Below, piece by piece: positions 1 through 64,000 of a DNA stretch of 64,000 nt (positions within the stretch are counted from its first letter, which is position 1; each line of letters starts with the position of its first letter). The DNA is from Styela clava. Lineage: Eukaryota > Chordata > Ascidiacea > Stolidobranchia > Styelidae. A program made the translations under genes and the position numbers. The notes beneath the pieces are model-generated. The model saw only the letters and a list, made by a program, of their open reading frames with translations. It did no database searches and was not told where the DNA came from. Where the stretch lies: contig NC_135250.1 in the NCBI RefSeq assembly GCF_964204865.1, forward strand, positions 20,513,395 through 20,577,394. The letters are read 5' to 3'.

Positions 1-107
1 TTCTATGTCCGGCTCGGTATCATAATACCTCCAAATATTCCATACGCTGTGGATCTATTGTTAGAATAGCGACTAGTTAACAGATCGTCAATTTCCAGTA
101 ACGCCAG

Positions 108-317
108 GGCTATACCAAAAGTAATCAATTTGACTCTGAAAAAGTTCCTTCAAATAATGATAAGCTGACAGCTGCGGCCCGTCGCCGCATTATTGTGTCA
201 CTAAAACTCAATATCAGTCCGTTATATATCTCACACATTCCCCAGAATGAGAATGTCGAAATATTCGAAGCAATACGAGGACATATCATTGATATTAGAG
301 CTAGCCTAGAGATATGA
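108..317 (+). CDS. Possible 3' terminal exon, product not recognised
   Basis: An open frame of about 69 codons runs from a possible AG acceptor at 106-107 to TGA at 315-317. It has no ATG at its start and reads as a plausible soluble peptide, with an Arg-Arg-Arg-Ile-Ile stretch followed by mixed polar and hydrophobic residues. I recognise no family. It may be the last exon of a gene starting before the window, or a retroelement fragment. The only support is the open frame and composition, so confidence is low. Confidence 0.2.
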   Translation, partial: GYTKSNQFDSEKVPSNNDKLTAAARRRIIVSLKLNISPLYISHIPQNENVEIFEAIRGHIIDIRASLEI

Positions 318-916
318 GTTTGGATGCTACATAACTACGATATGGGTAAGTGGGGGTAGTGAGGTATGGTCGACCAAACTAATTTATTTCAGCCTCCTCA
401 GAACTCGAACAATCCTGGCAAAATTACTTACATTGGTCATGCAATTAAAAAATTAACATTTTCTCTCGTTCGTCGTTGGGATGGATGCTCATTTTATTTT
501 TCATTATCCCAGCGTCAATTTGCCAGGCAATTGACAACCTCCCTTCGTGGTAAAATGCATTTTGATTGGTTGGCTGTTTCAATTTGAAACGAGAGTCTTG
601 TACGAAATAAGAAAGAGTTCTAAGATCAAAGACATTTTCCGACATCAACTCATCTCTCAGCGCTTGGGTCGTTCCATTTGCACCTTGCCTGTTTCAGCGT
701 ATAGTTGCGGATACATTCGAACAGCTTTACGGAATACCTGACTTGACCAGTTAATCAATCTCGGATATATTTGAAGAAAACTTAACAATACCACGTATTC
801 ACTTACTACTTGACTTGTTGGAGAAATCGAGCTCAAATACTTTCGAAGACTCAGCAAATCACTGGTAACATAGGCGTAAAATTTTTAAATTGCTTTTAAG
901 TTTTTAGGTCATCACT
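318..916. other. Stretch without a recognisable gene
   Basis: Only short overlapping open frames on both strands, none with a domain or convincing splice context. A possible splice acceptor (TTTTTAG) ends at 907, ten bases before the ATG of the next gene, so that gene may have a 5' exon or leader in or before this stretch. I found no inverted copy of the sequence downstream of 9031 that would mark transposon ends. Confidence 0.4.
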
Positions 917-3900
917 ATGAGAGGATTTCGCACTCGGCCGATCACCTACAGGAGAGGAGTTTCTGGAAAGCAGACTGCGTACCTGAGAGCGGAACTTGAT
1001 GGACGACCAAGACTCTTGCTGCTGTCTGACAGCAATTCACGAAATCTCGTGCTCCCCCGGGTAGGTCGTCTATAAATAAGTAGTAAATAAAATGGTATAA
1101 CCTACCTACAAAAAATTGTAAACAATTAATGATAAAAGCCTAGTTCGATTGTCAGTCATTTACTTGTGTCTGTAACTTCACAGTATGGACAGCTGAAAAG
1201 ATATATAAAGACGTTTAGCTTTCTAGCATCGCGTAATATTTCTCTATAAATGAAGCTAACGAAGCCATGTTGATCCGACTACTGGCCGTTTGGGGACATT
1301 GTTAGATCATAAACGACGTCAGTTGCATAGCACACTGCAAACGTATCCGTGTTCAGGTTTAAGATATGAAGCGCATTTGAAAATCCTCATTTGTTGCTTA
1401 TTAATTTACAGGTAGTCGTTCCCTCTGTTTCCTGCCCGTTCTCATTTTCTGTCATCTGCTTGCCGGGTGGGACAATGAGACACGGTGTTGCGGAATTGAG
1501 GAATACTACGCCTTTCCCATCTGTTGATTACCTGGTAATCGCTCTTGGGACGAACGACGTCGCCAGCTACCAAGAAAGTGAGAAGAACTTTTCTTCTTAC
1601 TTTCACGGGCGTGCCATAGAGATTATCGATGAGTGTAAACGTGTTTACCCGGGTTCCAAGGTAAGACGATTTTCATTATCAGCTATCAGCATTAGCCAAA
1701 ATTGTTTTTAGTCTCGTTATAATTATTAAATTTGAAAGATTTTTGATTTCCTTCTCATAAGACCATGACATTGACATTGCTTAGTTGAATGATACATTGC
1801 TTTATGCGCGAAACGTATTTCTATCAAAAAAAAATGTAGTCTTAAGTGAAGTATTTCTAAGTGAATATTGATTATCAACCCAATTTGTAGACAAATTTGA
1901 GATGTCTGTTAGATGCTAGCATAGTTGCATAACTTATATATATATAAATATTTGTAGGTTAGGCCGTCTAAAAGACGGCATTCGAAAATTCTCTTATCGT
2001 GACTCAAAACTTTTTTTGCATTGCGTCTCCCTTCCCCCTTAAACTTTTAAAAACGAAATTTAAGGGAATTATCATATATTTTATATATATATAATATATA
2101 TATATTACAATTTTATAGTTTTCGTAGATTATACCCGAATTCTTACATGTTTTTACAATTTATCATCCAATCTATCGCAACTTAATCGGGTATTTTCGCT
2201 AGCAGAATTCAATTGTTTTGAATAATACATTATTACAGTGAAATAAACAAAATATGTTATCATAATATCACAAACTCCTATGTATTCTAATCGAATAACG
2301 ATACGTCTGCAGAAAAACCTATAATCCATGTAATAAAAGTGTTCGCCGCCCATCTTAGTATGTGACAAAGTTATAAAGCAATTGAAGGTGCAATTAATTA
2401 CAATTTTTCAATAAACCTTCAGTAAAAATCAGGGCGCTCCCGAAGTATTCGTACCAAGATGACGCACAACCTGAACCCTAACCTGGTACACACATCGTAT
2501 GTTTAAGTTGTGCGCATACTTCGGGAGCTCCGGAATAAGTGGGTCGACACGCCATCGACCCCCAATTATTTCAAATTATTTCCGACCGCGGATTAACATA
2601 GGCTTTCTAGTAGTTGCACACCAAAAAGTTTTCAAACCAGCTGTTAGGTCATTGTAACGTCATAGGCAGGTATCGGCTTTGCAATACTAAACGTATTGGA
2701 ATTACTCGCGCGTACCAGACTAAAAAAATCGTTTCTCGGGCTGCACACCATTCAAAATTGGCACCTCTCCGCGGGCCACACAATTTTTTCTTGTGGGCCG
2801 CATTTGACTGGTATAAAGGTTAAAATACTGAAAATAAAACGAATAACACTCGTTTTAGGAAGGCCCGCAAAAGATTGAAAACGCTTTTTTTAGAAACTGC
2901 AAATCGCAAAATTTTGTGTGCCTGAAATCTAAACACAGCCAGTGCGCGCCTAATGTATTTTTTCATCCATTCAAAGACTACAAACGAAAACTAATGCGAC
3001 TTCTCTCTGAATATGAATATACTAATATAAATTTCAGATTTTATCGCAGACTTAGAGATTTTGTAACGGTGATATTTTAAAAATGATATGAGAGACAGCA
3101 TTGTGATAAAACAGAGTCAGTGTTGTAAGCATAGCTCAGACTTGTCGGTTTGTAAAATTGCAAAAATAGGGAAAAAAATATATATTCAACCACCCACCCG
3201 ATCGCGGATGGCCATGGTATTTTGAGTTAGTAATTTTTGTTTTTGTCGACGCAACTTCAGATTTAAATAAAAGCAATTAAATAAATAAAGCAAGACATTT
3301 TAACTATGTCCGTATCGGTTATGGATTGGTCATTGCCGAAATTCACTACCGAAGTTATTCAAGCTATACAAGCACACGACTTCATCTATCTTGGTGGTAC
3401 GAAGTGCCGGGTTATCAAAGACTCGCGTAGAGCAAGATAGTGTAGAAATAGACGTACGAGAGTTGCTTTAAATGTTAAATATAATTTTCGGGTAGGGAGA
3501 TTCGTGGTATAGTTCCCGTTTCTGACTAAATTTTGCGCTTTATGTTATCTAATACAGCGTTACAGTACTATTTTTATTTGACACAGTGCCCCGAAACCTA
3601 ACTTTTGTGCATTTTCTGATTTTATTAATCGGGTGTAGGATATCGTTTCAATTTGCAAATGAGTATCGCCGAAAGCGATCATTATGTACACGCCGTGTGC
3701 GATAATATTGTTCACTTTATTGCGGATTTAAGGAACATCCACAGTCGCCTATACATTGTCGTAATAACGCATTTTTTCTCACTGTATGCACTATTTTGCA
3801 AACAAATAAAAAAAGACTGAGCCACTGTTTATGATGTTGTCGAGTTAACTTCAAGTTTGCAATGTAAATGTACGTGGTGGATAGAAATTCACATGATTAG

Positions 3901-6900
3901 TTAGGTTTTGGCTTGAAGTGAAAACGCAATTGCTTTTTATTTAGATATATATATAAGATATATTTTTCTACTGTTTGTTTTTTAAATTATTGCATCAAAA
4001 TATTGATGATAAATACATTTTATATTCAGATTCTGTTGGCGAAAATCTTGCCCCAGGCCGGACGTCACACTCGCGTCCAGGTGGCCAACGTTGTTCTCTC
4101 GGGAATAGCGTCTGATGCGATGTTACCACTGTTGGATCTTGACGTTGGCAAGGATCCGAATTGTTGGAACGGTCGACTTCATCTTTCAGACGTTGGACTT
4201 CAGCAGTATATGGAGACGCTCGAATCATCTGTATCAAATTTGGTGGGTGTATCTAATAACAAAGAAAAATTAATATCCTTTGGATCGTTTGTTACAGATC
4301 GTGGGGAGAGCGACGGAAATGGATGCACGACGTCACAAAAGGCCAGCGGAAGAAAGAGGAGACAGGAGAAAAGTAAGTTAACGGAGCAGGTAACAGTTTT
4401 TAGTAATAACGATGATTTGAGTTTTTCCAGGTTTTCGATGGAGTACGTGATTTCGTCGTCGGAGTCGTACAACGCATCGCGCGTTGTGCTATCAAGAAGA
4501 GAAAGAAGATCCTACGCGCCAAAGAGAAGAAAGGGTAAGGGTAACCACAGTTCACTTTTTAGCAGGACCAAAGAAGAACAGAAGAATGTGGCTGTGTCTG
4601 AATGCAAGCCGACCGAGGAACAGGTAAATAGGACTAGTGCTAAACCTGTTTTTGTGCCAACAGAAAAAAGTCCGCCATGTAAGAAGATGAGAAGAAAGAA
4701 GGAGAAGAAAGCAGAAAAGAAGTCGGCAGTTGAACTGGTAATTAGGCCTAGTGGGAAAGTAACAAACTGTGGTGTATCTAGAGTTTCCAGCATTGCAGCG
4801 TCAGATAGAAGCGGATCATTGGATGTACACGAGAACATTGAAAAGAAGACTGAGGACAAAGAGGAGAAGGCAAGAAGAAAAGAGCAGGAATCTTACGAAG
4901 AAATGTCAAGTGTAAACGTAAAAGTCATATGTAATAGACAGAATTCACATGTTAGAATTTTAAATTCAGGGATTCGTCAACCAGTGGCGACGGAAGAACA
5001 GCGAGCGGCAATAGATGTTTTTACGAAGCTGGATATTCCGACACTACCGATTTCACTAAAGAAAAGAGGAAGGGTTAATCACTTAACGTGCAGGTAATAT
5101 AAAGCAAATACTGTGAAGTTCACGGAAATATTGTGTACTTAGCTATGGACAAAAGACAAATGTTGTAGTAGATGTAAATATTTAGTTAACATGAAATATA
5201 TCTAAAGTTTATCATGTTTTATGTAACAGGAGAACAAACAGTATAGAAGGGGAAGTAAAGTCAAGCACTCCAGTCCGCTTGCTCGGAGGCGGTGGGACAT
5301 ACAAGAAAAATGTGTACACGGCAGAAAATTTTGCAGTATTGATGAATTCGATGGAAAAGTTTGATCCACATGATTACGATTGTTGGTATCGATTAGTTTC
5401 TACATTTTTCACCCCAAACATGTCCAAATATGAAACCAAGCGAAAAATATTGGAAGCAAAAAGATTTTGGCGAGAAAACAAAAAGGAAATACTAAAAATT
5501 TGCGACATGCGATCTTTTAATCGTGATACCAGCGCTAAATGCAATAATAATGCGGCCGAACAAAATATCAGAAAATCCAAGACCGGTCAATTCGCTTCTC
5601 CTGGCGAAAATTTAACTGGGCAATTTAAATGTAAATACGATTGTAAATATTCCAGATTGATTTGCCAAAAATATAAATACAGAAGTAAATATAAATACAA
5701 ATATAGACCGCATAAACGCCCGGCGTCAAACCGTTCGCCGTCGGAAAAGGACTGCTCCCGCATTTCCGATAATTTTAATTACGATTCCGCCCGTCCCATT
5801 GGTGAATCCGAAAGTCCGCTGCTCGAAAAGCGCGTTCAAAAAGATAGCAAAACTTCTGATAACAACATTGAAAATGTCATCTCCATAGATCACAAGTTAC
5901 ACACCGTTCACGATGAATTTGAAAACCCAAATATTTCTCCCCAGCAAAATCATGAACCAGTTTTGGATGCAAGTTCCTGTCCAAATTATAAGCAATCGTC
6001 TCCTCAACGCGATGACGTTACATTCGATCTTGAAATGACCAAATCAAATGCCAATGACGAGCAAAAGCAAGAAAACGCACCCGAACATCCCGATTCTTCA
6101 CAAGTCAAAGAACGGCATGTGGAATCTACAACTCAGGCATGGATACCCATTGAGGATTTGCCTAACAAGGCTGAGTTTATAGTTAAAGAAGATGACTGGA
6201 ATGCCATTTTGTGCTCTGTCAAAAACAGAATAATTCTTTACAAAGACTGGGGGGATAAAATAAGAGATGGCATGAAATTAAGCAATCCTTATTGCTCATT
6301 TGCGTTTCGTCGCCATACTTTTAACAAACAACGACAGCGGTCGCGTGTATTTCACACTACTGGATATTGTCGTTTTCCTAATTGTGATAGGAAGTTTACG
6401 ATAACTTCTTATCGTGTCAATTCTCGTTTGATGCATGTGTCTTATACCGGCAATGTAAAACACTCAACAATTGTATCTGCTATTTTAAAAGGCGCTCGTC
6501 GTGAAATGGTTAAAAAAGAGCTCAAAAACAAGATGCCTCGTGAATGTTACCTGGACTTTATTAAAGAGGTTCCTAGCAATATCTTTTGTTCTGGTAATCG
6601 AGACGATGCCCCATCTGTCAGTGTTTTAAAGAAGGCTAGATACGAGGCCCGAGGTATAGCGAAGTTAGACTCGGATCAGTGGGAATCGCTTGAGCGTTTG
6701 CGTTATCAGCAAAGAAAAAATAACAATGACCCATCAAGGAAGGTGTTGGGAACATTGCAGCAAATATCGCGTGTGCCTGCTAGTATTATGCTGTGGTCTC
6801 GTGATACCATAGATATTTTACAGGACGTCGCGAGAGAGGACATAATATATATAGACGCCACTGGTAGTATATTGCGAAGCTTTAAAGATAAAAGGCCATT

Positions 6901-9031
6901 TTATATATATGAAATTGTCGTCCGACATCCCATGGAAGGCAAACCCCCATTGGCTGTTGCGTCATACGTCACGAACGAACATAATTCGACCTCCATTTCC
7001 AATTTTATTGCACGATTCCGGAGAGATCATGCGTTGTGCTACACCAGACCGTCAGGACGTTTGATAATATGCGACGGCAGTGTCGCTCTTATAAATTCCG
7101 TGTTGATTTCATTCATGGGAGAAGGTTCCGTTGAATATATATCTCGTTGTTATAAAGTTGTAACGGGCATTGCCACAGATTGCATGTTCCAAAAACCGTT
7201 CTTGAGACTTTGCGCCAGCCACATTATGAAAAATTTCAGTAAACTGTTCTCGGCATTGAACTGGAAAAAGGAAGCCATGCATATCATGGGATTATTAATC
7301 GCTTCCGAAAATTACACCGAAATTAAGGATTTCATTTATAATATCTACGTTATTTTGATGTCAACGAATTTTCACTTGGCTGACAGAAGTTGGCAGTTTT
7401 TCAAAGGGAAAATTACCGACAATTCTGAAGATTCTCCCGTATCAGAAAATACTGATGATTTTGAAATAAACGACTGGTCCCCGAACTGTAACCCATTTGA
7501 AAATGACATTTCTGAAATAATTAGAAAAGCGGGCTCGGAAATAAAAAACGCCAAACTTGATAATGCCAATCCATTTTACAACCCGAATATAATGTTGACG
7601 CTTCGCAAGTATTATTTTCCCAAGATCGTGTTGTGGACTAGCCTTATGACGGGAGATTTGGGTCGCCATGGAAATTCTCCGCCGTATGAAAAACAAACTG
7701 AGCTCTACCAGAAATTACAAAAATTGGCCACTCAAAATTTAACTATACGAAATCGCACGCAAGGAATAATGGAGAAAAGTCAACAGGAACTCAAACGAAC
7801 ACGACTACGAAATAGAAAATTTTCCCGTCTGGACGAAATTGCGACGGTTTATGACGACTTGCATAATGCCTTGATTCGTGAATTTAATGACAATAGGATC
7901 GTTAAAAAATCGGTTAAACGCAAAAGAAAGACACAACAGAAGGCCGAGGACGTGGAAATCTGGGCAAAGAGAACAAAACAAGAGCATGGTAAAAACCCAT
8001 CAATTGGAAAATATATGCAAAGTCCAAATAAGCCTCTAAAAGATATATCTGACATCAAGCCTACCACAAGCCCGATAACATGCTCTGAGAATAAGCAGCA
8101 GGATTTTGCACCTCTGCAGGAATCTACGCCGATCAACACGTATACTCATAAGAGCCTTCCTAAATATGAAGACTGTATTCGAATGCCAGATTCGAATTCT
8201 TTCGTGCCCGCTTTGACCACCCGGTTTACGAAAAATAAGCATGATTTCGAGCGCTTCAATTGTTATGGAAGAAATGAAAAAAGCGGATTAATAAATCCAA
8301 GAAAAAAAATCAACAACGATCAAATAGATAAATGTTCTCTGATACTTGCTGCTCAGTTTCCAGACATAGACGGACTCCAGAGCACCACAATATATGCTTT
8401 ATCTGCAGGACCAGCCTATACACCAAATCTGCCTTTCATTCAAGTTTTACATGTTCACACAAGCACTAAAAACACCTGCCATTGGGTCACAGCATCAAAC
8501 TTTTTTTGCTTAGACGAGCCCGACACCGTATATGTCTACGACAGTTTATTGCAGCCAGACGCATACGATGCAATTGATCGATACAATATTTCAAAATTGC
8601 TGCGGCCGAAAGGAGATGAAATTCGTATAAAATTCCCTAAAGTTCAATCCCAGTTACGAGGTCCTAATTGTGGAGCATTCGCGATTGCGTTTATGGTCGC
8701 TTTATGTCTTAAAACGAAACCCGAAACAATTGAGATAAATGAGTTAACATTGCGTAAGGATATCGCGTCGATGATTGATTGCAAGCGTTTTGCGTCGTTT
8801 TACGATATCACCGGATCGAACTACTTTCACCCGGCCATTTTGAATATTCCAGTTTTTTGCCACTGCAGACTCGCACATTTGAATAATAATTTGATGATTC
8901 AGTGTACGTCGTGCTTTGCGTGGTATCACGAAAATTGTGTTTCAGTTCAGATTCCCACTGAAGCAATAACAAATTTGGACAAATCTTGGAGGTGTGATAA
9001 ATGTCCTTCGCTTCGCAAATTATTGATATAA
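917..9031 (+). CDS. SGNH hydrolase - DDE transposase - Ulp1 (C48) protease - PHD finger fusion, mobile-element type
   Basis: Exons 917-1060, 1412-1660, 4030-5093 and 5230-9031 join in frame (phases 0, 0, 2) into about 1,752 codons. Residues 1-200 look like an SGNH hydrolase: S-D-S-N at 37-40, G-T-N-D at 94-97, H182 in the last block. The usual Asp three residues before that His is not present. Residues 200-480 are a Lys/Arg/Glu-rich linker. Residues about 850-1310 are a transposase core of MULE type: a Cys/His zinc-like patch, D1028 (YIDATG), D1101 (IICDGS), a C-x2-H motif at 1147-1150 and candidate E1306. A C48 protease follows with H1570, D1590, Q1627 and C1633 in correct order. A C-terminal PHD finger spans about 1696-1745. 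Exon 3 and exon 4 could be separate ORFs (TAA at 5095 if unspliced), but the donor, acceptor and phase fit splicing. Family could be KDZ rather than MULE. Whether it is mobile or domesticated is unknown. Confidence 0.7.
2436..2528. repeat. Fold-back (MITE-like) element in intron 2 of the fusion gene
   Basis: GCTCCCGAAGTA at 2436-2447 is the inverse of TACTTCGGGAGC at 2517-2528, and inner arms (GACGCACAAC / GTTGTGCGC) extend the pairing. The same arm recurs as a short hairpin at 60451-60471 and, diverged, in the repeat starting near 37394 (GAAGTATGCGTACCA). It is therefore a dispersed family in this genome. Confidence 0.6.
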
Positions 9032-9176
9032 TTTAACCTTTTCGTCTTTTGTATTTCTAAAACAAATGAAACGTTTTACATAATTTTGAACGCATCAAAT
9101 ATTTAAAGTCATAACCTAGGCATAACACAATCACTTAGTCATACCATAATTAGCTAGTAATATAGATTCTTTAATC
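9032..9176. other. 3' flank of the fusion gene
   Basis: AT-rich sequence after the stop codon. I see no canonical AATAAA and no obvious terminal inverted repeat matching the 5' flank. Confidence 0.4.
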
Positions 9177-9766
9177 ATAATCAGGCTGTGGAGTCGGAGT
9201 ATTGAGTTGGAATCGTAGCTTGGTGTGATTTATTGCTATTGGAGTCAGAGCCCGAATCGCATTTATAGACTCGTAAAATGCCGTGATCGAAATCCTTAAG
9301 CTGGATTAGGGACCAGAATCGGAGTCGACAGTTTATAATATGAAAATTTTGGTTTCTTGTTGTTCGGGGCTGACGGCAAAATCGAAATTTTCATAAACTT
9401 GGAGACGAGATTCGAAGTCATGAAATGACAATTATGGAAGGCTTGTATACGCTAAAGTTTATGTTAATAAAATTTTGATTTTCTTGTTGTTCGGGGCTAA
9501 GGGCGAAATCAAAATTTCAATCTGTAGACGGGAGCCGGAATTGGAGTCATAAAATGACAATTAATGAAAGTTAACATACGCCAAAATTTAAGTTATTAAA
9601 TTGCGGGTTTCTTGTGGTTCCCAGCTAACGACGAAATTGAATTTTTTCTAATCCGGAGTCGAGAGCCAGAATCGGAGTCAAAATTTCTTTATCCTGGTGT
9701 CGGAGTGATATTTTAAATATATCGATGAGGGGTGTTATTATTCCCCGACTCCACAGACCTGATTAT
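9177..9766. mobile_element. Non-autonomous element with GTGGAGTCGG-rich inverted ends
   Basis: The left end ATAATCAGGCTGTGGAGTCG at 9177 matches, inverted, the right end that finishes at 9766, with one inserted base (ATAATCAGGTCTGTGGAGTC). The interior carries diverged internal repeats around GTTGTTCGGGGCT and GGAGTCGGAGT. There is no coding capacity. The GGAGTC motif links it to the minisatellite at 10.7-12.2 kb. Confidence 0.65.
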
Positions 9767-10680
9767 AAATATTATTTTAAATTAATTATTTTTAATAACT
9801 CTTAGTCTATTGCTGTGATTTCCGTAGTCAAACTTACTTTTCACGTTCCGATTATATTCCGTTAACGATTCTGTCTAGCTACTGATATGGCGTTCAAGGC
9901 CATTGCTCTAACAATTCGAATCAGTCGAAAATACAAATTTGCCGTCTTTAACATGAACATCATAAGTTAATATCACTTCTTATTTCAATTATTCTATTAG
10001 AGACGTTTCTGTTCGTAGCACCGAGATGGGGTTTGGTGTTCACACAATTAATTACCCATTGACCAACTTTGAATGACCTACATAATGACCTTCCTATAAA
10101 ATTGACCATCGTAACTGTCGAATACAACAACATTTTTGTCATTGTTCCCTTGTTACTTGGTATTACCTTGGCTCCACAGCTGCATACTTAAATGCATTTT
10201 GTCATTCCATATAATGTGCTTCCATTAAATATCCATGAAAATATTTTTCCCGTGGTGTGCAGATCAACAAATCAATTTCATTGCCAATACAGCTAATATC
10301 CAATAAAATTGAATAAAGAACAAAACAAGTAAATGTAGTCATTTGCAATAGGAATCCTTCACGTCGATTTAAAGTCCCGTGGTTCTGCAGAACTTATCTT
10401 TTAAAATTTTCATGTGCAAGCAAGGCAAGCAGCTCGAATTGTCAATTTTTGTTGTTCAGTTGTCAAATTATTTAAAATTCATCATCACTGTGGCGTCGGA
10501 GTTTGAAATATTGATATTGGTGTCGGATCCTGAATTGTTTTTTTTCCCAATTCCTCGGAATCGGGAAGATGTTTTTTAATTATTTATTAATTTAAAAAAG
10601 TTCGCAGTCGACCAATTGTTTGTTGTCATTGTTAGACAAGAAGTCGAAGTAAAATCTTTTTCAACCTGGTGTCCAGCTCC
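9767..10680. other. AT-rich stretch without a gene
   Basis: Only short chance open frames on both strands and scattered GGAGTC-type remnants towards the right end. Nothing I can name. Confidence 0.4.
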
Positions 10681-10689
10681 CGAGTCGGG

Positions 10690-12185
10690 GGTGAAAATCG
10701 GAATCGTTTGTTAATGGCGCGAATTTTGTAGTTAGAGTCGAAACCCCATTTTGTTAATTCCGGAGCCGGAGTTGCTTCTATACCGTTCTGATTCAGAATT
10801 TACATTCCGTTAATTCCGGAGTCGGGGTCAAATCCGGTGTTATTTCTATAATATTTGGAGTCAGATTCAGAGTCCACATTTTGTTAATTCCGGAGTCGGG
10901 GTCAAATCCGGTGTTGTTTCTATAATATTTGGAGTCAGATTCAGAGTCCACATTTCGTTAATTCAGGAGTCGGAGTCAAAGCCGGAGTTATTTTTATAAA
11001 ATTTGGAGTCAGATTCAGAGTCAAAAATTTCGTTAATTCCGCAGTCGGGATCAAATCCGGTGTTGTTTTTATATTATTTGGAGTCAGATTCAGAGTCCAC
11101 ATTTCGTTAATATCGGAGTCAAAGCCGGCGTTATTTTTATAAAATTTGGAGTCAGATTCAGATTCAAAATTTTGTCAATTCCGGAGTCGGGGTCAAATCC
11201 GATGTTGTTTTTATAATATTTTGGAGTCAGATTCGGAATCCACATTTCGTTAATGTCGGAGTTAAAGCCGGAGTTATTTCTATAATATTTGGAATCAGAT
11301 TCAGAGTCTACATTTCGTTAATTCTGGAGTCGGGATCAAATCCGGTGTTGTTTCTATATTATTTGGAGTCAGATTCGGAGTCCACATTTCGTTAATGTCG
11401 GAGTCAAAGCCGGAGTTATTTTTATAAAATTTGGAGTCAGATTCAGAGTCAAAATTTCGTTAATTCCGGAGTCGGGGTCAAATCCGATGTTGTTTCTATA
11501 ATATTTTGGAGTCAGATTCGGAGTCCACATTTCGTTAATTCCGGTGTCGGAGTCAACGCCGGAGGGATTTCTATAATATTTGGAGTCCGAACCAGAGTCC
11601 ACATTTCGTTAATTCCGGAGTCAGGGTCAGATTCAGAGTTCACATTTCGTTAATGTCGGAGTTAAAGCCGGAGTTATTTCTATAATTTTTGGAGTCAAAT
11701 TCAGAGTCCAAATTTCGTTAATTCCGGAGTCGGGGTCAAATCCGGTGTTGTTTCTATAATACTTGGAGTCAGATTCGGAGTCAACATTTCGTTAATTCCG
11801 GAGTCGGAGTCAAAGCCGGAGTTGTTTCTATAAAATTTAGAGTCAGATTCAGAGTCCACATTTCGTTAATTCCGGAGTCGCGGTCAAATCCGGTGTTGTT
11901 TCTATAATATTTGGAGTCGGGGTCAAATCCGGTGTTGTTTCTTTAATATTTCGAGTCAGATTCCAAGTTCACATTTTGTTAATTCCGAAATCATGGTTGA
12001 AGCCGTAATTGTTTCTATAATATTTGGATTCAGACTCCAAGCTCACATTTTGGGAATTTCAGAATCGTGGCCAAATCCGAAGTCTTTTCTATAAAGACTC
12101 GGTGTATTAGTTGGAGTATTGAATCAGATTCCATTCATTTTCATAATGTCTCGGAGTTCGGATCCAGAGTCGATCGTAAAATTGT
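10690..12185. repeat. Minisatellite, ~74-bp unit, roughly 17-18 copies
   Basis: Tandem units share GTTAATTCCGGAGTC, a GGGTCAAATCCGG segment, TTTCTATAATATTTGGAGTC and AGATTCAGAGTCCACATTTC. Copies alternate between two sub-types (GGGGTCAAATCCGGTGTT and GGAGTCAAAGCCGGAGTT), which suggests higher-order repeat structure. The array decays at its right end with GATCCAGAGTCGATCG near 12150. Open frames inside it are repeat artefacts. Confidence 0.85.
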
Positions 12186-14142
12186 CCACAACCCTGACTA
12201 TAATTCAAAACAATTTATTATATTTCGACGATTTTAAAAACGTAATTTGACATTTTCTAATCATGAAGAAGGCGCTAATTCAAATTTTAGTTTATTCGTT
12301 TCAAGTCTTGTTGAATTACTGAATTGGCATCCTAACCTAATAACATTGGGTTCCTACCCAAACTGTAAAAATAGAAACGATATTTTCGGAATTGGGATCT
12401 GGAATTTTTAGTGACTTGTCGTTTTTAGTTGGTTATGTTTAGATGCTTTATTTATTTACTTTTAACGCATTTGGTTTATTTTATTTATATGAGAAAATTA
12501 TATTTATACAAATTTTTAATATGTATGATTTAGCAATCAATACACATAATATAATTTTGAATATTGATAAATTCACCTTTCTTTTCAAATTTCATTTTGA
12601 GACTATTTTTAAAATGAGAGTATGGCTATGTATATCTGAAACTGTAACTCCAAATAATTTTCTCGAACCAAAATCTGCATACCAAATTTCTGGAGATTGA
12701 TACATGAAAATTGCAATAACGTTATAAATTTCTTTGCCCGGTGTGTTGGAGAGATTTGGTAAGAGTGGAGTTGGGTGATATCTTTGCTGTAATAACGCTA
12801 TGATTGTTTAGTGATTTCTAATTTTTATAGATTTTCATATCAAGACAGTAAAACATATGTTACTGTGCGAAGCACAATTACATATGAAATTGTATAACTG
12901 AATTCACACCACCAATCTGGCGTTAATATGACTGTGGTTATGGAGTATAGCTTGATGTACATTTGGCATGATCAATTATTTTTGTTTCCAACATTGCGGT
13001 GTAAATAACTTTTATAGAAAAGATTTTTACTTACTATTCAAACTTGAACTCGGTCTGATGATGTGTCTTGATGAAAATGAAATTTGGATCAAAAATATTT
13101 CTTACGCTTTGATAATCGACTTTGGGTATTTGACTTATTGCATAATCTTTATATATATTGTAGCGTTATTGCATTGATATCTGCGCCAAATGAGGGCAAT
13201 TAAATTTTGAGATTTTTTTTATAAGTATGATATTGTCTTTTTCTTATCGTGTTGCAATAAATACACTTAGTAAATATTGTTGTATTTGATTTGAATTTCT
13301 TTAACGCGGATGTCACAATTGTTTTGAGAGACTTAAAAAGATCATATGACCAATAGGACTCCTCCTTAAAACTGAATTAGCAAGCGTAATGGGTGCTGGA
13401 ATAGAACCCTTGATTTCGATTATATCAACATTATGTATAGTAGTTTCGTGTTGAACTATGAGAGGTCATTAAAATATTTCAGTGTGAACAGCATTTGCGG
13501 TAGGTTTTAATTGTATGCGCAAATTTATCTGTCTGAATCAGATCAAGTTCGAGCAAATCACTAGAAGATGATCATGATAAGGCCTCGCGAATCCTACAAT
13601 GTCGCATTCGTATCAAGCGCTACATTTTCATTGTTCGGTGACAACAACAAAATTTTGCATTTGGAAGACTGTAAAGTACGAAATCGCTTGAATGATTTCG
13701 AAATATTCGATTTGTTATGAATTGTTAAAAATTACCATCCACGTTGGCTCCCCGATATTGCCTCCTAAAATGACTATTTAAAAGATAATGATAGCAGGGG
13801 TGGTCAACCTTATTTCGACTGAAATCTTCAAGACAGATCGCGATCGATAATAAGGAAATACACATAAACGAATGAGAACTGAATAGGCAGAGAAAACTGC
13901 ACACAGGTATTTGAAAAATTCACCGCTGTCAATAAGCTCATCTCCGTAGGCGCATTCTCAATGCAATCATCCAAAAAATTTGTATTTTTTATTTTTCATT
14001 AAATTTCTTAATTATGTAATTGTACCCTAAGTACATGTTTCATCATTTATTTAAATCATATAAGTCAGATCCAATGCTTGTCAATTTTAGTTGTAAGCGT
14101 TGAAAATTCTTTTAAAAAGATTATCAAGTATCTATCTATTAC
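12186..14142. other. AT-rich stretch without a gene
   Basis: Contains weak remnants of the GGAGT repeat (about 12735-12775 and 12935-12960) and a lone hAT-type terminus CAGGGGTGGTCAACC near 13797. No open frame looks like a protein. Confidence 0.4.
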
Positions 14143-15010
14143 AGCGTTTTCCAACCTTTTTTGGTCGCGGACTATATTAATAACGGCCGGGTGTCCTAAT
14201 TTTAACTTTAAAGTCTTTCCCGACGGTAGAATTGTATTATCCATATATTTTTTAGATGAAATGACATGTAATATGACTATTCAATTTTTTGAGGAACAAA
14301 CCATAGGATCAATTTACAATTAAAATTTAACGTGGAACACTATTACCGCGAAATATTGATAATGGTTGAGTGTGCTAATTTTGACTTTGATTTGAAAGGC
14401 TTTCACGACGGTAGAATTTTTTTATTTTTCAATATTTTTTAGATGAAATACTATGTAATATGACTATTAAATTTTTTGAGGAACAAACCATAGGATCATT
14501 TTCAATTTACAATTAAAATTTGACGTGGAACACCTTTACCGCGAATGTTGATAACGGTTGAGTGTGCTAATTTTGACTTTAATTTTAAATTCTTTCCCGA
14601 CGGTAGAATTTTTTTATTTTCTGATATTTTTGAGATGAATTACAATGTAATATGACTATTCAATTTTTTGAGGAACAAACCATAGGATCATTTCCAATTT
14701 ACAATAGAAATTTGACGTAGAACACCATTACCGTGAAATATTGATAACGGTCGAGTGTGCTAATTTTGACTTTAATTTTAAAGTCTTTCCCGACGGTAAA
14801 ATTTTTTTATTTTTCAATATATCTTAGATGAAATACTATGTAATGAGACTATTCAATTTTTTAAGGAACAAACCATAGGATCATTTTCAATTTACAATTG
14901 AAATTTGACGTTGAACACCATTACCGCGAAATATTAATAACGGTCGAGTGTGCTAATTTTGATTTTAAATTTGAAGTCTTTCTCTACGGTAAAATTTTTT
15001 GAAATTTGTA
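14143..15010. repeat. ~190-bp tandem array starting at a hAT-like terminus
   Basis: Four to five units share GAGGAACAAACCATAGGATC, found near 14291, 14478, 14670 and 14863 (spacing about 187-193 bp), together with CTTTCCCGACGGTA and GACGTGGAACACC. The left edge CAGCGTTTTCCAACC resembles a hAT terminus. I did not find a matching right terminus, so this may be one end of a larger element with internal amplification. Confidence 0.8.
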
Positions 15011-15497
15011 AGATCATATACTGTATATTATGATAATTTAATTCCGTGGTAAACATTTCGTTGATTTCTTTTCGATGAACTGTTGAATTTCGACATCAAA
15101 AGCCTTCGAGACAATGTGTATCTGCTGGTGAAATGTTTTCATCATGTTTATTTTTTATTATACAAGATGTATTTGTGCAAATCAATTATGGTTTATTCAT
15201 AACTACATTTTTTTTTCATAAAAAGAACAGACACTTAGCTTAAATTTCAATTTTCCTATTTTTGAGTTTCGACGGTCAATTTCAGGCTTGTTTACCGTCA
15301 TATCTGGTAACACTGGTTAGAGATATTATTGTTCAGTTGATTTTGAATCATTTTCCCGGCATTTGTGGCCATTTTGTGCTATCAATTGCGGGACTCTGAG
15401 AGGTTCTGGTGCTGAGGTAAACGTGGATATATGTAATTTAGTAATCTGTGAGCGTTTAGGATGCCTTAACTTACCGTATAACACTGTCAGAACGCCA
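15011..15497. other. Stretch without a gene
   Basis: AT-rich and unremarkable. It leads into the phased array upstream of TBC1D24. Confidence 0.35.
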
Positions 15498-15593
15498 GCC
15501 CACACTCGTGTGACGCTAGCCCACACTCGTAGGATGCCAGCCCACACTCGTGTGACGCTAGCCCACACTCGTGAGACGCTAGCCCACACTCGT
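15498..15593 (+). repeat. Five direct copies of GCCCACACTCGT at exact 21-bp spacing
   Basis: The 12-mer starts at 15498, 15519, 15540, 15561 and 15582, always 21 bp apart. The intervening 9 bases are also similar (GTGACGCTA type). Two inverted 10-mers GAGTGTGGGC follow at 15752-15761 and 15767-15776. The array ends about 580 bp before the TBC1D24 start codon. Long open frames on both strands here are consequences of the multiple-of-three period. Confidence 0.9.
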
Positions 15594-16132
15594 TTTTGAC
15601 AGGCCATACTAGGGGTAACTGGTCCGTGCTTGGTATTGCATTTGCGCTGTGTATATCCAATATGGTCTCTATATTGTCATAGCCACCAAGTTTTTATGTA
15701 TTAACGTTTATAAAGTGGTAAAATAGTTGGTTAACCCCTTGACGTCAGGCTGAGTGTGGGCTGAGCGAGTGTGGGCTGGGGTAACTTTGGTTATTATGAT
15801 TGATTCTGCTGTGATGCAATTGCTGTATTTTTATTGCATTTATGTCTGAATCAATCGTGTGATCAATACAGTAATCTAGTCGAGTGCAGTAGACCTACAT
15901 TACTCTTATCAGGAGTGCTTGACATTTTGATTTTATCGACCTAGGCCTATTGCAGTATTGATTAGTTGTAAAACATATGTAGCCTATCTACAGATCTACT
16001 AAATAAAATGCTCCACAGATATAGCCTACTATTTTTTGAAATTTTGTAGCAGTGTGAGGAGACCATCTTTAAAAAAAATTGCAATCTTGCATCAGTTTCT
16101 CTTCAAGAATAATATTCTTTTAACTGTTTCAG

Positions 16133-16175
16133 CAAAATGACTAAGTAAAATAATAGTAAATAATCTGATATTACC
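16133..16175 (+). promoter_or_regulatory. Likely 5' leader exon of TBC1D24 with a three-codon upstream ORF
   Basis: A good acceptor (TTTAACTGTTTCAG) ends at 16132, so the leader is probably spliced. An upstream ATG at 16137 opens a tiny ORF (M-T-K-stop, 16137-16148) before the main ATG at 16176, which sits in a strong context (ACCATGG). Such uORFs commonly reduce translation; that effect is inferred here. Confidence 0.5.
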
Positions 16176-18083
16176 ATGGAGGCCGGGCTAGATGCTGGAG
16201 GTGACTCTGTAACACCTTACTCAAAATTTGTGGATCGTAGTAAACTTGCTAGCAACTGGAAAGCTCGACCGGCTTCACCATCTACTGTGACGAATGTTGC
16301 TGTTTTACCACTTGGACAAACGAAAAAAAACATTAAAACATTTTTAAGGGAAAGGCTGTTTGCGCCAAATCATGACATAAGGTCTGTTTTGTTTAAAAGT
16401 CTAGCCAAAAGAATTCCGCATAACACTTCAATGTTTTCAGAGCAAATGTATAAAGACTTTATACAAGAATGCTACCCCAAAGTTACTACATACAAAGATG
16501 CGCCGTTACCTAGTTTTGTACTAGAGGATGAAGATTTACCATCTTACTTACTCAATGACCAAGGAAAGCTGGAATTGCGGAAAATACTTGTTTGTATTAA
16601 CCATCATTTTTCACATATAGTGTATTGTCCGATCTTGCCACCGATTGTTGCAATATTACTTCACTATGACGATTCTCCAAGTCAAGTTTTTGCTCATGTT
16701 TGTCATATATTATTTTGTAATGCTAGGCATATGCATTACATTGATCAGAATAAGGCAGATACAGAAGCATCCGCTAGAGTGGTCAAAGAGCTTGTGCGTC
16801 GTTTTGCGCCAACTTCACATAAAACGCTGGTGAACTTTACAACAAATCCTGATGATATATACAGCCAATGGTTACGAGTCATCTTCCATGGATTACCCTT
16901 TGCATATCTGGTGATTTTATTTGACATGTATCTCATTGAAGGTTACAAAGCACTCTTTCGAGCTGCGATTGCCGTTTTAAAATTTTACAAAAAGGTTGGC
17001 TTGTCTAATCCATCAGATATTCTAAGTGCTGTGTTTGGCTTTGTTCAATCAATTGATACAAAAGTCAGTACAAACTTGCTGTTCAGAAAAGCATATTCAA
17101 TCAAGTTGCCGACAACGAAAGAGCTTAGAAAATTACACCAAAAGCAGCTTTCTGTGTTACGCCAGCTCCCAATTGCAGACACTAGTCGAAGATCATCCCA
17201 AGAGCGTACTCCTTGGAGATATATATTCTTTGTTCGAAATGTAAATTCTGATATCGTTGATGAAACCTTGTTCTCCAAATTATATTGTTGGCTCCCAGAA
17301 AGAATTTCAATTCTCAGGCCCACGCTTTTATTTTCTACCAACAAAGATGGGTATAGTTTGGAAGCATTCTTCCGAGCTTCTGACGAAAGAACACCATCAA
17401 TACTTTTGATTAAAACTACAGAAGGCTCTGTCCTGGGCGCTTATCTAACAGCTGATTGGACTGAAAGGAAAACTGATCCAAATGCATATTTCGGCACCGG
17501 AGAAACATTTCTTTTCACTCTATCCCCAGAATATAAAAAATATAACTGGGTTGGATTGAGATCGGGAGAATCAAGTATTTCAAATTTACAAAGCTCGAAT
17601 GGAAGAAATAGCTTATGTAGTTCTGTAGCTTCTGGAATGAAGTCGCTCCCACCAGATGCTGCCAGAAGCAGTAGAGGGATCACTTTGCCTCCTATACGTC
17701 ATGATGGTGCTTCACCTTCTTTGGCCAGTGTAACCAAAGATAGCAGAGAAAGTTCTGTTGTTCTTCCACCTCTGGTCATCAGCCCCGTTTCACAAGAATC
17801 AATCCCTTCTTTTTCATCATCTACAATCAATGAATCATCAAGTCGGGCAAAAATTATGCAAAAAACATCAAACGAAAAGATGGCCAAAACGTCATCTGAT
17901 CTGTTTATGTTTGCTGATAGCAGAGGAATAGTTGTGGGGGGAGGAAATGGCTATGGATTATTTATAGATTCTTCTTTTCTAAATTGTACAACAGAACCTT
18001 GTGATACTTTTGAAAACAAACCACTTGTCAAAGGAGGAAGTTTTCAGTGTTCCCATGTTGAGCTTTTTGGTTTTACAGATTAA
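16176..18083 (+). CDS. TBC1D24: TBC1 domain family member 24 (TBC-TLDc protein)
   Basis: 635 codons in one exon. In animals the protein (Skywalker in fly) acts on membranes in vesicle traffic, with a TBC domain thought to act on Rab or ARF6 and a TLDc domain linked to oxidative-stress protection. The TBC part covers about residues 50-330, with conserved blocks such as YCPILPP, VILFDMYLIEGYKALFR and AVLKFYKKV. The TLDc part starts near 344 (PWRYIFF) and includes LLIKTTEGSVLGAYL, FGTGETFLF and the C-terminal VVGGGNGYGLFIDSS and ELFGF blocks. Between about 461 and 575 lies a Ser/Pro-rich insertion of about 115 residues, so the protein is longer than the ~560-residue human form. The absence of coding introns is notable because vertebrate orthologues have several. 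The start has a strong context. Identification is confident from block-by-block family resemblance. Confidence 0.95.
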   Translation: MEAGLDAGGDSVTPYSKFVDRSKLASNWKARPASPSTVTNVAVLPLGQTKKNIKTFLRERLFAPNHDIRSVLFKSLAKRIPHNTSMFSEQMYKDFIQECYPKVTTYKDAPLPSFVLEDEDLPSYLLNDQGKLELRKILVCINHHFSHIVYCPILPPIVAILLHYDDSPSQVFAHVCHILFCNARHMHYIDQNKADTEASARVVKELVRRFAPTSHKTLVNFTTNPDDIYSQWLRVIFHGLPFAYLVILFDMYLIEGYKALFRAAIAVLKFYKKVGLSNPSDILSAVFGFVQSIDTKVSTNLLFRKAYSIKLPTTKELRKLHQKQLSVLRQLPIADTSRRSSQERTPWRYIFFVRNVNSDIVDETLFSKLYCWLPERISILRPTLLFSTNKDGYSLEAFFRASDERTPSILLIKTTEGSVLGAYLTADWTERKTDPNAYFGTGETFLFTLSPEYKKYNWVGLRSGESSISNLQSSNGRNSLCSSVASGMKSLPPDAARSSRGITLPPIRHDGASPSLASVTKDSRESSVVLPPLVISPVSQESIPSFSSSTINESSSRAKIMQKTSNEKMAKTSSDLFMFADSRGIVVGGGNGYGLFIDSSFLNCTTEPCDTFENKPLVKGGSFQCSHVELFGFTD

Positions 18084-18985
18084 ATTCAGCCATTACCATT
18101 CATAATGCTGCCATAAATTGTTGCAATATTTACATAAGATTTATATAATACAAATTGCCACCCATCTCTAAGCAATATTTTAATAAGTGATTAGTTCTCA
18201 GTTTTGTACTATTTTATTGAATCCTATAAGATATATTGCATGTTGTTTTCTAATATTTTCTATGTTATATAATACAGTACGGTATATGAATTTCAAACAA
18301 TTATTTTTGTGAATTGACATGGGTAAACTTGAGTATAGTTGCCAAGTCTTGATTCAATATAAACACAAATTTAGGTTCACACAAAGCTGATCCAATCGGT
18401 AAATCGTATTTGAGTATATAATGATAACCTTTTATTTCTCCACTACCATGGTGTAAAAACTCGTAATTTGTTTAATTCTCATGGGCCACTCTGGCTCTTT
18501 TTGCGCAGTTTGAATTGTTTATACTGAATAACCTGGCCTGCAAAATGAACTTTTAATCGAGTTTAATCTGTTATGTGCGAGTGATTCCAATTCCTTTGCA
18601 TGAGAGTCCAATGTATTAGAATGCCCTGACAGCTAGCTACCTTGTGTGAAGCGAACAACGCATGTCGTAAGATCACTACTAGAAATAGAAACGAAGTAGA
18701 AATCAAGAAGTAGAAATGTTGGAGAAAAGATGCAGCCTGCGGTTTCGCCCAGGTTTCACCCAGTTATTTGTATATGGCCCTCCTGTATTAGAAAAGGTTG
18801 CACACCCCTGCACTAAATACCAATGGAACTGTTATATGATTAAAGTATATCTCACACAATAGTAATAATAATAGGTGATGTTTAAAGCCACCACTTTAAC
18901 TTACTCCAATCAGGGAATCTAAACTATTTGTATATAATGTCACTAACCCTAGCATAAGTCATGACAACATTCTATAAAAATATAT
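18084..18985. other. Convergent intergenic region between TBC1D24 and PIGV
   Basis: AT-rich, with no obvious AATAAA near the TBC1D24 stop. The segment 18731-18810 (CACCCAGTTA ... GTTGCACACCCCTG) is a hAT-type terminus that recurs at 54245-54311. Confidence 0.5.
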
Positions 18986-18991
18986 TTTATT
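18986..18991 (-). terminator. Polyadenylation signal of PIGV
   Basis: AATAAA on the minus strand, 19 bases after the PIGV stop codon. This implies a very short 3' UTR. Confidence 0.55.
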
Positions 18992-19009
18992 TATCAAAAA
19001 TGAATTTTA

Positions 19010-21070
19010 TTATGTCCAAGGAAGGTAGTTGACATGCATGAAAGTTCCAACAATAATATATAGTAGAAAATAGAAATACACAAGTTTAGATTTCGCAGAC
19101 AACACTGGAAAAATGTTAGAGTAGCCTAGTAAATTTTGCATAGATAGTGTGATATCTGCAGCTTTAGTATCCGCATAAATTAGAGAAGAAGCCACCCATA
19201 TCGGTAATGGTGAACTTGAAAAGAGAAACCTTGTGATAACCTCAATATGCATGAAACATATTCCAAACAATAAAAGGAACAGAGAATGGCACACATACAC
19301 AAATACATTAACCTTTGCAAACTCTAGTAATTTGTTGTGTTTGCTATTTGTGTAGTCTGTCAACAATCCTAATGAAACAATTTGTATCCTGTTTGCCCTC
19401 AGATAATGAAAAATTCCATATGCAACTAAGAGTGCACAAGGTAGTGCAAGAATAAAATTTGGAATCTTTCTGATTCTATAATACATGAATAATCCAACAT
19501 CCCAATGTTGTTTTTGTACATGACTGTATATATTGGGAAATGAGGCTTCGCACCACTCTGGAACTCCATCCCTTTGGGAACAGAATTTACCATGTCCATA
19601 AGTAATGAAAGCTATAAAAGGCAGAAATATCAGTATGCAACTCGCAGCGGTACGAATAAGAATACCTATAATTTTAAAAGCTGTCCATTGTTGCAAAACT
19701 TTGTTTTCACTATTAGAAGCAACAGAGAAAATTTCCTTGATTGCATAGTATGCAACGAAGCCTGCATTTACAGTTCCATTAGATCTTGTTGCTGAAGCAC
19801 CAACAAAAAAACTTGTTGCCAGAAAGTATGAACGTTTTTCCAAGTGAAACAAGCCATTGAAGACTGGAAACATATAATAGAATATCAGGTTTTCACCTCA
19901 GACATTGCTCCAACATTTAACTCAAAACAAACAATCCACTTACCACAAAATGAATACAAAGCTTCCGTATAGTTGGATGAAAAGAAAATGCTTGCTGGAT
20001 TGAAGGAAAATAGTATTGAACATAAAATGGCAAACTTCCTATCCTGATAAATCGCCATTGTTAGGTAGAAAATTGCAACAGTTGCACCTGCAAAAATAAA
20101 TTTCATATAAATTATCCTTTTGTCCGATATTTATAGAAAAGTGTCTGATATCAATGTCTACTGTGTGTGGTATATCTATATGCATCAGCCATAGGGAAGT
20201 TAGGTGCATACCGATATGGGTGACACCAACTTTTTTACTCGTCTCCTACTGAAACATACTGAAATTTTATTTTCAGTCAACTACTTCTTCAGTCAGGTCC
20301 CTGTGAATACGTTCTTATTTGCTGAAGAGTGTTTAAAACAATATCCAATCATAATTTTGATAACTAATTCTTCTTAGTAATTCACTTACCGACAAAAAAC
20401 GCAGTATTAAGAATGAATCCTGCTAACAAAAGGCGAGAGTAGAAAGATAGCAAAGTATCTGGAAATGGAAGAATTGATGCGAATCCCCTCAACATAGCCG
20501 GAAACATTGGGAAAAAAGCAAACATCTTCTCTTCTTCATATCTAGCATGAAAGTGATAAATAGTACAAACCATATTTTATGCATTGCTCTTATAATTATG
20601 TTTGACATCCCCATGCAGGGGACCCCTGATGCCCCTAGTCAGTTATGCTGAAAACGTAGAGATTTAAGAAAAAAAAACATATCAGTGGCTGCTATCCCGC
20701 GGCCTTACTCGCAACAAAAATGTAAAAATAGTTTAAATTAGAGCCAGCAAAACAGAAAAGAAAAATAAACAGAGCAAATATAAAAACCCAATATTATTGA
20801 TGAGGTTTAACATATTCAATTATATGTGTTATTGATACGCATACAATATTCGAGTATGACTTATCAACATTTATGACCAAACTTTTGAATTGACTCAATC
20901 GCAAAATTTACTTACCCATGTTCTGCAATATGTAAGAAATATTTTGCATCCCATTTGTGAAAGCCATCAAAAAGAACTTCCGGTATTTTATCCAGAATAC
21001 CAAGCTCAACTTCATCAACTTTAGGTTTAAAGGCATCTGCAGCATGATCAGGGAAAATATTGAAAACTAT
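19010..21070 (-). CDS. PIGV: GPI mannosyltransferase 2 (PIG-V), first exon not found
   Basis: Exons on the minus strand are 21070-20916, 20541-20390, 20087-19944 and 19863-19010. Phases agree at each junction and give 434 residues. PIG-V is an ER multi-pass enzyme that adds the second mannose to the GPI-anchor precursor. Recognisable blocks include FPDHAADAF, WDAKYFLHIAEHG, FAFFPMFP, FNPASIFFSSNYTEALYSF, ATRSNGTVNAGF, YYRIRKIPNFILALP, VFVYVCHSLFLLLFG, HIEVITRFL and the terminal LPWT. The hydrophobic segments fit the family topology. The N-terminal exon (human PIG-V has a further ~40 residues) must lie above 21070, but I could not place it among the repeats there. The hAT MITE at 21154-21477 lies in that intron. 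The gene is tail to tail with TBC1D24. Confidence 0.93.
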
Positions 21071-21153
21071 CTGAAAAGAAAAAAGAAACTTTTAGCCTAA
21101 TTATTGTCGAACAAAGCAAAAACAAGCATCACGACATAAGTGGTACTGTAGAA

Positions 21154-21477
21154 CAGGGCTACTCAACTGGCGGACCGGGGTCCGAATCCGTACCTTTCGG
21201 GTATTCAATTCGGACCGCGCATAATTCTTCATTTTGGACCATTAGCCCCATATTTGAAGTTTCATTTATAAAATCACTTTTATAGATTTGAAAATATATA
21301 TGAAAAGAACTATAACGCCATAACAAACAATTTTGATTAGCTAATATTCATTAGTCTGTTAGTCGACCAAGGAATTGCGTGTTTAAGGATGCCGAAATAT
21401 AATTATGGAAAGTCCGGACCCAAATATTTTTAAAGTTTTGTATGCGGACCTTCGGTAAAAATAGTTGAGCACCCCTG
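21154..21477. mobile_element. hAT MITE, 324 bp, perfect 8-bp TSD
   Basis: Ends CAGGGCTACTCAACT and AGTTGAGCACCCCTG are imperfect inverted repeats. The 8 bases before (21146-21153) and after (21478-21485) are both CTGTAGAA, the target duplication size typical of hAT. It sits in the upstream intron of PIGV and has no coding capacity. Confidence 0.93.
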
Positions 21478-21485
21478 CTGTAGAA

Positions 21486-22793
21486 TATTACCTAAATACC
21501 TGATTCCAATGTTAAAATTACTGTACATTACAAGTACAGAATATGATGATGAATACGAACCTGTAATAAAAAAACAGCACCCCGCGAGACCAAAGCCGGA
21601 AAAGCCATCGAACTGGCGGAGCGGTGAAAATCCATGCACCTTTTTGTTTTTTGGTTCTCTATGTCAGAGCTGCCACATTTGAAGGTGAGAATTCATGCAC
21701 CTTCTTTTTCTGTTTCTCTATGTCAGGGCTGCCGCATTTGCTTGGCTAAAAAAAATCTAGTTTAACCTCAAAAATGTCTAGATCGGAAAATGAAACGTCC
21801 AAAAATATATCTAAATATGAAGTTATAAAATTTAATTAAAACAAAACAAGAGCATACAAAAAGTTTATTATCTATATCATATTAGCCGAAGAATTTTAAG
21901 AAGCTAATAACAGATGGAAGTTAATGTCTAACTAAATGTTGTTGCTACATAGGGATTTTTATGTTTCAGCAGTAGGCCTACTTATTCCTGTATTCTTTGA
22001 CACCCGAATCAGGTAGAAGGTAGACGTGCAACATTTTTTAAATAGGCCAAATTTAAAATGAATAGTACAGTATTGCATTCGAAAAATCATGTGGTTTGTT
22101 TATCGCACTGAAAATGTTTTTAACATCAGCATTTGAATTATGTAGCACCATTTCTTGCTTAGCAAAAAGACTCTCTCTAGAGGCATATTTCAGAATTCAA
22201 AATTTTCAACTTCAACCCAAACATTCTCTGTTTCTGTGCTATTGTTCAACTCCACAAGATTAATGTAATTATGAAGCTGACTTTTTGCCCTGCAAATACC
22301 TGAATACCGCAAAATAACGTTTTTAAGAGTAGCTAAATAAAATATTCCATGACTCCACTGCAACACAGTCTGACAGTATTTTCCCAAGTCGTTGAACGTT
22401 CAAATAGCATTTCACCGTAGCGTCAATGCTGTTAAGAAGCGTCAGTCGATAAATGTTTGATTATCATTTTTACAGTAACTTCAATGCTGTTCTATCAATC
22501 AATCTTTCAATCAATTTTATTTTGGCCACTCTGACGTAAAACAAAACAACAAAAAACAAAATGCAGAGGACCTGGAGGACGGGCATACTTATGAACAAAG
22601 TTACAAGAAGGTTAACTGTACAAGTACGCGCTCGTCCACCAAAAACGTCAGTCGTTAAATGTTTGAACAGAAGTTCACAGTAACTTCCATACTGTTTAAA
22701 AGCGAAATAGTTACCAGCAAGTAATGAAATTAAGGAGGGTGGAATGGAAATGTATTTAGTTAGTTTTCGACCACTACATTAAATCATCTAACA
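21486..22793. other. Upstream region of PIGV, no exon placed
   Basis: AT-rich. The minus-strand first exon of PIGV is expected in or beyond this stretch but I cannot identify it with confidence. Short minus-strand frames near 22190-22387 have no PIG-V similarity that I can see. Confidence 0.35.
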
Positions 22794-24268
22794 CGGCGTT
22801 TCCCAAACTTTTTTGGCCACGGAACACTTGCACTTTTTATCTCGCCTCGCGGAACACCGAAAATTGAAAGAGTAAAATTGATAAAGTAAAACGGTGTAAT
22901 GTAGAGGTTCCCAATCTCGTGGCGAGTTGCCAAATGCAACTATCAGAATTGTGTTAAACCAATGACATTAAACAACATGATAGGCAACTCTGACGTCACT
23001 CCATAAGACTACATGCGAAAGATTGTATTTCATGATACGCTCCAATGCACATATTTCTCGTCGCCTTTCGCGACCGTTTTCCGCTCGCTTTTGCTACTCG
23101 GCGTCTACTTTACGTGTAGTACCTGCCTTTTTGCGCCTGTAACGAAAGAAAATAATCTCTATATCTAAGAAGTTTTGCTCACTTGGGAAGCTGGAATGGC
23201 AGACAAGCTGTAAAGAGTAATTCTGGATATCATAGACGTTTTTTTTATCAGAGAAGATTACAAACGCGATAGCGTAAAGATTTGTGTAGAACATTTTGCA
23301 GATAATGACAAAGTTAGTAATTTTAATGTTTGCGCTTAAAACATTGAAATTTCATTTAAAGAGAGTGTCATGCAAAACTGTTTTTACTTCTCCTAACGGT
23401 GCTGTGATACAATTCCATAACACAAAGTTTGCACCTATCGAACATGCTTTAGTAGGTTAATTTATTAGACATATATATTACATATTTAGTTAACCGTAGG
23501 TAACATTGCTGGTACATAATGCCTCGTAGATAGGTTTGTGTCTAAATTTAGTTCATAGCCCACTAATTAATATTATCTTCTATGTAGGAGGTTGCAGGGC
23601 TGATTCAACTTGCAGACTTACCGATCATCTGACGATGCTCATTTAGTTTGGCTCGAGCAAGTCTTCTTGAAAGACTTGTATGAATGGAAACTACCTATAT
23701 GTTTTGCCTTCCTCCGATTTTAGAAGACAAATTTATTCTGAGGGATTTGGCATATAATTCTCATTGATTGTTGGCTGTTTATGATTCCTATTAATTGTGA
23801 ATTCTGATTATAACAAAGAGTTAAAAAAATTTTTACGTAATTTACGGGCACCTTTTTCTTGTCAATACTCCAAGCTGAGGTAATAAACAAGACAATACTG
23901 TACATTTATGTCATCTGGAAGCAAAATATGCACACTAATTAAAAGTTTGACACATTGAGATAATACATCATGACAGAAAATACAAGTTAAAGATATGTAT
24001 GACCATCACATGGTAATTAAAATTAAAAAAAAATTAATAGGGGCTGTGGAGTATATAAAGTTCAAGACAAAGAAAAGAACATAAGTTCATAGCTCATGAA
24101 CTCTCAATTTTGCCTCCATTGCTTTGTGAAGGCCAATATATTCCGAGTGGCTGAATTGGTTTACCTTTATGATAGCAACGATTTTGTATTCAATATAGCG
24201 AGATTTTTTTCAATTTAATTGCAGTGATATTATTTCCCAAAGAAATGCTTGAATCGTCTAGAATAGAT

Positions 24269-25441
24269 CAGTGGTGTCAAACTCAAGGGTTTTTGAGAGC
24301 CGCATTGCATTTTGGAAATTGTAAAAAGGGCCAAAAACACTTTTTGATAATGTATACTTGAAAGATATTTTTCAGATAGTTTTAGTTTGTGACATATATT
24401 GTGATGCAACTAAACAGTTGGATTAAGTTTTATTATTTTCTTTAATTTCAAATGCAATTACATATTAATATTTGCATTCCACTATTATTGCAAGTTACTG
24501 TATTTATTACAAAAAATCATAAAATTCTTTATACAACCATCAAAATCATTTTTGAACAAGCTTTGGATAAGGAAAGAATAATACATACACTAAAAATGAC
24601 TTAATCTAAATACATGGACTTGAAATTAACAAAAATACTACAGTATAAACTCAATGTTTTTTTAATTACATTTGTCCTGACGTTTGGCATCTTTTTTGTG
24701 TCACCAGCATACTAAGGCAAGGCTGAAATGATTTTATAGTACCAACTCTAACTAACGAGGTCACATGATCATGGGTTAATCTGGATCTTTGCGAATGTTT
24801 AATTAATTCCAGTAATGCAAAAAAGTTTCTTTTATCATTTCATGTATAGATCAGTAAAAAAACAAATGACAGATATTTTCGACACGACATTTCGCGCCAC
24901 ATTGCATGGCATAGGATTGCTTGAATTATTATTGATATTAATTTTTAGTAACTAATTCGTTGTATATTTATATTAATATACAAACACATGGTAATTTTCT
25001 GTTCGAAGTTGGTCTTCGAAATTGTCATATTGACTGCTGAGCTTATTGTGTTTTTTTATTGTACTGATGAAAATATGACAAATTGAACAATGTGCTTCAA
25101 AATTTTGTGAAATGCAGAAATATTGCAACTCCCATTTTCTTCGAAAATGCCACCTTCTTCATGTACTTTGCGTTCAATTTATTCACTCAAGTGTTTTATT
25201 CAAGTATTCTTTTGCTAGCTTGATGTGTATTCTTAATTGGGTCAAAATGTGAACAAAAAAATTAATTTTCCAAAACTACTTTCAGTAAATTGCTTTCTGT
25301 GTGAATATTCAATTTCACTTTAAAAGGGTTGAAAAATCTATTACACTTAGATAAAAAAACTCCAAAATACAATTACAATTATTGTTAAGCGTTCGAGGGC
25401 CGCACTGGAAGTTCTCCGGGGCCGCGAGTTTGATATCCCTG
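24269..25441. mobile_element. Nested hAT MITE, ~1.17 kb
   Basis: Starts CAGTGGTGTCAAACTC and ends GAGTTTGATATCCCTG, which are inverted repeats. Flanks GAATAGAT and GTCTAGAT match at 6 of 8 positions. A second copy of this MITE in the opposite orientation begins at 63345 and runs out of the window with the same outer flank. Confidence 0.75.
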
Positions 25442-26730
25442 GTCTAGATTGAAGTTGTTCTAAATATAAAACAGTATTTTATCATGAATCATGATTATAC
25501 CCTTTCCTGAATTTCTTCTTTAGTAGGCCTACTACCAAAAGTTGATGAATCAAATATAACACAGGTGTAGTGAGTGACCCATAATCCTCATTTTCCAAAG
25601 CTGTTTTAAGTATGTCTGGCATGTTTTGTGCCTTTTTACGAATAAGACCGCTTATGCAATCTTACGCTTTGGAATTTTTAGTTATTTTCCTCAAGCCCTG
25701 CAGGATGTAGGGGCCATACACAACTCTACCGGAGGGTCAAATGTCTTTGCATGTCTCCATAGGTTGTTCTTCTATTGCAAACATTTATGGAGTATTCTGA
25801 TTGTATTTCATGGAATCACACTGTCACTGATATGTCGCCAGACTTCTGATATCTCCCCTTCTGCTACAGTTGTCCTGTGAATAAATAATAGGAAATTGAG
25901 GTTGGACGAATAGTTGAAAGTTTTGCTTTATGTCGGCTTAATTACTTGATTGATATACTTTCTATTTTTGCTATTGCCTCTTGTGCTGCAGGTCCCACAA
26001 TGCTTAGACAGGTTTTCCCACAACTTTTACATCTAAAGAAAGAGAGGAGATTTAATAATGTTCGTTAAGAATAAATAAAGCAGTCTATATGATTTAGATT
26101 GGAAAAGCTAATAAATCCAATATCTCGTGTTTTATGTAAAAAATGTTTTACTGAATTTGGTATATAAACCAACTAATAAAGGGGTTTAGTCAGAAAATTA
26201 CTATACAATATAGACCGGTATGAGTGAAATGTTAGGTGAACTTGTTAACCCTTTGATTCAATACGCAAATAAAAGTGAATGAGCAATAGTATGTTACAGC
26301 AATGAGTATATATCCTCACTGATTAAAAATAATCTAATTGGAGGTGCATGAACTATTTGAAACCGTAAGGGGTATGCAATTTCGGCAAATGGACAACTAC
26401 GTACCGTACTGATTTAATAACTTCGTAGTATTTGACAAAAGCTGGCTTTCCCACATGTACTTAACAGTGCAATGCCCGGGTGTGATATACAACAATAGTA
26501 TTTACCTTACTTTTTTCCGATTTCTTTTTACCTTCAATTTTCCAATATATCATTAAAATCGACAACAACTGTCAAAGCAGGAACGAACACCATTCGTGCT
26601 ATGCCTTGAAAGCAGCACACATCCGCTCGTTTTCGTCTCGTCAAGTATGTGCATTGGAGCGTACTATCGGATACGATCTTCGGCCAAAAATGCCTGAGTT
26701 GCGCATCATGTTGTTTAATGTCATTGGTTA
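25442..26730. repeat. Inverted-duplicated segment, copy 1
   Basis: This sequence is present in reverse orientation at about 62003-63344, including the segment around 25690-25870 and the block at 26560-26720. Open frames here on the plus strand, and on the minus strand of copy 2, are conserved only because the DNA is duplicated. The opposite strand holds peptide-like fragments such as LSKHCETPAAQKAIAK (copy 2), so a decayed coding exon of a transposon is possible. Confidence 0.75.
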
Positions 26731-27979
26731 AACATACCGAAAAAATGATTGAATATTTTGCATATTGCATTTAATATAAATGTTTTATTGTTTATTAGTC
26801 TAAATGCTGTGTATATAAACCAATTCATCCATTTTACCATTCTATGTCGTTTACTTTCCCTAACTTAGTGTTTGCCTCTAATGTTACGTCTAATGAAGAT
26901 AGAGGTACTTGCAGCAGTTTATTTGTCTACTAAATAGAGTTCAGCAAAATTGAGAAATTTTTTAGCATTTCAAGGTAAAACCAGGCAAAAGTGGACTAGG
27001 AATAGCGACGGTTATCGAAAATTCCACTACCACACCCTAATTAGTCCACTTTAGGCCGACGGTGACCGCGATATCGAAAGGTCAGTTGGGCGACCACTTC
27101 ACGTTCCATAGATCGTCATGGCGACTATTTTGGACTTATTTTTGATTCTTTTTCCACGGAACACTTCGAAGACGCTCGCGCGGAACACAGTTTGGGAAAC
27201 GCTGATCTTAACACATTGGTTCACAACCGCCGGTGCCGGTCCGCTAAGCTTTTTTGTCGGTCCGCGGAAAATTTCATTTTGTTGTTTTTCTACCGTCTCA
27301 ATCGCTTTACCGAAGCCGAAAAGACAAAGTTACGTTGGTTTATTACGCAATTTCTCTTCCGCCGTCATATTGTCGTATGATACGTGCGGGATGGCCCGGC
27401 GATTCCGTTCTGCATGCTTTTTTTGATTATTAAGTCGTATTTACGTTGGTTTATTACGTAATTTTTTTCCGCCGTCAGCGATATTAATGGCCCGGCGACG
27501 TCTTGGCGCCAGGTAATCACACTTTTAGCTTTTTCAGTTCCGTTTCATCGCGAAAGCGCTCCGTCAAATCTCATAAGATTCAGAAACCTGGAAATCAGCA
27601 TGCGTGCTTTTTCCGCTCTGCATGCTTTTCTTGATTAATATTACCATCCGAATAAAAGGTTATGAATATTTCTTTGGTTAAACCAGAAAACTGTCAATAC
27701 CAGTATAATATTCCAGAGCTTCACCATGACACCCAGCGAGATATGAACTTGTTGCGACCCTGTAGGTTTCCGGGTGATGTACAGCAGGATTTTGAGCCTA
27801 GTGTTTTGCTGAGGGATTGATATGATGAACCCGGTGAAACCTCTACTTTACAGTCCAGATTTATAATCGCTGAGTAACCGAGCAATCAAACAGTTTTCCG
27901 AATTTTCAACCATTTACTTCTGGCTTTAATTAAAACGAAGCAAATAAATTGACTGTGGGCCTAGCTTTTTAGTATACAA

Positions 27980-28206
27980 CTAATGGGTATCTTGCGCTTT
28001 GGATTGTCTGACGAGGTTCCTCATTCTAGGGACCGTCATTGATATAGCCAGACGAATGTCACTGTCAAACTTGAGACGGTTTTGATGCTAACAAGATCAG
28101 AAAAACCAGATTCGCACAAATAGGTTGTGACAAAGTTATTCACATGCGTATGATTTTTGTCACTCCACTTTTGGAGTTTGGGTGGACGTAATGATTCACT
28201 GCTCAT
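27980..28206 (-). pseudogene. hAT transposase C-terminal remnant (ZBED/SCAND3-like), frameshifted
   Basis: The minus strand reads a continuous peptide from 28206 containing TTYLCESGFSDLVSIKT, the diagnostic C-terminal block of hAT transposases. A single frameshift follows, then RLKFDSDIRLAISM and a stop at 27980-27982. This matches the usual order CE-GFS-L--IK then R-L-(3)-D-RLA. The N-terminal and catalytic regions are missing or decayed. It is a dead copy, consistent with the degraded termini around it. Confidence 0.75.
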
Positions 28207-28543
28207 TACATACGATTAATGCAGGCTTTAAACACATTATCTATCATCTCGAGTTACTTTGGTAAAGCCAACGTATTTGCCGTGCCTTTTCGTATTTTAG
28301 GCATTATGAATTTACATATGGGATATTGCGTCTATAATGCGACAGCGAAATTTATCTCGCAGTCTAGTGAAACTGCCCTGGCCTACCAGCGAACTATTTG
28401 GATTTGGTGGATTTCAAATTCCATTATGATCAAACAATTCACGCACGAGAAAGTGAATACACCCAGTGATCGCAAATAACCTAAATAAATAACCAAATAA
28501 CCCAAATAATGAAAATTCGGTGAACGCCAAAACAGGCGTTCAG

Positions 28544-28584
28544 GCCCCCCCCCCCCCAAAACAGGCCCCCCCCCCCCCCCCCCC
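28544..28584. repeat. Poly-C tracts
   Basis: Two runs of C (about 14 and 21) separated by AAAACAGG. Probably a slippage expansion inside the hAT remnant; the exact length may be a sequencing artefact. Confidence 0.7.
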
Positions 28585-29109
28585 ATGGAGAGACACCGAC
28601 CCCCGGTTGAGAATCACTATGCCATAATGATTGCCCGACATCACGCAAATATATGGTTTTATTTTCTGTTCCACTCATTTCAATTGTTGCCGGTCCGTGA
28701 GTGATTTTTCTGGTTAGCGTAGCTTCAACTAAATAAGCGTTGGAAAAAATAAACTTCCACAACTTGCATTCATACGGTCCGAGGAGCAGACTTGTAGTGA
28801 CGAATCCCCATATACCCATTTTTGCGTCGTTGTATTTAAGCAACTTTTATATAAAATGTGAGAACGAGCTGGAATGTGTACAGTATGATCATTTTCTTAT
28901 AAAACCAAGAATTTTTTAGTTTCCACATATGCGCTACGAAACTCAATTTCTAGGCGTTTTTCATAGCCTTGTCTGGCGGCACACTACTTCAATTGTTCTG
29001 GCCCATTCGGCGTAATCTATGCCAGTGGTTTTGTTCCCGATCTTTTAGCACTGACAGATCGGTGAAGTGCACTCGCGGTGCACACGTGACAATAAAAACT
29101 TCCGCCCGC

Positions 29110-29464
29110 TAAAGTTAAACTGAGTAAACAGACCTCAGATACAACTACCCATATATTTTTATCATGCCCCACATACCTTAGAATTCATAATGACGTTCAG
29201 GTATTTCTACAAGCAATAACGGGCCGAAATTTGAACGTATCACGAGTGGATGTCATCGACAACACGTACCACTGTCCTAACATGTTAGTCGTGCTCAAAA
29301 TATTCTGTATATTATATTCGGAATTTATTAGAACCAAAGTTAAACTGGATAGGGAAAATAGATATGTAAATGATTTTGACATAACTGCGATACAACACGA
29401 GGTAATAAAGAGCTTTACTCATCACATAGACATGTGTGCTTCCACCCACAATTCAAATATATGA
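29110..29464 (+). pseudogene. 3' fragment of a LINE-type reverse transcriptase ORF
   Basis: A frame open from about 29110 to the TGA ending near 29464 contains TTTHIFLSCPTYLRIH, resembling the 'T-H-I-F-L-x-C-P' zinc-knuckle-like tail found after the RT domain in many non-LTR retrotransposons. About 90 further residues and a stop follow. No RT catalytic block is present, so this is a 5'-truncated copy, as is common for LINEs. The assignment rests on one motif. Confidence 0.45.
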
Positions 29465-31749
29465 GCTTCAGCAGGACTGAAAGGAACTATTATGCCAAAC
29501 TAGATCATAAATCTGGCAAAATTTAACACCTCCTCTCACCCGCTACCCATAAATGGTAGCATACTTTCAAGAAATACCGTGAAACGTCCCAACGGAAATG
29601 ATGAACGGAAGCTTCAGGGCTGGGAGCTGACATAGCAGTACGTATGTATGAATATCTCAATACTGCGTATGCAGCAATATACTCATGAAGCGTAATGCCG
29701 CAGTGCCTCGGGCGTGACGTATTGTTATGATTCTGATCCGAGACAGATCGCTTTCTGATCCGTAAAAAAAAAACTCGCTGACCGATAACAAAATGTTGGA
29801 ACGAACTGATTTATTTGCCTATCATAATTCAATATTTAGGCACAGACTATACATCTATAACAAAAACTAACAAAGCATCAAAGAATAGTTCAACAACAGA
29901 CTATCAACTCGATTCTCGTGGAATTGTAAAGTATACAGAAGATGATCATGGCTTCAAAATTACCTTTCATGAGAATTTCTGGTTCTATTATCTTTGCATC
30001 CCCGTACATTTGCACCTGCATGCCTTTGTACCCACTGATTTTAGAACCCGCGGACATTTACATGGACGTTTATACCTATGGGCATTTGCACGCGAGTACA
30101 ACAATTGCACCAACGGACATTTGCATAAAAAAAATATAACAACATATAACCAATATGACCAAACAATACAAATAGCAGAAAGGACAAGTGTCATAAACAT
30201 GGGCATAGATAACGTGAAACACAAATAAGCTTCGGCTTGTATTTTTTCTGATTAACGCCATGCTTGGCCTTGATTTTACTCGATCAAGAATAAAACGTAA
30301 AAGCGGTCGTCAATTTCGTTGTAATGACGTACATTGACTTGCTCGCGTATTGTTGCGCCTATTTTCGTCGAAATAATTACATTCCTTCATTTTAAAGCTT
30401 TTGCTCAGTAAGTAAGTATTAGGGCGTGACGTAATCATAATCGGCAGTGAAGCTGAATTTGTTGGTAACGATTTTACCTATAATAATGGTTGTAGTAGTG
30501 TTTTGATGCGAACTCACACAATAAAACCTTGAACTAAAAGATGATACTTAAAAATTTTCTACCAGTAAATGAAAAAACGCAAACCAATTTGTTTAATATA
30601 TATTTCATATGACATTTAGTTTTCGTTACAAATCTGCCTTTTGACTAAGTCTATTCGCGCTTCATGCAACTTGCAGATAATACTCGGCCTCGGAAAAGAT
30701 TCGAAAACGTCGTTTTGAATAGCTTTATATTCAACAACAACAGTTTGTCTCATTGTCACATAAAACCCGCTTTGGAAACGAAGTGGACCAATGTATCGTT
30801 TAGCAAACTGTATTTAATGGGTATATGTCGGCGTTCTGGATTTTCGGAACAAATACTTTTACATTTAGTTGACGTGCTGATGGCCACATTTTTCATTCCA
30901 TCTTCGAACTCATTTAATATTTGTCTATTGACATATTGTGCATTTGAGCTTGTCCATTGTCGACCGAGAGGAAAGCTGAGGCTTTCGAAAACAATCCAAA
31001 ATGTTTCGATCTTACGATCAGAATGAATAAACTAACTGTATGCCCATTCAATTTTTTAAACAACACTGAAAGTAATTTTGATGTAGTGGGTCAAAATTGA
31101 CAGCAAAATATTGCACAAACAAGATCAAATCGGAAACGTAAACATCCATTGCCCTCCGGGTGATATCACTCATTGATGGGACAGGTTATTAATTTATACC
31201 TGATTGGATTAAATCGTGTAACATTTGATCGATGGTTTCAATATTGTCTGGAATGTTCTGACCTGCTTGTTCACTACCTATCCATGCCAGGACTGACTAT
31301 GCCCAGTACGCTAGAATACCTTGGGCTATTGTTATAAAAACATTCACCAACGCACAAAACGTGTAGCGCGCTAATTTATCCATCCAGCCATAACCTGTGA
31401 GATATTTATCATTGGACATACATATTTGTCATATACGTAGGCGGAATTTTTCAGAGAAATCCAAAATAGACATAATCTTGAGAAACTGGTAATGGGACCT
31501 GTAAAATATATTGAGGTTTCGTTAAAGAGATAATCTGTCGCTGAAATTCTTTGAATTTTCCAGTAACTTATTTTTCTAGACTTGCTTAACCCTAATTTTT
31601 ACTGAAATTAACTTATTCACACTAAATTAGCCAAAACAAGCTAATAATTAGACGTTCACTCTTTATCTTGACCGGAGGCATATTGAAAATAATAGAGATC
31701 TGGGAATAAATTGAGAAAATGTCAGGAGATATTGTAACGTGGTACGAGT
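29465..31749. other. Intergenic region upstream of the peroxidase gene
   Basis: No gene recognised. Near 29990-30130 a degenerate repeat of a (G)CATTTGCAC motif creates open frames on both strands. An open frame at 30664-31026 and its reverse have no family features that I can see. Confidence 0.4.
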
Positions 31750-31750
31750 A

Positions 31751-31760
31751 TATATATAAA
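31751..31760 (+). promoter_or_regulatory. TATA box of the peroxidase gene
   Basis: TATATATAAA lies 48 bases before the ATG at 31808. This predicts a transcription start about 25-30 bases further on and a 5' UTR of only about 25 bases. Confidence 0.55.
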
Positions 31761-31807
31761 TGCGCAATTTGTAGGATACGTGATATTGTGATACAGAGAA
31801 TGCAAAG

Positions 31808-34405
31808 ATGGGACGAGGCTACTACAGTTGTGTGATTCTGTTCGGTTTCCTAGGATTAATGCAATATGTTCGTGGAGATAACGAAAGATTATGCCTTACA
31901 AAGGAAGTTAACTGTCAGGGTAAAGAATACTTCCCAAGATTCGATGGAGCTTGCAACAATCTTAAACATCCAACCTGGGGCGCAACGGACACCCCCTTAC
32001 CACGAATGCTTCCGTCAGAATATTCGGATCTATACGGCAAACCTCGCACGAGTCAATCTGGACAAGTTTTACCTTCCACAAGAAAAGTTTCAAATCTTCT
32101 TAAAGAGTCGAGAAAAAATATTTCGCCTGATATTTCTCACATGCATGTATTGTTTGGCCAGCTCTTAGCACACGACATAGTGCACACACCAGCTATCAAG
32201 AAAATTGATGGCACAAAGCTAGACTGCGACTGCGGTATGCCACACAAAGACTGCTTCAATATTGATATTCCGAAAGAAGACGAACAATACAGGACAAGCG
32301 GAAAAAAATGTATGGAATTTTCCCGATCTAAACCTGCTGTAGGTATTGGGGGCTGCAGATTTTCCAAGCGTCAGCAATTAACGACGATGTCAAGCTTCAT
32401 TGATTTGACCTTCTTATACGGAAAATCTGAAAAAGAATGCAACGAGCTTCGCGATCCGTTGATTCCAGGTGCGATGAGGATGCAAGCTGATCCAGCTGGA
32501 GGACATCATGGAGTTTTACCTAACCAGTGGCAATTGCATGGAATGAATATTTCAGATTCCATGGATTGCCCCATGAAAGTCCATGAGCCCTTGAATTCGC
32601 CATGTTTTGTAGCTGGTGATGTTAGAGTGAACGAAAATCCGGGATTAGTATCGATACAAACTATCTTCACACGGTATCATAATCACGTGGCACGAGAGCT
32701 AAGGTCGAACAACCCTTTTTGGACAAGTAATACAATTTTCAATACGGCGCGAAGGATCATGACAGGAATAATGCAATCAATTACTTACAGAGAATACGTT
32801 GCTCCATTGTTAGGTCCCGTGTGGACCAAGCGCTTTGATTTGAAACTTTTAGATCACGGATATTGGGAAGGTTACGACTCTGACTACAATCCATCAATTA
32901 GCAATGAGTTCACAACTGCAGCTTTCCGCTTTGGACATAGCCAGGTTGCTGAAATATTGAGCCGACCGGATGTGCTGTTCCGGCAACAAAAGCACAGAGA
33001 CGTTAAATCCGCCGGCACATTTTTTAGTAGCGTTCCTTTGCTGGAACGTAATGGAGGTGGTCCAGGTTCTTTTATGCGAGGTTTCATGATGGACAATGCC
33101 GAAAAAACTGACGCAACGTTAGTCGATGCTTTGAGAAACCAACTATTTACAGAAGTCGGGAAAAGATATGGTGACGACTTATTTGCAATCAATGCACAGC
33201 GTGGCCGGGATCATGGATTACCAGGTTATAATAAATATAGGACACTTTGTGGAATGACAAAAGCCACCCGCTTTTCGGACCTTTCAAATGAAATACCATG
33301 GAATACGATTCAAAAATTACAAGCAGCGTACAAAAGTGTTGATGATATTGATTTATATGTTGGTGGACTTGCAGAAAACAATGTACCTGGAGGACAGGTC
33401 GGGCCAACATTTGCTTGTATTCTTGGATACGCATTCCGTGCCCTGAGGAAAGGAGACCGGTTTTGGCACGAAGACGGAAACTCAGAACAAAAGTTCACTG
33501 CACTTCAACTTCGTGCAATAAGAGACACAACCTTCGCGAGATTATTGTGCGACACATCGGAGGACATGCATTATGTAGTCCAGTATCCGATGCTCATGAA
33601 TCAAGGAAATCACGGTAACATCATTCCTTGTTCAAATATCCCAAAATTAGATATTTCTGCGTGGATGTCGACCACTGCGAAGAATAGATTTGAGTACGTT
33701 TACCCAGGCGGTGTTGAATGGACTGCTTGGTTCATAACAAATGAGCACAGCGTGTGGAGACTAGACGAACATGCATTCAAGCATCGCATGACAATGGAAA
33801 GACCTCATCAAATTTGTAACAAATATCTGGAAACGCAAACTAGGTATGTTAGAGGAGACTCACATTTACAGATCCGGTATTCCTGTTATCCTGGCACAAT
33901 TGGACTCACCGACTTTCCACATGAACTTTCAGACAAATACTACTGGACGCAATGGATTTACAGCCAAACCGTGGAAAGTAATAATTTTGGGTGTGAGAAC
34001 CTCGTCGCTATACAGGCAAAGACACAATTTGGGAACAAGTTTGCCAGCGAAACTGGAGATGTGTTCGAGCATTTTGGGCCAAATGCCGGATTTACATGCA
34101 AAGATAAGCACCAATTGAATGGAAAATGCAATAATTACAAGGTCAGAGGCTTATGCCAACGGGTACAAAAGAATTATGGATCGATGGATTCTTCCTTCAA
34201 GTCGTTAAAGAAAGAAAATGCTCTAGACCCAAATAAAATGGGTGTGCCTTTATCTGTATTGCACACAAAGTCTGCCTTCTGCGAACTATTTGGGATATGT
34301 TGTGATAATGTCCGGAGTAAACACGTTAAAAACGTCGTTCCATCGTCGGTACTTCTATCTGCCCAGTATATGTGCAAGGAATACAGACAATGTTGTGATG
34401 TATAA
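31808..34405 (+). CDS. Secreted animal haem peroxidase with C-terminal WxxW (mucin-type) module
   Basis: 865 codons, no introns. A signal peptide covers about residues 1-24. The peroxidase domain runs to about 610. Visible active-site features are distal His122 (QLLAHD), Arg273 and Glu276 (GDVRVNENP), proximal His377 (FRFGHS) and the NAQRGRDHG block at 462-470. In myeloperoxidase the residue before the distal His is an Asp that ester-links haem; here it is Ala121, while the second linking Glu is kept and the Met is Asn277. The C-terminal ~240 residues are Cys-rich. W-T-Q-W at 713-716, followed by the C-x-N-x2-AI, GFTC and C-x2-Y-x-VR-x2-C pattern, match the Mucin2_WxxW domain, and W-T-A-W at 638-641 may begin a degenerate first copy. 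Expected role: extracellular H2O2-dependent oxidation, perhaps anchored in mucus or matrix by the WxxW part (inference). Confidence 0.93.
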   Translation: MGRGYYSCVILFGFLGLMQYVRGDNERLCLTKEVNCQGKEYFPRFDGACNNLKHPTWGATDTPLPRMLPSEYSDLYGKPRTSQSGQVLPSTRKVSNLLKESRKNISPDISHMHVLFGQLLAHDIVHTPAIKKIDGTKLDCDCGMPHKDCFNIDIPKEDEQYRTSGKKCMEFSRSKPAVGIGGCRFSKRQQLTTMSSFIDLTFLYGKSEKECNELRDPLIPGAMRMQADPAGGHHGVLPNQWQLHGMNISDSMDCPMKVHEPLNSPCFVAGDVRVNENPGLVSIQTIFTRYHNHVARELRSNNPFWTSNTIFNTARRIMTGIMQSITYREYVAPLLGPVWTKRFDLKLLDHGYWEGYDSDYNPSISNEFTTAAFRFGHSQVAEILSRPDVLFRQQKHRDVKSAGTFFSSVPLLERNGGGPGSFMRGFMMDNAEKTDATLVDALRNQLFTEVGKRYGDDLFAINAQRGRDHGLPGYNKYRTLCGMTKATRFSDLSNEIPWNTIQKLQAAYKSVDDIDLYVGGLAENNVPGGQVGPTFACILGYAFRALRKGDRFWHEDGNSEQKFTALQLRAIRDTTFARLLCDTSEDMHYVVQYPMLMNQGNHGNIIPCSNIPKLDISAWMSTTAKNRFEYVYPGGVEWTAWFITNEHSVWRLDEHAFKHRMTMERPHQICNKYLETQTRYVRGDSHLQIRYSCYPGTIGLTDFPHELSDKYYWTQWIYSQTVESNNFGCENLVAIQAKTQFGNKFASETGDVFEHFGPNAGFTCKDKHQLNGKCNNYKVRGLCQRVQKNYGSMDSSFKSLKKENALDPNKMGVPLSVLHTKSAFCELFGICCDNVRSKHVKNVVPSSVLLSAQYMCKEYRQCCDV

Positions 34406-34588
34406 CATATATAGGTGATAACCACTGAAATATTGAGGCAACTGAATTTTGCTACATTAGACAATCATGCTTTTATTGCCAACTCAAACAAATCACTAGA
34501 AATAACACCAAAAAAGCGGTTGATTGTTATTATCCGAGACACCCTGTGTCGCAATGTATATATAAAAATAATTTTTTATTGTATTTTT

Positions 34589-34594
34589 AATAAA
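34589..34594 (+). terminator. Polyadenylation signal of the peroxidase gene
   Basis: AATAAA about 180 bases after the stop codon. Confidence 0.55.
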
Positions 34595-36602
34595 ATTGCA
34601 TGTATCTGAGTGATTTCTCAGTTTATGTCTTATAATTAAACGCCATTAGCAAAATGTTTTTACTATTTATTCAATTTTTTAAATGAGTGCTTCAAATGCA
34701 ACATGGGATAAACAATCTCAGTGATAGAAGAATGCAGATAAAATCCAAGATAATATTGAACTAGCGTTCCGCAATATTCATCCTTGGTTTCTAGAAAGGA
34801 TTAGCTCAGGTTTCGAATGATTTCTATCATTCATAAAAATATATTTCAGAGTAAGAAAACATAATAACAAAATTTACAAGCTTCAGTAAACAGATGTCAT
34901 TTGTATAAAGTCCTATTTGCGAGTACGCGGGAATTTGCTTGTGCGAAATTTAAAAAGTTGGACATTGACTATTTTACAGAGTATATTTTAAAAAAATATA
35001 TGGTGTATTATCTCATAATAGCTTCATATGGAATATAATATTTTGCGACAGCGAAACAACAAAAAAAAATGTACTTACCTATTCACTCTATATTATGATA
35101 AATCAAAAATTTGAAGGCAAGCTGAAAGTACTTCAGATTTACCTGTTATCAAAAATGTTAGAAACGAAAGTAGGAAATACTTATTATTATACTATATTTT
35201 AGAAATAAATCACCACTGACGAGTTACGTATGGGTTCATATTTGGTACTGAACTAGCAATTCAAAACTGTCAGAGAAAAAGTAAAATAGCAAGGAATTAC
35301 ACACTCACGGCGCACTTGTACGAAAAAAAAGGCTGCATTTAAATGAAACTCAATTTTATTATATGCCTTTCAAAGTTTGTAAACATTTAGGCCTATAGAA
35401 CAAAGGCAAAAGGTCAACTATTCTTCCTCATCTCTGCCTGATTTTCCTATAAAATTGTAAACTAATCACTCATGTTCGCTAAACCCGGTCCAACAGATAA
35501 ATAAACTGCAGCAAAGAGTGTCTCTCTGCATTGTTATGTAACAATACAGGCAGACCCTACCTAACAGAAAGTAAACGACATAGAAACGTGGAATGAATTT
35601 ATTGATTCATATACACAGCATTTAAAATATGAAACAATAAAAAATTGATAATAAATACAATTTGTGAAATATTCAATCATATTTTAGTTGTTTTTAAACA
35701 CAATTCTGTTATTTTTCGCGGCGAACTTAGCAACTCGGCGCGGCGCACCGTTTGGGAACCGCTGTCATAGAGGATTTAGGCATATTCTGCATCCAAGAAT
35801 AATCAAATTTGATGGAGAGACTGATGCCATTCAATGCTACTTAGGCCTAAGTTGCACTGAAAAAATTTTCAGGGATGTAAGTTTCGAATATTTTATTTTC
35901 GAATATATATATATATATATATAATTTGTAATGGTAATTCTGATTCTGTATAACACCGCCCCCCCATCTACACTGATAAATATGCCATAGTCGTTATATT
36001 TAAATACAATTATAATTGAGTTAGGAATTACGGAATAACAGCGTGGAATCGCACCTCAAAATTAGGGGGGGGGGGTGTTTGAAATTTTAGGGGGGGTGTT
36101 CACCCCCTATAGGGGGTGTAGGGATATCACTGGATCATATGTGTACACATCTGGATTAGTCGAATAACATTGAGCAAAACCATATGTACAACCCATGATG
36201 GTTGCGGTTTATCAAAAGCTGTAAATGGTAAGGAAAATATACACAAAGGGCTGAGGTATTCGATTTTGCAGAAACCCCAATGCGTCGTGCTATCACTTCA
36301 TATAATCTTCATGAATAATTTTTTCTTTTTCAAATAGTACCACGACGTATTTTTTGAAATTTCTCCGAATTTATGTTTATTCATATCCTTATGTAAAATG
36401 ATGTATTCAAACCCTGTGTCTCTCAGAACACGGATGATTAATCTTAATGTTAGCTCATGCCCTAGATATATATATTTATTGTCAATACTGTATCTTTAAT
36501 GGATTTTTCCAGAATCGTGAGAATTTTGAGACATTTTAAGCAAACCGAAATAATTTGATCGTCAATGAAATATTTGGGTGAATCTATCAATCACCAACTA
36601 TC
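34595..36602. other. Intergenic region without a gene
   Basis: AT-rich. The block at about 35590-35768 ends in CACCGTTTGGGAACCGCTG, a solo terminus of the same hAT family as 22794-27204. (AT)n lies near 35906-35922, and G-rich tracts in inverted context lie at 35955-36122 (CACCGCCCCCCC ... GGGGGTGTAGGG). Confidence 0.45.
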
Positions 36603-36955
36603 GGCGCGGTGGTGTGGCTCAACGGGCTAAGCGTTAGGAATACGCTCGCCACCGCACCTCTAATTACTCTGCGTGGGTTCGCAGGTTCGAACCCCATGCA
36701 GGGATGGTTATGTGCGAGAGGATTGCTGGACTCCTCGCCATCGTTGGGTGGTTCACGTAACCGCTGGTCGGTTACGGCTTCCTCCACCACCAAGTCCATG
36801 CTTCCGAAAAAAACAAACAATACAGTAAAAAACTAATCCCATACCCGACTTGGAATGGTAACCGGACGAGAGGCCGTGGTTCGCCATATGGATAAGCCGT
36901 CTTATCGGCTTTCCTCTCCCCCGGGATAAATATGTAAATCCTATCCTATCCTATT
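36603..36955 (+). mobile_element. tRNA-derived SINE, full length
   Basis: The head has pol III box A (TGGCTCAACGGGCTAAGCG, 36615-36633) and box B (GGTTCGAACCC) at tRNA-like spacing. An unrelated body follows, then a conserved stretch GATAAGCCGTCTTATCGGC and a (TCCTA)n tail. Not a tRNA gene: the acceptor and anticodon stems do not close. Related tails occur at 37138-37200, 48445-48540 and 60182-60200. Confidence 0.85.
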
Positions 36956-37137
36956 TCCCAACAGTATCCAGTGCCGGATTCATCATTATGCAAGGTAGGC
37001 TGAAGCCTAGGTGCCTCGACATGCAATTTTGCAGGCTTGTTTAAAAATTTTACCGGTTTGAATATTTTTTGATTTGAATATTAATGGGTTGATAATTCTT
37101 GTCATCATTTTTTTCCCGTTATCAAATAAAAATTAAA

Positions 37138-37390
37138 GGGAAGTAGGATAGGATTTACATATTTATCCCGGGGGAGAGGAAAGCCGATAAGACGGCTTAT
37201 ACATATGTATAACTGTATTGTTTGTTTTCGGAAGCATGGACTTGGTGATAGAGGAAGCCGTAACCGACCAGCGGTTACGTGAACCACCCAACGACGGCGA
37301 GGAGTCCAGCAATCCTCTCGCACATAACCATCCCTGCATGGGATTCGAACCTGCGAACCCACGCAGAGTAATTAGAGGTGCGGTAATTAG
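37138..37390 (-). mobile_element. 5'-truncated SINE of the same family, opposite orientation
   Basis: Reverse complement of the SINE at 36603: tail TAGGATAGGATTTACAT at 37144, then the body, then box B (inverted GGATTCGAACC). The copy stops inside the CACCGCACCTCTAATTAC segment, so box A is lost. With the first copy it forms an inverted pair about 180 bp apart. Confidence 0.85.
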
Positions 37391-37600
37391 AGTCCTGAAG
37401 TATGCGTACCAAGGTGGCGGACACCGGAACGTAGAATGTGTACCAGGTTAGGGTTGGGCCACAATTTTATTCCAATTTTCCTTATATTAGTTCTGTTACG
37501 AGTACGAGTTACTTTTGTCGGTACAGTCGATAACCGAACCGGTCGATGGGCGAGCGTCGATGTAACCCGACGCTATCGATTTTCTCGCTTTACTTGTAAA
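37391..37600. repeat. Dispersed repeat containing GAAGTATGCGTACCA
   Basis: Begins directly at the broken end of the SINE with CCTGAAGTATGCGTACCAAG and GGCGGACACCGGAACGTAG, and includes GTACCAGGTTAGGGTTGGG. The start is related to the fold-back at 2436-2528. No coding capacity. Confidence 0.5.
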
Positions 37601-38164
37601 AATTAAAATTTGTCATTACTCACGTGACTAAATCCTTTTGCTTTGCCAGATTTTTCATGAAAGTTTTTTTCGACTTGTCATCTATTGTACTCCTTTCTGT
37701 CAGCCAATTGAACGGTATTCGCTAAACACCGGCACAAAAAATATAATAGTTTTCAACTACATTTTAATTGAAACAATGGTTTGTACTATAATATTATTTT
37801 GGAAATTTGCAGTGGCAAAGGAGACATTCGAGTTGACAACACACACACGCACAAGTGAAGATGAACAATTATCTAAAGACTCTATATTAGAAGAAACACA
37901 TTCTTGCACTTGCTAAAACTGTATTTTAGACAATAAACACTGTGGTTTTACTTTACGGTCGAATTTGATAGATCTTGACTTTCTTAGTAAATAAATGACG
38001 GTAATCAAATAGAAAAAAACTGGCAACGTCAATTCAACGAATAAGCGTGTCGTACTGTCGTCGCTGATTTCTTTCGCTTTCCCGCTTTTCTGCTTTCAGA
38101 CGATTTATCCGTCTGTCCTTGGTCGACTCTTCAAGCTTATTTGTGGAACAGGATTTACTTATTT
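37601..38164. promoter_or_regulatory. Upstream region of the FET gene
   Basis: Probable promoter and 5' UTR. No convincing TATA box. A pyrimidine-rich stretch (TTTCTTTCGCTTTCCCGCTTT, about 38070-38090) precedes the ATG by roughly 80 bases, which may be a TOP-like or Inr-type start. This is inference. Confidence 0.35.
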
Positions 38165-41100
38165 ATGGCGTCTTCTAATTCTCGTAAGTGAATTATTTTA
38201 TGTCATTTTCTTATTCAACATTTGGAAACTGTCTTTATTTTTAAGCAGTTTTTATGAAATAATAATCTAGTAACTAAGCGCTCCGTTCACTCAGACTGCT
38301 GGACTGTCTGACTGTAGGTAGGCTATAACCCCGACATCAAAAGACATCAATTATAAGAGTGATTGCAAATCCTCCTTTACGAGACAGTCTGGGCCTCCAT
38401 ATTGACTCAAAACCGCAATATTTTTTTTCCAAGCATTACTAGGTAAATATGAATAACATAACCAGCGATAAATAAAAACAATCATCGTTGCAAGTGAGTC
38501 CTGTTAAATGAATTTATCGAAAGCAATTTAAATTAGGGCCGTCAAATTGGCATTTTCAGATTTTAGAGTAATTTATGCACGAATTTAAATCTGTCAATTT
38601 GATAATAGGACCGGCCACATGCATGCTACAGTGCTAGATAATATTTATCGGGTGACTATATACAGATATACAATGTGGGGAAAAAAAGGCTTTCGGAACA
38701 ATATCGTTATCAATCGTCCTTCGCATATTATAGGTGTCATGACAAATTATTCACTGTATTTCAGCCTAAATTTTGATCCACTTTTTTCATTTTTTTTGTT
38801 ATTTTTCTATATCAGATAATGACAAAGTGACAGTAAAATAGTTGGTCCAAAGTTATAAGACGACATTTAATCCAAAATAATCTTGAAAGGGCTGCACTGA
38901 AAATCCTACGGTTGTAATGAGCATCATTATCAATATCATCATCATTCAGTCATTTGAGTTTAAAAGAATCCAAACATATTTGCACTGACAGTAGGCTTTA
39001 AAAATATTCAAATAATCAAGTTTGAAATTAAATTTGTAATTTGTACTTTCCAGAATATGGATCCTCCGGTGGATATGGACAGCCATCTTATGGTGCATCT
39101 GGTGGACAGGGATATGGACAATCTAATTACTCTCAAAGCGGGGGTGGCACTCAAGGTTATGGTCAGCAGGTAAATTGTATTTGAACAGTTTTAAAATTTT
39201 AAGATTGAATTTACGTTAGTAAGACATCAAAATTATAATAATGTTAAATACATTAGCCTATAATAATATTTATACCTGAATTTAGAAAAGAGTTTTATTT
39301 ATTACGATATTCAATCAATAGTGAACCATCGTTGCTTCTGGCAATCCCCGTTTTGCATAATCATTGGTCCCTACAAAATGTTAAAAAATTTTATTTTTTG
39401 TTCAGGGCTATGGATCAGCTGGTGGGCAACAAAGCGGAGGCGCAGGCGGAGTGACTAGTGCCCAAGGATATGGTTCAAGCTATCAGCAACAGGGTGGTTA
39501 TGGCAGCTATGGATCGAACAACCAATCTGGAGGTATGTGGTAGCAATATAATTATGACTGAGACAGTGAGTCAGAGTTTGACATGCTTTTATTGATATAA
39601 AGTCGGAGTCCTAATAGAAATAGAAGTCTGACTTCCAAACATTTGCTTGGAGTCAAAATCACAGATGGAAACTAAAATGTATTGGGTTTATTGGGCGTTT
39701 TCCAAGTCTTGATATAAAATGAAATAAGGCTTGAATACATCAACAAATTATCTTTCGTAGCTGGAATTCTGAGTTGAAATTGCTTCAATCCGATATCATA
39801 TGCCAAATTTTTATTAATCAGGAATCGGACGCATGGTACAGCAGTCATTTTTGAAATAGCTCAGATTTGATAATCTCGTTTAAATCCCCCTTAACTCAGC
39901 CCTGGTTAAATCGTATGTATTTGATTGGTCATATCCTGTACTACATATCAATTTTCCAGGCCAGGGTTATGGACAACAGCAGACTGGAGCTGCACCTGCT
40001 GCTGCTGCTTCTGCTGGTGGTAGTACTAGTTATGGTGGTCAGAAAAACAATAGCGGCTACCAACAAGGTGGAGCCAGTGGACAGCAATCTGGACAACAGC
40101 AAGGTGGTGGCTATGGTGGTCAGCAACAACAGAGTGGTTACAGTGGACAGCAAGGTGGTTATGGTGGACCACAACAAAGTGGTTATGGTGGTCAGCAGCA
40201 AGGTGGCTATGGTGGACAGCAGCAAGGAGGATATGGGGGAGGTCATCGTGGTGGACAACAGCAGTCTCAGCAATCGTATGGATCCGGTGGAAATTCAGGT
40301 GGCAGTGGGAGCTACGGCCAGGTGAATTGAAATTTTGTTTTGGGTGAATTTGAAAATGAACTGTTTTTATAATGTTTGTTTTCTTGCAGTCTGGCGGAGG
40401 TAGCAGAAATCAATCATACGGCCAACGGGACAGTGGTTCCGGGGGAGGTTCACAGTCTTATGGTCAGCAAGGTGGTGGGGGAGGAGGCGGCTACAGAAAT
40501 GATCAGTCTGGTAAGCTGGACTATACTCGTTTAGTTTCAAACAATATATATATATATATATATGATTAATTTATATTGCTTGATACATAAGTTTAAATAA
40601 TTATAAATTAATATTCCCATTTCTAACTTACTTATTCTTATGGCATGCTAGGTGGTGGAAACTACGGTGGAGACCAGGGTCCCAATAACTATAATCAAAG
40701 TCAACAGGGGCCCATGGGGCAATATGGAAATAAGAACCAGGGTTATCAAGATAGAGGGTATGGTTCTGGTGAGTAACTTAGCCATCTGTTTGATGGTTAG
40801 AGTGTGAAATTAGCAATATCATTTAAAAAATATTTTCCTGCTCAAGTAGGAATATAATTCAATCACTGTCTGTGTTTTTTAAATTTTTCGCTGAGGTGAA
40901 TTTATGTTACTGACCTGTAAATGATTGGCTATTTCAGGTGGCGGAGGTGGTAGAGGATATGACAGTAGGGGGGGTGGACGAGGAAGCAGATTTGATCAAG
41001 GTGGTGGAAGAGATGGTGGTGGTCGTGGTAGAGGTGGTGGTGATCGTGACAGAGATAGCAGTGGATATGGTGGTCGAGGTGGCTCGCGTTCTTCAGATTA

Positions 41101-44100
41101 TGGAAATGAATCACGGTACGTATTGTTATTTGTTTGAAATGACCTATTTCACATAATACCAATGTTACAAAATATGTGTGTTACAAAATATGAAAAAAGG
41201 GGAATTTAGAGGAATTGATGGAGGTATTTCCTTAGAGGAATATGTGTATGTCTTCCAATGATATGAACAAAATTGTTACTTGACCAATTATTATCAACGT
41301 TATATGGGAATTTGTTGTGGGATTGTGAAAATGGGGCTCATGGAAACATAGTTGTTTTTTGTTTAACCATTTTTCAACAAAGAAGGTTATTTATTGGTGA
41401 TGGAAACTTCTACTTGCGTTTTGAAAAACAAGAAGATATTGGCAATATATTTTGGAGACAGGTATTATAATGTTATGCATCTGTGAGAGTTTAACAATAT
41501 TATTTATAACGGCTTATCTTTAAGAGTCATATACCAATGTGCAGGCAAATATGGGCCTAATAACAGGATATAAGATATAGAGGTATGGACATTGGAATTT
41601 GATAATATGAAACACAATAGAAATGAATGTTTGCTATAGGGCTTATATCGAGGAATTCGTTCTGTGTTAGCATTGTTTGTTTTTTATATTATCTATTGAG
41701 TTGGGATGAAATCTTGAAGTGTTATGATGTTGTACTTGTATTCTACAATTTTTAATATAATGAAGCTTTGTTTCAGGTTTAGCTTATCTTTGCACATAAA
41801 TCAGTTGTATTAGTTTGAATACATTTATACGCAAGGGCACTCATTCTACGCCACACATTATAGTGTGCCAACTTTTACACATGGACACGAACACATACAC
41901 ACAAAAATGACTTTGTGTGGGTTTGTACACATTGGGGCAAACTCAATGCTACACAACAGGCTAATTACAGCTACCACATAATTGCATTCTGAATCCTGAT
42001 GTGAAATTTTGATTACACATGAAGTACCGTATTTTGAATGAAAATGATTGTCTACCAATGGATAGGCAATGTTTTCCTGTCTGTTTTTGGTATGTGAACG
42101 ACCATAATATCTGGATCAAGAAGTGGGTTTTTATCTTTATTATTTCATCATAGTAAAGATGTAATGAAGAGCGGGTTGGTTGGCATTGGTTTATAGTAAA
42201 TGCAAAAATAAAAAGGCAGATTCACACTCATTATATTTATCCTCCAAAAAGTGATAAGATTTCATTTACAATTTCATCCTGATTTCAACCTACAAAGTGT
42301 TTTAGTAGCAGAACTGCTGTTCAGTTATTGAACCAGAGTAGGGCTGCTAGTACAGAGCCTTGTTCGAAGTGAATGATGTATAAAAATGGGGTTGCCCTCA
42401 TTTTTAGGTACCAAACAATGGCTCGTTCATACATATATGCCGTAATTGCCTGTTTCATGCCTTTAATGACAATCTTGTTTTTATGAAGGATTCTGCTGAT
42501 TGTGATATATCCCCAATTCATTATTTGAAAATTGTTTCATAAGCTATTGATTAGCTGTGAAATGAGTGTCTTGATATGAAAAGCCTACTGCATATTTATT
42601 TTGTCAGTCCAGAAGGTTTTGACAAATAATAATTATTAAACCTTGGTGGAATACCTGGGGTATCGGTGGGAACCAACAAGTACATCAAACAAAAGAATAT
42701 AAAAGAAAAATTTTATTTTATGAATTCAGTGGACGAGGAGGTGGCGGCGGACAAAGTGACTACAAACCTCGTGGTGGAGGTGCCGGTAAGTCCCTCCCAT
42801 TTTAGAAGGATGTGTATATCTTGAAATTAAAAAATCGTTTCTCAGGTTGGCAAAGTAAGTATCTGTATATGCAAGGTTTCGAAAACGGATTAAATAACTG
42901 TCTGAAAGAAGCTGAAGCCACTGGTGGTATTTTTCGGTTTTTCTGAATATGTCCCAAATATATTGGTAATTTGTTGAATAAAATGGAACATTTTTTACCC
43001 ATTGTATTTTTAAAGTTGAAATATATTGAAGTATGTTCCAAACAAAATGGTACTGTTGACAGCGGTGGTCCCAATCTTTTGTGGCTCGGGGCCCCCTTAT
43101 GGAGGCTTTTAGCGCTCATCCCCCCGTTCGTCATTCCAGTGGTATTTATAGTGTTGTTTTGATTGGTAGATTCCAAATCCCATTATTTTCCAACAATTCA
43201 TGCTCAATAAAACGAAAACACCCTGTGAAATAACGTTATCAATTAATGAAACTAGGAAGAATTGGAAATTTCCTTGTTAAGGGAAATGTAAAATCAGCCC
43301 CTCTCCAATCAGTGATGGTTGAACAGCTGGTCCGAAGGAATCTGAAGTTGGGGATGATACAGTTTTATCTTTTATAAATTATTATAATATCCCCGAAGTA
43401 TGTTGGTTTTCTGGGATGATATGATGGATTTCAAATGTCAAGGAGAATTTTTAAGGTTGTACAAGGTCAAGAATATACAAAATCGTGTAATACTTGAGTT
43501 TCTGATAGTGGTATAGATTATTTTTAATCAACATGCCTCAAATGTGGCATCCATTTATACCTATATACTAGTCAAATGGCAATTTTTTTTGTAGGATTTT
43601 TTTTTATCAAGTATCTGGAAGTATAATGTGAAGTTTTATTATGATAATAAAAAATATTAATATCACCCTAAAGAAACTATAAAGTTATCCGAATATTATG
43701 TTTTTTTGGCCTAAAATGCCGATTTCCCAAATAGCACATTTTTAAGTAATGTTTGAAAGTGTATTTTTAAACTTCTAATATGACATGTTAGGAAAAAGTG
43801 GTTGCTGGGTCTTCTCTATTCATGGAGAGGTACAGATCCCAATTTCCAAATTTGGATATTCCAATACAAGAGGAAACTTTTTCATGAGACAGTTGTTTTA
43901 CAAACTAAATAGCCCATTTTTCTTATGGTAGTCATGTCAATACTATGTTGCGTGGCGTAAAAACAATGCAGTTGTGTGATACAGCAGTGCGCAAATTGCG
44001 TTTTTTACATCATACAATGACTGGAAATTTTGGAGGTTTTCACAAAAATAATAACAATGGCACGTTATTGTTTAATGCTATGCTGGAAGAAATAACCAGT

Positions 44101-47100
44101 GAATGAGCAAGGTTATTTCCAAATGTAGTAAATGCCTTGAATCTGTCTTCTACTTCTATTCCCAAATCTAAAACAAAGATTTAAACCTGGACGTTCAGCT
44201 CTCATATACGATACTTGAGATTTGTTCAAAGTGTTGGTGCCTTTAAGATATTGCTTGAAATCAATGTTTTCCACGGACTTGCTATTTGCAAGCGTGCTTC
44301 TTACATATTGTGAAATGTTCTTAGAACTTGAACCTTCTATAGGTTGGTGTCATTCCGATATCAAATATTAGGTAGATTTTTTGAATATTTATCATAGCAA
44401 GGGGTTTGAAAAACATCACTATATTCTCCTATTTTATTTACATCATGCTCTTACTTGATGTTTAAGATTTATTTTCATTATGAATGAAATGACACGAAAT
44501 ATAGACGATAATATCATCAGGGTGATGATAAATTTTAAAGTAAAATATATATAATAGGGAGCTGAAAATAGGCATAGAAAACGAGAAGTAACCTCGCCTT
44601 GTAGAATTCTGTACGAAGAAACCTGCAATTTTTACCAATATTTTAGGAATTGTTAGGAATCTGCAACTGTAGGGAATCTGGAATTACTTTTATATGACAG
44701 TATTTGTCAGCTAAGAGTCTCCATTGTCATTGCTTTTCTTTAGATGATACCTGGTACAGGGAGGCATTGATAAAAATTTCTTTGCTTCAGGATCATATTT
44801 CCTCCAATAATAGTGTACGGAAATAAGCTTTTCTATTTCTTCAGCCATTTTTTATGCAAAACAAGATCAATACTTTTATTGTATTAAAAATTTGAATGCT
44901 TTCTGAACAGAGAGGGGTGGATATTCTATCCCAAAAACATATGTTATAGGTTGCATGAGCTCTTGCTCGCCTAACACAGCGATGAGCATCATTAGGAAAA
45001 ATTTTGACTCAATCGAACAGAAAAATAAGTGTTTTAGATTTGAAAACATAGCAGCAGTTTACATCATTTGATGTCAAATTTGAGTTAGGATAATCCTGGT
45101 TGACACAGGTTTGTCACAGTGCTTATTAGAAGATATTGCACTAGAATGGAATGCTCAAGCAAAACTAAAAAGACATCTTATCTTCTATGCACTCTCTTTA
45201 GTTTAAAAATTGAATAATAATTAAGAAAATAACAAACTATCATACAATACAGTTGACAACCTTTGAGAGAATAGAGGTCGACTTTGCAGCTAATCCAGTT
45301 TTATATATTTTAGTGATGCTGGCATTTGACACAAATTCGGTTTTGGAATATTTTTGATTTTGTACTATCTCATGTTCCCCATCTCGTGGCGTAATAAATT
45401 GGGTAGGCAATGCTAGTATGCAATGCCTTGTTTAGAGCACAAGGCGGGAATAATCGTTCATAAAAAATATGTAAAGCAGGCAGCATGTGATTAAAAAAAT
45501 TTGAATACTTTGACAGCGGTTTACTATTTTGTCATGACATGTTGTTATTTTTTCATATTATATTCTAAAATAATATGATATAGTGTAGTATAATATACTA
45601 ATATATTAACCGACAGAGCTAAAAATATGATGGGGAGGTTGTGAGACAATTTTTCATTTTAATCTTTTCTGCATATAAGAAACTATATGAAGGTGGATGT
45701 AATCCGAGGTCTTTATCTTCCAGAATCCCCGATCATCACTACATTGTCTTGATCATATCTTTAATTGTTGCGGTACAGTTCACATTTTTAAGAACTGAAA
45801 GATAGGAAGTGTCGATGCCTAGATGCATATTATACATTAGTGCTAATGTTAGCAACGTAATTTTACTCTCCTGCTCTAAATTCATTTTTATCAGATGTTT
45901 TACATGAATATACTATCGTTTAAGTTGTTTCTTCCGGTCCATATTTTTTTTGTCTTATCAGATTTGTGACAACAATTTTGTGACATGTGACAAATGTTGG
46001 TAATAGTATTGAACTATGTCTGAAAAGAGATTTATATTTTGCTCTAGAGATTTTAGAATTTTTTTTGCATTTTTTACTTGATTTGTACGGGTTGTTTTGT
46101 GCATATTTTCACATAAAAAAGTTCTTAAGCAAAGATAAATCACATGAAATTGTGGATTCCGAAAAAGCTGGGTTGATTGGATATGGGTTTCACGTAACAT
46201 AAGGTTACTGTGATAGTTTCTGCGTTTACAGCTATTAATCATGCTTAAGAGATCTTAAGACATTAGATATGTCATCTAGTACGGTATATACTGTATCAAA
46301 AATAGCATATTTGACATAATCCATCTTTTCATTATTCCAGAAAGTGTGTTTCAAATTTGTTGTCTATCCATTCTGAATTGTTTAACATTTCAAAGAATAT
46401 GATACCATATCATAATATTATTGATTTAAACGTGAATTTATTACATATTCTAACTAAGTCTGTGGTATCGGGGAAATTATAATCAACTTAAGAGTGGAAA
46501 AAATTTAGACTCGACTTCAGCTCTCTCCCAAGAAAATGGAATTTTTGATAATGAGTCAGAAATTTGGCTCCCAAGACTATAGGGAATTCAAAAATTGTCA
46601 CTGTTGTTCTAGGGGTGTTAAAAAATATGGCCAGACTTCAGTAAAAACATTCCCTACTCTATTCCCATAGCCCCGATTGTAACTCATAAATGAATTTCAG
46701 GAGGTGGATATCAACCAAGATCTGAGGAAGCTGGTCCTGAAAGTGACACAGTTTTTGTATCTGGCCTTCCAGATGGTGCTGACAAGATGAAGATTGCAGA
46801 ATATTTTGGCCAAATTGGCATCGTAAAGGTAGGAATGTCATGTAGTCATTTCACATTGGTAATTCAACATGTCTACTCATTTCTGAATAAGGAATCAGAG
46901 TTTCAATATATTATTGAAGTATTCAATATATCTACACCAGTTTGTTTGCCAAAAATGAAAAAAAGTAGTCAAAGCAAAGCTCATGCATGTCCTTGTGGTG
47001 ATAAAAATTCATCAAATATCACTGCAAAAATGCCTCAAGGGCAGTTAACTGGTGTTTTGGTGTTCATGGCAACCAACTTGTCATGGGCTACTGGATATAT

Positions 47101-50100
47101 TGCATATCTTTACTTATTTCCATTGTTATTGTTCAAATTTTCCTAATTCTGTGAATGTAGCCCACTGATTTTTGTTGGATGTGATAATGAAGTATAATCT
47201 GTTCCTTATATTTAAAACATTTTATTTTAGTAGGGTATCACATAATTCAAATATTATTTTGATGGGTGCATAAAAATTGTCGTTCTGTCATTATTTATGT
47301 TTGTAATTACAGAAAGACAGACGGACTGGAGAGCCCAAAATTTATGTTTATATGGACAAAGAAACGGGAGCTCCGAAGGGTGAATGTACTGTCACATATG
47401 ATGATCCACCATCAGCTAAGGCAGCCATAAACTGGTTCAACGGTAAGTTGCATTTGAATGGAAATTATGATATGGATTAGTTAATGTCATGTGTGAAAAT
47501 AATATGCAAGTATAGCTCCACCAAATTGTAAATTTTAAGCACTATGGTGTCGCAGGCCACAACCCGGTCTGTCAAGCATTTATCATGTCAATACTCAGAT
47601 TTTTTCCATCAAGCATAAAATCTGAATCTGACAGTTTATGTTTAAAAAGTGCTCTTTTCGCTGAGTCAAATCTTTCGTCGTTTATTACTGCAAGGTTGAG
47701 CAATAGCCGCATTCTCGCTTCTTGCATTACCCACATAGAATACCTGAATTTTTTGTGTGGCCCGGCTAGATGTCTGAAGTTGGTTGTATGACCCGCTGAC
47801 AAAATATGTTGCACTATCATAAACAAACTAGAATCAACACCGTCTATTTCGACTATTTTTAAAACAAGCTATTGGATTTTTGATTTGTTTATAAAATGTT
47901 ACTTGAAGTGGTAACTCTCATTTCACCGAAATTTTTTATTTCTGCTCTCTAACTGACTCACAAATCAAGTCTTGCTGGCATTACCTAATCATTTTGTTTA
48001 GATGACCTGGGTCACTCAAAGTCTTTGAGAAAGGTGGTTTAACAATTTAATTTCTAAACAGTTTTGATATAGATTCTAGATTCTGTGATTTCTAAAAAAA
48101 AGAATTTTTTTCTGTGATGCACTTTGTAATTGGTATTTTTTTTTGCAGGCAAAGACTGGTTGGGTGGCACTCTCAGTGTAAGCTTCGCACAACAAAGACA
48201 AGGTGGATTTGGTGGTAAGAATCGAAACATTTTTACATTTGAAATTTTACTTTTTTTTTTCCATTACAGCAACACTTTTTTTGTTTAACAGGCGGAAGAG
48301 GTTTCGGAGGTGGAGGCGGAGGCGGAGGAAGAGGCAGAGGAGGTGGTGGCTTCAGAGGTTTGTGATATTTCATTTTGTTATTGGATGTTTGCTCTGAATG
48401 AAGCGTAAGCAAGCAGGTGGACGATCAAATATCATGGTTTTATAGACTGGTAACCAGACTAAAGGCAGTGGTTCACCTTACGATCAAGTCGTCTATTCGG
48501 CTATCCTCTCCCTTCTGGTAAATATTAAATTCCTATTCTCGATTGAAACGATAAGATTATCGTTGGGGTATAATCAACAAATCGGACTGTAAATTGTGTT
48601 TAACTCAAAAGTTATTGTTGTAAAAAAAATTCAGCTCTGAATTTTGAAAAGTTTAAAATTTTGAATATTCCTTCTCAGGTCGAGGTGGAGACAGAAGAGG
48701 GGGTTTTGGAGATCGAGGAGGAGGTAAAATTTGATGTCCTTTTTTGATCAAATGCAAGCATATACAATTTTTATCGTATACTGAACTCCGCAACCAATTC
48801 CAATCCAAATTTTGCTATATTTGCCCCACATCTTAACATTATGCCTAGCTTGACCACCATCTTTTTACAAAACCAGTGCTCGGCTAAGGAATTACATTTG
48901 CATTCATATATTTGAGCATTGCTTTCTTCCGTGCTGTTTAAACTTGAGGCAATAATTTGTTCAGGTGGGCGATATGGAGGCGGAGACAGATATGGGGATA
49001 GAGGTGGAAGAGGTGACAGTGGCTATGGAGGTATGGACTGATATAAAGCAATTTAACACAGACTTCGCAGTAGTGATGAGTATACTCAAACAACCTGCAT
49101 AGTCATAATCAAATTTCCTAGCTTTCAGTGTGACTTTTGATCTTGGGAATCCAATTGGCTTGGCATAGACTTGAGATTAAGGGGCTGCAAGTTGATAAGT
49201 GGCAAATAACTCAACATAAATAGAAAATGACAGTACTTGACTTGGGACTCTGTGTTTGATCAATTTATTTTCTGGTATATTATAATACACTGACTTATAC
49301 GCTTTCTCTTCTTGCTCATTAGTTCATCTCGTTATATGGATGTAATCACTCACTCGGGTTTATGGTCAAGAATTGAAATTTGTGAATATCGCAACGTCTT
49401 ATATTGAATGTCCCGACTTATATTGTTCTGATATACCATTGCCATCATAGGACAATCAAAAATGAGACTTGTCACAAATTCGAATTTATATTTTTGATTT
49501 TTTTCTGATGTTTGAAATGGCATTTTGTATGTGATTATGCATCGGATCATCCCCAGTTCTAATTTTCTCTTTTCCGGTATTTTTTTCGATTCATGTATAT
49601 GTATCTTGCTAAGATGTACATTTGACCCTATTTAGGTAAATGGTAACACTTCCTATATATAATTCTCAGGTGGACGAGGTGGTGGGTACGGTGACAGAGG
49701 TGGAAGAGGACGAGGTGGTGATAGGGGCGGTGGAAAATGGTATGTACAGTTCTACCCATGTCAAAGCGTGTATTGGCTAGTGTGGATCTATGTTAAATTC
49801 TGCCTCAAAACTTTGCAACATGCAGAACTATCCACTTTAAATAACATATTTAGTGTCATGGATAGAACCTTTTTCCATGACTTGTTTTGTATTGTCAATT
49901 TGAGCAGCCAATTCTATACAGAAAGCTAGTTACTTATCGATCTTAAGATCGGTAAGTATGTTGATGGGTATTTGTCTGTTTGTTTGTTTGTCTGTCTGTC
50001 AGAGGCACGCAATATCTCACGAAAGCGAGGTTGAATCTGCTCCAAATTTCGCATGTGCATTCATCATAGCTCGGATCAGAAGCCCATTACTTTCGATGAA

Positions 50101-50514
50101 TTATGTTGTATAATAGGCGAGTTATTAATTAAGTAGTGATGGGACACACAGTGTCACTATGGAGTAAGAGCGCTGTTTTGGGGGATCCCCTAACCTTCGA
50201 TCGATAAGTCTTCGGTGTCCGACCGATATTCTCGTTTGACTATTGTGATTGTGACTATCATATTATGGTCTACCCAATTATCACATTCTTTATGATGTAT
50301 TATGGACATAGTTTTCCAACTAGTTTGTAATATATATGTATTAGTTTTGTTCATAATATTATTAACTTATGTAATTATGTTGCCTCCAAATTGCCTTGCC
50401 ACTTTTAAGATTTATTGTAATTCTAAGATTACATTATATACATTGTCTTCTAATTTTCATCTTTCGTTATGTAGGAGAGGACCACCACGAGGGGGAAGAT
50501 CAGACCCATATTGA
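38165..50514 (+). CDS. FET-family RNA-binding protein (FUS/EWSR1/TAF15-like)
   Basis: Sixteen exons join in frame to 568 residues: 38165-38183, 39054-39169, 39406-39532, 39960-40321, 40390-40510, 40652-40768, 40938-41115, 42730-42785, 46701-46828, 47313-47442, 48149-48214, 48292-48357, 48679-48723, 48965-49030, 49670-49739, 50475-50514. FET proteins are nuclear RNA and DNA binders in transcription and splicing. Residues 7 to about 285 are a G/S/Y/Q-rich prion-like region (exons 2-6), exon 7 is an RGG block, and about 381-466 is the RRM ([34 protein letters not shown]). Exons 11-15 are RGG repeats. The protein ends R-S-D-P-Y, a PY-type nuclear localisation signal as in FUS. The RanBP2 zinc finger usually found between RRM and the end is not visible in any exon or intron. 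Vertebrates have three FET paralogues, so I give no specific symbol. Confidence 0.93.
48445..48540 (+). repeat. Diverged SINE tail in FET intron 12
   Basis: Resembles the 3' part of the SINE at 36603 (GTAACCGGACGAGAGGCCGTGGTTCGCC and onwards, ending in TCCTATTC-like tail), with many substitutions. An old copy. Confidence 0.6.
49925..50240. repeat. Repeat element in the last FET intron
   Basis: Left edge CTTATCGATCTTAAGATCGG is palindromic. A (TTTG/TCTG)n stretch follows, then CAGAGGCACGCAATATCTCACG. The right edge CGATCGATAAGTCTTCGGTG mirrors part of the left. Probably a non-autonomous mobile element; family not determined. Confidence 0.45.
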
Positions 50515-50976
50515 TTCTTGGCATTTGACAAAACTCAATGAAACCTTACCACAGCCGCACTCCAATACCAGTTTATACATTCAGTGAACAAAGTGCGCGA
50601 GTGTTTTGCTGTTTTCTATCTTATGTATTTTGCTTTTTATAATGGACTTACTCCCATACTATTTTGTATAAAGTGTACAGACGTCTTTTATCGCTTCACA
50701 TTCAGTTTCACTGCCTGATTTATTAACGGTAATATCAGCTGTATGATGACATTTTAGAAGTTGAACGTCGTACGACCATGGGTTATCCCTGGTCCATTCG
50801 GTATAAAGGTTATGCTCAGATTTGATGAGGAAAAAGACTAGCCGAAAAAGGAAGTACTTGGGAGTGAGATAAAATGTTTCTTACCCCTTTTTTCGAAGGA
50901 TGACCAAATCAAATAATGTTTCAATTTTCTCTATTTCAACTAGTCTTTGTAAGCAAACAGGTAATTGTAGACTGTT

Positions 50977-51006
50977 AATAAATTAATACAGGTTTTTATA
51001 AATAAA
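50977..51006 (+). terminator. Polyadenylation signals of the FET gene
   Basis: AATAAA at 50977-50982 and again at 51001-51006, giving a 3' UTR of about 490 bases. Confidence 0.6.
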
Positions 51007-51055
51007 ATGGTGTGTTTGTTCCGAAACATTGGAGCCCTGTGAAAATGTTATTAGG

Positions 51056-51536
51056 TAGGCTTACCATATGTTCCGCTTTAGGCGGGACAGTCCCGCTTTT
51101 CAGCGTTTGTCCCGCCGTCCCGATAAGTCAGCCAAAAGTCCCGCTTTTCCAGCATAATACCCAAACATGATCTCGTTTATGTTGTTTCTGTGTAGCGCAG
51201 CGCTGGCCTACTTACCGAAGGGGAATGCGTTCGTTTTCAGCTGATTCCCATTGATGGCAGACGTATCGCATGTAAAACCAATACTAATTAGTCTAAATTC
51301 GAATTATCTGTATCGTTAACGTCAATTCCTCCCTATTTTTCGAACTGCACTCGATATTTGGACAGAGAATATGCGCATGAAATTTCGATACCAATATGGT
51401 CAATAAAGACAGCCGAGACAGCTTTGAATGTAGGCCTATGTAGTAAAATCGGAAATTGTGATGTTACAAAATCCCAGCTGAGGGGTAGTTGTCTTTAGGC
51501 GTCCCGATTTGAAGTCACAAAAATATGGTGACCCTA
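51056..51536. mobile_element. hAT MITE, 481 bp, 7/8 TSD
   Basis: Ends TAGGCTTACCATATG and ATATGGTGACCCTA are inverted repeats. Flanks TTATTAGG (51048-51055) and TTATTCGG (51537-51544) match at 7 of 8. It sits just after the FET polyadenylation signals. Confidence 0.85.
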
Positions 51537-52829
51537 TTATTCGGTGTTCTCTGTATCCTTGCGACGCACGGTGACAACGATCCACCATGACAGACGTTTC
51601 AAACCTTGGGCCCGACGTTTTTTGTTATAAATTATCGTGTTTTACGGGCCGTGAGGCGCACTTTGAATCCCTTTTTTTCTCAAAAATCGATCGTGCGCCT
51701 TGTAAACCGATGCGCATGATGTATGGGCAAGGTAGTGCTTTATTGCCTACACTCAAAACCGGTACTACTATTTCACGAAATAAAAACCCGTCGTTTGAGC
51801 AATAATCTACGGTAAAGGCAATTGTAATGATCGTTGAGAATATATTCCAGTGTCTTGTGTATCTCGCCTCACTTTGTCAGTTGTCGTTCCGAGGGTACCT
51901 AGCGTGTCCAATTTTAAACATCTACTAATCGTAGGCTGTCCTCGTATTCGATGGTATCTAGGCCAGCATGGTTTGTATACCCAGAATATATTTAACCGCT
52001 TAGAGTTTAAAAGTACTGTGATACTGAAATTATTAACCAGACACGACAAATAACTGTTTCGTAGATGTTATTGTCACGTAATGATAATGCCACAATTCAA
52101 CTAATAATATTTTGATCTCTGATACCGGGACCGAGTAGTCCTGCGAAACCTGTTTGCTATTCACGCCCGCTGGTTAAACATGCAAACTTAGTAGACTAAC
52201 TACCCAGGTTGCATACCGTCACGCTAATAACCAAATTGCTTAATTCATATTTACTCCTAATAATATTGTCAGCCCTTGAGAGAAAATAATTTCCCGTGGT
52301 TCAATTTTATGATGTAGGCACGTGACGTCATAATGGCGCACTGTGACTTACGCAGAAATGTGCCTATGACTTGAAATTCCACTTGATGTGTTTTGGATTT
52401 CAATAAAAGAAGAATATAAGCACATTTCCACTGCAGTTAACAATGCCGTAAGATTGATAACAGAAAGAAAATATTTTTTGTGCTCACAACCTATGAAGCC
52501 CTTCGTAGGTAGAAAATCCCGTAAGTAAGGACGCATTTTACCTGTAAATGCCCTAATCCGTTCCAATCTCCCGCAAAACTTGAACATAATATTTGTATAA
52601 TGGCTAAAACCCGTAACAAATTCATGTTAGAAATAGAGCACTGCATAATAAATAGATAATATATACATGGAAAAAAGGAAGAACAAAGAAATACCGCATA
52701 AAATCTACAAACGGCATGTTCGTTTACTCTCGTCGTTGGCCGACTAAGGTAGGCTAAACGAAGACCGCGGAAGGTGGGAGGACGGGCCGGGGGAGGTGGC
52801 AAAAGTTGACAGCTGATCGAGAACCTAAT

Positions 52830-53814
52830 GTAGGGGTAGGTGGGGCACGTTGGGACATGGGACACAGTGGAAAATCAGCTCTCACATTAATACTATATTC
52901 GGAATCCGGTCCGCGGTTTGATATTTCAATCCGCCCTTCGATGAGTTACAACGTCCCTGCAAACGGAAAGCGGACGGGTAGAGCGACGCAAGCTATGAGG
53001 TGAAATTGGTTTTGGGGGTTGAAACTAAAATTTCACCGTACCAGTTTTTTCTTTTTTCTAACTTAGCCTTTTCAACGTGACAAACCACCGTCTGATATCT
53101 TTCAGCTATAGTCCACTGTGAAATATTTATAACGTTGGCGAGTGGATGGGCCTTCCGAATTTCGCCGTTGGATGATCTGAAGATATTTGTTGATTATGGG
53201 GAACAATGGACCGGAGTTCAGTGGGACATGCCCTACATGGCACAATCCGACAGTGTTTGATACAACAAGTGCTTAGAGACCTAGAGATGCGTTATATTTT
53301 TATGTAACATTATGGTATCTTTCAACTCATGGTCCAATATGAAATATATTCGAGAATCAAAAATATTTCCAGATTTAGATTCGGATTAGAAAATAATTTA
53401 ATTTGTAAGCGAATTTTTTGGTGAAATATCTGAAATATTTCGGTTGAACATTGATTTTAAAAATCTTAAATCTTCAAATTTGAAGTCTCCCTGTCCTTTA
53501 GACGATTATGCTGATTGACTGCTTATTTTTAAGGGCATACTTCGTTGAATTTTAACAGAATGACCCATTGTGCCCCAGGGTCTGTCCGAATGTGCCCCAC
53601 AAGTGGGGTGGGGTACAATGGGACACTTGACAAATGTTTTTCAAAGCATTCTGGTGGTAAGATGTGTGTCGAAAGTGAATTTCTTAGTCGCTGAATAAAA
53701 ACTACATTTACCCCTCTCTGCATTCATCCCGCAAAGTCATATGGATGTGCAGAATAAAGGGCTCGAAATATGAAAAAGAAAAAAAGTGTCCCAACCTTCC
53801 CCACTTTCCCCTAC
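52830..53814. mobile_element. 985-bp inverted-repeat element with GTAGGGG ends
   Basis: Left end GTAGGGGTAGGTGGGGCACG and the inverse of the right end (GTAGGGGAAAGTGGGGAAGG) are imperfect terminal repeats about 28 bp long, both leading into TTGGGACA. Internal inverted motifs (TGTGCCCCA / GGGGTACAATGGGACA) near 53560-53630 repeat the theme. No coding sequence. The superfamily cannot be named without a clear target duplication. Confidence 0.65.
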
Positions 53815-54244
53815 AAAATGAGCACACACACATGTAATTCAAATTTTTTAAATGTCTTTTCAATTCATTTTTCTTTGTGTTAACTGTTACGCGTATCATC
53901 GTGTTCGCACTGAATTTCGCTAGCAATACATTGTACGTACCCTCGGGAAACAAACGAACGGAATGGCAGATAATCATTTATTAAACCAAAAGTGAACGGC
54001 GGCGCTAGGCTATCTGCGCCATATTCGGTATTCTTATAAACACAAAAAACGATATTCGAAGGTGTCTTTATTATAATATTAAATTCGAATTGGACATCCC
54101 TTCTTCAAGCACAGCATTAAATTAACCTAAACAAATATCACTGAACGCGTTGTTCGGATTTTCGACCTTCGGTATGAGAAAAATCTTACGATAGCCGATA
54201 CAATGAATTTTCTTATTCAGAGCCTTTCGTATAGGTAGAGTTGA

Positions 54245-54311
54245 TGTGCGGCCCGCGGCTTCACCCAGTTACTTGTATTTTGTCCTCCTGTAATAAAGTT
54301 GCACACCTCTG
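54245..54311. repeat. Solo hAT-type terminus
   Basis: GCGGCTTCACCCAGTTACTT ... GTTGCACACCTCTG, matching the segment at 18731-18810. Confidence 0.5.
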
Positions 54312-54571
54312 ATTTACATCGTTGGGCTGTTCCAATTTCTTTCCTAATCCGATTTGTATATTTGGACAAAAACCGACAGAAAGATGAAAAAGTCTATCGA
54401 AAGCCAGTTCGTAATAATTTACTACAAAAATTGTGAATTAATGCATTACTACTGAAACATAATTTTGTTAGTTCGGAAGAAGTGATTTGTAGTCGTGCAA
54501 TTCAATACAGAAACATATAAATGCACTATAACAATCAATTAATATCATCATGCTGTCCCAATATATTTCAA

Positions 54572-57500
54572 TTAAAGAAATGTCACTGGTCTCTTTTCAA
54601 TCCAAGCGGCAATCTTGGGAAGACTTTTCACTTTTTCGTATATTTTCTGCATCTCAGGAACACTAGAAAATATGTCGTTGCAAACCGGCAACACAAAATC
54701 TCCAAACGTGAACAAATAGAGATCGGCGAGTGTAAACTGTGAATACACATACACATCAAGGAATTTATCAAAATATATTTGAATATCAAAATATATTATC
54801 ACTCTATTTTCCAATGTTGCACAAGCAACAGTAACATTTTTTAGATTATATTTTTAAGAAATACCGACTTCTGTCAGCTTGAGTGCGAATAGAATTCTAC
54901 ATACTGCTTAGTTAGAGTTATTAAGACTGGAAAATATGAATCATCAACATTGTAAGTTTGATGAAACCTCTTTTCACACAAACCTGCAGAAAAGCTGCAA
55001 ATATCTGAGTTGCTGAGTAGAACTGGCCTACTAATATAAGTCGTCACAACATAACAAATGTAGCCGATTTGGTTTTAAAGCAAATTATACTTAAAAGAAA
55101 TTACTGAAACTAACAAGTTTACGCAAAACTTATTTGGGTCGGAAGTGTTAAACACTCAATGAAAAATTTCCTCTGATAATGGGATTCGTTATGGTTGATG
55201 GATTGAGAATTAGAAATTACCCTTTAATAAATTCTACGTAATGAATTCACTATGGATTTTGTCACTCAATTTTGGTATACATATATATGTCTATATCATA
55301 CATACCGTTCCAAATATCCACTCTCCCTCATGAGGACATTTCTCAATCATTTTCTGAAGTCTAGACAAGGATTCAGGAGTCGTTTTTTTAAATTCCTCGG
55401 CTCGAGCTGCCTGTAATATTGTGAAAATTTATAAACGTATTTAGTTAAACTCGTAACTTACGAGTAGTAAATTGCTTCAGCATTTCAAAATCAGGAATAA
55501 TACTCCGGAGTCCCCTGGATTTAATTAGGATGACGTCCCATTTCACATGACACCATGGACCTACTGCTCTCTCCAAATAATTGGCAGAATTTTGGAATGT
55601 CGCTATACTACAACAAAAGCACTATTCTGTAGTGATAAATATATTTGTAAATTTAAATTACCTTCTTTTTTTCGTCTTCCTCCATAAAGGGATATTTCCA
55701 TACAATTTCCATTATTGAGTCACAAAACATTTCGATGTAATATGCATCTTTGCTCGTTTTTCCCATTAACCCAAATTCCCTTGCCATGTAACGATTCAGC
55801 GTTGCAGATTGGCAAAGTTTGACTCCGTCGACTTCCAAGACTGGAAGCTGTCTTAGAGGCATATCTGAAAACGAGTATAACATTTGCAATGTGCGACTTT
55901 TAAAAAAGATTGTAAAACTTTATAAACGTATTTAGTTAAACTCGTAAATTACGAGAAATTGCTCAGCTTTTTAAAATCAGGTATACTACTCTGGAGTCCC
56001 CTGGATTTTATTTGGATGACGTCACATTTCACATGACGCCATGGACCTAATGCTCACTCTAAAAAATTAATAGAGCGGGTTCCGCCTACTTAGAAGTAAA
56101 GATAATTGATCTCTGAGAAAAACTGGCTTCCACTAAAATACCAAAAAATACTGAAACATTAATTGTATCGAAAATTACGGTTTTTAGAATCAGTATTGAT
56201 TCTTGGAGAAACGAGAAAGTATTAGTGGTTTAATACAGCACTTCTGAAACGGTGGTATGCAACCCACTGGTTGGCATCTCGTGGTGGGCGGCGAACTCGT
56301 TGCCAAATTATTCGTATTTTTCTATATATTTTATGATAGAATTTGAATTAATTCTAAATAGGATAGCAATACTTTCTAACGAGGATACGGTGGTGGTATT
56401 TGAGAATAGCAAGGTTTTTATTTTCCCGTAAATATGAAAATACGAATAACAAATTAATAATAATTGAGCAGTTTACCACACATTTTATGTCCACATATTT
56501 CCGGGGAGTTTTAGGTAAGCTTTTATTTTTTCGTAAGTCAGCGTAATCACGAGTTAGTTACTTTGAACACGATTGAATTAATATACGGTTTAAAAAGCTG
56601 GTATAGGTTATGGATTTGAATATTTCACGCAACAGAAAATCATCTTTATAAAAGTCGATACTTATAACTATCATTATCAAAATTATATGACAAAAAGTGG
56701 GAAAAAGTATTTTCAAGTATATCTTAACAAATGCGGCATTACATAATTTTCACTATTTCGACGTATTGGAAATAAAACGGGAAGCCTTGCAATGGAATGG
56801 CGGTAATACGCGCAACGCAACCGTGCAAAATTGTCGCAACGATATGCGCTACGCACGCACAGCAGACAACAAACAATCAAAGTGGTGATTCTGTTTTATC
56901 GCCATTACAATACGTGTAAAAACACAGAAAATCATTAGAAGATTTTCAGGCTTGTCCATGGGACACTTTTTTCTGTCCAATCCCATAGCAATTTATGCCT
57001 TTCCCATTCCATCCTATTCAATGGGATTCCCATCGGGATACAATCCAATAAATAAAAATTTAGGTTTAGCGTGTACGTGGTTACACATACGAAGAGACAC
57101 GCAAAACAACAAAATTTGCTGACTTTGTTAACTTTAAATTCAGATTTAATATACATGTGTCTATCTCCCGCTTCACTAGGTATATTGTTAATGCTAGATA
57201 TATTTTGCACTTAACAACTAACAAGAGAGCTATCCTCAAATATTTGAACACGAAGTCTATAACGAAAGTTTTTACCATCAATTCCCCCAAAATCATACGG
57301 TATTTCGTGTCCCATGGGTAATACAAATGCGTACTGCCCATCCCATAAGACGTTTCCTATGGGAATCCCATTTTAAATGAACAAGCCTGAAGATTTCCCT
57401 CGAATACAAAACACCGGGCTGACGAACTAAAGTGATTCTTATTCGGAATTATTCGAAAATTTGCCGAAAATATATTCGAATACTTCGAAATTGCTTTGGT

Positions 57501-57783
57501 ATATATTTGAATCTATTCAAATATTCGATTTGTATTGGACAACCTTGTTTTGACTTCTTTTGGCCGCTGAAAAAAAATAAAGGTGGGCCGCGAAGTAAAA
57601 CTCTTCGTAAAAGGATGAGAAGTACTGGTTTAATATGTATAATAAAGTACCTGATTTATGCCTAGGCCATTCTTCCCTTGGTATTCTCACATCTTCATAT
57701 TTAACATCCGAATATGCAAATATCAGACGTATAATTTCAGCATTGCCACGAGCATCAAAATAATATAACTTATACTGCACCAT
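54572..57783 (-). CDS. Sigma-class glutathione S-transferase (haematopoietic prostaglandin D synthase-like)
   Basis: Minus-strand exons 57783-57651, 55864-55662, 55410-55306 and 54736-54572 join in frame to 201 residues, the usual length. The enzyme conjugates glutathione or, in the HPGDS branch, isomerises PGH2 to PGD2 in the cytosol. The N-terminal thioredoxin-like domain shows the catalytic Tyr8 (YKLYYFDARG), EEWP, the cis-Pro block QLPVLEVDG and the QSATLNRYMA glutathione-binding block. The C-terminal helical domain shows FTLADLYLF and the terminal AAWIEKRP. The ATG at 57781-57783 gives the standard sigma N-terminus. An in-frame ATG 11 codons upstream is less likely, because a donor-like GTAAGAA lies between them. 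The first intron is 1.8 kb and rich in repeats. Substrate preference cannot be read from the sequence. Confidence 0.95.
55421..55582. repeat. Direct repeat, copy A, in GST intron 2
   Basis: About 160 bp starting with TATAAACGTATTTAGTTAAAC and containing GAGTCCCCTGGATTT, GGATGACGTC and ACCATGGACCTA. Copy B at 55911-56070 is in the same orientation on the other side of exon 2 (55662-55864). Confidence 0.8.
55911..56070. repeat. Direct repeat, copy B, in GST intron 1
   Basis: Second copy of the ~160-bp segment, diverged by scattered substitutions and small indels from copy A. Confidence 0.8.
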
Positions 57784-57829
57784 GTTGTTCTTACCGAAAT
57801 CTTCTGTGTTCAATAGTAAAGTAAAATTG

Positions 57830-58000
57830 GGCTCTACTACAATAAAATCAAACGGTTATCACACTACTGTACTTATAGCACATCAACGAATGGTGTGTCT
57901 ACACGTTGGAAAGTTATAATGTAGGCTCTACTACAAGAAAACCAAACGGTTATCACACCATTGTACTTATATTGATTCAACGAATGGTGTTATGAGGGGG
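57830..58000 (+). repeat. Two-copy tandem duplication, ~94-bp unit
   Basis: GGCTCTACTACAA...CAAACGGTTATCACAC occurs at about 57830 and 57924, each ending in CAACGAATGGTG. It lies immediately upstream of the GST start on its strand, so it may affect the GST promoter. Confidence 0.75.
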
Positions 58001-58556
58001 GAAGTAGTGCGGTCTTAGAGATAAAGACTGTTCACCCTAATATTCAAAGTTCGATTCCCACGTTATTAATTTCACGTGTTATGGAATGTGACTCCAATCT
58101 GGATTCCCTCAGACGATAATAAGCACACGATGATGATTGTCGAATTTTTGTATATTATTGAAAAGATGCACGATCCAAATTCCAAATACAGTTAAATTGT
58201 ATACACTTAATTCCTAATGCAGTAAGATTACGGTCAGATCACAAGTCATAAATCGAGTGAAACAAGAAACACAATATTATAGAGCATTCTCGGCAAACCG
58301 GAAACGATACGTTATCAAATTGGTCGAAACGAGAAAGGCAATACATGGAGCGAATGCATTATCGCTGTTGCATAATGTGGCCTATTTTGTGAAATATTAC
58401 ATGCTATTAATATGAAAGGGTTAAATACATTATAATCCATAGTTACACAATGCACATTCGCTACAGTGTGTTTGCACAGTGGAAAGTTATATCATTAAAA
58501 ATATTCGCTCATTGATACGAATACAACTCCGTGCGCTACGCTGATCTACACTACTC

Positions 58557-59386
58557 CAGGGTTGCCAGAACCAACGGTAAAAAAAAAGCCAAACCAAGAC
58601 ATTAAAAAAGCCAGAAAAAGCCACCAAGTACAAAAGCCCCATGATTTGTCAGATTTTAAGCCCTTGGCACAATACTGATGCTAATGTAGAGCCATCAGTT
58701 CATTTAGTGAGCCACACAAATGTCTTTTCACATTGAAAGTTGTATTTTCGGTTGCTATCATGGCGATTTCCACTTCATCGGGATGAAGGGTTTAAAAGTA
58801 AAAAGGATTAATTGAATGACAGCAGCACCAGAATCTACATCCAACACAATACAGTCAATCTGACATCTATATGAAACAGTTTAAAAGAATCAAAAAACCA
58901 AATAGAAAGAAATATCAAGCGGACAGCATTATTTTACCATTCAATATATACAATACAGGGTGCTGCTTGAGTATATGATATACCTACATGTATCTACCTA
59001 AACTTGTGATATACCTTAAAAAAATTCTCCCTATATCGTACTTTAATTTTAAAACCATCAATTTTATTAAAAAATTATCTAACCACGTGCCGCTTACAGG
59101 TGAACGAACTACTGATAGCTAATTCAGTAATTTTAGCGTAGTTAATCACATCGTTCGTGAGACTAAATTTTGAAATAGGCATAATGAAAATAAAGTTTAG
59201 TACCGGCAATAGGCTATTGTTACGCACTAAATATTGTATTTCCTATGATTTTATCAATAGACACTAAAATAGACTAGAATAAATAAAAAACGCCAAAAAG
59301 CCAAACGAAAATTCAGACGCCAAAAGTGTTTGAAAAAAGCCAAAAATGGCAAATTTGTCGTTAAAAAATCCAATATGGCAACCCTG
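58557..59386. mobile_element. hAT MITE, 830 bp, perfect 8-bp TSD
   Basis: Starts CAGGGTTGCCAGAACC and ends ATATGGCAACCCTG. The 8 bases on both sides are CACTACTC (58549-58556 and 59387-59394). Interior is AT-rich with repeated AAAAAGCCA motifs close to each end. No transposase. Confidence 0.95.
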
Positions 59387-59394
59387 CACTACTC

Positions 59395-60656
59395 CAGCAC
59401 ACGATATTCGTTTGGCACGCTTGACTGCCTAAGTAGGATTGACAAATGATTTACCTAATTCATTCATTCACTGATCCCTTGGGTAGGTAAGGGAATGGTG
59501 GATTGTGTGCAATCTATATAAATAGTTTCGGCGCTTTCGCTAAATTTTAGCATATAAAAGAATAACACCTAGTATACCAATCTGATGAGTAATGCGATCG
59601 AGGTGTACAAATATGACATCATATCAATGTGAAAACACCGCAATTTTAGTAGGTTGTTCCAATAGCGCAACAATTGTTTGCGCCAAATCAGAATAAGGGT
59701 GACCTATCGCACAACATATAAAAGGTAATTCTGATGACGCGGAAATCGTCTGCGTGTGTCAGTATTACATCAGCATACTGGCGAAATATCCCATTCTCTG
59801 GCGTGCCAATGTGCTATCATCATAATGGTGAAATCGTATCGAGGATTTATTTAAAACTTAAAGTAAAGATGGTTTTAAACCAATTTGCATAATCATATTG
59901 TTATATATATGAAATCACAATGCGACATTCTGACTCAAAAGACTGTTCTTTTGACATGTATTATTTTCGTCTTATGTACAACACAGGATCTGTAAACTAT
60001 CGCGACTTGCAAATGACATATGGACTTGACAGCTTCTGCTTACTCGAATTCGGAAAGTTTGGTCGTATAAAACAAGTCAACTATATTAATTCTTACTCCT
60101 TATAGTGTTTTAGCTTTGTAAAACGGCCTCTTTTTTACAAACTAACTGTCTGATATAGCTGAAAGCCTACGAGTTATCCGGTAGGATAGGATTTACAAAC
60201 CTGTACATTTTATTCCGAAAACTCAACTTCCGAGCCTCCAAATCAAATTAGATGGCGAATCTTGGGTGTCGCTGCTCGATAACCAAATTTGGTTTCCCGC
60301 GGCTTCCCTTCCCCAGTAAAAATTTGTGTTAAATTTTATATATTTTTCAATTTACTATGTTATAATAGTTGCTGGTTGGAAAAAATAAAATTGACTATGA
60401 CTATGAAAGCCAATGACTATCTGCTATACAATTGTATGGTGTATATTTGGAGCTCCCGAAGTTCGGGAGCACTGTAGATTTTGGTTGAATATTTATAACC
60501 TTTCCGTAAACCTTGTTCAAACTACGTTGAAGTGAGATTGTATAGATTGAAAATCAAAAACAAGTTTTTATGGATGATGTTCTTGTTCTATCATAGAAAA
60601 GTGAATTCACTTTTCCGTGTAAGATATATAGATTTATACTATTTATTATACTATAG
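59395..60656. other. Intergenic stretch without a gene
   Basis: AT-rich. Contains a SINE-tail fragment (about 60182-60200, GTAGGATAGGATTTACA) and the short perfect hairpin GAGCTCCCGAAGTTCGGGAGC at 60451-60471, related to the 2436-2528 fold-back. Confidence 0.5.
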
Positions 60657-61201
60657 CAGAGGTACTCAACTTTCCAAGTAAAAGGGCCGCATTTCAACCA
60701 CAAAAGATGCGACGGGCCACAGAATATTATTGTCATGTATTTATTCGACTATTTAATTATTTATTAGTCCGATACTGATGCTCCTTGTATTTATTTTTAT
60801 GCATGCTAAAACATAGGTAATGAATAGCATTTGTAAGTTTGCAGTTGCAACTTCTCCGTTAGCGAGAGCTATTACAAAATTTGACAACATGGGAAAAATA
60901 TAATTACACTCAACAATAACAATGTTTTACAATTTTTTTATTCTGTTGTAAAGCGCATTTTCGAAGGTAGATAGTGGATGCGTTGATCAAGCAAAGTAAC
61001 TCAGTTTTTACCTAACAATACGTAATTCATCTATTTTCTGTGATGACACAATCCATAGTGTTATCGTGCGCTGTAATGGATGAGAAGAATGATACCGTAG
61101 ATTCGTTACGCCGCAGATATCGTGATATATGTTTGGATTCATCAAAGATCTTTGCGGGCCGCAAAATATGCATCGACGGGCCGCGGGTTAAGAAGCCCTG
61201 T
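60657..61201. mobile_element. hAT MITE, 545 bp, perfect 8-bp TSD
   Basis: Starts CAGAGGTACTCAACTT and ends GGGTTAAGAAGCCCTG. The 8 bases on both sides are TACTATAG (60649-60656 and 61202-61209). It contains GGGCCGC motifs near both ends, as in other members here. Confidence 0.94.
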
Positions 61202-61506
61202 ACTATAGTATAGTGTTACTGTGATTTGGCCTTGTTTATGACGTTTAGTTGAGTGCTTTTCTTGACAAAATTAAATCGTTATTTACGGCGTCAAAAATCA
61301 AAAAAGGGTGATGAATTATTTGTCATGATAAATTACATAGAGGTAATCTTCGCGCATGAAATTGCATTTAAATTTCAATTTACATCTAAAATGACGCTCG
61401 TGAAAAGATAACCCATGTTTGATACGCTATATAGTATATAGAAGAAGTAGTAATTTAGCTATATCAAATGGGAGTAGGTATCTGTCACTCTGGTACTTCT
61501 CAAACT

Positions 61507-61749
61507 TCATGACGTATCTTTGGTTTCGAAGTGACGTGGCATATTATTGATCCAGAATTCTATGTCTTCTTCATTTAAATTTTTGTCAGTGGAAAATGGG
61601 GAGTCCACAACAAGATGTACTCCTTTTGGTTTATAGCGAGGCCATTTTGTATCTACTCGTAAATATATACTACTACTAGATGTCCAACTCTGCTCGCCGT
61701 ATAATAAACAAACAAAAGCGATGTTGCACCTCCAAGTGGCGGGCGTCAC
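61507..61749 (-). CDS. Possible terminal exon, product not recognised
   Basis: A minus-strand frame ends with a coding-like stretch (IDTKWP-type: VDTKWPRYKPKGVHLVVDS, then acidic residues, stop at 61507). The N-terminal part looks like non-coding sequence read through. No family recognised. A second short minus-strand candidate exon lies just upstream: acceptor TTCGTCCTTCAG near 61854, then about 23 residues ending Q-E-R-R-R-R-stop near 61781. Both could be fragments of one gene or chance. Confidence 0.22.
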   Translation of the reverse strand: MTPATWRCNIAFVCLLYGEQSWTSSSSIYLRVDTKWPRYKPKGVHLVVDSPFSTDKNLNEEDIEFWINNMPRHFETKDTS

Positions 61750-62002
61750 GGTTGGTTTTGTTCAGACAAGATTTCTTAACGACGACGACGCTCCTGCATC
61801 ACAGCTCGAAAACTAGCCATGTTCATTGATGACTGATCATAATATTTGCTGAAGGACGAAGAAATTTAATAAAAATGAACAAATAATTGTGAAAATTAAG
61901 ACACAGTCTGTCTTGCAAATGACCAGGATGATGTGACAACTTCCTTGTCGAAAGAAAGCAAGGCATCAAAAATGCGATGCATTGCAAAAAATGTCAGTCA
62001 GA

Positions 62003-64000
62003 TCAATGACATTAACAACATGATGGCAACTCCGGCATTTTTGGCCGAAGATCGTATCCGATAGCACGCTCCAATTCACATACTTGGCGAGACGAAAACG
62101 AGCGGATGTGTGCTGCTTTCAAGGCATAGCACGAATGGTGTTCGTGCATGATTTGACAGTTGTTGTCGATTTTATTGATATTTCGGAAAGTAGAGGTAAA
62201 AAGAAATCGGAAAAGGTAAGGTAAATACTATTGTTGTATATCACACCCGGGCATCGCACTGTTAAGTACATGTGGGAAAGCCAGCCTTTGTCAAATACTA
62301 CGAAGTTATTAATTCAGTACGGTACGTAAGTTGCCCATTTGCCGAAATTGCTTATTTACTTACCCCTTATGGTTTCAAATAGTTCATGCACCTCCATTTA
62401 GATTTTTTTAATCAGTTCGATATATACTCAACTCATTGCTGATCATTGTAACATACTATTGCGCATTCACTTTTATTTGCGTATTGAATCAAAGTGTTAA
62501 CAAGTTCACCTAACATTTCATTCATACCGGTCTATATTGTATAGTCTGATCTCTCAAGTATTTGGAGCCACGAATGCTTGTAATTTTCTGACTGAACCCT
62601 TTTATTAGTTGGTTTATATACCAAATTCAGTAAAACATTTTTTACCTAAAACATGACATATTGGATTTATTAGCTTTTCCATTCTAAATCATATAGACTG
62701 CTTTATTTATTCCTAACGAAAATTAATAAATCTCCTCTCTTTCTTCAGATGTGAAAGTTGTGGACAAACCTGTCTAAGCATTGTGAGACTCCTGCAGCAC
62801 AAAAGGCAATAGCAAAAATAGTAAGTATATCAATCAAGAAATTAAGCCGACATAAAGCAAAACTTTCAACTATTCGTCTAATCTCAATTTCCTATAATTT
62901 ATTCACAGGACAACTATAGCGGAAGGGGAGATATCAGAAGTTTGGCGACATATCAGTGACAGTGTGATTCCAAGAAATATAATTAGAGTACTCCATAAAT
63001 GTTTGCAATAGAAAAACAACCTATGGAGGCATGCAAAGACATTTGACACGCCGGTAGAGTTGTGTATGGCCCCCACGCCCCACATCCTGCAGGGCTTGAG
63101 GAAAATAACTGAAAATTCCAAAGCGTGAGATTGCATAAGCGGTCTTATTTGTAAAAAGGCACAAAACACGCCGGACATACTTAAAACAGTTTTAGAAAAT
63201 GAGGATTACGGGTAACTCACTCCACCTGTGTTATATTTGGTTCATCAACTTTTGGTAGTACTATAGAAGAAATTCCGGAAAGGGTATAATCATCATTCAT
63301 GATAAAATACTGTTATATATATTTTGGACAACTTCAATCTAGACCAGGGTTGTCAAACTCGCGGCCCCAGAGAACTTCCAGTGCGGCCCTCGAACGCTTT
63401 ACAATAATTGTAATAGTATTTTGGAAGTTTTTATTTTTTATCTAAATGTAATTAATTTTTCAAACCTTTTAAAGTGAAATTGATTATTCACACAGAAAAC
63501 AATTTACTGAAAGTAGTTTTGGAATATTAATTTTTTTTTTGTCCCCATTTTGACCCAATTAAGAATACACATCAAGCTAGCAAAAGAATACTTGAATAAA
63601 GCACTTGAGTGATTAAATTAATAGCAAAGTACATGAAGAAGGTGGCATTTTCGAAGAAAATGGGAGTTGCAATATTTCTACATTTCACAAAATTCTGAAG
63701 CACATTGTTTAATTTGTCATATTTCCATCAATACAATGAAAGACACAATAAGCTCAGCAGTCAATATGACAAATTCGAAGACTAACTTCGAACAGAAAAT
63801 TTCCATGTGTTTGTGTATTAATATAATTATACAACGACTTAGTTACTAAAAATCAATATCAATAATAATTCAAGCAATCCTATGCCACGCAATGTGCTGC
63901 GAAATGTCTTGTCGAAAAAATCTGTCATTTGTTTTTTTACTGATCTATGCATGAAATGATAAAAGTAACTTTTTTGCATTACTGGAATTAATTAAACATT
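62003..64000. repeat. Inverted-duplicated segment, copy 2 (runs off the window)
   Basis: Reverse-complement relative of about 24.6-26.73 kb. Landmarks include CAATGACATTAACAACATGATG (62005), the TGTTGTATATCACACCCGGGC block (62235), GTCTAAGCATTG (62771) and the nested MITE end CAGGGTTGTCAAACTCGCG (63345). Pairs over more than 1.9 kb with copy 1 in inverted orientation 36 kb away. Confidence 0.8.

Follow-up and report, generated by a model that had tools for sequence, protein, structure and literature searches.

A large Rehavkus-like DNA transposon in Styela clava whose predicted gene joins an SGNH-type domain to a putative transposase

The window analysed here, a stretch of 64,000 nucleotides from Styela clava, opens within what is, judged from its sequence, a large, recently moved DNA transposon. 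The best explanation for the locus, and one that we consider probable, is a 25.26-kb autonomous-looking element that works like Rehavkus and carries a single spliced gene; its product would have an SGNH-type domain at the N-terminus, followed by a basic linker, a DDE-type transposase, a C48 protease and, last, a PHD finger. The features on which this reading is based are as follows (window positions, with strand).

1..15791 (+): window part of the transposon of 25,259 bp, with paired terminal inverted repeats (TIRs) and the target site duplication (TSD) TATTATGAT; the left 9.47 kb lie upstream, in L009
917..1060 (+): exon 1, open, with a GT donor and SDSN; identical in the C13 and C3 copies
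1412..1660 (+): exon 2, with PGG and GTND; the PF13472 match starts here; identical in the C13 and C3 copies
4030..5093 (+): exon 3, the C-terminal half of the SGNH part with LHLSD (~4030-4284), then the basic linker; the PF13472 match runs across the junction
5094..5229 (+): intron 3, skipping the TAA at 5095-5097; both ends kept in the C16 copy
5230..9031 (+): exon 4, with the putative transposase, C48 protease and PHD finger, within a 1278-codon open frame (5195-9031)
6725..7800 (+): putative DDE region, with IDATG (~6851), ICD (~7067), CASH (~7211) and GIMEKSQ (~7770)
8474..8806 (+): C48 (Ulp1-type) protease region; PF02902 E=0.0012, below the cut-off
8858..9004 (+): PHD finger; PF00628 E=1.9e-5
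10717..12112 (+): 74-bp minisatellite between the gene and the right end
14174..15000 (-): 193-bp satellite, ~4 units, on the inner side of the inverted right end
14924..15791 (-): outer right TIR, 866/868 identical to the left one
15792..15800 (+): TSD TATTATGAT; the same 9 bases stand left of the left end

Results

Inverted ends and target site duplications

The left end of the element was located in 10 kb of added upstream sequence (L009), and the paired TIRs place the whole element at positions 20503927-20529185 of contig C1. The outer TIR match of 868 bp continues into satellite sequence to ~1.6 kb, and the 193-bp satellite is present in both inverted ends, with ~41.5 units on the left and ~4 on the right. 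As the left array (L009 1324-9275) has ~10x more units than the right array (window 14201-15000), the two may change length independently. The window element is flanked by a perfect 9-bp TSD, TATTATGAT. When nine TIR pairs were examined (accounting for 18 of the 30 TIR loci, with the C10 pair represented by the outer of two abutting ends), a TSD of 8 bp was seen in five, one of 9 bp in two (the window and C16 pairs) and none in the remaining two; mismatched TIR pairings, used as a control, gave a maximum of 4 bp among 72.

The same ends also flank shorter TIR pairs, which may be nonautonomous derivatives, on C13 (L055/L056, 9677603-9681243), C9 (L058/L049, 22201746-22204692) and C16 (L057/L048, 12725329-12736382), the C9 pair having no TSD. 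The right end of the C13 copy adjoins another TIR-like stretch (L043 and C13 240825-241213), and that pair likewise has no TSD. A TBC-TLDc gene frame (16164-18083) starts ~370 bp past the right end of the element and is followed by PIG-V-like and animal peroxidase frames. An inverted repeat pair at 62004-64000 and 24794-26726 (~2 kb, 90% identical) is possibly another mobile element.

Copies elsewhere in the genome

The exon-4 protein has at least 49 matches in the genome, a lower bound since 36 of 238 candidates were scored. Two copies, on C13 and C3, are near-identical; in these, exons 1 and 2 are 100% identical to those of the window and exon 3 shows 99% amino acid identity. In the C16 copy exon 4 is 87% alike and open, exon 3 has an 8-bp deletion, and satellite stands where exons 1 and 2 would be, to ~15 bases before L013. 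Satellite adjoins window position 4847 in the C10 and C2 copies, and the SGNH part is therefore gone from them. The match to the element begins at 4541 in four C18 copies, and the flanks examined there contained neither an SGNH part nor satellite. A sister group at ~46% identity carries both C48 and PHD, but the two sister ORFs scanned (L022 and L023) gave no Pfam match for SGNH.

A four-exon gene model

The earlier note had proposed four exons linked by three GT..AG introns of phases 0, 0 and 2, and we were able to reproduce this model, the joined exons giving 1752 codons plus a stop, with no internal stop. The 1278-codon frame that contains exon 4 is far above chance, as 200 simulated sequences of 14 kb held no stop-free run above 187. 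The join between exons 3 and 4 (5093/5230), said to bypass the TAA, is indeed open and in frame with the long exon-4 frame. The C16 copy retains the acceptor of exon 3 as well as the donor and acceptor of intron 3, the interior of which has insertions of 1, 84, 8, 23 and 2 bases; the exon-4 stretch upstream of the first ATG aligns with this copy without gaps. Adding exon 3 raises the SGNH profile score from 18.2 bits, for the exon-2 frame alone, to 32.5 bits, a gain that favours the 1660/4030 junction. The 1060/1412 junction and exon 1 are predictions, exons 1 and 2 having been seen in three near-identical copies only. We infer from the exon model that one fused SGNH-transposase-C48-PHD protein would be made. 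The order of domains given in the earlier note also holds, with the SGNH domain graded as likely and the transposase as putative.

A different explanation is that the locus gives two products, namely an SGNH-linker protein ending at the TAA when intron 3 is retained, and a transposase-C48-PHD protein starting at an exon-4 ATG such as that at 5342. This would account for the C16 copy, in which exon 3 is broken yet exon 4 is open and constrained, and is consistent with the SGNH-less copies and with the presence of the same GTAATATAA at the end of exon 3 in all four loci tested (L011, L012, L014 and L016). However, it is the ends of intron 3 and not its interior that have been kept, and the gap-free alignment upstream of the first ATG in exon 4 also counts against two products. 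We consider two products unlikely and favour the single spliced gene.

The SGNH-type domain and its conservation

An SGNH fold in the N-terminal residues had been anticipated, and the profile search agrees: PF13472 matched the spliced SGNH part with E=1.5e-7, yet the score of 32.5 bits is 0.4 bits below the curated cut-off of 32.9. When the PDB was searched with the SGNH part by phmmer, nothing matched at E<=10. Read by eye, SDSN, PGG, GTND and LHLS are candidate S, G, N and H blocks. We take SDSN in exon 1, which stands outside the PF13472 match, as a putative block I, and PGG and GTND, both in exon 2, as putative blocks II and III; the GDS motif is altered to SDS and the usual Asp of DxxH is not in place. 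An SGNH-type domain is likely at the N-terminus.

Over the 84 codons of exon 3 that make up its SGNH half, comparison with the 87% alike C16 copy gave a dN/dS of 0.27 (NG86; bootstrap 0.09-0.64), based on 14 synonymous and 13 nonsynonymous differences in this one pair of copies; of 2000 bootstrap replicates, 0.2% reached 1 or more. The next 95 codons of exon 3 gave 0.91 (NG86), and a longer exon-3 stretch (amino acids 131-314) gave 0.48 by NG86 and 0.63 by YN00. For exon 4, dN/dS against the same copy was 0.29 (NG86). These figures cover exons 3 and 4, exons 1 and 2 being seen in three near-identical copies only. The low dN/dS in the SGNH half, along with the kept exon-3 acceptor and intron-3 ends, points to past selection acting jointly on the SGNH part and the transposase, as read from one pair of copies.

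It might be argued instead that the element picked up the SGNH exons as passenger DNA and that they play no part in movement. Pack-MULEs of plants bear gene fragments (PMC6431247), some copies of the present element have no SGNH part, and its GDS and DxxH motifs are altered, all of which would agree with a passenger. Against this stands the constraint over the 84 codons, as measured in the single pair, and we regard the passenger explanation as improbable.

Transposase, C48 and PHD regions

The assignment of the central region as a transposase stood as far as its motifs, and fell short of a profile match. In an alignment of nine family members, several of them partial, IDATG is found in 8/9, ICD and CxSH in 9/9 and GIMEKSQ in 6/9, and we read these four as the D, D, CxxH and E of a transposase. 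Among the nine members no DDE transposase profile matched at E<=10 (the search filters drop most weak matches), the KDZ transposase and Gypsy-type integrase core profiles each matched 0/9, and the MULE transposase profile gave no match. A PDB profile search returned chance-level matches only, and a single-sequence model of the DDE region had a pLDDT of 41.5 and was unusable. The putative transposase identity rests on the motifs, the element ends and the copies.

The PHD finger named in the earlier note passed the Pfam cut-off (PF00628, 25.0 bits against a cut-off of 24), and it matches PHF2 with E=3.5e-6. The Ulp1 protease scores above the PF02902 cut-off in the two sister ORFs scanned (25.6 and 26.1 bits), while in the window gene the isolated piece reached 19.2 bits against a cut-off of 20.7. 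C48 was absent from the Pfam matches at E<=1 for the whole exon-4 frame, the locus was not among the 38 places found when the genome itself was searched with PF02902, and against the PDB the region had SENP8 as its sole match (E=1.2). The C48 assignment is therefore supported in the sister ORFs and weakly in the window gene.

Discussion

Relationship to known transposons

As described in PMC6446971 and PMC10218199, Rehavkus (Rehavkus-1_TC and Rehavkus-1_HR) shares with the window copy a PHD finger, one gene and satellite in inverted ends, and its 9-bp TSD recurs in two of the nine TIR pairs here, that of the window copy among them; a minisatellite before the 3' end is reported for the group (PMC6446971), and the satellite in the inverted termini of Rehavkus-1_TC has a unit of 164 bp (PMC10218199). 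There are also differences from these accounts. Rehavkus-1_TC is 9.5 kb long compared with 25 kb here, the outer TIR match of 868 bp is outside the 26-400 bp reported for Rehavkus (PMC6446971), the other copies here mostly have 8-bp rather than 9-bp TSDs, an SGNH domain is present here, and the reported Rehavkus hosts are arthropods and annelids. Long TIRs and TSDs within 8-11 bp are shared with the MULE superfamily. A 2026 survey of arthropod MULEs uses Rehavkus as outgroup (PMC13359780), and the evidence for chordate MULEs is described as limited, with one sequence from Ciona (PMC6446971). The element is Rehavkus-like in its working; we refrain from assigning it to Rehavkus or MULE, because its TIR is too long for the one and no transposase profile matched.

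We also weighed a place in KDZ/Zisupton or Ginger1 instead of one near Rehavkus. The 8-bp TSDs of five of the nine TIR pairs are as in Zisupton (PMC12730594), and Ginger1-9_HM has both Ulp1 and PHD (PMC2836005). However, neither KDZ nor integrase was among the two families matched for the nine members, although MULE failed too, and satellite in the inverted ends suits Rehavkus. KDZ, which the earlier note had raised, and Ginger both lack profile support; Rehavkus is a better fit than KDZ to the PHD finger and to inverted ends that hold satellite, and placement in either of the other two groups seems doubtful to us. Among the viral contigs searched one stretch fits a pattern, and no relative was confirmed. 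The other origin raised, a recently assembled host gene, is not supported, given the TIRs, the TSD and the two other places where near-identical copies share exons 1 and 2, and in the face of these a domesticated gene made of transposon parts, for all its long open frame with introns, is scarcely credible.

The unusual part of the gene is the SGNH domain. The earlier note knew of no single protein that combines SGNH, DDE, C48 and PHD, and our search of full-text literature, which left Repbase and most subscription papers outside, found no SGNH-transposase fusion. The pairing of Ulp1 with PHD is, on the other hand, already known in Ginger1 and Mutator transposases, where the two are C-terminal as in the window gene (PMC2836005); that account describes no SGNH domain in them, and the Ginger core is a Gypsy-type integrase. 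SGNH domains have themselves been reported in retrotransposons (PMC3905857), Helitrons (PMC4021074) and Terminons (PMC6431247). The L2/CR1-type ORF1 esterase of ZfL2-1 is an SGNH-type esterase in a mobile element, but belongs to a retrotransposon ORF1 described without a transposase (PMC3905857), and the window SGNH part had no phmmer match in the PDB. Likewise, the Texim genes with fish Helitrons and the GDSL ORFs of rotifer Terminons are SGNH/GDSL genes on mobile elements, but are described without joining to a DDE transposase (PMC4021074, PMC6431247).

A possible mode of action

The ends, duplications and copies fit cut-and-paste movement. The transposase would bind the element ends, and perhaps the satellite units, and cut and paste the element, while the PHD finger could tether it to histone tails and the C48 protease could strip SUMO-like modifiers from the transposase itself or from host factors. 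The SGNH domain may derive from a captured esterase of an animal or a retrotransposon, and would aid the process through acyl-group hydrolysis or lipid binding, which is the least certain step. Only tentatively, and with less confidence than we have in the transposon itself, do we propose that the transposase protein bears a selected SGNH esterase and that lipid or acyl chemistry, up to now linked to the ORF1 proteins of retrotransposons, also serves cut-and-paste transposition.

Mobile elements that are unrelated to one another repeatedly carry esterase domains, with no role yet assigned to them. An SGNH domain linked to a transposase, in a genome that has SGNH-less copies beside complete ones, would make that role testable apart from reverse transcription.
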